From the NCBI GenBank assembly GCA_020736575.1, contig JAGPYM010000006.1:1488001-1552000 (forward strand): DNA of 64,000 bases, in the 5' to 3' direction. Shown piece by piece: positions 1 through 64,000 of the stretch. The notes beneath the pieces were generated by a model. It ran no database searches and was not told the origin of the DNA. It saw only the letters and a list, made by a program, of their open reading frames with translations. The position numbers were made by a program, and so were the translations under genes. Position 1 is the stretch's first letter. The number at the start of each line of letters is the position of its first letter. Source of the stretch: Thelonectria olida (taxonomy: Eukaryota > Ascomycota > Sordariomycetes > Hypocreales > Nectriaceae).

Positions 1-344
1 AGCCAGCCGACAGTCATGACCGGAACCAACAGGTAGATGACGGAGCGCCAATGCTTTTCCATGTAAAACTTGGGCAATTCGACACCAACGGCGAAACACT
101 GGACGACGAGGACAATCCGAGAGAACTCGACAGTGACGATGTCAGTGTTTCCCCATTCATTGGGGTTTATCAGATTCGCCGCATGTGGTCCGAAGATGAC
201 ACCGCAGAGCGTGGCAACGGTAGCTTCACCAATGTACATGCGCTCTTTGATGAAGGAAGAACAGAGCATGAACAGCGAGGTGAAGCCGCCGAGGATGACG
301 TACACCAAGTGCGGCGAGGTGATGTCGAGGTGATCCCACGCCAT
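1..344 (-). CDS. nha1: Na+/H+ antiporter, Nha1/Sod2 type (5' end only)
   Basis: Alkali-cation/proton antiporter of the plasma membrane (CPA1 family), which exports Na+ or K+ in exchange for protons. The minus strand gives 114 open codons from the ATG at 342-344 to the window edge with no intron. The start reads MAWDHLDITSPH, followed by a hydrophobic stretch (LVYVILGGFTSLFMLC), the family-typical KERMYIGEATVATLCGVIFG, and NEWGNTDIVTVEFSRIVLVVQCF leading into VGVELPKFYMEKHW, as in fungal Nha1 proteins. The ATG is the first in frame and matches the usual short N-terminus of the family. The rest of the transmembrane domain and the long cytoplasmic tail lie outside the window. Identification rests on family recognition from memory; the symbol is by homology. 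Confidence 0.85.
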   Translation of the reverse strand, partial: MAWDHLDITSPHLVYVILGGFTSLFMLCSSFIKERMYIGEATVATLCGVIFGPHAANLINPNEWGNTDIVTVEFSRIVLVVQCFAVGVELPKFYMEKHWRSVIYLLVPVMTVGW

Positions 345-3300
345 GTTGGGCAGATGGTTGACGCAACGGCGACACTATAATTATTGAGTTATCGCGGTCG
401 CATTCGCGTTCGCAGCGTCAAATCGTCTATCGGCCTCGAACGTAGCAGTCTTGATCGGCCGGTCTTCGGAGGTGGTATCGGCGACGGCGCGGGGATGACG
501 GAGGGCAGCCGGACTGACAATCGGAGCCGGTCAATTGGAGGTCGCACAGAGAAAGCCCGGACCAGCCAGAAACCTCCCGGGAAACTCGATTGAAGGGGAC
601 CGCGGACGAAACGAGCGTGGACAAGAGGGTATCGCGACGAAGATTCCGCGAAAATAGATTGAGGATGAAAAATGGCACCGGCCGCGAGCAATGTCGTCAC
701 AGGGCACAGGTACCTGTAGGCGAAGGTCCCGCCACTCTACACGCGCCACAACGGGAACGGGTGCTCCGTAAGGGTTGGGTTGGAGTTCAACGGGGGTCTG
801 GAACTCTAAATTCCTTTCTTCTTCCGGATAGAATTCGAAGGTTTTCCCGGGGTAAGGAAAGTGAACAAAGATCGGCCCAACAGCGGCGCCCCCGGGTTGA
901 TTTATGTATTATGGCTTTCTTAAACAAAAGCTTGCGAGGCCCGGTCCCCTTCGCTATCTGCCCGCCCGCACCAGGTTTTTTGGCTACGAGCTCCAGGGGC
1001 CCCGGTGCGAGCGGATGCTGCCAAGCGGAACCAAGTGGGGGCGATAGCGGGACCACGGGGTTGCAGCGCTGCTTTTAGGGGCTTGGCTCTGGGCTTGGTG
1101 GTATTTCTTCTTTTCAGTGGCTTCCTCCCTGGAGAGCAATCCAGGTCCCTTGACGCCACAAACATTATTGGAGTCGATAGCGGAAAAGTGTTGAGGGATG
1201 GAAAGGATCAGGTCAGGAGGGAAGACCCGGGTATTTATCTCTTTTTTCTATTTTTCTCTTTATCTCTTAAGAGAACAAGATAAGCTTCCGTCTCAAAGTA
1301 TACCCAAAGAAGCCAATAATTCCATGTAATGGCAGCAACAGCCAGAGAGACACGGACGGCCATCTTGTCAGACACACCTCAGAGACAGAACTTGGCCGCG
1401 GTCCTTCAACGCGAATCTCCATGTCTTGGCTTTCTTTAGCAAATCTCAACGTGTCAGATCTGGTCTCCGTTCTCGCCCAAGTGAGGGTCCCAATTCCCAA
1501 AGATCTCACCCGTGATTCCATGGAATCATTTTACTGTCTTGCTAGTCGTGGGCAGGGAGGAGCTGCCAAGGCATTTGGAGCGCGGAGCTGAAAAGCATCA
1601 ATCCATTTCGGTTCTCGTCCGCATGAATGTCATGGCTGTTGTATCACCAACACGGCCACCGCCAACAACAACACCAAGTGGCTCTAGTGACAAACAACCA
1701 CGCACACACCCGGTATCTCTTCAACAACTCGAAAACCCTCGCTTTGCTCTGGCTGAACGTGCAACGGTTGAAACAGCACAGATCGCCCAGGGCAGACTCC
1801 CCCATTAAAGCAGCGTCCCCCCGGCACATGCGACTGCGTACACATCTCCACGGGTCCCCGCCCAAGAGCTCGGGCGCCGGCCGCTGGCTGCGCTGCCCTT
1901 TGGCAAACGGCCGGCACGCGCACATGGTACGTATGCGTTCACCCTCACTGGACAATGTAAGTGAATTAATCATGATGGCACTCTATCTTCCAAGGTTGAA
2001 CCCTGGTGTTGCGTCCGTCCGTTTGTCGAAGCGTGCACCAAGACGAAGGCATTCAGATCCTCCTCCTCCTCGCCCCCCCCGGATCCTCTGATGGATGGAT
2101 GTGATGTGATGCCCGGGCGTCTTTCTGAACCAGCCAATCTCTTGCACGCTTGGCTGCTTGGCATTCGTCTAGTTCTCCCGAGGCCCCCCAGAATGACAGA
2201 AGAGAATTTCGTCTTGCCTTGGTTCTTGGCTTGCTTCGAATGCGCATTCGTAATTGTCGTTTGTTGGAATCGCTCCACGCTCTGTCCTTGTGTCGGTTTG
2301 TCGGTGGAATCGGGCATATGTTGACATTACACAGAGCCATTACACACAGTCGTATATACGGTATCTGTAAATAACACACAGTCAGCACGCACAATCTCTT
2401 GCCATACTCACGTCCCACGATACAGTCACTATGGGGGCCTCGACTAGACGCACAACGACGTCAAGTCGCGGCCACCATCTGTACAACCCTCTCATCCCCT
2501 CCTCTCTTCAACCCTCCCCCCCACGCAGATTGTCGCCTCTCGCCTTGTTCACTGACTGAGCTTTAGGCAAAAGGAGCAGTTGATCACCAACCTTAAATCT
2601 CGATCGCTTCTCCATCTTCGTCCGTCTTTCCCACGCGAGTGAAAACTCGGCCAAGCTGGCCCCATCCACAATCGGAGCGCCCAATCCTTGGTGTGCATCA
2701 CTAATACCTGCTTTTCTTCCGTATTCGTAGCTTCAATCCATCCATGCACGGCCTAGAGGCGGCCCCGAAATACAAGGTTATTTCGAGTTCATCGCTCGAC
2801 ACCGCTTCGGCTGGAACAAATGGAATGTCATTGGATCTCATTCCCGCCGCCGCCGCCGCCGCCCTTTGCCCGGACGTGCTTGTCCGCCCAAGTGCAATGG
2901 CCCAACCAAAACGCCGTCGCCGGTCTCTCCCGCGTGACTGCAACTCTGAGAGCCTCTGACCCCGGCCGTGCCGCCGTGGCCTCGGTCCTGGTTGACCGTA
3001 GGTGTCCCGCCGCCGCCGCCGCCACATGGCTGACATGCCCCGGTCGGTTGGGCACGAATTGAGCCAGACAAAGCAAGTAGCTAGACATCATGTGTTCTTC
3101 TCTCCATGCGCCAATGTCAAATCTCAACGTTTACCAAAAGGAAAAATGGGAGAAGAGTAATCAGAGTCACATGGTCTGGGCACGGATATATCATGCCCTA
3201 GATATCTATCCCTGGGAGTCTAGACCCTGTTCTTGTCATGATTTATCTGCCACACAAAAACTATGTGGGCAAGGGCGTCCATCATATCACACATGCGCCC

Positions 3301-4415
3301 TGCGCTCTCAGGCAAAAGTTCGTTTGTCGTTCGTGAACCTCGCGAGGATTATGTAAAGATGCCCACAATTAAAGGGCTTGGAAATCTCTTGGAGATCTCT
3401 TGTGTGCGTCCTTGGCTCCAAAGGCCAAGGTGCCCAGACTGCGACCCTGAATTGTCGTCGGGATAGTTGGCGCCAAGGGCTTGTCCCGTTGTCGCCAAGA
3501 GGCAAAACCTGCACCGGGTGGTGAGAATGTATCTACAGGTAATTTGAGAGTCAAAATATTCCCAGTCAAGTTTTTGTGTCGATATTTCACAACCAAAAAA
3601 CACAGAAAATATGCAAAATTACACAGTGTTGTGTGGCTGTCAGTAGGGTAGGTTGCGAGCCATCGAATACTATCGTTCATAGAAGGCAATGTGTATCAAG
3701 CACTCTAATATGTGCAATAATATCTCAAGTATTTCCTTAGATATTTATTTTATTCCATAAACTAACCTAGGTACAAGTTACCCTACCTGTACTTGGGGCG
3801 TCTGATTCAACATCCTCTGTTCAGGCCGTTGCGAAGGTTCCCATGAACGGAGTGCCCGAGAACCTTTACGACAAGTGTGTGGTGATGGTTCTTCGTCCGG
3901 AGATGATATTCTCATTCTTCTGTTAATAGGCGACAGGCTCAAGTGTCTCTGGCCTTACACCTGTTGTCTGCGAACAGGCCTGCCATGTCTTGCAGCGTCT
4001 CTACTCACGCGAGCCAGATGTTGTCGGTGAACAACACTCTGTCTACAACCCTGTGAATAGTTTCGAGCTGTCGAGTTGGCATCATTCCAGAACTACCGGT
4101 CCCTTTCCTGTCACGACCTCGCTCTATTCCTTCCGGTAAGCGAGTCAAAAAGAAACGTTCAGTGATCGTCTGCCCCATGTTTGCACACGTTCGTTCTATC
4201 CGAGTTGACCCTTTGACACAACTTCGCTAAGGTTCTGGACAGATACACGAACGAGAGAGCACACTCTTACAATGGCTCATCTCGTCATCAAAGTTGCCTT
4301 TTGGATCAAAATGATCGTGGGTTAAAAATAGAAAACTCCATTGACCATTACTACACAATCTACCATGTCTGGTATGTCTAGATATTTTCCTCAACTTTAA
4401 AAGAATCCCTTTCCC
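345..4415. other. Long intergenic region upstream of the antiporter gene
   Basis: About 4.1 kb without a gene that I can support. It includes the promoter and leader side of the antiporter (minus strand) and the 3' flank of the GPI-anchored protein gene. Open frames here are short, overlap on several strands and resemble no family. Two CCG trinucleotide tracts lie at 2844-2863 and 3007-3023. The stretch around 3590-3780 is AT-rich, with CCTAGGTA-type short palindromes. An unannotated noncoding RNA or a decayed element cannot be excluded. Confidence 0.5.
2844..2863. repeat. CCG trinucleotide tract (a second one at 3007-3023)
   Basis: An uninterrupted CCG run of about 20 bp, with a similar 17-bp run 144 bp downstream. 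Both lie in the gene-free region upstream of the antiporter gene. They are simple-sequence repeats with no evident function. Confidence 0.8.
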
Positions 4416-5114
4416 TCACATGACCGCAACCATGCACATCAGTGCCGAGATAACCAATGTCGTGTATCCAACTGCGAGACTTGCTCCCGCACTCGTGTTG
4501 TTCGCGAATGGGTCGCCGCCCCGACCGCTGCCTGACGACGTTTCAGTCGCCTCGGCCGATGAAGATACTACCGATGCCACGACACCTGAGGACTCCTCGC
4601 CGGCAAGGACAAGCGAGGTGGTTTGTTCAGCCATGGTGGTGGTTTCGGCTTCGGCCGACGTCGTCTTTGTGATTGTTGACGTCGACATGATCTGCTTCTG
4701 GACTGTTTCCGATGTAACGGCTGTCGTTGTATCTGCTTCATTCTCATTGTTGTTCTCGCCATCGTCATCAGAGCTGCCGTCGCTCTTGCACAGGATATCC
4801 ACCAGCTGCCCGTTCAATGCCCGGTACAATAAAGAGTCATGGTCGGTGACTGTCACGCCCTCACAATCGTCTTGAATGGCTTCTTCTACATCGTCAACTG
4901 AGGCTCGACATTTCTTCGAGCACACAGCTTTGCCAGTAAAGTCACTTGGACTGCAGTCGGAGAGAGGAGTGTTGTATGCGGCCTGGCAGTTCTTCGAGTT
5001 GACGTCGTCGGGAATCTCGGAAAAGTTGGTAAGGGTAAGGGATGCTGAAGCATAGCTGGCAGCGAAGATGAGGTAAGACAGCCGAGGCCATCGTCGTGTC
5101 GTAAATTGTGACAT
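4416..5114 (-). CDS. Cys-rich, Ser/Thr-rich secreted protein with predicted GPI anchor
   Basis: A single-exon 232-residue protein of unknown function, predicted to be attached to the cell surface. The chosen ATG (5112-5114, context AAAATG) opens a signal peptide (RLSYLIFAASYASAS). The mature N-terminal domain has six cysteines at about residues 43, 54, 65, 69, 84 and 109, enough for three disulfides. A long Ser/Thr/Glu-rich spacer (about 110-200) follows, then a GPI-type tail: small residues near NNTSAG and a hydrophobic end (LAVGYTTLVISALMCMVAVM). An upstream in-frame ATG at 5234 would add 40 residues and bury the signal peptide, so I rejected it. The pattern is common among fungal cell-wall proteins; I do not assign a named family. 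A 3.7-kb gap separates it from the divergent DUF3433 gene. Confidence 0.75.
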   Translation of the reverse strand: MSQFTTRRWPRLSYLIFAASYASASLTLTNFSEIPDDVNSKNCQAAYNTPLSDCSPSDFTGKAVCSKKCRASVDDVEEAIQDDCEGVTVTDHDSLLYRALNGQLVDILCKSDGSSDDDGENNNENEADTTTAVTSETVQKQIMSTSTITKTTSAEAETTTMAEQTTSLVLAGEESSGVVASVVSSSAEATETSSGSGRGGDPFANNTSAGASLAVGYTTLVISALMCMVAVM

Positions 5115-8100
5115 TTTTAAATGGTAGTAGCGATGTGAGGAAGTTGTTGAGTCAAAAGGTATTCGGTTCGAGAATGGGTTTACTTGGTATCTTGAATGAC
5201 CAAGCCGACTAGACCAAATGCAGATACAGTTCAACTAAATGACTGAAGGCGTTCAAACTGGCATGTGCTGGGTGGGCTGCTTCCGGGGAATAGTCTTCTG
5301 ATCTATCAATTGGTAACAGCTCGAGCCGAAACGCAATGTGTCGCAGACAACTATGCACGGCACCCCGGATGTTTTGGGGCCAAGTGTCAATGCGAGCCCA
5401 GAACCTTGAGCGAAGACGGTTTCTAGGTCGTACGGACGAGAATGCGAAGAGTCTGGGCAATCTCTTGAAGACGTCCTTGAGCTTGCAAGGAGTTTTGTTG
5501 TGCTTATGGTTGTTGGAGAGGGCGAAGAATCAGCCCGATGGAAGGTAGATCCCTTGCTGGAACGGAGCGGATGTATGAAATGAATAGGCGAATGCAGATC
5601 GAAATGAAGAAATCGATAGTGAAAACAATCAAGGTTTCGCAGAAATTCGATTGACTTGAGGCAAGATTAGACGGGATAGACAAAATGCTGTGGGTGTCGG
5701 TCGGCACAAACCAGTTGCGTTGCAGGTGGGTATCAAGATGGAGCAAATCCACCGATGCGAAGAAAACGAGCAAGTAGGACAGAAGGAGGAAATCAAACAG
5801 GCTGAGATGGATCTAATGTAGCAGGAAGCGCAGCTGTCCTGGCAAGAAGGTTCCACGAGAAGAAGCGAAAGACGGACGGTGTTTGTCTGCTTGGACAAGG
5901 GACCGAGGGACGGAAGAAGCGGAAGAGGAATAATCAAAGATGAAGAGATGAAGGGGATGCACGACAGAAAAGTCGGGAATTGGGGGAAGGGATGTGCGGT
6001 TGGAATATGGGATGGGGGGTGTTCAAAAGGCAAAGGCCGCACGAGCGAGACCAACAGGACGGATCGAAAAGGGAACGACACGACGACAATTCCTCCGCCA
6101 AGACAGGATGAGTGAAAGGTTCAGGGTCCGAAAACGGGAGACGAAAGATCGAATGAAGAACTGCAGAACAGATCAAAAATAAAAGAGAGCGAGAGAGGGC
6201 GAGGATTAGAGTGTGTCACGTCGAGTGTCAGGGCCGCATCCGTGGGCCGGGTCTCTTGTACAAATATAGTCAAATGCACACAGCTTGAAACTGCAGCGCT
6301 GACGGGACATTCGAGTCGTGGCCGCTTGAGAGTCGCAGGCTGGCGTTGCAAAGCCTCCGTGGTCCGTCGGATCAGCCAGGGCCTTGGATCCCTTTGACGT
6401 CACACCAGGACATGCTCCATCGCGTGTTGCCCAACGAGCTTCTCGTGTTAAGGCCCTTTGGTTCCTTTGGTCCCTTGGGAGGATGGGGGCGCGGTTAGTG
6501 GTAAGCTGAACGGAGCTGAGATCAGATAGAATTTTTGCACCTTGCTGCAGGTTGAATAGCGATCAGCGAGGAGTGATTTCTCCCGTCTCCAGTATTTCCC
6601 CTCCTTCTTCTTTGGTACGCCTCAAACAGCCAGTCACTTGACTGCATTCTGGGGTCTTCACTCGAAGTGCCGACAGAAGCCAAAGGAGGACGAACAAAGG
6701 AAGAAACAAAAGGCCAAAGGGTCCAATCTGAGGCGATCAGGGGATCCAGGGGACAGCACCTTCCCCGTTCGAGGCCTTGGAGACCCTCCCGTTGCTGTTC
6801 GTGGTGCTGTGATCTCATGGTTTGAGGGTGTTGTTTGGATCGACGTTTCGTAGCGTCGTTTCGGTTTCAAGGCGCCGAGCTCAACGTCAGAGCTCAAACG
6901 GGCCCTCGTGCTTCAGCAGGCGAATCACCATCGAGGATATGACAGGGAAACGAAACACGGGCCATTGTTTGACGTCTGAGGGCGCGGCCTGAGGATTCCT
7001 CTGAGCGACCTCATTGGCCCCTTTGGATTCGAGTGGACTCTGGGCATGCGTCTGATGTTGCGCCTTCTTCCCCTGTGTCCTGTGCTTCCAATGGCAGCGC
7101 AGCAGCTGTGCTGGCCCGAAGACAGGGGAAGGTGCGTTTGTCGGGGCACAAGTTCGCGACCTCTCACGATCCTTCTCCAGGCGCTGTGGCTCCAGCCTCC
7201 GAAGCCTCCCATAGCTGCCTAGGTGGAGAGGGTATGCGGGCTGTCACGAGAGAAAAAGAAAGAAAAGCGCATCTATTTGCTGTCAAATGGCCGTCGTTGC
7301 CATCTCTGGTTGGAGTGAACAACGAATTTATGAGGCTGACCGCCACCAAACACGAGATCCGATACGATGGGACAACACAACACGGAAGCGTGCATATCCT
7401 CGACCGGCATCGCCCTCACACCAGACGACGTCTGCTGCTGTTTCCATCCCATCTCAGCTCGTCTCCCTGGATGATGAAATTTTCTTGTGCTTCACCGACT
7501 CCCCGAGCCGCGAAACAATGAACAAATTGGGCAAAATGGCCGGAATCTCTCCGTGCTCCTCCTGACGATCCGACGCCGACGATCGACTCTGCCCTCACCC
7601 TCACTCGGCAGCGGTTTTGTAGTTGCACTGGCACTGCCGAGAATCAAGATCGACAGCATCATTTGCCACCACTCCATTGTTTGCAGAACCGAACTGCCAT
7701 CATGGGAAACGAACGACACTGGCCTCGGCCGTTTCGGCTCCGTCAATTGCTCGTCAATTGCTCGTCAATTGCTCGTCAATTTATGTCATGCCATGCCTGC
7801 AGCATCATGCATCGTCATTCCTCTTGGATCTTGGGGGCCACAAGGACCCTTCCCAACCTCGTTCCCTTTTTTTTTTTTGGCCTTCACCCTTTCGGACGTT
7901 TCTTTCATCTCATCTTGTCTGTCTCCAGTTTCTTTGCCTTCCTGCCCCGCGCAATCCTCCTGATGTCTTTGGGACTTCTGCCAGACTTCCCACAACCCGA
8001 TTCTGGAGGCCCGGCGCTCTCCGATTAATCAGGTCAAAGTCCTTCCCATGTTGCTCCTTCATCCAACAAGTGAGATCTTAGGTCTCATCGCCGCCGGGAT

Positions 8101-8808
8101 AGCCACGCTGCGGTATCAATGCAACCTCAACGTCGCGTACCCTAGGAAACGAATCCCACCAAAGTCTGTTGGCAACGGTGCTTGCCAAGAGGCACGTGAG
8201 ACTGTTTTGGATTCACGACCAAATCCACCAGCATGACAATGTCTCATCCTCCACAACAGCAATGAAGCTGGGAACCCAACATGTCTCACTTTTGGTCATC
8301 CACGTAGTAACGTAAACGCGGTGGTAACGTCCTAGCGGGCGCAGATCAGAACTATTCACGATTAAAAGCCCTGAGCGAGCTGGCTGTTTTTTATTCCGGG
8401 AGGCCGATTTGGACGCACGAGAGTGGCCTTGCCTCACCACTGCGCCACTGCCGGCCTCATCTATGAATACGCACCAATGAGCACCCGCGCCATGTGCCTT
8501 CAAACCGTAGCACCGCGCTCCTTCCGGGAACCCGGGTATGCATGATTGGTCTGCCCTTTCCCTATTTGGCCCTAGAAGATCGCATCAACTGTTCTTCCGT
8601 CGATATCCCCAGTCGGTGAGCCTGCCTTGTTGCACTAGTCTAGGACTTGAGATGGATCAAGGATCGCGCTTATTACAGCCTGATCTGCTTAAGATGACTT
8701 CACTGCCCGTCACTGCACGAAAGCGAATGTCGACATTCGAAAGAACGAAGGTGATCGCGGTCGCTCGAGTCTTCGAGCACCCGTAGCCCAGGGGGAAAAA
8801 TCGACCTC
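5115..8808. other. Long divergent intergenic region
   Basis: About 3.7 kb between the GPI-anchored protein gene (minus) and the DUF3433 gene (plus), so it holds both promoters. It contains a short tandem repeat at 7741-7781, a T-run near 7868, and a tRNA-A-box-like string near 8440 that does not complete a tRNA. The longest open frames (for example 7033-7521, plus) look like noise: arginine- and serine-rich with no domain or splice support. Confidence 0.5.
7741..7781. repeat. 11-bp tandem repeat, about 3.7 copies
   Basis: The unit CGTCAATTGCT is repeated three times in full (7741-7751, 7752-7762, 7763-7773), followed by a partial fourth copy. Each full unit contains CAATTG, a palindrome. It lies about 1 kb upstream of the DUF3433 start codon. 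The function is unknown. Confidence 0.9.
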
Positions 8809-11800
8809 ATGTCTGGAGAACCGTCTTATTACGGCCCCGGCGGGCATATGCAAGGCCATTACTCGGGGCAGTACTTGCAAGGTGCGCCCAGCTCCGTTTT
8901 CCTCCAGCCAACACAAGCCACCACCAACTAACGGTAACTTACACAGCCGCGCAAGACGAGAACGAGTTTGAGCACAGGAATGTTGGGCCCACAATCAGAA
9001 GTCCAACCTCGGTGCATGGAGGTGGTCGGTATGACCTTATTGTAGAGACGCAAGATGCTGGTACCGAACCCCCACGGGCCGTCTCTCCTCTCAGTCCCGA
9101 GGACCACGCCCGCACTGCTGCGTACTCGGAACGCTTCTCGCAGGCCATCGCCCCGCCGAGTGTCCACCGGGAGAGTGTCGAGCAACCAAAGGAATACAGC
9201 ACTTATGGCAGCTACAACGCCTACGACTATTCACATCCCCCGCCATCGGGGCCAGTCCCAGGATGGCCCCAAGGCGTAGAAAAGCACATGTGGACGCCGA
9301 TTTGGCTCACAAAGTTCGTTCTCATTGTCTTTGCTATTGGGTTCTGGATGATGTTGCTTGCCACGGGCCTTTTGTTTCATTTTTCGGTTGAGAATGATGG
9401 CATCAGTGTGCAGAAGGAAGCGAACCATTATGCATGGAAGTATGGACCGACAGCTTGTGAGTATTGTCCATTGACAAGGAGGCTGATTGGCAGTTGTTGA
9501 CATATTTCAGTGCTTGTCGTGGTGGGAACACTGTGGAAACAGGTCGATCATCATAACAAGATGTTGATGCCCTGGAAGGAGCTGCAGCGAGGCCCAGCAT
9601 CTGCCCAGAAGACTTTACTGCTCGATTACATCTCTCCAATTCTTCCAACGGCTCTTTGGGCTGCTATCAAAAATCGACACTGGGCTGTCGTCATGTCCCT
9701 AGCCGGACACCTACTCATCCTGGGCACGGTATGTTTCAGACTCTAATACGACGGCTCCAGCTAATAATCCCAGACCATCTTCTCCACGGGTTTGCTGATC
9801 CTTGAGCCAACCGAGATTACGAAGAAGAGCGGCGATTTCAGTGTCAAGGGCGTTTTCCGCATTGACGATCCACAAAGCGACCAGGCACTCAAGCTTGGTC
9901 CTGCCCCTGCTCAACTCTACTATGGCATCAACTTCCAGGGACTTCAGTATCCCGCTGGAACGTCTGAAGATGCTGTACTTCCGGTGTTCGAGGCTCCTAA
10001 GAGTTCAGCCGACAACATCAACTATACCCTCACCACGGAGGGCATGAAAATCGGTCTTGACTGCGAACTGCTGGACATTACCAATGGAACCCAGGTCAGT
10101 ATGCCATGGTATAGTATCCTCGGTTCGTTCTTTGTCGCCGATGTGAAAACGTCGGATTGCAACATCAAGGGTGTTATGATAGGAGCTGGCCCGGATCACG
10201 GCTATTACCACGTGAAGAACGCGACCCAGAATTACCAAGGATTCTTCGACGTGTATCCGTGTAACGTGGACTTCAACTTTGCGACCGATTACATCCGGAG
10301 CTCAAATAGCAAGGAGTATAAAGAGGTATACAACGCGACCGCAGACCAACGGGTAGTTCTCTCGGTCGCTGACCTCCGCTTCGCACCGTACAATGTCTCA
10401 ATGACCACACCGAGATTCTTGTACGTCCACGAGGTCAAGGCCGCTCTGTGCAAGCCCTCTTACAACCTGCAAAACTTTCAGGTCAAGAGTGAAAAAGTGG
10501 TCAGTGGCTCACCACAAGCGGTCTTGTCGACTGCAGCGAAGGCAAAGGAGAAAATGGTTTCAGGACTTCCCCTTGGCTCCGTTGCATTGGGCGTGTTGAG
10601 GTCATCAAACCTGTTCACTCTGGGAAGCGGAGGTGAAGACTACGTGTTGTCGCAACAGGTCCCTACCTTCTTCCAGCTCATGAGCATGAAGAATGGCAAC
10701 ACGTCCATTGGAGCGTTCCTTGACCCAGACCTGCTCATGAAGACTGGCGAGGAAGTCTTCAAGGGCATTGCCACCCAGGCGCTGCAACAGCTGGCTATCA
10801 AGCCGGCAGACCGACAAGTTAATGGTCACGTCACATACACGGAAAATCGGCTGCACGTTAAAGCATTGTCAACCATATTTATGTGCAGCTTCTTTGCCCT
10901 TCTGACACTGCTATCGATCGGCATGATGTTCGTTCGACCACACTCCGTCATCCCACGTGAGCCAGGATCCATCACTGCCACAGCAACAATACTTGCGGCC
11001 AGTCCTGGGTTGCAGCGAGCCCTTGCACGCATGGGAGCATCTCGTATGAGCCACATTCGCAAGCGCTTGGAGGCTTTCACCTTTCGCAGCGCTGTCGTTT
11101 CAGGGCAGCAGCCAGCTTTTACTGTGGAAGCGATGCCACTCAACAAAGACGCCTCGTTTGAGCAGCCAGAAACGACAGAGCAGGCCATCCATTGGTGGCG
11201 TCCAGTATCTGGAAAGTCTTGGTACCTTGGTTCAGCAATTGTTCTGCCTCTGGTCCTGATTGCGGCTTTGGAGATTGTCCAGCACTTTTCTGATAAGAAT
11301 GACGGCTTCGTCAATGTTGGACCAAAGAACTCAATCGTGCTCGCTACCTACATCCCGGCAGCTGTCTTCCTCGGAGTCGCTAGTATGTACTCTGCGCTTG
11401 AGTTGACGGCAGCCATCTTCACGCCCTTTGATGCGTTGAGGCGTAGGAAGGCGACGGCCGACAGATCTATCCACTTGAACCTGGTCGGGAAGCTGTTGCC
11501 ACACGCCGTATTCCTGTCTCTGAAGACGCGACACTTTGCAGTCTTCATTGCCCTGATCGGCAATTTCATCGGCGGCTTTCTAACCATTGTCGTCTCTGGT
11601 CTTTACAGCTCGGCGGAAGTCCCCAAGGTCCACAATCTCACTCTTCAGCAGACGGACCAGTTCTCATTCGACAATGTGGACCTCTCGCTCGACGACAACC
11701 AGGCTGCTGCAGTCGATAGTCTGATTGAATACCTTAACCTGGATTACCCGAAGTGGACTTACAAGGATCTTGCCTTCAATCATTTCAAGGCGCCTCCTCT

Positions 11801-13109
11801 CTCATCCAAGAACAGCAGCGCTCGGGCTCCCTTGGCCATCGAAGTTCCAGCAACAAGAGCCAAGCTGAACTGCACCACGGTTCCGAGCAATTCGCGTCAA
11901 GTTTCAATTATTGAGGACGATCAAGGGGGTGGCACCATTGCGAGCCTGCCAGGCTCGAGCATCTTCTTCACACCGGTTGAGGGCTATATTTATGTCGGGT
12001 TTAACACGACGCTCAAGTTCTCGGACTATTGTGAGAGGGTTCCATCGAAGAATGTCAGCGAAGCGTATTGGATGCAGTATTTCATGCTTCCCATCAACAA
12101 GGCACCTGCCTACGTCGGCAAGGGCTCCGTAATGCAGTGGTACAGCGATGGTGTGATGGGCGATGGAGCACTCGATACAAATCCCACTTCTGGCACTGGT
12201 TTGGGCGCCAACGGACTGGGCACAGGCAACTTCGGTTGTCCGACGTTTGCTGTCACTTTGGGGACATCAAGAGTGACGGGCATGGAGAGAGACGGCAACA
12301 TAACTCGATACTCCATCGACCACGACTTCGGAACTGCTCTGTGCTACCAGAATGTTGAAGAAGTCACAACGAACCTCACGTGGAATCTTCCGGAGTTCGA
12401 TCTTGCAGGTTCCCTCCCAACAGTCAACGAGTCTTCGGCATCGCTTATAAAAACGATCAACGGAAGCGAGAGACATGAGTTCGCCGTTAACGCCTGGTTG
12501 ATGGGTTTTACCGACTCTGTCTTCAATCGATCACTCCCGGGTCCCGACAATAGCTCGTATTTGAACAACTATGTTGACTCATTCATCAACGGGCTTGTGA
12601 ACAGCAAGGACGGAGAGCTGCTTGAGAATCTCGTTGGCGAGAAGAACGTCGCCAACCTCACGACGATGTCGGATAGGCTGTACAGGGGCTACATGGCGCA
12701 GGCAATCTCTTTCAACATGCGCGAGAACACCACCAAGCTTCCTTCGTACACTGGTACCGTGACGCAACCTGGCTTTCAGCGTCTGCAGCAGAACCGTGGG
12801 CCCAAGATTGCTTTGCAGGTCATGCTGGCCATCATGGTTGCCACGGCCATTGGAATGTCGCTGCTCTTGCAGATCCGGGAAGTGCTGCCACATGACCCGT
12901 GCTCCATCGCCGGAACGGCTACCATGTTGGCTGGAGCAGAGATGGCCACGTCGCAGTTCATACCGCTCGGCTCGGAGTGGCAGGATCATAGAGGATTGAA
13001 GAATATGGGCATCTTTGAGAGTTTCGCGTACACGCTTACGTGGTGGGTTGAGTACGGCGGTGATTATTCGGCGAACCAGAGATATGGTGTTGATCGCGAC
13101 ATTGGTTGA
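8809..13109 (+). CDS. DUF3433 multi-pass membrane protein
   Basis: A large fungal membrane protein of unknown function, 1378 residues. Exons: 8809-8881, 8947-9456, 9511-9728, 9774-13109; the introns are 65, 54 and 45 bp and keep the frame. The N-terminus is a Tyr/Pro/Ser-rich cytoplasmic segment. A membrane segment follows (TKFVLIVFAIGFWMMLLATG), then the DUF3433-typical block PWKELQRG..LPTALWAAIKNRHWAVVMSL and another helix. A long extracellular, N-glycosylation-site-rich loop (about 270-640) comes next. The middle repeats the same layout: a helix, then FTPFDALRR..LPHAVFLSLKTRHFAVFIALIGNF. A second long loop and a final helix (LQVMLAIMVATAIGMSLLL) end in a short cytoplasmic tail. The duplicated block suggests an ancient internal duplication. 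Family assignment is from memory of DUF3433 proteins; the splice sites are my inference. Confidence 0.85.
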
Positions 13110-13844
13110 TGATCTGGAGTGTTTTTCCCCTTTGGCTTTCTGACTGGCGTTTGGTCATATACGAATACCCTACGTGATAGCGCTCGTTTCTATTGGAAAT
13201 AGTGTGGAATAATGAGTGAAGGAATGAACTGAATCTAACATATAGGTAGATATCCCTTGAGCTTTTACAAACTCCCTGCAAATGACTTTCTTCTTCTCGA
13301 TGGTGCTGCGCTTTAATAAGTTGGTATAGGTCACATGCTTCTTTTGCTGCGCGCCTTAGGCTCTCTAGGTCTGGATGGTGCTTAAACCCTAAGGGCTCTG
13401 ACCTCTTGGACTTTAGCACGATCAGGTGCTAGAGATATGCGTAACTGCTGAGGGTTCGCATGTAATTCTCCTCTGGGAAGTCCGGAAGCGCCTCAGAGGA
13501 CATGGACTCGCAAAGCGCACATAGACGGGCCATTGTTGATGTGTAGATATCTCTGTTGACGAACCTCGTTGTGTTGGTGGGGGATGTCGGATCGACGGCA
13601 CAGCCAACAGGCAACAGGGAAGAATGCCTCCACGTGAACCGAAGATAATATTACGATCCTGCGCCTCTCCTGTCACGTGCCGCGGATAATACAAAGTAGG
13701 GATGGTCATTGCATTGTTCGAATTGTTTGGTCGTACAGTTTCGTAAATCTCCAAGTAGAATACACACTGGCAGTCTGCCATTAACCCAAATCCCAGCCTG
13801 ACTCGTATCCCCCGTTGCCGCAACACTGATAGGAGGCGAGAACT
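13110..13844. other. Convergent intergenic region
   Basis: About 735 bp between the 3' ends of the DUF3433 gene (plus) and the WW-domain gene (minus). It should hold both 3' untranslated regions. I see no gene or repeat in it. Confidence 0.6.
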
Positions 13845-14984
13845 TCAAAAGTTGCCAGCATCCTGGCAATCAAATGCCTCCTCGTAACCACCAGCGTCAT
13901 CATACCCGGCCATGTCATACTCAGCCGCGTCTTCTTCAAAGTTCCCGGCATCCTGGTCTGCGAATGCATCCGCGTAATCAGGAGTGCAATTATCCATGCC
14001 TCCAGCGTTTGAGGGCTCGACGAGGCCATAGTCGGGCTCGGGCTGATAGCCAAATGATGTATCCTGAGTCTGCTGCCCAGAGAAGGCCGTGTTATTGTAC
14101 TGGGTGGCATCATTCTGCATGTAACTGTTGTCGGAAACGCTGGTATTATACTGGGTGACATCATTCTGAACGTAAGCGTTGTTGGGCGCACCACTATCAA
14201 CCACGTACGTTTGTTGCTCTGTCACGGTGATGTTGGTCGTTTCGACAATGACGGGCTCTTGATACTGATCCTGAGGCATGAACCCAGGTCCGGAAGTTGC
14301 AGAGTAGTCGTAAACAGGCTGTTGCATGGGCTGTTGACTTTGCTGGGAGTTGATCTCTTGTGAGTGATTGGCGGGCATTTGATCGTTGGCATAGCTCTGC
14401 TGGTTCTGCTGCACCGTATACTGAGCATTGTCTGAAGTTTGGTATTGATGTTCGGTCGCTTGTTGCTGTTGTTGCTGATGCTGTTGCTGCTGTGGAGGCT
14501 GCGAAGGATCAAAAGCATTGTCCGGATGCCAGAACTGATCAGAGGCAACGGGCTGCTGGGTAGGCGCAGGCTGGTGAAGCGTGGTTTCCTGTGTCTCTTG
14601 CTGCTGCTGGGCATCTGGCTGCTGTTGAACGTAGACGGTTTGTTCCTGCGTTACAGTGACATTCACCTCGACTTGCTGTGGATCTTGTTGAGATCCGTTC
14701 GGATCCTGCTGCACCGGCTGTTGTTGCACCGGCTGTTGTTGCACCGGCTGTTGTTGCACCGGCTGTTGTTGCACCGGCTGTTGTTGCACCGGCTGTTGAG
14801 CAGGCGGTGGTTCGTAGTATTCGCTGTATCCGTATTGTTCGTTGGAGTCCCAAGGAGCTTGATGACTAGGCGCAGGGGTTGGCTGTTCCTGGTGGGCGGG
14901 TTGGTCATTGTGTGATTGGTGCTGGTCACTTCCATGCTGCTGCTCGTGAGGTTGATGCTCATGGTGTTGCTCATGGTGTTGTTC

Positions 14985-15029
<45 letters not shown>

Positions 15030-17809
15030 AGGCCTATTGAGTGGGCGTGACCCAGGTTTTTGTTGAGCTGGAGGCTTTTGGGTGTGGTTCTGCTGCCCTT
15101 GGTGTTCGTTAGAAGAGTTCTGGTGTGGTCCTGGGGATTCATTTTGCCCAGGCTGTTGCTGAGTTGGGGGTTGCTGCTGTTGAGCTGGTGGTTGCTGATG
15201 AGCTTGCTGCTGTTGATGATGAGCGGGCGGTTGTTGGTGGAGAGGAGATTGCTGTTGAGGGACAGGCTGCTGTTCATGCATGGGCTGCTGCTGATGGGCA
15301 CCTTGTTGTTGATGAGCTTGCTGCTGTTGATTTTGGGGTTGCTGTTGCTGAGCTGGTGGCTGCTGATGAGCTGGCTGCTGCTGATGAGCGGGCGGTTGTT
15401 GGTGGAGGGGAGGTTCCTGCTGATGGACAGGCTGTTGCTCATGCATAGGTTGCTGCTGGTGAGCTGGCTGTGGCTGATGGGCACCCTGTTGGTTATGCAT
15501 GGGCTGAGGTTGATTGGGGGGTAGTTCCTGAACGGGCTGCTGTGGGAAAGACGGGTTGTATGGATAAGCTGGCTGCTGGGCAGGCGGTCCATGAACTGGC
15601 TGTTGCTGTTGCTGGTTGAAAGGCTGTTGGTTGAATGGTTGCTGATTGAAGGGTTGCTGATTGAAGGGTTGCTGATTGAAGGGTTGATGATTGGGAACTT
15701 GATGCTGCTGCTGCTGCCCCGGCATCTGCTGTTGAACAGGTGTCTGCTGGTGCTGTACCGGAGACTGATTGTGGATTGACTGGGGACCTTGAACGGGGTG
15801 CTGCTGGTAAGGTGGCTGTGAGGCGTGGTTTGGCTGCTGCGGGAATGTGTGTGGGTGCGAAAGGGGGGGCTGTTGGAATCCTTGCTGTCCATTCACTGGG
15901 TGCTGGGCCACTGGTTGGTGTTGATGAAGGGCTTGTTGCTGCTGGTGGCCTGGCTGGTTCATGGTTTGGTGTTGTTGGTGAAGCGGATGCTGCTGCTGGA
16001 CTGGCTGCTGGTTGAATGGCTGCTGGTTCATCCCATGTTGTTGCTGATGCATAGGTTGTTGCTGTCCCTGCTGGTGCTGCCCCTGGTGCTGTCCTTGTTG
16101 GTGCTGTCCTTGTTGGTGCTGTCCCTGCTGCTGGCCTTGCTGCTGCTGAGTCGGACGCTGCGCATGTTGCTTGGTTGGTCTCTGCTTCGCGGGTCGTGGT
16201 CGCGGTCGAGGACGAGGCCTCTGGGCAGGGCCTCCATTGGGTTGCTGTTGCTGCTGTTGCTGCTGTTGCTGCTGTTGCCCATATTCATCTTGCCCCTCAT
16301 AGTATTCGCCATCTTCGCCCTCATAGTCGCCATCATCATCGCCACTACCCTCGCTATACGAATCCCCCTCATAGTCAACGTCGAGCAGACCCGAGGTCAT
16401 GAACTTGCCCATCTTCTTCAAGTTCTTCTTCTTGCCCAGCTTCCCCATCTGTTTGGCACCAATCATGACGCCCTGTCCCGTGAGCTTCGCTGCCGCCTTG
16501 GTGACTGCCTTGAAGCCCGCGTTTGGGAGATCTGGCGGTCCGTTCATGGTGGCAGAAGTAGATGCAGCACTGTGACTGGACCGGTTTGCTGCCGTCATGG
16601 ATCCGTAGAGCGAGGTTGGACGTTTGGGAAGGGCTGGCCTCGCCTGGGGCTGCTGTCCTGGCCGTTCCCACGATGTCAAACCCAGCGATTCATTGACGTA
16701 GAATGGGACCATGTCGGGCGTCTTCAACTCTTTCCACCCATCCGGCAGACCGTTGGCAGGCTTCGTCCATGAGCTGCTCTTCGTGTTGGAGTTGAAGTAG
16801 TAGACATGGCCTTCGACCGTCTTGCGCTCTTGCCAGCCTGGCGGCAACCCTAGCAGTATCTCCGCCGCGACCGGCTGGATATGCGTCTTGTAGCCCGTTG
16901 TCTTGTGCGTGTACCATATTCTGCCCGTCACATTCTTCCTCTGGGTCCAAAGATCTGCGGGAACGGCCGATTTGGAGGGCTGGACGAGCAGGTCTGAGTC
17001 TGTAACGTAGTACGACTTGTCGTGGGGGTGAGAGGTTTCCGCCGCGCCGGCAGTGTAGCACCAGACGCAGAATTGGGTCAAAACGTTGGTGGTGCTGCAA
17101 ATGAGGCAGAGGTAGACGGAAACGTTCTGCTGGATGGCTATATCAGAACCTGTCAGTTGGCATTCTTCACCAGACGCTACGTTTAGGCCGTACCGTTCTT
17201 GCAGTGGTTACATGCTGGACCACCAGGTATCGGGTTGTTAACCGCATTGCCAGACGGAGTCGGCTGGACCGTTGCCACTGGAGTATTGCCGGAATTCCAT
17301 GCCGGACTGGCGACGGTGCTGGGCGGTGTCATGATGGAAACGCCACTGAAGCTCGATCGTCCGCTGTGTATCGAGGAAACTGAGCTTTGTTCCGCCATTG
17401 AAGGGAAAGTTTGCGTGTGTTGGAGAGGGGCGGGCGCCGCATTTTGGTGTTGTTGGGGATGTTGGAACTGCTGTGGCTGAACTTGTTGTTGTTGAACCTG
17501 TTGCTGCGCTTGTTGCTGCTGCGTATTCTGAACGGGCTGCTGTTGCATATATCCGTTCTGAGATTGTTGCTGCAGCTGCTGTTGTTGGGGAGACTGGGGG
17601 GTCGGCGTTGCAAATGCAGACTGCGGATGGTAGGGCGCAGGAGTCGGCGTTGACATTGCTATTGACGCAGGGCGAGATTGAGGCGATGGCGAATTGACGA
17701 CGGCCTTTCTCGAGACGGCCTTTCGAACGACGAGGGGCGCAATGTTCATTTCACCGAAGGACTGCTGCATCTGAACATGCTGCTGCTGTTGCAGCGCTGG
17801 ATTGTCCAT
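13845..17809 (-). CDS. Glutamine-rich WW-domain protein with three CxxC pairs
   Basis: A 1302-residue protein with exons 17809-17194 and 17137-13845 (minus); the 56-bp intron joins in phase 1. Residues 1-199 are Gln/Pro-rich. Then come three CxxC pairs (Cys 200/203, 216/219, 229/232), a likely zinc-binding knuckle whose first pair is in exon 1 and the other two in exon 2. Three tandem WW-type units follow: a degenerate one (about 265-294, LWTQRKN..YKTHIQP) and two good ones (about 303-332, LPPGWQERK..SSSWTKP; about 336-365, LPDGWKELK..LTSWERP), which should bind proline-rich peptides. From about 500 the chain is Gln/Pro/His-rich low-complexity sequence with many repeats, and it ends in an Asp/Tyr/Asn-rich acidic tail. 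Such a layout suits an RNA-processing, trafficking or condensate-forming adaptor, but I do not recognise an ortholog with a known job. The opposite strand is open through the repeats but encodes only leucine-rich noise. Confidence 0.85.
14712..14801 (-). repeat. 15-bp coding minisatellite (QQPVQ x6)
   Basis: Six near-perfect copies of a 15-bp unit (plus-strand CACCGGCTGTTGTTG) inside the WW-domain gene encode six QQPVQ pentapeptides. Copy number in such arrays usually varies between strains. Confidence 0.9.
14988..15029 (-). repeat. Uninterrupted CAG tract (14 glutamines)
   Basis: Fourteen CTG triplets on the plus strand read as fourteen CAG glutamine codons in the WW-domain gene. Other Gln tracts mix CAG and CAA (for example near 16236-16276), so this pure run is the one most prone to slippage. 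Confidence 0.9.
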
Positions 17810-19727
17810 GGTCGCGGTCGACGCTGGCGCGATACACGCCGAGGACTCGAAGGGATCAAGAGACGCAAGCCTGGGGAGAATCTAGGACATGCCAAGAACG
17901 CGGAGGCGTCGGAGGACAGGTGGAAATGTATAAATATGCCCCCCTCGCGCATGACAGCTCATGCATGCTCCCTCCTCCATTTCTGTTCAAGTGTGTCGGG
18001 CTCCTTGCCTCGTCCCAATGCCGAAGCTCGATAGCGCAGCTTTGGGCGCCGTGGCGCGGAATAGCTCCGACTAGGCTGCATTGCAGTCTGTCTGCAGTGG
18101 TCTGGGGGGTATCAGCTGAGGCAGATTTCGGCTGTCTAGACTCTCCCTGGCCCAATGGTAGAATTCCAGCCCCATGCAGCCCCTCCGACCTACATGGCCC
18201 AGCCCCGGCCGGGGCGAGACGGGACTCGGACAGCGGCACAGTTAGACGCTGGGAAAGGCACAGTTGGACGATTTAGGTTGAGGAAACGGGGGGTCGAGGC
18301 TGGGCCATCTGTTACGAGACACCCACCCGGACCATGGACGAGGGCGCGAATGTGGCGACTTGCCATGGCAAAAGCAAACGAAGGGAGGGAGAGGCTCTGA
18401 TGAGTGGGCTTGCACGATTCAGCGTGAGAGATGAATGAGAGATGAGAGAATGTTTGTGGGAGAGGACATCCACGACCCACGTGTGACTTAGCTTCTGGCA
18501 ATTGAGAGGGCCTCACATGCAAAAGAAAACACCGCTGATGCCAGAAATAAGCTAAAATAAGCTTGATTAAGCCCACATGCTCGATCCAGATCTCCTCCAA
18601 GCCGTGCTTCTTGGCTCTTGGCAGAACATCTTGGCTGCTTCATCCCCTCCAGGAGAGCGGCTCTCCAACCCCCTGCGCCGCTTACCCTAGAGCTTCGCCG
18701 AGATGAGCATGGGCGGCGCTTGTGGAATCTGGTGAAATTGCTTGCATAACTAGTCTGCTGAGTGCAAGTCGACTAGAGCCTTTGCAGCTTCTCTGGCAGC
18801 TCACATGATGGGAAAGCTCGGGTTGAATCCTAGTTAACTCCCAAGCACTCAGATAGATTGCCGACCGACGGACCTAGAACTGGGAGAAGGTTGATAAAAT
18901 TAACCCGGTTCAGTTGTTGGTTCGTAATGTGCCTTTTCTCGCCATAGTCGTCGTTCTCGCGATGTCTTCAAGGGATCTAGCGATGCCGTTATTTATCTAT
19001 CCCACTTTATTCAACGAGCTTGTCGAGTTCCTGATCTCTGGCTGGCCCTGTGCAGACTTCGGTCGCCTCCTGCATCTAGTGTCGTTCCGCATATTTGATA
19101 ATAGATGCGTCGTATATTTTGTCTTGATGACCATTTGCTGTATCCTCCGTATGATACTGACTATATATCGGGCATAATTCGTTAAACTGTGCAAGTATAC
19201 AAGACACTGTTAAGCTCTGGGATATCTTCAGTTCTAAGCTATCTAAGCTACGCATTTACTCAATAAGCCTGCCGTTGTTTACTTGAATTCCGATGGTTCC
19301 CTATAGCTGCATAGAAAAGGACGAAAGTGTCAATATACTAAATTGGGTCAGATATTATCACTGATTTGACTTATTAGAATCCATGACATGAGGAATGTCA
19401 AGAGTTCTCGTGATGTTGCAAGAATTCTTTGAATGTATGTAGTAGAGTTGAGATTTTCCTAAGCTTTGAAACCCATCTTCTACACTATGGCCGTTGATCG
19501 AGCTGCTTTTCTTCTTGGTTAAGAAGAGGCGCTTCCTGATGGAGGTTTAGGTAGCCACACCTTGAGAAGCTAGGCAGTCACTCGTGGGTTATTGGACGCA
19601 TATGCCGCTTGTTATTTAAATAGAAATTCAGTCAATCAATTTGCTTTAACTCGAGCGATTCCTAATATTGGATGACAACAAGACCCGCCTCAGCATTTCC
19701 TACTGTGGCATCATGAGACATCCTCAC
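17810..19727. other. Intergenic region upstream of the WW-domain gene
   Basis: About 1.9 kb holding the WW-gene promoter (minus strand) and the 3' flank of the small gene at 19728. The part from about 18890 to 19690 is clearly AT-richer than its surroundings, with no convincing open frame; it could be a decayed repeat. A tRNA-Gly-like D-arm string near 18134-18150 lacks any T arm. Confidence 0.5.
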
Positions 19728-20042
19728 TCAAGCTCCTCCCTCTCTCTTGGCGTACTCATTCTCGATAGCCTCCTTGTACCGACGATCAGCTTCTTGCTCG
19801 CTGATATCTTCAATGCGGCGAGATGTATCCTGACCCCCAGAGGCCCCGAGCCGTCTGCTGGACGGGTAATGCTCCTCAGTGTACTCGACGGGCTTTTCGT
19901 TGTCCCGGTAGGCTCTGCGGATGGTCGTGCCTTGGGGATCGGTCTGGGTCTGTTCTGAGTAGGAGTGGCTTTCAGTCCGGCCGTTATGAGACGAGCGGCT
20001 GACGTAGCTTTGGCTGCTGCTTGAGCTGTAGTAGGTCGGCAT
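19728..20042 (-). CDS. Small hydrophilic protein of unknown function
   Basis: A single exon of 104 residues. It begins MPTYYSSSSSQSYVSRSS (Ser/Tyr-rich) and continues as a highly charged, probably disordered chain with TQTDPQGTTIRRAYRDN in the middle and a predicted helix at the C-terminus (ISEQEADRRYKEAIENEYAK). There is no signal peptide, membrane segment or cysteine. Short proteins with this Ser/Tyr-rich start occur in other filamentous fungi as far as I recall, but no function is known to me. A TATA-like AT-rich stretch lies about 90-100 bp upstream (20131-20144). Confidence 0.65.
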   Translation of the reverse strand: MPTYYSSSSSQSYVSRSSHNGRTESHSYSEQTQTDPQGTTIRRAYRDNEKPVEYTEEHYPSSRRLGASGGQDTSRRIEDISEQEADRRYKEAIENEYAKREGGA

Positions 20043-20471
20043 CTTGAGTAGTGTTGAGTATGTTGGTGATGGTTGAAGTATTCTTTGTTGAAGATGGCAA
20101 ATAACCTTAAGGTGGAGGAGGGTAGTTGGGTAATTAATTATATGCTTGTGGTGATGTCAGGTGGGGTCAACTCAACGTCATATCGCGAACCCCGTGTGAC
20201 ATGTACGGAGTACTTCGTATCGCAGCGTTGACAAGTAACTTCATGTTGACGTCACTCTATCGGCAAGGTGCATGTTTCCTTTGTGAGGAGTTGCTCTTTG
20301 ACTTGACATGAATGACGGCCAAGTGCAAAGGCTGATATGATAACTGCGGATCACGGAGCAAACGGTCCACAATATGAGGGTTGGATATATAATTCAACAT
20401 GTGAGTGGATGTTGGTTTAATTGAGATTCATAAAGCATTCCTGTCTATTCATATTTTTCGTTTCCCACCCT
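20043..20471. other. Intergenic region
   Basis: About 430 bp holding the promoter of the small gene (minus) and the 3' flank of the Vps62-like gene (minus). TAATTAATTATA at 20131-20142 is TATA-like. Nothing else is recognised. Confidence 0.5.
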
Positions 20472-22038
20472 TCAGTCCGACTCATCATCAGACGATGAAA
20501 ACAGAGCCTCATCCTCCCTCCCCCAGTCGTCTAATTGCATATCCTCCGTCTGCAGTTTCTTATACGTACTTATCCCGCCTCTCATCCTCCTGACGCCGAA
20601 TCTGATGGCTAATACAATGCCGGACAAGAATACGACAATGACGCCTGTTGTAATCCATGCTCTCCATCCTTTCAAGCAGCATGGATACAACCACATGTAC
20701 ACCCCGACGGACCACTCCATCCACCCCAGCTTACGCATGTGATCTGGAGTAAGCCCCTTTCTCACGAGGTGCTTATGTCGCGGACCTGTTGGCCCATCAC
20801 GGAAGCGCTTCAGTCCAAAGCGCGGCACGGTTAGTTGGCGTGGATCCGAGTCTGGCCACCGTCGATCCCCCCAGAGTCCGGTGAAGTAGAAGAAAGAGGT
20901 TAGGTTGGAAGTGGGTGGTGAGGACGACTCCTGATTTGGAGGATTCAGTCTAGTTAATGTGAAGGTGGCTGGGTCGAAGCGGTAGAAATATGCTGAAAGA
21001 ACGGGGTCCCATATCTTCCCTTCGTCGCAATAATCGAACAGGGCCTCGTTATGGATCTGGTGTCTAAGAACTGGGTTAGCGGGACGCAAAGGACGGTGCT
21101 CTAGAGCGGCATAACCTACCCGGGTTCTGGGTAATTTGCATGGGCGCCTCGGCCGCTGTATACGATGGGCTGGAGAGTAGTCAGAAAATCAGTCACTTGT
21201 CAAGCATGCAGTGGGAAGCTTAGGGTTTGGCCTACTCTTCCATCGTCGGTTATGTTGAGAGTCGAGTCATCCCAATAATATCCTCGGCCATCAATGTGCT
21301 GGCTGTAGTATATGCCAATGGGCTTGCCATCCTGGAAGCGAACCATGTTGTGCTCCCTTGGAATGAATCTTAGCTGGGAATATCGAGAAGGGCTGTTCAC
21401 GACGACTCACCAGTCTCCAATGTGATTTCCGAAATGCATGCCTGAAGCTGCCTTACCACCGCCAATGAAACGGTCGAAAGGCTCCATTACCTGGGTGATG
21501 TTGGCTCCCTCGTTGAAGGCGTAAAAGTAGAAGTAAAATGCGTCGACATCAGTCGGGCTCCTGTCGACCAAAATGACAACGCAGGGCGTAGAGTTGTGAA
21601 TTTTGCCCGTTTCATCAGGGGCCTCACCCAAAAGCCATTCGGGGAAATCGGGTTTAGTGGGATCATCATTGGAGGTGAGGGCGACGCGGCCTCCGTACTC
21701 GTTTAGAATCTCCAGATTGTCCAGGTTGAGAGGGGGAAGATTGGGGATTGGCTTCCCATCCAGCATGGCGGTTGTGTGCAGGATGTGCGTCTGAAGGTCA
21801 GTGGGCATGTACGGGTCATCCGAGTGCAGCCAGACGAGAGGTGCTGCGAGAGTTGATGAGCGTCATGACGGGTGAACCAGAGACTTGATGCATACGTACC
21901 ATGGCTGGCGACATAGTCGGGACATTTCAGCGTCAGGTCGACAGCAGTGTCCGGGTCGGCCCGGGCGGAGCATGTGAGGAGGGCGATGCAGAATAGGCAG
22001 AATAGACGCCCCAATGCAAATGGCCAGTCATCCGCCAT
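20472..22038 (-). CDS. Vps62-like vacuolar protein sorting protein
   Basis: A 444-residue protein of the Vps62/Tda6 family, which was linked to vacuolar protein sorting in yeast; the biochemical role is unknown. Five exons (minus): 22038-21900, 21843-21411, 21356-21236, 21169-21120, 21063-20472. The introns are 56, 54, 66 and 56 bp and all junctions keep the frame. An N-terminal signal sequence (LFCLFCIALLTCSARA) is followed by the conserved core: a HSDDPYMPTDL segment, FYFYFYAFNEGAN, HFGNHIGDWEHNMVRF, YYSQHIDG, then VYSGRGAHANYPEPG and LFDYCDEGKIWDP. The C-terminus has one membrane helix (ITTGVIVVFLSGIVLAI) and an acidic cytoplasmic tail. The motif HIGDWEHNMVRF spans the exon 2/exon 3 junction, which supports the splice call. 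It is divergent to the transcription factor gene. Confidence 0.85.
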
Positions 22039-22863
22039 GTCGACGCCCGCCCGGATCCGAAGGTATTCGGATGCGCGATGATTCGGAGAGAGGAACAAAC
22101 GAGGGTGTTGATGCAGGCATGAGACGAGCGATGATGAGACACAAAAGTGTATTGTCGAGGTGCTTAATCAGCGTCGCTCGCCGGTAAGTTCGGCATCCGG
22201 GGGGCTGGGACAGTGGGAGCCAAGGGAACTTTCAGTGGAGCTCAGGGCACCAATTCATCCCGAGCGAGATCCGTCCAGTTGGGCTCTTTGTCCGTTATAT
22301 CCGGGTAATATACTATGGTTGTCTATCATGATGAGGATTTATCTATTTCTGCATGTTGGGTTGGGCATCATTGAATAGACGAGGGGATGAATGCGGCACA
22401 TATATATTGGTATGGATGTTGAGCGTGTTCGTATCTTCAGTCCTCGCACTGACTGAGGTGCCTTTCAGTGCTGCCTCCATAGGACCTCCATTGGACCTCG
22501 TACAAATGCCGTATCAACCGTCTATCCCGTATTTGCTCCATCTGTGCCTTCTCCACTCTCTCATATTCCCGGTGGCTTGGCCGGTATTGAGGCCTTTATT
22601 CGTCAAGACCGAAAAAGAATTGTCTTGATCCATCGATCTTGACCGTTTCCCAAATCGAGGCCAGCCCACACAAGCCAAGGCCCACCAACCGCATTACAAC
22701 ATCTCACGTCATCCTCCCTTATCAACAAGCTTGGCCTTTGTCATTCACCCGCAGCTTCGGGCCTCACCTCCACCGACGGAACTTCCGCGCCCCTCCAAAG
22801 TCCCCAATCAGACGGGACAGACCGTGATTCGTTTGGCATCAATATTCGCAACTAATATTCGAT
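22039..22863. promoter_or_regulatory. Divergent promoter region, Vps62-like and Zn2Cys6 genes
   Basis: 825 bp between two start codons on opposite strands, so it carries both promoters. No coding frame is supported. I could not single out a convincing operator. Confidence 0.5.
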
Positions 22864-24911
22864 ATGCCCCCTACTTCGTCTCCCCCTGCCGCCAGCACCA
22901 GGCGCAGAGCCTGCGTGAACTGCACAGCTGCAAAGTCCAAATGTCTTCCCATTTCTCCCGACGAATGTGACCGTTGCCATCGCCTCGGAAAGACATGCGT
23001 CTATGGGAATATCCTCACCAAGAGGAGGAGCCCAACGGGCACCTCGTAAGGAGGGCACCCAATTGGTTTCTGTTTATGCTAATCATGCCTCAGCCGCGTG
23101 CGACTCCTCGAGAACAAGCTGAATAGCATCGTTTCCCTCATTAATAACCATCATCCCCAAGATGCCGCCTTGGCTGGGCTTCTATCCCAAATCCAGTCCC
23201 AAACTCGGTCCGAACCTCAGGGACTTTCCAGACGCATCAACGCACCCACCCATGGCCTAACACGAGTGGAAACAAGTGATATAGTAGACCGTGGTCTTGT
23301 TTCACTTGAACTTGCACGCACGCTTCTACACGATTACCGCAAAAAAGCTATTCATCACTTTCCCTTCGTGATAGTCTCCCCTGAAGTCGATGCCAATTCC
23401 TTACGCCTCCGTACCCCATTCCTGTTCCTCTGCATCATGGGCTCAATGATGGTAAAAGATTGCCCGCTTCAAAGACAAATTGGTCAAGAAATTCGGATTC
23501 AATTCCACCAAAGATTGTTGCTCGAGTCCGAGACCAGCTTAGAACTTCTCCAAGGTCTCCTCGTCTACTTGGCCTGGTACCAATACCATTTTCTCCCAGA
23601 GAACCAACAACTCGTCCAGATTGCTCAGTTATGTGTTGCCCAGGTTCATAGTCTTGGCCTGGACCAGAATCCGCAGAACCACAAACGTCGAGTTGATCTC
23701 GGACCGCCCGAAACTGAACAACATCGTGCTTCTGCTCGCAGCCTCGAAGAGCTTCGAGCTCTGTTGGGCACCTATTGCACGGCATCTTGGTGAGCAATAC
23801 TTAGAAAGAGACAACCATTCATGCGGACGAGAGACTAATAGCGCAGGATTGCGACCAAATTCAGGACTAGATGCGCAATGCCGCATACCAAGTACATCCA
23901 GCAGTCATGTGCTTCCCTAGCGGAACAAAGCGAGCTCTCCTCGGACCAACTTATTCCACATTTTGTGCGAGCAAATGAACTTTCCCGTCGGATATGCAAC
24001 ATTTTTGCCTATGACGACCTGGACAACACTGACATTCGCGGGGACCATGTCAGCAATCTTACGGTGCAAGCTTTTGTCAACGAACTGGACGTATTAGAAA
24101 AATCAATAGCCAACGAGATACGACATGATAGTAAGAGATTATATTTGTTTTTGCTTTTTCGACCGGGGCCTTGGACTGATGTTGGGCAGCCATTGCATTA
24201 GACCTCGAGCTTTACCATATTCGCACGCTGATTTCCGAGATTGCCCTCCATCAAGAGTTCTGGAGCAATCCTACCTTTGCTTCTCCCATGAATTCTCTTT
24301 CGCCAGCTCTCAGATGGAACATGCTCAGAGGCCTGGCACAGAATTGTAGAGCCCTTCTCAACAGAGTGACAGCATGCTCCGATGACGAAACGTGGTATCT
24401 GACCTTCTACACATATGCTAAGATCTGCCGAGTTCTTTCGTGTCTCACAAACTTGGATAATGTCAACTTAAACCCGCCGAGGGAGGATCACGATGATGTG
24501 CGAACATTTGGGCGACAAGGTGTATCGTTTGCATGGGATATGACACCAATTGAAAGAGAGGCGGATTTTCCAACTTCGGTAACGCAGTTGCAACAAAAGC
24601 TTCTAAACATGGCTATTGTGATTGCGAAAGGGGAGAGCGATTGCGATATCATGACGATGTTTTCGCAAATGGTCGGCGATGTCATGGCGGCGTACGAAAA
24701 TCGAGCGAGGGACAGACGCCAACTTGACTCTGCCCGCTCAGCCGCGATATCACAAGATTCAGGTGTTTCGGTGGCTCAAGGAATGGGAACTATCCCATTT
24801 GGCACTACAATCCAAGCAACAAGGAAGAATGATTTTCTTGGACCCTTTGTCGGTGGTCTTTTCGATCTGGACGAGGACAACGAACCTGGCGCTCTCAGAG
24901 GTTCAGGCTGA
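22864..24911 (+). CDS. Zn2Cys6 fungal transcription factor
   Basis: A nuclear DNA-binding regulator of 627 residues. Exons: 22864-23045, 23094-23789, 23847-24130, 24190-24911; introns of 48, 57 and 59 bp, all in frame. The N-terminus has the binuclear zinc cluster: Cys17-x2-Cys20-x6-Cys27-x7-Cys35-x2-Cys38-x6-Cys45, preceded by RRR. A linker and a likely coiled coil follow just after intron 1 (VRLLENKLNSIVSLI). The middle domain contains the ETSLELLQGLLVYLAWYQYHF and LCVAQVHSLGLDQNP elements typical of this class, and the segment IATKFRTRCAMPHTKYIQQ right after intron 2. The C-terminal region is acidic (FDLDEDNEPG). Targets cannot be read from sequence; the dehydrogenase and oxygenase genes downstream are candidates by position only. 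Confidence 0.88.
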
Positions 24912-25453
24912 GAAGGGCTGGAAAACGAGCCATCGATGCTTGAGTAATTAAGACGTCGAGACTCTAATAGTTATTGATTGCCATTAGTTTCACTTCGAAT
25001 GTAATTTGATTGAATTAAAGGATGGACTAATGTCAGTATTTACACGACGAAGAGCACATCGTACGAATTTAATGTATTTGTAGTACTCCCTGTACTATCT
25101 CAACCCCATAGATATACCGATATTTCGCGTGTTTGAATAAGTGAATATAGTACCTGGATCGAAGACATGACTACTAAAAGCAGTACCTACGCCAGGGCCA
25201 CAGCGTGATTCTCGAATGCGACAATCGGCGGCTCGGAACCCACGCCCCGGATTTCAGGACGGAGATTCCGCCGGGCAGTTTGAAGCCAGCTTCGCCCACG
25301 TCGAAACGAACGGCGATTACAAACCGTGTCGTGCATTGCAACTATAAATGCCAAGCTGTCCGAGGGTGTGAAATGAACTTACTCGAGAACCTCTCATTCA
25401 TTAAACTACTTTAAGACTAAGCCAGCAACGACCTAACCTACCGCTATCTCAAC
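24912..25453. promoter_or_regulatory. Promoter region of the dehydrogenase gene
   Basis: 542 bp between the transcription factor gene and the SDR gene (both plus). A TATAAAT motif at 25343-25349 sits about 105 bp upstream of the SDR start codon, a normal place for a fungal TATA box. Otherwise AT-rich and without an open frame. Confidence 0.5.
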
Positions 25454-26477
25454 ATGCCACCTCCAAGAGGCACCCCCAACCCACTAGAGGGTCCCGGTGA
25501 GTGTGTTGAATGAAAGTTCTCAAACAACCCTCTAATCTATCTGCAGGCGACTATGACATGACCTCAGATGTGCACTGTGACACATACCCTGCCATTGACC
25601 CAGCCAAGTCTGACTTCACTGGCAAGGCAGTCTTCATCACGGGTGCTTCTCGAGGCTTGGGTCAAGCAATGAGCGTCGCGTTTGCAAAGGCTGGTGCTTC
25701 TAAGCTTGCCATCGTCGCCAGATCGGATCTATCCGCTACGGTGGACGCAATCAACGCGGCAGCTCGAACTGCAGGACATCCAAATGTTGATGTCTTGCCC
25801 ATACAGGCTGATTTGAGCATTCCGGAAAGCGTTGAGATGGCCGCCGCCAAAGTCAAAGAGTCATTTGGCCATCTAGACGTCGTCGTCAACAATGCAGCTG
25901 TCATTTCGATGGCTACCATCACAGACTCGGATCCTACCGAGTGGTTGAGGATTCTCACCACAAACGTCTTTGGTCCTTATCTTGTGACACGATCTCTGAT
26001 CCCCTTGCTCCTCGAGGGAGGCTCAAAGACCATCGTCAACGTCGCCAGTGTCGGAGCCCACTGTGTGACGCCAACATTGAGCGCGTATCAGATCTCGAAG
26101 CTAGCCGTCTTGAGACTGACTGAGTTTATCTGCATCGAGTATGGAGATGAGGGGATTCTGTCGTACTCTGTGCATCCTGGTAATATCCCGACAGACGCTG
26201 TGGGCGGACCTGAGGCCATCCCCCCAGAGTTTAAGCCAGGTATGTCCCAAGAAAGATTGCGACCCAGATTTGCTTCTTTTTACTTGCTAACTTTGCTGTC
26301 TTAGCCTTTGTCGAGACCCCGGAGCTTACTGCGGATTCTATAGTCCATCTCACGTCGGAAAAAAGGCTATGGCTGGCAGGGCGATATATCAACTTGACCT
26401 GGGACCTTCCACAACTCTTTGCAAAGAAGGATGAGATAGTCAAGCATGACAAGTTGAAAGTTCGACTGGTCATTTAG
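25454..26477 (+). CDS. Short-chain dehydrogenase/reductase (SDR)
   Basis: An NAD(P)-dependent oxidoreductase of the classical SDR superfamily, 302 residues. Exons: 25454-25496, 25547-26239, 26305-26477 (introns 50 and 65 bp). Residues 46-53 form the TGASRGLG nucleotide-binding turn; NNAAV (129-133) replaces the usual NNAG; Ser182 and Tyr195-x3-Lys199 (YQISK) complete the active site; SVHPGNIPTD is the nucleotide-side PG motif. The first exon codes for only 14 residues plus one base. The C-terminal block (LTADSIVHLTSEKRLWLAGRYINLTWDL) resembles fungal SDRs often found in secondary-metabolite loci. Its 3' end lies 93 bp from the convergent SnoaL-like gene. The substrate cannot be predicted. Confidence 0.88.
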
Positions 26478-26570
26478 GTGCGGATAGTATTGGCCAAATC
26501 TAGTCCGAGTACATGAATCTACATATGATTGCGATTGCCCACAAGAGCTATTTCACCGTGAGCAGGCACT

Positions 26571-27023
26571 CTATTCAGGCTTATAGCCAACTGCACGGTT
26601 AAGGTCATGGACGTCCCAGTAAAAAGGCCTCATGCTGGTCATGACCCCCTTCTCGAGATCAACAGTGACAGCTTGGCAGAGCGGGTAATACAGATCCTCC
26701 CCCGTCTTCCTGACACGAAAGTGCGCGTTGGACAGGATGACTATTTGATTCGAGCCCTCTTTCTCAAAAATGTCTGGCGCCTGCACGTCCACGATGTCGA
26801 AGTAGTCGGCCATGCGGCGTGCCCAGTCTTGCAGTCCGTCGGGCCCGTGGAAAGTGCCGGCGTAGGGCAGAGCGGAGGTCTGTTCCAGCACGTAGTCGGG
26901 TGCTAGCACAGAGGCGATGCCGCTGAAGTCTCGGTCTTCTGGCTTGGCTGACATATACTTTCGTTCTTCGTCGTAGAACTTTTCAAGGATCGAACGAGCA
27001 GTGTGCTTTTGGGTGGACGCCAT
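26571..27023 (-). CDS. SnoaL-like (NTF2-fold) protein
   Basis: A single exon of 150 residues beginning MASTQKHTARSILEKFYDEE. The small alpha+beta barrel pattern of the SnoaL/NTF2-like superfamily is visible: an N-terminal helix, VLAPDYVLEQTSALPYAGTFHGPDGLQDWARRM in the middle, then strands with SNQIVILSNAHFRVRKTGEDLYYPLCQAVTVDLEKGVMTSMRPFYWD. Members are cyclases, isomerases or small-ligand binders; the G-F-H-G-x-x-G-L turn is the most typical element. The frame stays open for 99 codons upstream, but the sequence there is not protein-like and a TATA-like TATTTAAA lies at 27156-27163, so I start at 27023. Convergent with the SDR gene; a joint role is possible but not shown. Confidence 0.75.
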   Translation of the reverse strand: MASTQKHTARSILEKFYDEERKYMSAKPEDRDFSGIASVLAPDYVLEQTSALPYAGTFHGPDGLQDWARRMADYFDIVDVQAPDIFEKEGSNQIVILSNAHFRVRKTGEDLYYPLCQAVTVDLEKGVMTSMRPFYWDVHDLNRAVGYKPE

Positions 27024-27870
27024 GATGTGATGAAGCGGATGCTGGATGTATTCGATTTCTTTAACAAGGAGCACACTTGGAATATGACGGAGGGATAGTT
27101 GGCGAAGAGAAATATTCAGATGAGATAGAGACATCTTCCACGACATACCCGATGGTTTAAATACGTCTTTGAGTGGACAGCTCCGAATTTCCTGGTATTT
27201 GTCAGTCGGAGTCGTTGTCGGGCTCTTCTCCATGTTCCCAAAGTGGAAATCATTGCAAGCCGGAGTTTTCGGGGTTGCCGAAAATGAGTTAACAACTATT
27301 CCTAGGATCAGCAAACACACGATTATTTCACGGCGGTACTTGCGTTTGTTTTCAATTCTCTCATCGCCTTCTCAGACCGTGTCCAATTGCCTCTTCATGA
27401 TTACGTATGCGGAGATCGCTCGCCCATAAGACGCATAATGTGTTGGTTACGCTCGATTATTTCCCAAATAGGCTGTACGCCGCGACCCGACCTCAGCCGC
27501 ACTATCAACATCTGATGAGAGGTAATCCTTGGCATTTCCAGGGGATCGAAACTCGGGGCAATTGGTTGACAGTGCCTGCTGCTTATAATTCCGTACCCTG
27601 TTTTGACGCAGATGCAAATGCAGATATCCTTGTTGTATACTGCCTTTAAAACAAGCCTACCTACAGGTAGTTGCTGAGGGCGGGAGATCAGGTGCTATAT
27701 GAATGTTCCACTTCCCGAATCCTCATCCCTCTCCCGACCGCTTCCTCCTTTAAGTTCACTCTATCCGAGCCCTCAGCAAAGCCGTCTTGCCCTATCACCT
27801 CATCATTCACCAACGCCAACACCAATACCCATCCTCGAACCTCTAATCAGTGCACATCTCAACTGGCAAA
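27024..27870. promoter_or_regulatory. Divergent promoter region
   Basis: 847 bp between the SnoaL-like gene (minus) and the lipid-anchored protein gene (plus). It carries TATTTAAA at 27156-27163 for the minus gene and CCTTTAAAAC near 27644 on the plus side. No gene is supported. Confidence 0.5.
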
Positions 27871-28734
27871 ATGGGGAGTGGCTGTTCAAAACCCGAGGGC
27901 CCCATCCAAATACCAGACCATGTCGCTCGCACTGGCTTCCCGCATACCATCCAATTGACTTGGATGAAGTCTTGCTCTAAATCAGTCATCCGCATGGCCG
28001 CCCCTGGTTTACCACCGCTGTATTCCATTGATATGCCTCAGGGCTACGGCGGCCACACGATTCTCTACCTCGGGGCCAGCACCGAGACCTCTCCCATGGC
28101 ATATATCACACGAAGCGGTAGCGAGTTTACGTTCAACCTTCCTGGTGTCATGGGCTCTGGTATTATGCCTTCTCAAGTCGAAATGGTGTGCGAACATCCG
28201 CATACAGAAGTGCGGTATCGCTTCACCATGATGGTATGGCACGGAACTAGTGGTCGATCTGAATCCTTTGAATGGCGTCGATCCAGCGGAAACGAGGTCA
28301 AAAGCCTTGGAGGCTCAAGCTCAGGATGGAAACTCGTACGGCTGGGATCTAACTCGGGTGCCGGGTTCCCACCACCGTATCAGCAACATGGCATCAACAA
28401 CAACGCCACGCCGCAGTATCATTACGGCTATCCGCAACAAAACGCCAGCAGTTACGATGAAAAGCCAGAACCTGGCTTCTCGAGCGATGGAAACGAAGTC
28501 GTGGCCGTCTTTGCCCCGGCCAAAACCTTCTCGTTCTCAATGACCGACGTTGGCAAGTTTCAGTACATGAGAAGCGGAGCCACGCCGACGATGGGTTACC
28601 ACTGGGCTCTCATGGCCGTGTTGTCAGGTGTGTGTGTCTACCAGCATCAATTGGCGCGAGCGAACAATGCAACTGGTTCGACTGCCGCCGCCAGTGCTGC
28701 TGGTGCGGTGGTAGGAGCTGTTGCTGGCGTGTAG
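27871..28734 (+). CDS. Probable N-myristoylated protein of unknown function
   Basis: A single exon of 287 residues. The ATG at 27871 gives MGSGCSKPEG, a good N-myristoylation signal (Gly2, Ser6) with a palmitoylatable Cys5, so membrane anchoring is likely; an in-frame ATG 21 bp upstream would destroy this signal. A globular part (about 25-165) has strands such as PPLYSIDMPQGYGGHTILYLGAS, EFTFNLPG, RYRFTMMVWHGTSGRSESFEWRRSSGNEV and WKLVRLG. This reads like a tubby-C-terminal/LOR-type beta barrel, but I hold that only as a guess. A Pro/Gln/Tyr-rich linker follows, then VVAVFAPAKTFSFSMTDVGKFQYM, and a hydrophobic Ala/Gly-rich C-terminus. No enzyme motif is visible. Confidence 0.75.
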   Translation: MGSGCSKPEGPIQIPDHVARTGFPHTIQLTWMKSCSKSVIRMAAPGLPPLYSIDMPQGYGGHTILYLGASTETSPMAYITRSGSEFTFNLPGVMGSGIMPSQVEMVCEHPHTEVRYRFTMMVWHGTSGRSESFEWRRSSGNEVKSLGGSSSGWKLVRLGSNSGAGFPPPYQQHGINNNATPQYHYGYPQQNASSYDEKPEPGFSSDGNEVVAVFAPAKTFSFSMTDVGKFQYMRSGATPTMGYHWALMAVLSGVCVYQHQLARANNATGSTAAASAAGAVVGAVAGV

Positions 28735-29377
28735 GTAGTATTAGCTTTGCTTAATGAGCAGATTGGGGATTTTCGAATTTGAATTTTGTAATTAGAGAAT
28801 AAATTTTCACCTGGCATACCATTTATTAATGCCGATACATCTTCCCCTTCCCTTGTGTCGCCTTGATAGGGACTAATGAATCAGCTGTTGGCTCCAAGAA
28901 CGAGTTGCTGGCATACACAAGGGCAAAAGAAAAACACAGTTTTTCCCGACAATTTTAGCATTTTCAACACGGTTGTGATTATCTAGGCGCTATAAAGGAA
29001 CGTAGCTCCTCCATGGACGGATATCTCGTACAACCACCAACAGTCTCACGGCGGAAGAAGCTTGATGACTTTGAAGGCGAGGTTTACCGAGTCGACACTG
29101 TTGAAGCTATACTATTTCGTAGTGAAACAGTAGAGGGTTTTATTGAAACAGATATCTACTTATGAAATGGCGATACAGATCTAGTTTGTAAAGAGTCCTG
29201 GGACTTGGAATGGTTTGTTTAAGAAAGACTGGAGGACTGGATTGATCTGTTTGAGGGAATGGGGATGGTGGAAATGATTGCGATTGAGGGATAGGTAAAT
29301 GCTCTTGAGGTCGATTTTATGACTGAGATGGTCATGCATTACACAACTTCACCCAGAATCTATGAGGAAATCATTGT
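28735..29377. other. Convergent intergenic region
   Basis: 643 bp between the 3' ends of the lipid-anchored protein gene (plus) and the P450 gene (minus). AT-rich, no gene or repeat seen. Confidence 0.5.
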
Positions 29378-31015
29378 CTACCCAGAAGCCAGCGATACCC
29401 GCGTCGTACTCTGGCCCATCTTCAAACTCCAGTCACCACACCATTGATCCCGCCCGCTGACTTCTACCCTCGCCTCCGTCTTTGGATTGTACACCGTGAC
29501 TAGATCTCCAGTGTTCAGAACCGGGTTTGCCTCCCACTCGCCGGCACCCATAGGCTTCATGTCGATCCGCATTGCCAGCAAGGCCACCATTATCAGAATC
29601 TCGGTGGCGGCAAACTGTCTAGCAGGGCAAAGATGGGGCGGCGCACCCCAAGCAACGAAGCTGCTGGGTTCTCTGGGTTTGCGCTCACTGCCTTCTTGTG
29701 GTACGAATCGACGAGGGTCGAACGTGTCGGCAGTGGGACCCCAGACATTCGTGTTGGTGTGGATGGGGTTTCCAGGCAATTGGAGAAAGTGCCCCGACTT
29801 GAGCAGGTACTGGCCGTCCAGAAGCGTGTCAGCCATGACCTTCCGGATGATGGCGTGGATGTGCCTCGTCCTTTGCGTCTCTTGGTACACGGACAGCAAC
29901 AAGGGGCATCTCGTCTTCACTGCCGCCACGTTGAGCACGAACCCTTCTTCTTTGCTTCCACTGACTGCTTCCCGAGAATCTTCGTCCCGAATCTCTTCAA
30001 GAAGCTCGGGGCGAGAGAAGAGCTCATAAACAGTCCAGTACATGGTAGGAGAAGTATTCCCAAAGACGGCGGTGCAGAAGGTCGCCTCCAGCTTGCATGC
30101 ATCATCTTGACGGACCCCGCCTTCGCGCAACACGCGCTGTCGCTCACGAACAAGAAGGGAGGCATCCTCGGGGATAGACTTGCAGTACTTTCGCAAGGCG
30201 TTGTATACAATCTCTCGCGCTGCGTAGCCTTTGCGAGTGATGTCGGTCTTTGTCAGGTGAGAAACCATGTACAGTTCCCAGATCCTGCATTGCAATTAAT
30301 AGTCTGTACCGAACCCATTGAAAGGGCAAATGGAGGCTCACCAGAACGCCTCTTCCACCTTCGGGTCGCAAAATGGGTGCTCCTGGCCAAAGACGCCACA
30401 ACTGCTTGCCTGCACAATGGCATGTCTCGTCCATTGTAGTAAGGAAATCTGCTTGGAAGCGGCGCCGTTTGTGGGCTCAACCAGGGAATCTATTTCAACG
30501 AGTGCACGACGGCCCATTCTCATATTCTGCTCATCCAGATGGGGACCTGGAGCAAGGCTCGACCTCATGGCGTTGCTGAACGTTTCGAGCAACGCGCCCC
30601 CGAATAAGTCGTAGGTTTCGTCGCTTGCATCGCCCATAATCTTTGTTGAGGTCTGTATGAAGGGGCGAAATGAAAGCGTCTTGGAAGCCTTCTGGATGAG
30701 AGGAATGAGGCGTTGGGTGTTGGCGATGTAGAGCTTTGTGTTGAAGATGGGGATGGTGTAGATCTCTGCGTTTGTTTGCTTGCTGTGTACAGTGAGTTGG
30801 GCTGCAGAGTCAAAGGCGCCGAAGCGATTCATTCACCTTGTGATGTTGTAATATGCGACACCATTTTGTAGCATGCCGAGGAGATGGCCTACCAAAGGCA
30901 CTTTGGACGGCAGTCTCGGTGGCTCACGAGGGTCATCAAACAAACTGAGTGACCATTCCAAGGCGTAGGCCAAGACGGCGATGCCTAGCAGGCCGTAGGC
31001 CGTCTCACGGAGCAT
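29378..31015 (-). CDS. Cytochrome P450 monooxygenase
   Basis: A heme-thiolate monooxygenase of 508 residues. Exons (minus): 31015-30837, 30782-30342, 30284-29378; introns of 54 and 57 bp. The N-terminus has a membrane anchor (AYGLLGIAVLAYALEW) and the proline-rich hinge PPRLPSKVPLVGHLLG. The K-helix ExxR is ETQR (342-345); FDPRRFVP is the PERF-region; the heme loop is FVAWGAPPHLCPARQF with the axial cysteine at about 426. In that loop the usual Phe-Gly is Trp-Gly and the usual Gly before Arg is Ala, so the loop is divergent but keeps Cys and Arg. The layout resembles fungal P450s annotated as similar to CYP7/CYP8-type (sterol or fatty-acid) enzymes; the substrate is unknown. Electrons could come from the reductase at 53478-55705. 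It may act with the adjacent FAD monooxygenase. Confidence 0.88.
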
Positions 31016-31507
31016 CTTTGTTCGGACTGCACTCTACACTCTACGCAATGTGAAGTGAAGTGACTGGTTGAGGGCCGAGAATTGTTCAAGTGGCACAACA
31101 ATGAGGACCAGTGGACTCCTGCTTCGCATTAAGTAGATGTCCACCGGAAAAACTGAGGCCCCAGTTCATGCATTCCTTCAACGTCATCAGATAACGATAG
31201 TGCTGACATCTGGAGCCCTCTTACTGGGTGGCAGTGGTCAAAAGGACTCCGGTATGGGGGCGCTGACCACCTAAGCAGTGAGAGAATAGCCGAACTGCAC
31301 GAATATAGCCCTAAAGGACTAAATCGAGACATCCTCACAGTATCAACTCTTTCGTTGGATGTCTTATTTTTGCCTGCATGTAGTTTTCATTTGCATGAGC
31401 TCACACCGTCACTAAAATCCATCGCTAATATCGATACTCCTGTTACGACTGATCGGGATGCACGCAAAACTAACGTACGAGAACACGCTCAGATCTCGCC
31501 CATTCTC
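31016..31507. other. Intergenic region upstream of the P450 gene
   Basis: 492 bp holding the P450 promoter (minus strand) and the 3' flank of the FAD monooxygenase gene (minus). No gene is supported. Confidence 0.5.
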
Positions 31508-33031
31508 CTATGCAACACTAGCAATTTGATCGCCGCCATTCACACAGACATTGTCCTTGACGTGGGCGTTGCCATGGAAAATAACACCGCCATTGACGAC
31601 ACTATTGTCATTGATGTAGGCAAAAGGTTCTTTCGCCAGCACCTCATCGACTTCTTTATACGCATCATAGCCGTAAAGCCAGGACTGCACCTCTGGACAA
31701 GTCCATCTGCTGGGGAACGGTGCCTTGACTTCTTTTCCCAGTTGAGACAGAAACAGCTCGTCTCTAGCCTCTTGCTCAGGGCCATTCATCATGTGGAACG
31801 ATGCTCGCTAGCGTGATAGCATTAGACATGAATTCACTCACAGAAAGGTGGAATCTTGGACTCTTGGACTAACCTGCTTGAAAGTTTCCTTGACGATGGC
31901 CTCACCTCTGGCTTTGCGAAGCTGCTCATAGAGCACCAGTGCTTGAGGTAATTGGGACTTTGATTCCATGCGGCCTAACAAGAGACCCAAGACTGCACCA
32001 TCCTCAACGGCAGAGTTGGCTCCTTGGGCTAGGTACGGGAGCATCGGATGGCAGGCGTCTCCAACAAACACGAAGTTCTTCTCCTCGTTTACCCAAGAAG
32101 GCAGCTCGTTCCCTGTAGGTTCTATTAGCGCTCGCTTCGATAATGAGACCATGAGGATCTTGTTTGTCTCACGATGCATTAACCTCCACTTGTCCACACT
32201 CTCTACACAGTTCAGGAACTTTGTCAAAATAGGATCCCACTCTCTGAACAGTTCTCTGATCTCTTCGACTGATCCAGCTTGCCGACTCACACCCTCCGGG
32301 AGATCATCCGGAACTAGTAGAACGATGTTGTACATGTCGCCGTCTCGTAGCGAATACCCAACAGCATGGGCTCCGGGACCGATCCAGAAGTGCACTGATG
32401 GATTCTTGACCCAGTCTCGAAGTTCTGCGTCTCGTATTTGGTCCAAGGTGAGCACGATTCGGTAGGCCAGGTCGCCAGTGGGTTTCGGGTGGTCTTTTGC
32501 TCCTAGGAACCAGTCACGACATCGAGACCAAATGCCGTCGGCTGCAATGATCAAGTCGGCGTGGGTTGTGATGCCTGACTTAGTGGTCACTTTGGGGACA
32601 TCGAAGTCGATGGCTTCCACCTTTTGGCCAAGATGGAACTTGACACCAAGCTCTCGAGCTCGATCGTACATGCAAAGCTGGAGATCGACGCGGTGGATAT
32701 CGATGAACGGGGCGCCGTACTTTTCACGCATGCGTTTGTTGAACTGCTCTTCCATGGCCAAGATGCTGCCGGTATAACTGTGAACGGCAAGGTAGGTCGG
32801 CTCTGCAGCTGTCTCCCAAAGTCGCTCAGGGAGGCCCCATTGCTGCAGGAGGCGAGATGAGTTTGGCGTTACTTGCAATCCAGCACCAACTTCTGAGAGT
32901 TCCTCGGTAGATTCAAAGACGGTAACGTTGTGACCGGAAAGAGAGCATGAGATTGCTGTAGCAAGTCCGCTGAGGCCAGCTCCGATGATGATAATGTCCA
33001 GCGGTACTGGGGACTTTGAGTGGACGTACAT
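31508..33031 (-). CDS. FAD-dependent monooxygenase (salicylate hydroxylase-like)
   Basis: A flavoprotein aromatic hydroxylase of group A type, 485 residues, NAD(P)H-dependent by family. Exons (minus): 33031-31874 and 31807-31508; the intron is 66 bp with donor GTTAGT. The Rossmann motif is IIIIGAGLSGLATA (GAGLSG at 17-22), followed by the ribose-binding acidic strand end VTVFE. The DG motif is ADGIWSR (165-166) and the second FAD motif is VGDACHPMLPYLAQGAN (GDACHP at 324-329). Joining the exons restores the family-typical end KQRASFHMMNGPEQEARDE and WLYGYDAYKEVDE. About 35 extra residues after that (NDNSVVNGG.. to the stop) are not typical; an unrecognised last intron or a lineage extension is possible. 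A TATA-like TTTATAA lies about 65 bp upstream of the start. Same orientation as the P450 gene. Confidence 0.85.
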
Positions 33032-33787
33032 GGTGTCTAATTTGTTTACAATGATTGAGTATGTATCGAATCATGGGGTCTCCTTTGGGTAGGTTATAAA
33101 GATGCCTCTTGTAGGTAGTATCGTAGCGAGATCTCGGTGTCTGCATGTCACGGTTTCGGGAAATCCGGAGCTCATCTCGCTACAGCTCGTGGCGACGATC
33201 TTCCTCGGCACTACGATTCATCGCCCTGCATACCCCTTTAACCATTAAACAAAGTGATGCCTGATGAGTGATGTTGGCGATCCCTCCGGAAAAGCCGACG
33301 TCGAGTGGGCTTCCGTCCGGAACTTCCACGCGGCCAAAAGTCTCCGGATCCGAATGCCACATCTCCGTGGGTATACATCTCCAAATGGGTTGCCAACTCT
33401 ATAATTGGATGGAAGGCCCTCATTTATGAGCTGATATTCATGCATGTGGAGTCTATCGTGGCAAGGCTGAAGGCGGCGACTCTGTTCTGAGGCAGACGAC
33501 GCCTCCATTGTGGCGTCCATTCGAGTATTCACAGCCGCACACTAAGTTCCAGTAATGCAACCCTCCACTTCGATTCTCCCCCAGATTTTGATGGGCTTGG
33601 GTGGCAAAAAGTCCATAGCAACCGATTTGACAGTTGACAGGTGCAGATATCAAGCAAGATCAATCACTAGGTACCCAGGTATGAGAGTGCTACGGGAGCC
33701 AGAATGGGGGGAAAGATTGCTCTTCATGTTAATTGCATTACACCGTTATGTTCATTCATATACATGATCGCTTCGCTAATTTGCTCT
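33032..33787. other. Intergenic region
   Basis: 756 bp holding the promoter of the FAD monooxygenase gene (minus) and the 3' flank of the 304-residue protein gene (minus). No gene or repeat is supported. Confidence 0.5.
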
Positions 33788-34897
33788 TCACAGAAGCTCA
33801 ATAAGGCCGTCGGCAATGTTGTCGACGTTGGTTCCCCAGTTCGCGGCAGTAGTCTAGGAAGGACTTAATTAGCACGTAGTTCTGAGATCGGACGCAACAT
33901 ATCAACGCCTTGTGTTTATAATGCCGAACATACCTGGAGGTAAAGCACTCCGTCTTCAACGACGGGCTCGTTATACGAACGGGAGAGCTTATCCACAATG
34001 CGGAACTTGACGGCGTTGTTCTCAAGAGCCTCGGTGAGACCCTCCTGGAGCATGTCATCGGTGTCGAACTTCTGGCACTTGAGGTACCAGTTGAGGCCCT
34101 CGAGGTACTTCAGAGTGAAGCTGCCGAGGTTGGTGGGGTAGTCGTCACGCGTCTCAGACGAAGCCTTGAGCTTGGCCCAAGTCTCGTCAAAGTTGGGGTC
34201 GAAGGGGACCTCCTTGCCCAGATACTTATTCAGCTCAGCCTGGGCGGCAGCAATCTTGGGGTCGTAGTCCTCCTTGATGCCGACGCGGGCAGTGTGGTTG
34301 AGGGGCTTGTCGTTGGGGGCGTTGTCGAGAGCCTTGGCCAGGTTGGACTTTTCCATAGCGTGGTCGACGTTGGTTCCGAGATAGCCCTCGGCGAAGAGGA
34401 TGGCAAGCTCACCCTCGGGGGTGACCTTGACACCGCAATAGCTAAAGAGTTTGTCCTCGTCAAAGTCCATGGTGATGACGTGGGCGTGGGCAATGCTGTT
34501 GATGTCATCCTTGAGGAGATCACCTGCCTTCTCGATGTAGTACTTCAGCTGATACTCCGCACCCTCGATATAGCTGTGAGATGATGGAGGTTAGTTTGGG
34601 CCCAGATATTCAAAGCGACTCTGAACCAACTTACGACTTGATGCAGGCTCCGAGAGAACTGTGGCCATATGAGCCCTCCTCAGCGTAGGGATAGATGGCA
34701 GCGGGGGTGATGTTAATCTTCCACTCCACACCGAGGAGATCAGAGAATCGCTTCTCATAGGACTCCCTGTTGTTCTCCCACTCATCGCGGACTATCAGGA
34801 CATTGTCAATTAAAGGCCGGTTCGGGTGAGATGCAAGCTACTTACCGTTCTTGCGAACAGCGAGGGGAAGCTTCTCGGCGGGGGGAAGACGAGGCAT
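33788..34897 (-). CDS. Conserved-looking protein of unknown function (304 residues)
   Basis: Four exons (minus): 34897-34846, 34791-34635, 34573-33934, 33853-33788, with introns of 54, 61 and 80 bp, all in frame. The chain starts MPRLPPAEKLPLAVRKNV and is soluble: no signal peptide or membrane helix. It is rich in Asp/Glu and aromatic residues (DLLGVEWKINITPAAIYPY, FDEDKLFSYCGVKVTPEGE, SFTLKYLEGLNWYLKCQKF) and looks like a folded globular domain with a central YLGTNVDHAMEKSNLAKAL segment. The near-repeat TNVDHAME / TNVDNIADG (residues about 145 and 295) is notable. Strong codon periodicity and clean introns make it a real gene. I do not recognise the family and assign no function. Confidence 0.75.
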
Positions 34898-36068
34898 GAT
34901 GTCTGTTCGTATGGAGGTAGGTAGAAGTTTGAAATAGATGAAGAGAGACGAGGCTTTAGTCTGGTGTCTAGAGGATGGTTGGATTGTGTCGTTAAGCTTC
35001 TTGCTGATGAGAGGCCAAGAGCCCTTTTATCCTCTCTCTCAAACCCCTGAGTCGTGTCATGAGTATTCGGCCACCGCTCTCAGGATAGCGTCGCCTGGTC
35101 ACTGCCTAGCCAAGGCCAAACAAACAATGGACGTTAGCGTTGAATCCCATCCCTGGCTTCCTGATGCTGAAATTCCCGTCCCCTCCTAGAAACCCCCGCT
35201 GCTGCACTGGCGATGGTGGAGAAGAAGCCTCATGACACCTCGTCTTTGCGTAGTATGTCGAAGCACGTTGCTTGCATCTGAGGTAGGCGGGAGCATGGAC
35301 CATGATCTTGCGTACCTCGAAAGAGCTCGGTTAAGCGAGCAAACATAGTTCGGCGAGTGAGTCGCGGCTTTAGATCCATCCGTCACAGGGCGGCTGGCAG
35401 CTCGAGGCGCTAAGATGCGACCCGCTGATCAAGGGTGCTGTTAACTCTCGCCCTAAGGTTACTTGAAAGCTGCCTTGTTGAGGAGCTTGAGCCGGGGTAG
35501 GAAGGTTGGGAATGAACGGTTGTCAAAGTGACGGGCAGTTTGCCTCGAGGATCAATCTCCCGACATGCATGATAGAGTGAGCCTTAATCGGCAGTCCGGC
35601 AGCGCTGAGAGGGGTTCTGAGATTAGTCGAGTGTCTGCCAATCTGCCTTGTGCCTGGCGTCTGCCGCTTGACGCTCAGCTGAAAGGATAGCGCCCCTTGG
35701 CGTACTTTGCGGTTGTTTCAACGGCGTCAAGCGTGCACGAGGTTTCGCCTCATTGGTACGGACATTGAGGACTCGACCCGTGGAATGCATCTCTTGTTGG
35801 GGAAGACGAGTCTGGAAGTCTCCGATGGCTTCTAGGCCAGACCCCTGAGCTACCCCAAGCTGCGTCCCTTGTCAGAGTGGGTGTTGTCGACGCAATATCT
35901 CGAGGAACATGGCCATCATCGCATTCACATTCCGCGGCCACATCAACCGCATCAACATCCTCAATTGCATTGCAATCACAACTATCTCCCCGCTCTCCGT
36001 GTCATTATTCAGCCCGTCGGCTTCCATTCGCGTGATTATCGGTCACCAAGAAAAGTCTGCACACAAAC
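34898..36068. promoter_or_regulatory. Divergent promoter region
   Basis: 1.17 kb between the 304-residue protein gene (minus) and the 332-residue protein gene (plus). It should hold both promoters and leaders. Short open frames here carry no family signal. Confidence 0.5.
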
Positions 36069-37328
36069 ATGTCTCTGTAAGACCCCGCATCCATCCGCTC
36101 AAACGCCAATCATCTCTAACACGATACCGCCCAAGCCCGCTCAAGGTCAAGATTGCTCTGCGAGACCATTGGGAAAAGGCAGACTCTCCCCTGCAAAAGT
36201 CCATCAAGGAAGTCAAAGATCTCTTGGGCCTCGATGTCTACTGCGAACCGCAATGGCCCATCATCATTTCCGATTTGGAGAAGGTGTACGATGACAAGGG
36301 ACAGCTCACGCAGGCAGTCATCGGGCTTCTTCACACGTGGTTTGTGACCATCGCCGAGCTCATGGATGATGACAGCCACGAGGCATGGTCTGAGAAGGTG
36401 GTTGAGAAGATCAGGGAGTTCACATCCAGGCTGAAGCTCAATGTGGAGGTGAGTTCGCGCAAGGAGGGACCCTGGACGCATCAATCGGAGCCGTTGCCTA
36501 GAGCGGATGTCGCGGGCGATCCCGAGGCGAGGAGGGATTGTGGAGAAGGCCAACGCCCACTCAGTTCACAGAACTAACATGGAGTCTCCTAGGTCGGTGA
36601 GGGCGAAAGAGCCGTGACGGAATGGTCCGACAGCCGTCAAGGCTTTGTGGTGTCTGTCCCCAAGGTCCACATGTACCAACCGGCCCAGTTTGCCCAAGTG
36701 TTCATGGAGCAGCTTCTCGAATGCTTCGACGAGAAGAAACAACAGCAATCGGAGTCCCTACCCATTCATTCGACGACCGGAGATGAATGGGCTGATGTTG
36801 GTATTGATGAGACCCAAGAGAGGTCTACAAAGACGGCTGAATCGACAGCGTTGGCACCAGCCGTCGAGTTTCTTCCAGACCCCAACAACCTTCCGAAGCC
36901 CGGGACACTGCTGCTCAAGCCCCCGTACCATCTTCTCATCAACTCATATGGCGGCAATAAGCTTGAGATCCAATGCTCCCACAGCGCGACCCTTGATGTC
37001 CTAAGCCAGTACCTGAAGAGATGGTGCAAGATCAACCCGAACCTGACGACCAAGGTGAGTTTGCTCGTTGGTTGCCCGGTTTTGATAGGGACGTATTGCT
37101 AACGATGGCCAGCCACCCGCCGTAGACATTGAACTCAATCAGGGCACTTGTGGTTTCGGGCTCACGTATGATACGCTGACACTCTCCTGTGAGAACCGAT
37201 ACGGTAGTCGGTTCACGGTTTCTCCAACATTGATACTGCACTTGGTTGAAGGGGTGCTGGGCTATGAGAGGGTGTTTAGCGACGCTTCGTCCTGGCATTA
37301 CCGCCGCGATGCCCCATTCAAGCAGTGA
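36069..37328 (+). CDS. Protein of unknown function (332 residues)
   Basis: Four exons: 36069-36076, 36136-36448, 36593-37054, 37113-37328, with introns of 59, 144 and 58 bp. The first coding exon is only 8 bp (Met-Ser and two bases of Leu). It is supported by the GTAAGA donor, a CTAAC branch site and an AG that restores the frame. The soluble chain has an N-terminal helical part (KIALRDHWEKADSPLQKSIKEVKDLLGL, HTWFVTIAELMDD) and a C-terminal beta-rich part (PPYHLLINSYGGNKLEIQCSHS, GTCGFGLTYDTLTLS, FTVSPTLILHLVEGVLGYERV). No known motif is recognised. An alternative upstream start at 35909 would add a leader that is not protein-like and skip the first intron; I consider it less likely. The 144-bp intron is the longest in the window. 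Confidence 0.65.
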
Positions 37329-37510
37329 TATCTTGTTCAAGAAAGCATCATGTATCAGGATGAAGAGACATTTCTTGCCCACTATGTGACAGAATGGAAA
37401 TATGTGACGAGGGGAAAGGTGGGGGGGACAAAAATTATTACCCCAACAGCACGAGCTGAGTGCGTGGATATGAGAGCGGCTAAGAACAATGAATGAAAGC
37501 ATTGAAGGGC

Positions 37511-37515
37511 AAAAA
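37511..37515 (-). terminator. RNA polymerase III terminator of tRNA-Cys
   Basis: On the minus strand the tRNA discriminator U is followed by TTC and then five T residues. A run of four or more T is the standard Pol III stop signal. Confidence 0.8.
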
Positions 37516-37518
37516 GAA

Positions 37519-37647
37519 AGGACCGAGCGTGGATCGAACACGCGGCCTAGAGATCTGCAATCTCTCGCTGTTTGTTGTGTGAGCATGTGTGCATGAGAAT
37601 GTGAGACATGAGGGAGTCACTAACCTCTACCGCTGAGCTATCGATCC
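37519..37647 (-). tRNA. tRNA-Cys(GCA) interrupted in the D arm by a 57-bp insert
   Basis: The minus strand folds into a full cloverleaf once 37568-37624 is removed. The 7-bp acceptor stem GGATCGA/TCGGTCC has one U-G pair. The D arm is GCTC-AGCGGTA-GAG+C, the anticodon arm AGAGA-TTGCAGA-TCTCT (anticodon GCA at 37556-37558), the variable loop 5 nt, and the T arm GCGTG-TTCGATC-CACGC. The discriminator is U73, the identity base of tRNA-Cys. The A box (TAGCTCAGCGG) and B box (GTTCGATCC) are intact and a T5 terminator follows, so Pol III signals are complete. Mature length would be 71 nt. The insert splits the D stem between standard positions 24 and 25, not the canonical 37/38 intron site, and no cloverleaf with a canonical intron can be drawn. 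It could be an unusual intron-bearing gene or a tRNA gene broken by insertion. It lies between convergent protein genes, in sense with the ABC transporter transcript. Confidence 0.85.
37568..37624 (-). other. 57-bp GT..AG insert within tRNA-Cys
   Basis: Read on the minus strand the insert starts GTTAGT and ends AAACAG. The donor is identical to those of two spliceosomal introns in this window (31873 in the FAD monooxygenase gene, 60502 in the permease gene). The size equals the local intron norm, and GCTCAC, close to the fungal branch site, has its A 13 nt before the 3' end. The interior repeats CTCATG/CTCACA-like hexamers. An AG at both edges makes the exact boundary ambiguous by 2 nt. Confidence 0.7.
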
Positions 37648-38089
37648 CAGAGCTTCTTGCGGAGCTGATTGATGATAGAGACACTGCCGAGCATGTTTAT
37701 AAAAGGTTCTTCCTCCCTTGCATAAGCTTCACTCGTCGCATCATGCATGGCTGAGTGGACACGTGGTTGGCTCTGTCTGAGTCACTTAGACCAGCCCTAC
37801 CCTAGGGCTAAGATGTGACTTGGCGGGGAAAGCCTGTTATGGGCATTGCGGGAACGAGGGAAACCGTAGGAAAAGCCGTTTTAGTATCTGGGACTAAATT
37901 CGTTGTGAGAGTGTGTCATCTGAGAGTGGTAGAGTTCAGGCTCGTTCTGTCAAGGGCGTGGAATAGTGAGAAGCAAGCGCAACGTACGCCAAGCTCGCAG
38001 ATCTTTCAAGTCAAATCAAACACTTCTGCTTGCTTCAATGAATCTAACACGTCAGGCTCAATTAATTAGCAAATTACCCAGGCTCCCAT
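37648..38089. other. Intergenic region between tRNA-Cys and the ABC transporter gene
   Basis: 442 bp that hold the 3' flank of the ABC transporter gene (minus strand) and the upstream side of the tRNA gene. TTATAAAAGG at 37697-37706 is TATA-like, but I see no gene using it. Confidence 0.5.
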
Positions 38090-41000
38090 TCATTCATGCC
38101 TAGACAACACGGCTTGAACAATGTCCTCCCTCCTCACCCCGCCGCGATCACACATCCCCCTGAAAATGCCATTCAGGTCAAACACCTCCAAAGGCGCACC
38201 CAACTCGGCAATGCGCCCTTGATCCATGACACAAATGCGGTCGTATCCGATAATGGTTCTAAGACGATGCGCAATACAAAGAAGCGTCTTGCCCTTGAAT
38301 CCTTCCATCATGGTCTGCTGGATCTTGAGGTCCGTTGCAAAATCCACCGAACTCGTTGCTTCATCGCAGATGATGATGCGCGAACCTCGAACAAGCGCGC
38401 GGGCTAGAGCCATTAATTGACGTTGACCGAGGGAGAAGTTGAGTCCCTCTTCTTGAACCACGCTCTCGAGACCGATTCGGCCACTGCTGCGTTTGTTCCC
38501 CGTCGAGGCTTCTTCGTCAGCGAGGCCAGCTTGGCGAAGCGCCGACCACATTTCAAGATCCGTGTGTTCATTGAACGGATCTAGGTTGGCTCTTACTGTG
38601 CCTTTGAACAGCGTAGGGTCTTGTGGAATGATGGCCATTCGGGATCGGACATCGTGTAAGCCGATACGGCTGATGTCCACGCCATCAATCGTGATGGAAC
38701 CACCAGAAACCTCGATGATTCGGAAGAGCGTAGCGATAATGCTGGATTTGCCTGCACCTGTGCGCCCGACAATACCAATTCTCTCCCCAGGCGCCACATG
38801 CATCGTGAGACCCTTGAGGACCAGAGGCAGACCTGCGCGATAGCGCATTTGGACGTCATCAAAGACAATCTCGCCATGCTCAGGCCATTCGGACCTTACT
38901 GCAGCAGTCTCGATTTGCAGGGGCGCTTCTTCTTCGAGACCAGTGCCGTAATGATGAATCCTCTCTGTGCTGTTCATGTTGTTTTCCACCTCGGCAAGCT
39001 GTCGAACGGCGAACTGGAACATGCCCACAATGCCCAAGATGTACGAGAGCACCACGCCTCCGATGCTGGGATTGACGTTGAACCGGGACGTCACAACTAG
39101 CATGCTGATGATGAAGATCATCATGTTTCCAATGGCGTCGAGTCTGATGCTCAGCCATCGCTGGTTCGCAAAGGTCAGGAAGTAGGCGCTGTCCATGTCA
39201 TCAATCGTGTTCCGGATCATCTTGGAGAAATGGCCTTGTAGCCCGTAAGCGCGGATCGTCGCCGTTCCATATACGGCTTCGCTGAACTTTGCAAAGACGG
39301 TTGAGCGCAAAACTGACTCGTGTCGCTTGATCTCGATGGCGGATCTCCTGTAATAGCTGGCCGCGAAAAGAAACACGACAACCAGCGGTGCCAGGGCGAT
39401 GGCGAAGTAATAGTAGTAGGAGATGATGAGGACGAAAACAGACACAATCATGCCCAAGGTCATGTAATACATCCGAATCGCGTCTGTGAGGTCATTGTCC
39501 ATGACATCAATGTCCTTGGACAGTCTGTTGGTGATGCGACCGAGAGGCGTGGTGTCAAAGAAGGACATTGGTGCTCGCAGCACTTTGACCATGGCTCGAT
39601 ACAGCATAACTTTGCTAGCCTGCGTTCCAAGAATGGAGATAGAGACTGAAAATAGGAATAGAAAGATGACTTGCAAGACGCCCAACCCAGCATACACGCC
39701 AATCTAGAGTCCAACGTTAGCACATCCTCCAGCTGAAAGCAGACATGACACTCACATAGAAGTCGGCGTCATAGTCCCAGTTCTGCGCCGTCCACCAGGA
39801 TAGCCATAAACTGGTGAGGATATTTGTCGCCTGGGCCAAAACCAGCAGGACAAAGACCAGAGGGGCGATCATGATAGAGCCTGCTGCCAGGAGGTATGCC
39901 GAGTACACCCTCCACGACACGCTCCTCACGGCGCGGTCTTCAGCCTGCATCAGATCGGCCCCTTGCTTATCCTCTCCTCCTTCTTTATTCTCCTCTTTGA
40001 CATCCGTTTGTGCCCTGGCGTCCTCTGTTCCCTGGTTCTTGTCCTCCTCTTCATCAACAGACGTGGACGTCATGAGCTTCGCGAACTCGTCGTTCTGGGC
40101 CATCAAACCGTCAAAAGTCCCGAATGCTTCCACCCTCCCATCGCGCATCCACACCACCTGGTCACAGCGATGCAAGACGTGCAGCTGGTGAGTGGCGAGA
40201 ATGCGACATTTCCCCGCGAGCAGATCACACACAGCTCGCTCCATAATGTGACGGCCAACATGAGCGTCCACAGCAGACAGCGGATCGTCCATGAGGATGA
40301 AGTCGGCTTCACGGCAGTAAATGGCGCGAGCCACATTGATGCGCTGCTTTTGCCCTCCCGACACGGTGATGCCGCGCTCCCCAATCTCCGTCATGTCGCC
40401 GTCGGGGAGGGCTGCCAGGTCCGGCCTCAATGCGCAGGCATCTAATACATGCCCGTACCAGTCGGCGTCAAAGGGCTTTCCGAAGACGATGTTTTCGCGG
40501 ACTGTCGCATTTTGGATCCATGCATACTGCGGACAGAAAGCCCTCGACTTGCAAGCCAGGGTCACTTGGCCATGTGTCTTGCGCATGTTGCCTGCCAACG
40601 CCTCTAACAGTGACGTCTTTCCGGAGCCAACGGTGCCAATGACGGCGACGAGTTCGCCACGACCCAACTTGAGATTTATGTTGCGCAGCTGGAAAGGCTC
40701 TGCCACCGTAGAGGCGCTGCTACTCCGTCTCGGTGAGGACTCCTCAGCAGTGTTGGCGTTGGCAGACGAATTGGTGCGCTCCCACGTGAAGGAGGCATCT
40801 TCGATGTTGACTGCATGCTCATTCTTGTCATCATACTCAATCTCTTCGGAAGCTTCTTCTGCTAACAAGAACTCTTGGATGCGCTTGACGGAAACATAGC
40901 CATCGATGATCTGACCAATGACCAAGGGAAGGAAGTTGAGTGGCATCCGTAAACCGTTGAACATGGCCAGCGAGGAAAAGATGGGGGCTGGCGTGAGCAC

Positions 41001-42418
41001 ATTCTTCGTCATGGAGAAGGTGATGAACGACAGCATTGCCGCAAAGACGGGCATGGACATTGAGATGGCGTTGATCCCGTCTCGAATGGCGAGGATGACG
41101 CGGATTGACTTGATCTCACGCTTCCGTATGTCGTTGATTCGCTGGAGGAAACTCGTCTCCCAGCCGAAATACTTGACGAAGCGCACGGCTTGGAGGATCT
41201 CCTGAGTGAGACTCACGCGCTGGTCTGTAATCTTTGTGACCTTTGCTCGCCTCCGAAACAACGCACGAATCGCCTTGCCGAGTAGCGGCGTAGATAGGAA
41301 CAACAGCCCAACACCAGGCAAAGCGCTGTACGATAGGTTGATGACAAGAAGAGCCAGGGTGATGATGATGGCCAAAGGTGAGGCCCAGGCCATGTGGAAC
41401 ATGCCCGATGCTTGGTCGATTCGCCATGTATCTGTTGACATTAAGTTGACAATTCTGCCGTTGCTCCAACCCGCGTCATCTGAGTCAAGATTTCCCTTTG
41501 ATGGCTTTGAACCGGGTAATATCTTGGACAGAGTTCGGCTATACCACTTCTTCTCCTCCTCGCTTCCTGGTTCAACCTGGCTTGGCGGTGTATGGGAGGT
41601 GATGCCACCAACACCGCCGGCCTTGGCCTGACCCGAGATCTTCAGAGCCTTGTCAAAGATCATGGCCATCAAGACTGCCCGGGCCTCACCGCCAATAGTA
41701 GCCCCAAAGTAGAAGAATTGGTTGATGGAGATGCTCACGAGCACCTGCATGCCCGAGATGGCGAAAACTAGCCCTACGCCTTCGCCAATCGGCGGGTCTG
41801 GAGTACCGTTTCGCTGAGCATTGTAGGCCTTGCTCGCAAAGGCAATCAGATACTTGAGAACATAGGGAGAAACAGTCATGAGAATGGTAGACAACAACTG
41901 GAAGAAGCCGCCGAGGAGAAGGGGTCGCTTAAATGTGCTGTACATCGCTCGAAGAAGGGGCTGCTTGCTGCCATCTTTGATGCGATCCTGAAAGGCGCTG
42001 TTGAGCTTCTTTTCGAGAGCGTTGACGCTCCGACTAGGGTTGACAAGCCATATATCGTTTAGTTCCAAGGGTCTTCGATACCCGGCCTTTGTTAAGTTAG
42101 TCACTGGGACGACATTGAGAGGGTTGTTTGGGCACAACACACATGCATAAGTGGTGCGATCCAGTGAAAGGCTAGCACACTAAACAAGTTCGCAGATGCT
42201 TCCTTTGAGGGCAGGCGTTGCTCGGGTACTGGTGGCTTTTTTCGCCGTCCGACGCCCTTGAGGCGTTCAAGCCATGATACTGTTGACTTTCGAGGCCCAT
42301 CAGTCTCTTCGATAGCGACCTTTTCCGAAGTTGACTGTTCCACGGTCAAAGTGGCGGGTCCAGTCACGTCTTCGACAGGGGACGTAGTGTTGGTCTTTTC
42401 GTTGGCTAACTTAGACAT
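38090..42418 (-). CDS. ABC transporter, ABCC/MRP type (Yor1-like)
   Basis: An ATP-driven exporter of organic anions or drugs, 1406 residues. Exons (minus): 42418-42143, 42086-39756, 39703-38090; introns of 56 and 52 bp. It has the TMD1-NBD1-TMD2-NBD2 layout without an N-terminal TMD0, as in yeast Yor1. NBD1: Walker A GTVGSGKT (576-583), signature VSGGQKQR (667 on), Walker B FILMDDPLSAVD, where Asp replaces the catalytic Glu, the normal asymmetry of this subfamily. NBD2: Walker A GRTGAGKSS (1182 on), signature FSLGQRQ (1292 on), Walker B IIICDEATSSVD with Glu. Intron 1 falls in the IAPLMH/AGYRRPLELNDIW segment typical of the family. It could export a metabolite or xenobiotic; its divergent neighbour across 2.3 kb is CYP51. 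Confidence 0.92.
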
Positions 42419-44705
42419 GCTTACACGGCTCGCAGACTGAAGCAAAGGTCATAAGCAAAGATGGCTCGATGATTGCAGTTCCGAAGAGACACATACAACG
42501 CAAGCCTCTGTCAGAAGTCAAGGTTTATTCGTGATTCTCGTCAACTCTTCACCCGCCTCAACATGTTCTCGCCTATTCCGGGACCATCATTCGAGAACAC
42601 GCAACGGAAGCTCCTGCGGGACCGGAAAGTGGGCAGAGCCTCCCTCGGCTGTCGATTGCGCGATTGGGTTTCCAGGCGACAGATCCCGGCAATAAGCCCA
42701 TTGCGGTAAGTTATTAACTATAGGATATGCGTAATCCCCATCTAATTTGATCGCCAACAACCAAAGTCGATTGTGTGGTCCGGATAACGCGAGAACGCCG
42801 GCCCCCTCCCCCTCTTTGTTACCCCCCACTCCCCGCGAGTCTCTCGTGGACTGGATTTGAGACATCTGGATTATCAATCAATCAAGACGAGGAACCTCAT
42901 GATATTTGACAAGTCAGTTTTTTTTACAATACGTACTTTGCGTCATTGCGAGGGCAAGATGAAGGGGAATGGGTAGCCTCAGTTGCATTGGCTCTTTGCG
43001 AGCACCTATTTTGCCAATACTTAAACATGTATCGATACTTGATCTCAGAGAGACTGTAGCATAGGGTAAGTTGACTACGGCTTTGCGCAATATAATGGAT
43101 TGGAAATTTAAGAGTATAGGCGCACATCTAATTTCATTTATGCTTGTCTCCGACTCCCCTCCTTAACCTGGTCGTGGAGTCATGAACCCGTACCTTACCG
43201 CTTGGTTGAATCCTTCATCTTCTATGGTTTAAGTAATCTCCTTTGCGTCCTCTTCGAAACGCTCTCATTGCTCCATGCTTCGTTGAAACTCCTCCTTAGT
43301 GCGGTTGTCACGGTATTCCCTGTAGAAAATTTCCTCGTCGCTCTTCGAGCCCTAGTGAGTCTCATGCCCTCCGGCATTGTACATACAGATATAGGCGCGA
43401 AATCCCGAGCGCTGGGCGAGATCACGGCCATCACAAAGGCACCGGCTTTGCATGTCCTTGAAGATATCCGGACAAGCAGCGATATGTGAGAAGTGAGAGC
43501 GATTTGTAAGGGCGAGGTGATACGAGTCAACAGACACGTACCATAGTGCCAGAGACGACTGAGTTCCGTCGGAACAAATTAGGTCGGCGATGGATGCCTT
43601 AAAAGCATTAGCATTTCTAGTTGTTATTGTCATGAAAATGGGTGATAAATCGGAATATGCAGCTTTGGACCAACGTTCACCAAGTTGCAGCACAGCTGAT
43701 GTGGTGGTTCGCCGGGCTCCAAAACTGAGAAACCGACAGCACACACAAAGCAAACTGCAGATTGGACCACACGTAAAATGACTATAAATAAGTAAATCAT
43801 GGGTCAAATACAGTGGATGAGAGTCTTCGTTTTCCAATCTTCTCACTCTTAGGACAGGTATTGTGCGTATTCGCCTCGTGGTCGCCGCAGACGCTTGGCT
43901 CAGTTCCCAGCCCCAGGCTCAATCACAGCCAACCACCTCGCATCTTACAGGAAACCTGGCACTTCAAGTGGATCAAGCCGTTCAGCGGTCTAACTTGCAA
44001 CTCTACGGCGGCCATGCGGATTGATCAGGGGTAGGAGACGTGTACGTGAGAGTTCATCGGATCTAGCATTGAAGATAAGGTTGATCCAGATAGCGGAAGG
44101 GTCAGATTTCCCACAAATAACCAATGAACGATAACTTCCGAGCTTACCATCTGAATCTGCATCTTTGATTCACCGAGATCTTCGTGTTCGGGTGCATTGT
44201 CTGGAGCCCCTTGGCTGCTTATGCACTGTCAATGTGGAGATAGCCTCACGATTGAGCCAGGACGCGAATACGAATCCGACACGAATACGTACCTACGAGG
44301 TTCAAAGTGATACCGTCAGCTATGCAGGTGCAAGATAGTACTGGAAGCCAAGAGGCCACATAGCAGCGATGTGTTGATTGGAATCATGATGAAAATGGCG
44401 TCCATTGATTGGGCAGACTCCGCGGTCATCGTGAAATTGGTATAGCGCGCAGCAAACTTGTCCCATTGCAGTGAAACACTATGGGGACAGCAGATGGATT
44501 GAGCGGTTAGAATGTTCGTTGTGGAAGGAGAGCATCAACCTCACGGCCAAGACCGCTTCCTTCAGATCCTCCTCTCTCCCGAAGTGCTTAAATAAGGGCT
44601 CCCGCTTCGCTCCTTTCATGGCTTCTTGTCTGTCCCCATCACATCTCTTTCAACAGTTGGAAGCCCACCAGTCGAAAAATTGGACCGAGTAGAAAAGGGG
44701 AGACG
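42419..44705. promoter_or_regulatory. Divergent region between ABC transporter and CYP51 genes
   Basis: About 2.3 kb with both promoters. Two CCAAT boxes (minus-strand reading; 44408-44412 and 44436-44440) lie about 270-300 bp upstream of the CYP51 start, and TAAATAAG near 44588 is TATA-like. A decayed open frame occupies about 43229-43846. Whether CYP51 and the transporter are co-induced by sterol stress cannot be told from sequence. Confidence 0.5.
43229..43846 (-). pseudogene. Possible decayed small-protein gene
   Basis: One minus-strand frame stays protein-like across two internal stops. A segment with CLCDGRDLAQRSGFRAYICMYN ends at TAG (43352-43354). The same frame then continues GSKSDEEIFYREYRDNRT..QRSMEQ to TGA (43265-43267) and ERFEEDAKEIT to TAA (43229-43231). 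Both early stops are one C-to-T change from Gln or Arg codons. The charged, helix-like continuation is unlike random noncoding sequence, but I cannot name the family, and unseen introns could offer another explanation. The low confidence reflects this. Confidence 0.3.
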
Positions 44706-46309
44706 ATGATTTTCACGCTGTACCTCCCGCTCTATGTCGTTGGGGCTCTCCTGGTTTCAGTCATCCTCAATGTCCTCCAACAACGGCTCTTTAGGAAGGC
44801 TGGCGATCCTCCGCTTGTTTTCCACTGGTTCCCATTCATTGGAAACGCAGTCTCCTACGGCATGGACCCTTACTCGTTCTTCCTAGAGTGTCGGAAGAAG
44901 GCATCGTCAACTCTGAATTCCCTCAAACTGCCCCGAGTTTTGCTGACCGCTCCTCAATACAGCACGGTGACGTCTTCACCTTCGTTCTATTCGGCCGAAA
45001 GGTCACCGCTTGCCTCGGCGTCCAGGGAAACGATTTTATTCTAAACAGCCGACACCAAGATGCCAACGCCGAAGAGATATACGGTCCCTTGACAACTCCT
45101 GTCTTCGGCAGCGATGTCGTTTACGACTGCCCCAACTGGAAGTTGATGGAGCAGAAGAAGTTTGTCAAGTTTGGCCTCACGCAACAAGCCCTCGAGTCCT
45201 ACGTTCAAAAGATCGAAGCCGAAGTCATTGACTATATCGACTCGGCTCCTGCTCTCACCGGCCGCGCCGGCGTCACCGACATTTCCACTACAATGGCCGA
45301 GATTACAATATTCACTGCTGCTCGAGCGTTGCAGGGAGATGAGGTTCGAAGCAAGCTGACTTCAGATTTTGCTGCATTGTATCACGACCTCGACTTGGGT
45401 TTCACGCCTGCCAACTTCCTGTTCCCCTGGGCTCCTTTGCCCAATAACCGCCGTCGCGACGTCGCGCATGCAAAGATGAGAGCCGTTTACATGGACATCA
45501 TCAACAAGCGTCGAGAAGGCGGTTTAGACTTGGAAGAAGGCTCCGATATGATATGGAACCTCATGCGATGTAAATACAAGAACGGCCAGCCGGTTCCTGA
45601 TAAGGAGGTAGCTCACATGATGATCACGCTTCTCATGGCGGGACAGCACACATCGTCGTCGGCTAGTACTTGGATCATGCTTCACCTCGCATCACGCCCA
45701 GACATTACCGAAGAGCTCTATCAAGAGCAAGTGGCACAGCTGAGCATCGATGGGGTTCTTCCGCCCCTTCAGTACCAAGACATGGACAAGCTGCCCCTTC
45801 TGCAAAATGTCGTCAAAGAAACGCTGCGTGTCCATTCCTCGATCCATTCCATTATGAGAAAGGTCAAGAATCCCATGAAAGTCCCCGGAACACCCTATAC
45901 CATTGCACCAGGCAAGGTCCTCTTGGCTTCACCTATTGTCACTGCACTCAGCGATGATTACTTTCCCAATGGAAAAAACTGGGATCCACACAGATGGGAC
46001 GACGAGAAGCACAAGGAGGAGGAAACGAGCGATGAATTGATCGACTACGGGTATGGGTCTGTCTCCAAGGGCACCAAGAGCCCGTATCTGCCCTTCGGTG
46101 CTGGACGACATCGATGCATTGGAGAAAAGTTTGCCTATGTGAATCTTGGTGCTATCATTGCGACCATGGTTCGCAATTTCAGGGTGAATACTATGGACGG
46201 AAGGCCGGGAGTGCCTGCAACAGACTATACGTCGCTTTTCTCTCGACCAGCGCAACCATCTTTCATTAGATGGGAGCGACGAACCTCGTTGAAACAAGCG
46301 GGCACCTAG
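44706..46309 (+). CDS. cyp51A: Sterol 14-alpha-demethylase, CYP51 (probably the CYP51A paralog)
   Basis: An ER-bound P450 of ergosterol synthesis, which removes the 14-alpha methyl group of lanosterol/eburicol and is the target of azole fungicides; 513 residues. Exons 44706-44900 and 44963-46309. The 62-bp intron begins with GC rather than GT and ends CAG, with a GCTGAC branch site. It sits just before HGDVFTF, where other fungal CYP51 genes have an intron. Features: membrane anchor at 5-25, [12 protein letters not shown] (Tyr119, matching the azole-contact Tyr121 of Aspergillus Cyp51A, is wild type), I-helix [11 protein letters not shown], ExxR at 351-354, and heme loop [15 protein letters not shown] with Cys450. 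The short N-terminus and the intron position suggest CYP51A over CYP51B; that paralog call is inference. It is divergent from the MRP transporter gene. Confidence 0.93.
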
Positions 46310-47251
46310 AGAACGACAGAGACATGATGGAACTGAGACACGTGCTTTTGCCGAGGATGCAGAAGAGAAACAGCTACGGCTATCATCGATAGCGTCACTT
46401 GCACGAACAGTTTTACTACAGGCTCAATCCAAGTTATTAAATGTCTCAGAGACCTGAGTGCCGTGATTTGAAAGAGCTCTTCGGTGACGATTTCCACTGC
46501 GGTTGAATCCTAGAGTGATCCAGATTCCCGATAATTATCCTTCAATCATTAATGGCAAGCCAGCAAGGGATCTGAATTACTTACCAGAGGTACCTGTACA
46601 CATGCAAGACAACATATCATACATAGGTACTTCAACATCGGGGGGATTTTAGACATATTGATCAAACAGGCCACCTTTCCGCGGAGTCCAACAGCGGACT
46701 AATTTTCCATCACTCAGAGCTCTCCAATGTCTCCCCGCATTACTTACCGGGGTCGATTATCCTCAAAACGATGCGATTCCCGGCCAGAGAATGCGGGGAA
46801 CGAGGGTTTCCCCTCAACACACCCTTGTGCTTCTCAGTCATAATGTACATGAACCAAGGCTAAAGAGCAGGTGCCTACAGGGCATACTGGCTAGGGGCAA
46901 AAGTCTCTCAAAGGTTGCAGAAACTGAGATTAACATGGGATCGGTGAGAGACTAGAGTCTAAGGGCCGCTTGATCCGATTTCCGCAGAGAACTCACGCCG
47001 AGGAGTAGTATCCAGAGGCCATGGTTTGTGGATTATAATATTCCGCCCAAAACATAGCGCAGGCCCAAAATTCATAGTAATATCCTAGGAGGCAATGTGT
47101 GACCATTCAATAAGAATACAGAAAAAAATAAATACCGAGATACTTACGCTGTCATTGAGCTATTGCACCGAGAACTTCATTCGCCAAAGGTCTGCTCCCG
47201 CTCGCCTGACTGGATGCTATACGCTTGGCATCTTGTCACAGAACTACCGAA
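46310..47251. other. Intergenic region upstream of the pectinesterase gene
   Basis: 942 bp with the promoter of the pectinesterase gene and the CYP51 3' flank. It contains the CreA-type motif cluster listed separately. No gene is supported. Confidence 0.5.
46733..46798. promoter_or_regulatory. Cluster of three CreA-type motifs
   Basis: Three matches to the carbon-catabolite repressor consensus SYGGRG lie within 66 bp: GCGGGG on the minus strand at 46733-46738, CCGGGG at 46747-46752 and GCGGGG at 46793-46798. They are about 450-520 bp upstream of the pectinesterase start. Clustering is typical of functional CreA/Cre1 sites, but the short motif also occurs by chance. Confidence 0.4.
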
Positions 47252-48598
47252 ATGTTCGCCAAGATGCTTCTTAAAGAGGCATGCCTTGCTCTCCTGGCGT
47301 CGACTTTGGTGACAGCCTATCCCACATACGATAAAGTCCCGGCCAAAACATATGCCAAATGCCAGAAGGTATCAAAAAAGCATCCGTTAGATGGCTGTCC
47401 CGAGAACACCATCTACGTCAGCCAGGACGATACCAGCGCGAGTTTCGATACTATTCAAGGTGCAATTGGGTCGCTGCCTAATAATACGGAATCTTATACC
47501 ATCCTCATTGCACCAGGAAACTACACAGAGCAGCTCAATGTTACTCGCCAAGGGCCACTCACACTTCTAGGAGTGAGCGATCGCCCATGGAAGGGAAAAG
47601 TTTACTCGGACATCGACCATAACACTTCTCACAGCAACAAAGTCATCGTTTGGTGGTCGTCGGCCAACCATGACAGCTCGGGCAAAATCACCGACAACGC
47701 CCTCACAAGTGTGCTAACGGTTGCACCAACATGGGAATCTTCCAAGTCTGGATATGGACCGACTGGATGGCCCGTACCAGATGGTACACCGTTCGGGTGT
47801 GAGGACTTTCGTGCTTACAACATCGACTTTCGGAACAATGCAGCTGAATACTCCGATGGGCCGGCGCATGCAGCAGGCATCAGTCGAGCCAACGCCGGCT
47901 TCTACTCCTGTGGTCTGTATAGTTATCAAGACACTGTAAGTTCACCAACCCCATCTTCGACTTACCTCCATGTTAACATCTTGAGCAGCTATACATAGGC
48001 AAGCTGGGAAGTGCATACTTTTATGATTCCATCATTGCAGGACAGACGGACTTCTTATACGGCTATGGCACACTCTGGATTGAAAAGTCCACATTGACCC
48101 TGCGCAGCTGTGGTGGTGGGATCACAGCCTGGAAAGGTAAGACGCGTAAATCTTGATTGCGAACTCAGGAAACTAAACAGACCTTCAGGCACGAACACGA
48201 CGCTCGAGAACAAGTACGGCGCGTACATCTCCAAGTCGCAGATCCTGGCAGCCAACACCACCATCGCCGAGGAAATCAAAGGGACATGCCCGCTTGGCCG
48301 TCCGTGGAACGAACTGCACCGTTCAATCTTTATGAGGACATATTTTGATGCCAGCATTCTCCCAGCCGGGTACGTTGACTGGAACGGTGGTAGGTTCAAC
48401 AACCAGACATTCATGGCAACGTACAAGGACTTTGGCCCAGGCTACGACCTTGAGGCCGAGGAAGCGAGCAACCGAACGATTGTTCTGGATAAGAAGAGTG
48501 TCAGTCCGTATGATGCTCCGGCGGATGTTTTTGCTGACGAGGATGGCGAGTTTGGGAACGTTGGGTGGATCGATCAAAGTGTGCTTTCGAAGCAGTAG
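47252..48598 (+). CDS. Secreted pectin methylesterase (CE8)
   Basis: An extracellular enzyme that removes methyl groups from homogalacturonan, preparing pectin for depolymerisation; 413 residues. Exons 47252-47935, 47989-48136, 48189-48598 (introns 53 and 52 bp). The signal peptide is MFAKMLLKEACLALLASTLVTA. The parallel beta-helix domain carries the family motifs in order: APGNYTEQL, GLYSYQDT (Gln and Asp of the active site; intron 1 follows directly), GQTDFLYGYGTLWIEKS (second catalytic Asp) and LGRPWNEL (substrate-binding Arg). N-glycosylation sequons are common. The downstream neighbour is another plant-wall enzyme (GH67), 0.84 kb away and in the same direction, which fits a plant-associated or saprotrophic lifestyle. 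Confidence 0.92.
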
Positions 48599-49435
48599 CT
48601 TTGAAATATTACCCAGTTCTTCAACATGGGAGATTAGACCAGAACGAAAACGAAGATGGTTTAGATGTATAGATCTACCAGTCACAGACGCGCATCGGCA
48701 GTTTGTCATAGTTTCCAGCGTAAGGTGTTTAATGAGGGGATCGGCACCGACCCCGAGAACCCCGCCTTCATCTCTAGAAAGAAGACGATCAGCGTAGAAC
48801 CGTGTGATTTAGCCATCGTTAAGGTACATGGTCCATATACCCGCCAATTAGATGATTGGTGGATAAACATAAACTCAAGATTCAGGCACCTGATTATTTG
48901 CGAGAAAAAGACTTGGCCAAGAAAAGGCCCGAGACCAGCAAGACGTCTGAAGTATTGGACCATGTCCTCCAGGGCCGTTAAGCATCGATGTTGAAACATA
49001 TTCGGTCTAGCAGATGCTGCTGTCGACTCTCCCAGGTGAGAGAGAGATAGAGGGAATATGGCGGCGGGCATCCGGTTCCTAGTACATTATGTACGCAACT
49101 GAAATCCTGACCCTCCCAATCACCACGTCCGGCTTGAATGAATTCAGTGTCTATCAACTTACGATCACACTGGGTACACGGAGGGATGGCCCGTCGACCC
49201 GCCTTCTTAACTACGATGATCCCTTGGCCTCTTTAGCCTAAAGGTTGAAGCACAGGATACTATAATTCAACATGAGATACCTATAGTCGTGGTTGTTCAT
49301 ATATATTCAGTGAGTTTGGCCTGCTCTCATGTTTTGAGCACCAGAGAGGTCAGTGATAATTCTCTAGAGTCACTAGAACTTATCCCTGAAAGGAATTTGT
49401 ATTTTATGCTCGGCCCCTCTCATGATACACACAAG
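48599..49435. other. Intergenic region upstream of the alpha-glucuronidase gene
   Basis: 837 bp between the two carbohydrate-active enzyme genes, including the promoter of the second. It contains a GGCTAAA-type motif (listed separately) and ATATATA at about 49299-49305. No gene is supported. Confidence 0.5.
49232..49238 (-). promoter_or_regulatory. XlnR/Xyr1-type motif GGCTAAA
   Basis: TTTAGCC on the plus strand is GGCTAAA on the minus strand, the binding motif of the xylanolytic activator XlnR/Xyr1. It lies about 200 bp upstream of the alpha-glucuronidase ATG, the usual distance. Alpha-glucuronidase genes are known targets of this regulator in other fungi. A single 7-bp match is weak on its own. 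Confidence 0.4.
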
Positions 49436-51967
49436 ATGAAACGACTTTTCCTCTGCCTCTTTGCCATTGCCCCCGTCTTTGCCGAAAACGGCCTTGATGG
49501 GTGGCTTCGATACGCCAAGTTGCCCAACGACAAAATCAAGCACTATCAAAACGCCTTACCGAACAAGATTCTTACCATCAATGCCACCGAGGGTGGACCG
49601 TTGGAAACTGCTGCATCAGAGCTTCAGAAAGGCTTAAGCAGCATTCTAGGCCTTGATTTGGATGTGGAGACTGATAATGAAGTCTGCAGCTCCTCGAAAG
49701 CCATCATCATTACCACTGTTGACGCCTACAAGTCGGCTTGCGGAAAGTCTCCCGTCAAGGATGCGTTGGACGAGGACGGCTTTTGGCTAAAGAGCTCAGG
49801 CAAGAACGTCCAGATTATCGGCCAAAATGAGCGTGGTGCACTCTACGGCGCATTTGAATATCTGTCGATGCTCGGACAGGGCGATTTCTCCAAAGTTGCG
49901 TACGCGACAAATCCAAGTGCCCCAATCAGATGGGCGAATCAGTGGGATAATCTCAATGCCAGCGGCACCCACGGCAGCATCGAACGGGGCTACGGCGGCT
50001 CTTCCATCTTCTACAATGGAGTTGGGCACGTCAAGGAAGACTTGACACGCGTTCCCTTGCTTGGCCGTCTTCTAGCTTCTATTCGTGTCAACGCCCTCGT
50101 CATCAACAACGTGAATGCCGACCCTCTCCTCTACACCGATCAGAACTTGAAGGGGGTCACCAAGATTGCCGACCTGCTTCGTCCTTGGGGCGTGCGGGTG
50201 GGCATGTCGTTGAACTTTGCCAGTCCGCAAACACTAGGAGGTCTCGATACCTTTGACCCTCTCGACGAGTCCGTCGTTCAGTGGTGGACAGATCTGACTG
50301 ACGACATCTACGCACGCATCCCAGATTTCGTCGGGTACCTCGTCAAGGCCAACTCGGAAGGTCAACCTGGACCGTTGACGTATAACCGGACCCTATCCGA
50401 GGGCGCAAACATGTTTGCCAAGGCAGTTCAGCCTTACGGAGGAGTGGTCATGTTCCGAGCGTTCGTCTACAATCAACTCGACTGGACGGATTGGCATGCC
50501 GATCGCGCAAACGCCGCCGTCGAATTCCTCAAGCCCTTGGACGGCACCTTTGACGACAATGTCATTGTCCAGATCAAATACGGACCCATCGACTTTCAAG
50601 TTCGAGAGCCAGCATCGCCTCTGTTCGCGAACCTCCGAGAGACGAACACGGCAATCGAGCTCCAAATTACCCAAGAGTACCTCGGCCAGCAATGCCATTT
50701 GGTATACCTTCCTCCCCTCTGGCGCACAATTCTGGACTTTGACATGCGCGTGGATGGTCGAGAATCTCGTGTGCGTGATATAGTGTCTGGAAACGTCTTC
50801 AAGCGGAAACTCGGCGGCTACGCCGGTGTCACCAATGTCGGCATGGACACGACTTGGCTTGGGAGCCACCTGTCAATGTCGAACTTGTACGCCTTTGGAC
50901 GACTCGCTTGGAACCCGACTGAAGATCCGCAGAAGATCCTCGAAGATTGGACTCGCCTCACGTTTGGATTGAGCGACAGCGTTCGCAACGCCGTCACCAC
51001 CATGTCGATGAAGTCCTGGCCGACGTACGAGAAGTATTCGGGCAACTTGGGCATCCAGACTTTGACGGATATTCTGTACGCCCATTACGGACCAAACCCA
51101 GCCAGCCAGGACAACAACGGCTGGGGCCAGTGGACCAGAGCAGACCGCAAGGGGATCGGCATGGATCGCACCGTCTGGAATGGCACCGGTAACGCAGGCC
51201 AATATCCCAAGGAGGTTGCTTCCAAGTTTGAGAAGACGACGACGACGCCTGATGATTTGATGCTGTGGTTCCATCATGTGCCTTACACCTTCAAACTCCA
51301 TTCCGGCAAAACGGTCATCCAGCACTTTTACGATGCTCATTACGAGGGGGCCCAAACGGCTCAGACATTTGCCCCGACCTGGGAGTCTATTAAGGGAAAG
51401 ATTGACAGTGAGAGATTTGAGCATGACTTGTTCAGGCTCAAGTATCAGGCTGGACATTCCATTGTCTGGCGCGATGCGATCAGCGAATTCTACCGCAACC
51501 TTTCAGGTATCCCGGATAGAAAGGGCAGAGTCCGCCACCACCCGTATCGACTTGAGGCCGAGGACATGAAGCTCGACGGATACGAGGTCGTCGATGTGAC
51601 TCCCAAAGAGACAGCCTCGAACTACAAGGCGATCCGGACGAACAGCACTGGCACAGCGACAGCAAAACTCAACTTCGCCACGGGCACCTATAACCTAGCC
51701 GTCAATTACTATGACATGGCTGGCGGGCAATCGACTTGGAAGGTGTACGTCAACGACAAATTGGTCGGGACATGGAAGGGCGATGGCGAAGACAAGTTGG
51801 GACATTGGCCGAGCATATATCTAGACGGCCATTCCGCAACGCGAATCACCTTTAAGGGCGTGAGGATTGCCAAAGGGGCCGAGTTGAGAATTGAGGGATC
51901 TGCAGATGGTGCTGAGCCTGCCGCCGTAGACTACATCTCGATATTGCCTCGTGGAATTGTTGACTAG
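49436..51967 (+). CDS. Secreted alpha-glucuronidase (GH67)
   Basis: An extracellular exo-enzyme that removes (4-O-methyl)glucuronic acid from the ends of glucuronoxylan oligomers; 843 residues, single exon. The ATG at 49436 gives a compact signal peptide (KRLFLCLFAIAPVFA); an in-frame ATG at 49406 would add ten residues before it. The N-terminal domain is followed by the (beta/alpha)8 core with NQWDNLNASGTHGSIERGYGG, GYLVKANSEGQPGP (conserved acid Glu), VQIKYGPIDFQVREP and ELQITQEYLGQ (acidic residues of the general-base region), and RKLGGYAGVTNVG. The C-terminal domain ends in a short beta-sandwich-like part (LEAEDMKLDGYEV..AVDYISILP). Length matches fungal GH67 proteins. It is probably induced by xylan, given the GGCTAAA motif upstream. 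Confidence 0.95.
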   Translation: MKRLFLCLFAIAPVFAENGLDGWLRYAKLPNDKIKHYQNALPNKILTINATEGGPLETAASELQKGLSSILGLDLDVETDNEVCSSSKAIIITTVDAYKSACGKSPVKDALDEDGFWLKSSGKNVQIIGQNERGALYGAFEYLSMLGQGDFSKVAYATNPSAPIRWANQWDNLNASGTHGSIERGYGGSSIFYNGVGHVKEDLTRVPLLGRLLASIRVNALVINNVNADPLLYTDQNLKGVTKIADLLRPWGVRVGMSLNFASPQTLGGLDTFDPLDESVVQWWTDLTDDIYARIPDFVGYLVKANSEGQPGPLTYNRTLSEGANMFAKAVQPYGGVVMFRAFVYNQLDWTDWHADRANAAVEFLKPLDGTFDDNVIVQIKYGPIDFQVREPASPLFANLRETNTAIELQITQEYLGQQCHLVYLPPLWRTILDFDMRVDGRESRVRDIVSGNVFKRKLGGYAGVTNVGMDTTWLGSHLSMSNLYAFGRLAWNPTEDPQKILEDWTRLTFGLSDSVRNAVTTMSMKSWPTYEKYSGNLGIQTLTDILYAHYGPNPASQDNNGWGQWTRADRKGIGMDRTVWNGTGNAGQYPKEVASKFEKTTTTPDDLMLWFHHVPYTFKLHSGKTVIQHFYDAHYEGAQTAQTFAPTWESIKGKIDSERFEHDLFRLKYQAGHSIVWRDAISEFYRNLSGIPDRKGRVRHHPYRLEAEDMKLDGYEVVDVTPKETASNYKAIRTNSTGTATAKLNFATGTYNLAVNYYDMAGGQSTWKVYVNDKLVGTWKGDGEDKLGHWPSIYLDGHSATRITFKGVRIAKGAELRIEGSADGAEPAAVDYISILPRGIVD

Positions 51968-52096
51968 AGGGGCTATTCTAGTTGGAAGAGGCATTAGCCG
52001 ATAAGATGATTCTATAAACAATTGTTCCTCCTTGAGTTTCCATTGTCTCAACTGAAGAAGCCCAATCTCCGTCACCTTCAGGCGCGACATCTTGCC

Positions 52097-52915
52097 CTAG
52101 CTCACCCACTCCTCAACCCGCTCATCGATAAACTTGAGCATCTGGTCGCCGTGGGTCAAAAATGGAGAGTGGCTCGAATCAAGATCCAACTCGTGCCATT
52201 CAAGCCCACTCAGCGATGTCACCATGTTCTGCGCAATGTAAGGGATCGCCCTGTCCTTCTGGCACTTGATGTACGCGCGACGTCCGTTGAACACTTCATC
52301 CTTCCAGGCTGGTGGGCCGCTTGGAGTGATGAAAGAAGTGTGTGCCTGCTTCTTCAATCCCTTGACGGCAACATCGGCGAGGCCGCTATCAATTCCGTTG
52401 TAGAAGACCTCTTCAGGCTTGTCGACTGTGATTTGGCCCGTCTCTTCCTATGAGCCATGTTAGTACTGCGATTCTCTCTATTTCTTCTCGAAACGTACGT
52501 CGAGGATGTTCCAGGGGTCGAGCTTGTTTCCGGGGAGCTTGCTTCGCAACGAATCCCCCTCGTTGGCGACAAACGCGCACATGAAGATCAAACCAACAAT
52601 GCCTCCTGTCTTGCCAGCCGCAGTGCGCTCGGCTTTGCTCAAGCCTTTGGCCGCATCAGCACCGGGGCAGCCACCGTATGAGTGCATGATCAGGATGACA
52701 TCCTTTCCTTGTTCGATGTCGGGCAATAGCAGGTTTTCTCGGATAAAGGCCGCATCGGCAGCTACGGTCTGCTTTTCTGGCTCTGCGGCTCCTACAGATG
52801 GCAACTGCTTGGAGCTTGTGGAATAACCGGCATCCTGAAGCTTTTGAAGGAAGGACTGGTAGTGGGCGGGCGTGTGCCAAGCGCCGGGAACAAATAAGAT
52901 GGTGGGCTTTGTCAT
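52097..52915 (-). CDS. Alpha/beta-hydrolase, small AB-hydrolase type
   Basis: A soluble serine hydrolase-fold protein of 255 residues. Exons (minus) 52915-52499 and 52447-52097; the intron is 51 bp with a perfect TACTAAC branch site. It starts MTKPTILFVPGAWHTPAHYQ (oxyanion-side motif GAWH), has the nucleophile elbow MHSYGG (Ser79), and near the C-terminus DLDSSHSPFLTHGDQM, with the likely catalytic His. A lid segment (EEVFYNGIDSGLADVAVKGLKKQ) lies between. It resembles fungal AB-hydrolase_6 proteins, often annotated as hydrolase or esterase of unknown substrate. Its 3' end is 130 bp from the convergent GH67 gene. Confidence 0.88.
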
Positions 52916-53477
52916 GATGAAGGATGAGAAGAGAGGACTGAGGAGACAACCGTGAGCCGCGAGGATGGTTCAGATAAGTTTGTTATATGAAAATCCCCTC
53001 ACATACCTAATGATGAATCGGCTGCCCATTTGAGCACAGCCTGTCTTGGCCATAAGCATGAGATTCGCTTGTCTTAGTGCTGACTGTCGGCGCGTCGGGA
53101 GACAGTCAGCTGGATGGACCGATCGGATTATGGGGCATGGAATCCGATCCCGCCACTGACATTCCTCGTCTGAGACTCTAAATCGGACTCAATGAGAGAG
53201 AATCTGGGGGTGAGAAGAGAACATGACGGCTCTTCGCCGTAGAAAGAGAAGCCGCAACCTACCTGGACATGTATGTAAGAATCTGCCACATCGCAACTCT
53301 TGGCCCCAAGGTCATGTAAGAACTAATCCTCATAAGGCGCTTATTCTCTGTCTACGCCTCTTTTCAAAATCTAACCAAGTGGTGACAATAACAGTAACAA
53401 TGCTGACACTCTCGTCTATCCATGCGACGCTTTTTTAACACCCAATTCCTTCTGCCCCCCAACTAAATCCGATTCCA
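52916..53477. other. Intergenic region
   Basis: 562 bp with the promoter of the hydrolase gene (minus) and the 3' flank of the P450 reductase gene (minus). No gene is supported. Confidence 0.5.
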
Positions 53478-55705
53478 TCACCAGATATCCTCCTACAACT
53501 GAGTTAGCAATTTCTTCGACCAATCCAAGTTTCACGAGGATGGAACGCACCTGGTATCTGTTTCCGGCTCTCATGTCTTTCAACATGTCTTTGCTTTGGG
53601 CTTCTGACACTGCTCGCTCCTCTTTGAGAATCTCGACAAAGGTGCTCTGCACATCCCGCGCCATATACTTTGCATCGCCGCAAACGTAGACGTGGCCGTT
53701 GTCCTCGAGGACTTGGTTCACATCCCTGGCCTTGTCCTTCAGAAGGTGCTGCACGTAGACCTTCCTGGGGCCTTGTCGCGAAAAGGCCACCATCATCTCA
53801 AAGGAATCACCGAGCACCTGCTTGTACTCCTATTCAAGCAAAAAGATTAGCCTGCTATCAGTAAACAAGGAATTCGAAGAGGCTCACCTTCCATTCTTCC
53901 TCATAAATGAAATCTTGCTCAGAATGTCGACATCCGAAAAAGAGAAGCGTTTGTCCGACCTTCTTCCCCTGTCTAGCCAGCTGCGCTCGCTCCTGAACGA
54001 AGGCTCGCATCGGCGCAACGCCGGTACCGGGCCCGATGAGAATAACGGGCGTCTGCGCATCAGACGGGAGTCTAAAGCTCGACTGGCGAACATGGACAGG
54101 AACCTGGATCTGCGCATATCTGTCTCGAGGTCCGTCGATCCTGTAACGAGGCGAGTTGTGAGAGATTGGCTCGCCGTTTTGCTTCTGCTTGAGGGCGAGG
54201 AGATAGTTTGTGCAAACTCCCTTCAGCGGCTCGGATCGTCCATTAACCACACATGACTCGACAACGGCGCTGATGGAGATGCTCTTGGGCTGCACGAGCG
54301 AGGACGAGGAGATCGAGTAATATCGCGGCTGAAGTTTGTTGAGGCCTTCAATCAGGGCAGAAAACGGCAGCTTGTTCCACTGAGCACCGCCACTGATTGA
54401 CTTGAGGGCCTGGGCAATGGTCAACTTGGTGCTTGCGATCTTCTCGTGGAAATAGTCCTTGTCGGCGCCTATCTTGGCTGTTTCAGCCTTGACCGCGGGC
54501 TCGCATGCAAACATGGCAACAGAGGCAAGGAATTGACGGGAAACTGGTGCGCAAATCTCCAAGTAAGATCGGAGGACAGTCTCGTAGGTTGTAGGAGTAG
54601 GAATGGGAACCTTTGCCGTTGCTTCAAGAGCCTTGATGTCGATAACAGTCGCTCTCTCGCCAGAAAGGCCCAGGACTTCCAAGAGACTCTCCACTTCAGA
54701 TTCGGGGTTGGTTGGCCAGATGGCAACGTGGTCGCCCGTGGTGTAAGTCAGAGACGAGTCTCCAATGTTGATCTCCATGTGAAGGCAGTTCCGGTCACCA
54801 CCCTTGAAGAGCTCCCTCGACTCTGAGATGGATGCGATGTAGGGGTTGTTGGAGTTGAGTGCCTGGCTGTTGGCAAGGCCATTGAGATGCGCGCGGTTGG
54901 GCTCGCCGAGGAAGACGGTTTCGCTCTTGCCAGTCACATCAGGTCGAGGAGTAACAGAAAAGGTCGGTTCGTACGTCTGTTCCTGCTCCTGAAGGTTCAT
55001 CTTGTCGGCCAGTTCAGCCCACATGGGGTCTTTCCAGGCGAGGAAATCCTCTTCGGTCGAGCCAGCGCCGTCGTCGCCTTCACCAGCGGCACCGATTCTC
55101 TGGGCGCCGAAATCATCCAGCGACTTTGTGACTCTGCGAACTATGGCGTTGTAGTGCTCGTAGGTGCTGTTTCCGAGGCCAAATGCGACGTAGGCGATGT
55201 TGTGAAGTCCATTGGCAAAGTTGTTCTCTTCGCTGGTCAAGAAGTTGTAAAACTCGGAAGCATTCTCGGTGGGCTCGCCTTCGCCTGCAGTAGCAAGGAC
55301 AAACATGAGGATCTTATCACTGGGAACGGACTCGAGATCCTCATAGTCGAAGTCTTCCAAGTCGCAGACGATAGTGTCCAGGCCATAGCGAGACTTGCCC
55401 TCTTTGGCCAGTCTCTTGGCGTAGTTTTCTGCAGTGCCAGTTTCGGAACCAAAGAAGACGACGCAATTCTTGTTGGACTTTTCCAGCATGGAAGCCACGC
55501 TTCTGGAAGACTCATCATGGTCGCTGGACTTTGTGTCGTATTGACGCGAGGTTTGGCTTGGTATCGACTTCAATCGATCGCCTCTGGTGTAGTAGAGAAT
55601 GGCCAATAACACGATTCCGATGATGCAAAGGTCGAGGGTATCCACGCCGCGTAAAACAGCTGGAGCCAGCAAAAGACTGTCCACAGAAGAAGATGACTGT
55701 TCCAT
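53478..55705 (-). CDS. cprA: NADPH-cytochrome P450 reductase
   Basis: A diflavin enzyme of the ER membrane that passes electrons from NADPH through FAD and FMN to P450s such as CYP51; 703 residues. Exons (minus): 55705-53888, 53829-53551, 53492-53478; introns of 58 and 58 bp. An N-terminal anchor (LDLCIIGIVLLAILYY) is followed by the FMN domain (FFGSETGTAENYAKRLAKE, 86-94 core; VLATAGEGEPTENA; YVAFGLGNSTYEHYN), the FAD domain (RYYSISSSS, GVCTNYL) and the NADPH domain (IGPGTGVAPMRAFVQER, FFGCRHSEQDFIYEEEW, HVYVCGDAKYMARDV). The last exon is 15 bp and codes for Glu-Asp-Ile-Trp, giving the C-terminal tryptophan that stacks on FAD. The second intron has no stop in frame, so its retention would replace the Trp with an unrelated tail. 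The symbol is by homology only. Confidence 0.93.
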
Positions 55706-56561
55706 GTTGGCGAATGTGATGATGAACTTGAACTGGATTGATCTGAATCTCTACCTATCTCGAACTTCTCAAACACGATATATCTACTTCGTCCTTCATC
55801 GGCAATGTTGAAGCATTTCCTCGAGTTGGAAACATTTCCAGGTCGGTTTGGCGGAATCCGATTCCGACTTCCGAGGCCATGCATGTATGGAGTCACCCTG
55901 GGAGAGTGGCGTCCGGTAAGACACTCGGCAACAATGATGATGGACTTGACCTGGGTTATTGACGAAGACAGGAGACTTTTATTCCACTGATTGGGCTTCA
56001 GATGCAAGAGCATCAATCGTGCTTCAGATGTGCAGTAATATATCAAGGCTTCTTTGCGTCGGTGCGTGTCTACTTAATATAAATATGCACCACCACAAAC
56101 ACCACCACAACCACCAACTGGCCATAGCATCCACGCGGCCGAATGGCTGGGAATGGCTTCTTGATCACTGATCACTCGCCAAATCAACTATTTTTCCGCC
56201 ATGTTGTCGCCAAACACGGTCTAAGCCAGTGGAGACTCTAGATATGGCAAAGATATTGAGATTCCCAGCCTCCAAAGATCGTCGCCCTCCCTCCCCCGCA
56301 ATGACAAAGCATCCTCTCTCTCCAACATCGTTCCGAAGCCCAGTTCCGAGCGTCGTCTTCCCCTCATGATTCCGCTATCACTTCGTGCGACCCACTCACC
56401 CACATCGGCTGGGGGACGCCCATGTCGGACTTGTACGGATACTCCCTCAAGATTTCAATGCCTTTTGAGGTGACAGTTCCCCCCCTCGGTTTCTTCCTCA
56501 GATGATTTCTCGTTATCCCGGCCGCCCTTGAACGAATCAACCGTCCCGTAGCTAAGGAACA
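55706..56561. promoter_or_regulatory. Divergent promoter region, P450 reductase and amine oxidase genes
   Basis: 856 bp between two start codons on opposite strands. It includes an A/C-rich ACCACCACAAAC-type repeat near 56088-56117. No gene is supported and no operator is identified. Confidence 0.5.
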
Positions 56562-58814
56562 ATGGCTATCCCCCACCCCCTCTCCCACCTGAGCATCAAC
56601 GAGACCAACCAGGCTCGTGACATTGTGCTTGGGCTGCACCCCGGAACTGTGCTCAATTTCCGCACAGTCTACCTCTACGAGCCTCCCAAGGCTGAGGTGC
56701 TTCCCTTCCTAGACCTAGAGCACGCCGGAAAGGTTACCGACTCTACCCCCAGACCTGCGCGTCTTGCTCAGGCCCGCTACGATGTCATCAAGCCTGGCTC
56801 CAAGAGACCAGAGTATCACGAGTCTGTTGTCGACATTCGCACGCGGCAGCGCGTGAACCACCAGGTTGTTGGCACCGAGCACCATGCCAGCTTGACTGTG
56901 TAAGTTGACATGACACAATCGATCAGGATGAAAATAATCCAAAGCTAACAATAATCAAGTTTCGAATTTGACACCCTGGTGGAAGTCATCAAAAACTCTC
57001 CTCTTTTCCAAGAAAAGGTCAAGAACCTCAAGCTCCCCGAGGGCTTCGAGCTCATCGTAGAGCCGTGGCCCTACGGCGGTCCAGATGAGGAGGATGGCGA
57101 CAACCGCCTGTTCCAGGGCCTTTGCTTTGGCCGAGACACTCGCAGCGGCAATCCAGACTCCAACTTCTACGCGTATCCCATTCCTTTGATTCCCATCATG
57201 GATGCGAACAAGCGCGAGGTCATCCGAGTCGACGAGCCTGCCACTGGCGGCGGCGGCGACTCTCTGGCCTTCAAGACTCCCACCGGCGCCATCATCGACC
57301 ACTGCAAAACTGCAGAGTATGTCCCTGAGCTGCTGCCAAATGGAACCCGAAAGGACCTGAAGCCCTTGACTGTCCAGCAACCCGACGGACCCAGCTTCAG
57401 CATCACCGATGGCAACCTCATTCAGTGGCAAAAGTGGCGGATGCGCGTCACTTTCAACCCTCGCGAGGGTGCTGTTCTGCACGATGTTCGATATGACGGC
57501 CGCGAGATCATGTACCGTCTCAGTGTTAGCGACATGGTAAGCCTCAGAATCAAAACTCGCTCTCTTGTTGAAAAACGAATGGATTCACTGACACAACGAC
57601 TCGGGTAGACTGTTCCTTATGCTGACCCCCGTGCGCCTTTCCACCGCAAGCAAGCCTTTGACTTCGGTGACGGTGGTCTTGGTCACGCCGTGAACAACCT
57701 CACTCTCGGATGTGACTGTCTCGGCGTTATCAAGTACTTTGACGGTGTCCTGACCCAAGCCGATGGCACCGGCGAAGAGACCAAGCAAGTCATCTGCCTG
57801 CACGAGCAAGACGACGGCATCGCCTGGAAGCACACCAACTGGCGCACCGGCCGAGCCGTCGTCACTCGGCGCCGTGAGCTCGTTGTCCAGTTCATCATCA
57901 CCCTAGCCAACTACGAGTACATCTTCGCCTACAAGTTCGACCAGGCGGCTGCCATCGAGGTCGAGGCCCGCGCCACCGGCATCGTCTCCGTTGTCAACAT
58001 TGACGAGGGCAAGACTGCTCCGTGGGGCAACGTCGTCAGCCCCGGAGCCCTCGCCCAGAACCACCAGCACGTCTTCTGCGTGCGTATGGACCCTGCCGTC
58101 GACGGCCACAAGAACACCGTCATCCAGGAGGAGAGCTTGCCGGTCCGCCGAGACAAGCGCACCAACCCCAACGGAAACTACTACGAGGTGCGCCAGACGC
58201 CCATCACGACATCAACTGGCGTCGACGTGGCGCCCTTCAACAACCGCACCTTCAAGGTGCAGAACCTGGGCAAGAAGAACCCCGTCAGCGGAAAGCCCGT
58301 CGGTTACAAGGTCGGCGTGCCCGCCACGCAGCTCCTCCTCGCCGACCCCAACAGCATCCAGGCCCACCGTGCCCTGTTTGCCCAGCACCACCTGTGGGTA
58401 ACCAAGTACAAGGATGACGAGCTGTACGCGGGCGGCCGGCACACGCTCCAGAGCCGGCTCGAAGTCGGCGGTGTTGCCGATGCCGCAAACCGCAACGACG
58501 ATGTGTTTGACGAGGACATTGTGGTCTGGGCTGTGTTTGGGCTGACGCACAACCCTCGTGTCGAGGACTGGCCGGTCATGTAAGTTTGATACTCCGATTC
58601 CGATTCCGAAGCAACCTCGTGACTAACATGCTTCCGCAGGCCGATTGAGAAGCTGCAAGTCCACTTTGCGCCCTCCGACTTCTTCACCGAGAACCCGGCT
58701 CTCGACGTGCCGTCCAATGCCGACATTGGCTCCAAGCTGACGGAGGGGAACCAGGGTGGCAGTGGAGGGGGCAGCTGCTGCAGCGGCCCGAAGCTGCAAA
58801 AGGGGAAGCTGTAA
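56562..58814 (+). CDS. Copper amine oxidase
   Basis: Oxidises primary amines to aldehyde, NH3 and H2O2 with topaquinone (TPQ) and copper, which lets fungi use amines as nitrogen source; 686 residues. Exons 56562-56899, 56960-57536, 57609-58579, 58640-58814; introns of 60, 72 and 60 bp. The TPQ precursor is Tyr407 in LANYEY (consensus Asn-Tyr-Asp/Glu); Asp323 in AFDFGD is the likely catalytic base; NHQH supplies two copper ligands and LTHNPRVEDWPVMP the third His. There is no signal peptide, so it is cytosolic or peroxisomal; the end QKGKL is only a weak PTS1-like tripeptide. A Gly/Ser/Cys-rich C-terminal stretch (GGSGGGSCCSG) is unusual. The permease gene 1.3 kb downstream could supply nitrogenous substrates. 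Confidence 0.93.
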
Positions 58815-60099
58815 AGACTACCGATTTTTGACTGATAAAAGCGTCTGATATGACATGTACCATGTAGACTTCCTTACCTAGTAGTTGCCTTTCTAAATAA
58901 TACACACGACGATTGGCTTCGAGGCTGACACTGATTGCATAACCAACACGCACCAAGCCCACCAACGCCCATGACCACGTCTGTGCACCTATCTAGTTTC
59001 TCTCTTTCTTCTCCATATTGAGAAGATGGGCACTAGGATCCGTCGGTTAACCCGCATCAGGAATGGCCTCAACGTGTGTGATCCTGGTTGTTCGGCTGAT
59101 CTCTGAATCGCATCCCTCAGGCCCCCCAGATAACCATAAGAGACCCTGAGTGTGATAATTTCGATGACCATTATTGCAAGATACCGAGATAAGCGACATG
59201 TATTGTTGCTTTTTCCGCATCTGATAGTGGTCGATGACTGAGAGAAACCCCATTATCTGTGCATTGCGGGCGTTTTGCCACTGTTTGATACCACTTCACA
59301 GCGTATTGATACCATTAATACTTCGATGTGCCCTTGAAGCCCCCCCTTGAAGCCCAATTTAGTCTCTCGGAACTCACTCGTAGCGTCGGAACGCCCTCGA
59401 TACAGCTTCGAATCTTGAATGTGCCCGGTCTCTCGGCACCACCCACAACTCCACGTCACCTATTGATAAGGGCGGCTAGTTGAGCTGCAGGAACACGCCA
59501 ACCACGCGCCTCAGCCTCGATAGATTGCAGGGTTTTCAGCGGCATTATTCGATCATCACCGCTCGTGGCGTCGACGGAATCTCGGGAACCTGCCCATGTG
59601 TGAGACGACAACGGGTGATCGGAGTAGCATCCCTTTTTCCCGCATCATGAACAAGAAGGCAGAAACGTCTCGAGTTTCCCAACCGGACGTGGCGAGCCAG
59701 CATCCCCTGTCCGCCAACACCTTGTCACATCGTAATATCGTACATTGGCATGAAAAATGTGCCCTGCGAGAAGGCATATTAATCCACTTCCCCGCACGCC
59801 ACCCCCGCAATGCGACGCGGAATCGAGGTTCCGAGTTCCACCGAGAGATCAGTTTCCTGGGGGAAGAGGCCTGGCCGCCCTGGTAGCGTTGGGCCGGTTG
59901 GTAGGGGCTGGTTCCTTGGGTGCTGCGTGCTGACCAAACGATGGCGTTCATACGCGAGAGGGGAGGGTTAATCTAAACTAGATAAAGAGGGAACTATACC
60001 ACGACTCAGGACCACTTCCGAGTTCACTCCCCTTCTTCTCCTTCACCACCATTAAACACTCTTCACCAGCACCCTTTCACATATACTCCAACGGGTGAA
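58815..60099. other. Intergenic region upstream of the permease gene
   Basis: 1.28 kb with the amine oxidase 3' flank and the permease promoter. Short open frames on both strands carry no family signal. A C/T-rich stretch with ACTCCCCTTCTTCTCC lies about 60 bp before the permease ATG, as is usual for fungal leaders. Confidence 0.5.
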
Positions 60100-61950
60100 A
60101 TGGACAACAGCAGTCTGAACAGGGCTCCCAGCGATGCCGACCTGAAAAAGGGCATCCCTGATCTGGAGCATTCGGTTTCTCGCCCCTTGGGCAACCTCAG
60201 CGATGAGGAACGCCTCGCCCAGCTCGGCCATCAGCAGGAACTCGGCCGAAACTTTTCTCTTCCCGCTCTGGGTGCGCTGTGTCTTTGTCTGATGGCAACA
60301 TGGGAGGCATTGTCGACAGTTATTTCCTCCGCGCTGGTTAGCGGAGGGCCCCCGTGTTTGTTCTACAACTAGTATGACGCCTTCTCAACTACCTCGGGAC
60401 TGTCTTTCTAATCAAACTACACAGCGTCCTTTCCTTTGCATGCACTGTCTGTATTGTCCTTTCTCTAGGCGAAATCGCGTCTATTTATCCCACTGCCGGC
60501 GGTTAGTCCCCTCGACTTGGCCATTCCGAAACCAATTCCGAATGCTAATCATCGCGACTGATAGGACAATACCACTGGGTGGCCGCGCTGTGCCCTCCCT
60601 CGACTCGAACCGCAGCATCCTGGGCAACTGGTTGGATTTCCGTCGGCGGCCAAATCGTCCTCACTGCGTCTGCTGCCTTTGCCGCTGGTCTCCAGGCCCA
60701 GGCTTTGATCACTCTTAACCACCCCGACACGTATACTCCGACGCGATGGCAAGGCATGCTGTTCTACTGGGCCATCCTGGCCTATGCAGCCGTCCTCAAC
60801 ATCTGGGGCATGAAGGCAATGCCGCATGTCAACCTCGTTTCTGGTGAGCTCGCATGTTGCCCAATTGAGTCTGAGAGGCCATGAAGCTGATCATGTCTGC
60901 TAGGAATCCTCCACGTGGGCGCCTTTGCCGGAATTGTCATCACTCTCGGAGTCATGGCACCAAAGAATACGGCCTCTTTCGTCTTCACCGAATTCGTCAA
61001 TAGCAGCGGCTGGAAGAGCGATGGTGTCTCATGGCTTGTGGGCATGCAGAGCGCAGTATATCCGTTCTTGGGGTAAGTCTCTCAACGTTCCGAGAGTCTC
61101 TTCGAGCCTGCAATACTAACTGTAAAACAGATACGACGCCGCATGCCATCTCGCAGAAGAGCTCCCGCACGCCAGTCGAAACGTTCCCCTCGCCATGGTC
61201 GGCAGTGTCATCGTCAACGGCATCATGGGCTTTGCCTATGTCATCATCCTTCTCTACAGCGCCAGCTCCCTCGAGTCACTCCTCACCACTCCCACGGGAT
61301 TTCCTTTCATTCAAATATTCCTCGACGCAACCAAGTCGCAGGCCGGAGCAACCGTCATGTCTCTCATGCCAGTCCTGATTGCCACCGCGGCCACTGTCGC
61401 CGGAACCGCTTCCACGTCTCGCACACTTTGGGCTTTTGCTCGCGACAAGGCAACTCCTTTCCACGAGTACTTCAGCCACGTGAACACGACGCTCCAAGTT
61501 CCCGTCCGTGCTGTGGCCTTTATCCTCATCTTGCAGGTTCTCCTTGGCCTCATTTACCTCGGAAACGCCACTGCCTTCAACGCCATTCTGTCCATGGCCA
61601 TCATCGGCCTCTACATCTCATACTTCTTGCCCATTTTCTACATGACCTTTTTCGGCCGCCGAACGCTAAAGAGGAGCGACTACGGATCATTCACCCTCCC
61701 TCGTGCGGTTGGAGTTGTTGCCAACGTCATCGCCATGATCTGGATGATTGTGGTGATCATCTTTAGCACTTTCCCCCTGGCGATGCCTGTGACAGCGCAG
61801 TCGATGAACTACTCCAGTGTGGTGCTCGCAGGTTGGGCTCTATTTGGCGCAGTGTATTATTACACCGGCGGCAAGAATACGTATGAGGTTCCCCTGACGG
61901 ACTTGACAGTCATACTAGAGGAAACCGAGGAAACTGTGAACATGAAGTAA
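60100..61950 (+). CDS. Amino-acid/GABA-type permease (APC superfamily)
   Basis: A plasma-membrane or vacuolar transporter for amino acids, GABA or choline-like substrates; 538 residues. Exons: 60100-60371, 60425-60501, 60565-60843, 60904-61072, 61131-61950; introns of 53, 63, 60 and 58 bp. A hydrophilic N-terminus precedes LGRNFSLPALGALCLCLMATWEALS (TM1) and SGGPPCLFYNY, a hallmark of the fungal UGA4/HNM1 group. SLGEIASIYPTAGGQYHW follows across introns 1 and 2. The later segment YDAACHLAEELPHASRNVPLAM and about 12 predicted helices complete the family pattern. Joining the five exons gives an uninterrupted reading frame with conserved blocks at each junction. The substrate cannot be fixed from sequence. 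Confidence 0.9.
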
Positions 61951-62674
61951 GGCCAAGGGGTTGTGTGGCGGTTTATGGAGCTGTCGAATTATTAGTAGCC
62001 ATGTGCGCAAGGAAATTGGAAATGGCTTCTTTGTGTAGATATGCGCTCTCAATTTCAAGTTTGGCGTCTCAAAATGCCGAAAAGTCTTGATGATTATTAC
62101 ACACGTGCTTCTCTTGGACTTTATAGATCCATGATCTGCATGCCCATGCAGCGTGATACGTCACCTACTTACACGTACTTTGTAAAGTCACCTGCATATG
62201 CATACAGCTGAAAGTCAGCGCGGCAGGTCGCTTGAGCGGATCAGGGGATGTTGTTTATCACGCCACTGAATCCTCTCCAGGGCGGTGACAGTGGCAACAC
62301 TACGATATTGTAAGTTGGGAGCATTACAGTCATCCTAATGGGCAATGCTGTTTATCTTACAATAATAACAAGTACAAAAGGTCCGGCTTATGTCGTCTCT
62401 CTAACCACTCACAAATCACCACGCCTGCGGCTGACCATCGCTAGACATGTTAGGTCGCTCATCTGCCTTAGCATACATGATAATCGGAATCCTGCAGGCC
62501 CAGCTGCACAAATAAAGTGCATCACAGCCACTATACGATGTCAGCCGTCCTATTTCCCTTCATTTGCCATTTTCTTCCCGCTGAAAGATCCAAACCTTCC
62601 TGTTCTCATCTTGACATGGGGATTGTTGAGCATCTCCTACTTGTTCCAAGACACTCAGTATCCCATACGAAGTG
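61951..62674. other. Intergenic region
   Basis: 724 bp between the permease gene and the pseudogene. No gene or repeat is supported. It is AT-richer toward the right. Confidence 0.5.
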
Positions 62675-64000
62675 ATGCAATCTACGGCCCAAGATTACGA
62701 ACTGGCCGAAAGACTGAGCGAGTGCGAGCCGTTGGATACGAGTGACGGACAGACTGATGCTTCGCTACTCCCTCCACAGACACCGTCAGATGGTCCTGCA
62801 GATTCGTCCACACAAGCGCCACAGAGACTGAGCGGAGTGCAATATGTTTCTTTATCCATTCAAATACTTCTCACCATATTTCCCGTCCTCTTTATTGGTA
62901 TTTTCGCCCACGGGAGATCCCAAACCGGGTTTCGAGCTAACCACTACTCTTATTACAGCACTTGCCATGGTTGCCGTCTCACTCGATAGGAGCAAACTTC
63001 TCTCAAGGGACGGATGGTACAAGATGCTATTTCCCTCTCACCCACTATATTTCCTATTATGTTTGCTGCCATCGTTGGCAAGTTCTTCAGAGCGTTGGGT
63101 TTGTTTGGGGCTGAACGTGGAATGAAGCTAGGGGTAAGATGAACTGCCCGTCTCTAACCTATCCTTCGAACGCGTGCTAATATCACCAGACACTTGAACG
63201 CCTGATCGAATCTCAACCCCTCTTTACTAATGCTGAGAGACAAGTAGCCTTGAGAGGACAATATCTCCTCGGGATTTTCATGATATTCCTCTGGGTCCTT
63301 TCGCCTCTTGGAGGCCAGTCGGCACTTCGACTCCTGCACGAGGTTCCAACAGTCGTTTCTGCTCACGCGACTCTTCGATACCTACCCAAAGAGGCCACGT
63401 TACGGTTACAGCAATGACTGGTGCCTCCACCGCATCGGATCAAGGGGCTATCTTTGCTTCTATTTATATGACTGCCCTCACAACGTCCTAGAATTATCAG
63501 AATTCAAGTCAAGATTTATTTAGAAACGTAAGAATACCGAGTCTTGACTCATTAAATCACGGTTCTCCGTTGAAAATACGGCGTGGATAACAATCGACTA
63601 CAACCAAACAGTCCCTTACTCGTCTCTACTAGGGATTCCTGTCGTAGGTATCCCTACTACAGGAAACCTTTCCTTCAACCTCATCAGCAGATATCTTGCT
63701 ATCAATTGCTATTCTGCCATACACATAGCGAACAGCTCAATGTTCAAGAACACTTCCACTGGAGAGGGTCCCGGCTATGCAGAGTCTGAGCTAGGAGCTA
63801 CTTTCCGCGTTGAGCTAGAGTTCCCAGATCTAGCCCTGCGCAACACCACCCTCCCGCCGTTCACCATGACCTCACAAAACGAAATAAATCTGACAGATGT
63901 CAACTCCGTCAACTGCTCAATAGCACCTCAAGACGTAGAGTCGTCTATCTTTTGCACCGATCAATCTTGCCAAGTCACCTCCATAAGAAACATTACAGTC
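62675..64000 (+). pseudogene. Decayed gene of a fungal multi-pass membrane family (3' end outside window)
   Basis: From the ATG at 62675 the sequence gives an acidic N-terminus and a membrane segment (VSLSIQILLTIFPVLFI). A plausible 61-bp intron with a GCTAAC branch site follows, then the block DAISLSPTIFPIMFAAIVGKFFRALGLFGAERG, a second intron (63135-63189), TLERLIESQPLFTNAERQ, and LWVLSPLGGQSALRLLHE. These are hallmarks of a common but uncharacterised fungal family with a large glycosylated loop. The reading frame does not hold: there are shifts near 63010-63020, 63385-63405 and 63560-63590 and an in-frame TAG at 63489-63491, while the conserved NSSQDLFRNVRIPSLDSL lies after that stop. The last part is open to the window edge. 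No intron can repair these lesions. Confidence 0.7.

Follow-up and report, generated by a model that had tools for sequence, protein, structure and literature searches.

Introns of tRNA and of mRNA are believed to be processed by distinct machines, and the canonical intron of nuclear tRNA genes is located at position 37/38. Ectopic tRNA introns outside the anticodon loop, the D arm included, are described for archaea, Cyanidioschyzon merolae and the nucleomorph of Guillardia theta, with tRNA-Cys among the Guillardia cases (PMC4090602). In the passages of the same article on ectopic introns, those of archaea and C. merolae are tied to a tRNA endonuclease that cuts bulge-helix-bulge (BHB) structures, and the Guillardia inserts measure 3-24 nt with a splicing mode given as not known (PMC4090602). 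The tRNA-Cys introns of rice are placed at 38/39, and not in the D arm, in the portion of the rice study dealing with them (PMC5492330).

Some fungal U6 snRNA genes, such as that of Schizosaccharomyces pombe, hold a short GT-AG intron with a branch site inside a small RNA made by Pol III, between two exons of a few dozen nucleotides. The B box of the S. pombe U6 gene lies within the intron, and one study reportedly found repeated gain of U6 introns in fungi. The fission yeast intron is described as located near catalytic nucleotides and is thought to come from reverse splicing. Transcription of U6 by Pol III is documented (PMC10484740). Normal spliceosomal introns are also present in another structured small RNA gene of fungi, that of U3 snoRNA, of which some genomes hold copies both with and without intron, and as of 2017, in the part of that article concerned, U3 and U6 alone among small structured RNAs were known for frequent interruption by an intron (PMC5832005). 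The openly licensed literature, as searched, yielded no description of a nuclear tRNA gene with a spliceosomal intron; in the locus described here the intron would be of a familiar kind and its host gene of a new one.

The locus is a tRNA-Cys(GCA) gene on the minus strand at 37647-37519 of the window, that is, of the whole 64,000-nt stretch that was analysed, and its features are shown in Table 1. The initial annotation had described a D stem split at 24/25 by 57 bp with GTTAGT and CAG ends, a branch-like GCTCAC and the size of local introns, and all of this was confirmed once exons and insert had been located. In the joined form every cloverleaf pair is standard, including those of the anticodon stem AGAGA/TCTCT, the T stem GCGTG/CACGC and the D stem. 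The A and B boxes, the stems, U73 and the T5 run are intact as had been claimed, but the acceptor stem, though complete, is not the perfect one of that description, having one G-U pair (T4-G69). A sequence query of the genome matched the 3′ exon at 100% over query positions 22-71. AG is found at both ends of the insert, which can thus be slid by 1 or 2 nt, and one of the three placements gives GT..AG. TAGCTCAGCGG and GTTCGATCC, which we take to be the A and B boxes, are 90 bp apart instead of the normal 33, that is, 57 bp further than in the other copies; in natural yeast genes this distance reaches about 90 bp.

Table 1. Coordinates of the split tRNA-Cys(GCA) gene in the window and of the interrupted U6 gene in the same genome; splice signals are given with their scores and with the share of predicted local introns scoring the same or lower.
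Feature	Position	Strand	Description
5′ exon, tRNA-Cys(GCA) positions 1-24	37625..37647	-	23 nt; acceptor 5′ strand and D arm up to G24
Insert, U2-type spliceosomal-intron-like, GTTAGT...AACAG	37568..37624	-	57 nt
3′ exon, tRNA-Cys(GCA), C25 to U73	37519..37567	-	49 nt; anticodon arm, T arm, acceptor 3′ strand
5′ splice-site-like GTTAGT	37619..37624	-	7.58 bits; 18/49
Branch-site-like GCTCAC	37579..37584	-	branch A at 37580; 5.24 bits, weak; 5/49
3′ splice site (putative) CAG	37568..37570	-	last 5 nt 5.50 bits; 37/49
A box (presumed) TAGCTCAGCGG	37630..37640	-	same sequence as in copy C133b
B box (presumed) GTTCGATCC	37531..37539	-	same sequence in all four tRNA-Cys copies
Pol III terminator T5	37511..37515	-	context TTCTTTTTGC; T5 run then G, as downstream of most tRNA genes
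TATA-like TTTTATAAA	37696..37704	-	about 50 nt upstream of the tRNA
U6 snRNA with insert	C122:777140-777309 (L074 1501-1670)	-	only match over cut-off among 47 of 2,792 candidates scored

Like the canonical introns, the insert interrupts a nuclear tRNA gene, but it is located in the D stem, carries splice-site signals and lacks a strict BHB. With the ectopic introns it shares the position outside the anticodon loop; in contrast to those of archaea and C. merolae its signals are spliceosomal, and the same signals and its 57 nt set it apart from the Guillardia inserts. GT..AG ends, 5′ splice site and length are all those of a U2-type spliceosomal intron, and without the insert the gene has the complete cloverleaf, A box, B box and T-run terminator of a functional nuclear tRNA gene.

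The local intron grammar was taken from genes predicted on 264 kb of the same contig (the window and 200 kb more). Introns in the gene model had to have GT and AG ends and be 40-140 long, and their score was raised by G at +5, a CTNAY motif and a pyrimidine at -3. An earlier gene model with 57 introns, 17 of them kept, placed the splice sites poorly and was replaced. The 61 introns of the later model have a median length of 60; GTTAGT starts just one of them, and T at +3 is found in 8. Of the 61, 12 were dropped for a weak gene score or short flanking exons, and the other 49 supplied score matrices for three signals, namely 5′ site, branch site and 3′ end. The insert reached 18.31 bits, a score that 11 of the 49 predicted local introns do not exceed. 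When 300,000 57-mers drawn at random from the genome were put in place of the insert, 2,534 gave GT..AG and 9 reached the score of the insert, and among 200,000 letter shuffles of the insert the numbers were 424 and 2, slide placements being allowed in both controls. The score test was made after an intron had been proposed, the introns compared are predicted only, and the matrix positions are partly built in because the gene model rewarded G at +5, CTNAY and the pyrimidine at -3; despite this the gap between the insert and the random controls is large.

By these scores the insert is intron-like beyond chance, with an ordinary 5′ site and 3′ end and a weak branch site. GCTCAC differs from the RCTRAC of local introns; among 59 CTNAY motifs of predicted introns, one has C at that position. 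From the branch A 12 nt remain to the insert end. The G content of the insert is 12%, compared with 22% in local introns, and the sequence before the branch site is 68% pyrimidine against a median of 56%, being as rich in 5 of 48 local introns. A genome search that skips simple repeats turned up no further copy of the insert, and a mobile source was rejected on this ground.

The genome comprises 52.5 Mb in 165 contigs. Upstream of the tRNA, and on the same strand, an ABC-C transporter ORF ends at 38090; the initial annotation had put the locus in sense about 440 nt past this stop, and the distance was found to be 442 nt. Among at least 120 relatives of the transporter the organism named was Pseudogymnoascus, at 71-72% identity, which suggests a filamentous ascomycete. 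On the other side, a plus-strand gene predicted with a weak score has its end at 37328, and the split tRNA gene therefore lies in an intergenic stretch with its own Pol III signals. Of 59 tRNA genes read from this genome, 47 have a run of T5 and then G in the 40 nt downstream, compared with 0.8% of 20,000 random places, and 15 have a TATA-like site at -70 to -20, compared with 6.1% of 20,000. The CAA element also present at the split gene is weak evidence, as it was found at 50 of the 59 genes and at 45% of places at random. The terminator and the TATA-like element of the split gene thus resemble those of other tRNA genes. Across the 54 tRNA loci the T5-G downstream often reads TTCTTTTTGC. By eye, several Asp and Lys-like tRNA genes lack a T5 within 25 nt and have leaders resembling hairpins.

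The same genome was searched for U6 and U3. One U6 match was over the Rfam cut-off, covering 170 bases for a model of 105 positions, and two further matches were far below it (47 of 2,792 candidates scored). The match contains a 71-nt insert between ..AGAAGAT and TAGCATGG.. that starts with GTCAGT, ends with CACAG and has a GCTAAC branch motif 10 nt before its end, the distance of 11 from branch A being comparable to that in the tRNA. It scored 21.25 bits, which 26 of the 49 predicted local introns do not exceed, and carries the B-box-like GTTCGAACC. Exon sizes are alike, with 41 and 58 nt in U6 compared with 23 nt plus leader and 49 nt plus trailer in the tRNA. Three U3 matches of 270, 269 and 267 bases span nearly the 274 positions of the model and hence hold no intron-sized insert (24 of 724 candidates scored), and U3 is, furthermore, not a tRNA. 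Because U6 is made by Pol III, is essential and has no intronless copy among the matches listed (47 of 2,792 candidates scored), a Pol III transcript is very probably a substrate of the spliceosome in this fungus. The U6 insert, as read from its sequence, is a precedent in the same genome for the tRNA insert. U6 is, however, itself part of the spliceosome, a connection that a tRNA lacks, and the two exons of a tRNA have to fold with each other.

On this basis the tRNA-Cys(GCA) gene has, with somewhat better than even probability, gained a U2-type spliceosomal intron that is probably still spliced. That a nuclear tRNA made by Pol III should need the major spliceosome and not the tRNA endonuclease, in a gene that was colonised and still works and in a lineage whose U6 has a similar intron, stands at about an even chance. 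The intron would have been gained in the 3′ strand of the D stem; transcription of the split gene by Pol III would start from the A and B boxes and stop at the T5 terminator, the 57 nt would be taken out by the major spliceosome, and the ends would then be trimmed by RNase P and RNase Z to give a normal tRNA-Cys, which would presumably be used. Alternatively, the transcript could come from Pol II read-through of the upstream ABC transporter gene as suggested earlier. The gene order permits it, but the split gene is flanked much as other tRNA genes are, and the U6 precedent makes Pol III the simpler source. Of the capture of an intron by the tRNA gene, proposed in the initial annotation, the spliceosomal type is supported by the score test and by U6, and its removal is what we infer from the sequence. 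If true, Pol III genes besides U6 can acquire spliceosomal introns, a tRNA matured by the spliceosome would cross the line between the two machines as an unusual example of mRNA splicing machinery at work on a tRNA, and the locus would offer a compact case in which to study how introns are gained.

Elsewhere in the genome the search revealed three intact tRNA-Cys(GCA) genes, two of them in tandem on contig C133 and one on C76. This answers the count for which the initial annotation had called, and several intact copies were also one part of what it held would mark the split gene as a simple inactivated copy; that part holds. A pattern requiring a G found 2 places, both C133 copies being without that G, and all four copies were found by a separate sequence query. 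The tandem pair (C133:1030555-1030787) is 91 bp apart, so that the terminator of the first gene falls within the upstream region of the second, and the third intact gene (C76:437388-437459) has an extra T in the D loop. When the four copies were aligned, the split one in joined form, their stems differed at three base pairs, with both partners of each pair altered; the one private difference of the split copy was a C in the variable loop. The paired stem changes and the single private change fit a copy that was once under selection.

These sister genes make the split copy dispensable, and it is possible, although less probable than continued splicing, that an insertion, of a captured intron or by another event, inactivated one of the four genes and that its exons are too young to have decayed. 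According to the section of Yoshihisa 2014 (PMC4090602) that treats them, short insertions in the D or T arm of eukaryotic tRNA genes mostly affect a single gene among many synonymous ones, and the genes concerned are supposed to be pseudogenes. The Rfam tRNA score of the unspliced gene is likewise low, 22.8 bits for a cut-off of 29, with the 5′ half of the match drawn from the insert. Exons and terminator are intact, which speaks against a dead copy, but one private substitution gives little information on the age of the insert. A random insert with a full set of splice signals is, on the other hand, not expected (9/300,000). The weak branch site would fit an intron that is being lost or was never well used. 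It is because of the pseudogene precedent, the three intact sisters and this weak branch site that splicing is placed at little above even and a dead copy given a substantial minor share.

A random or repeat-derived insertion that happens to start with GT and end with AG is improbable. The insert is by eye rich in words like CTCATG and CTCACA, its branch site is weak, and GT..AG alone came up in 2,534 of the 300,000 random placements; yet the full score came up in 9 only, the length is near the median of predicted local introns, and the genome search, skipping simple repeats, gave no related copy.

Removal by the tRNA splicing endonuclease and ligase, as for the ectopic introns of the D arm known in archaea and C. 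merolae (PMC4090602, PMC3978253), is more improbable still. An unusual endonuclease had been considered in the initial annotation and gained no support, as the strict 3-4-3 BHB fits none of the three placements, with at most two of four central pairs formed and the flanking helices absent, and as the insert is at 24/25 and not at 37/38. The enzyme with its accessory subunits is also considered unlikely to act on precursors disrupted outside 37/38 in the relevant part of PMC3978253. ARAGORN run with introns, which it places in the anticodon loop only, does offer a tRNA-Cys(GCA) whose intron is 56 nt long and lies at 33/34, again not at 37/38. This alternative was set aside because it has a T.T mismatch in the anticodon stem, an imperfect D stem and an anticodon arm unlike that of the three intact copies. 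In the free fold (-37.3 kcal/mol) the precursor is without cloverleaf, and the joined form likewise, whereas a fold constrained to form the tRNA arms around the insert gave -29.1 kcal/mol. Since the arms can form around it, structure neither demands nor forbids splicing.

An assembly or sequencing artefact is the least credible explanation, nothing having been found in its favour in the one assembly examined, where a single-copy insert sits within an otherwise intact tRNA on a 2.25 Mb contig with predicted genes on both sides.

Further cases were sought in a set of at least 61 tRNA places (63 of 1,484 candidates scored), of which 59 were examined in 54 loci and the other two separately. No insert in the D arm was found among the 61, a set that could hardly show one because it was chosen by full-length match. 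A 22-base pattern for the junction matched this locus with 0 mismatches and 3 places with 3, the backward control giving 16, and by this search there is no second case for this type of A box.

If spliceosomal introns do interrupt tRNA genes, such genes would escape standard annotation and might be commoner in fungi. The present gene points to this blind spot, being below the Rfam cut-off and given a misplaced intron by ARAGORN when introns are allowed. The search for noncanonical introns in tRNAscan-SE 2.0 is described for the archaeal mode in the corresponding section of its paper (PMC8450103). ARAGORN without introns gave no tRNA in the whole window, and on the sequence minus the insert it returned a clean tRNA-Cys(GCA).
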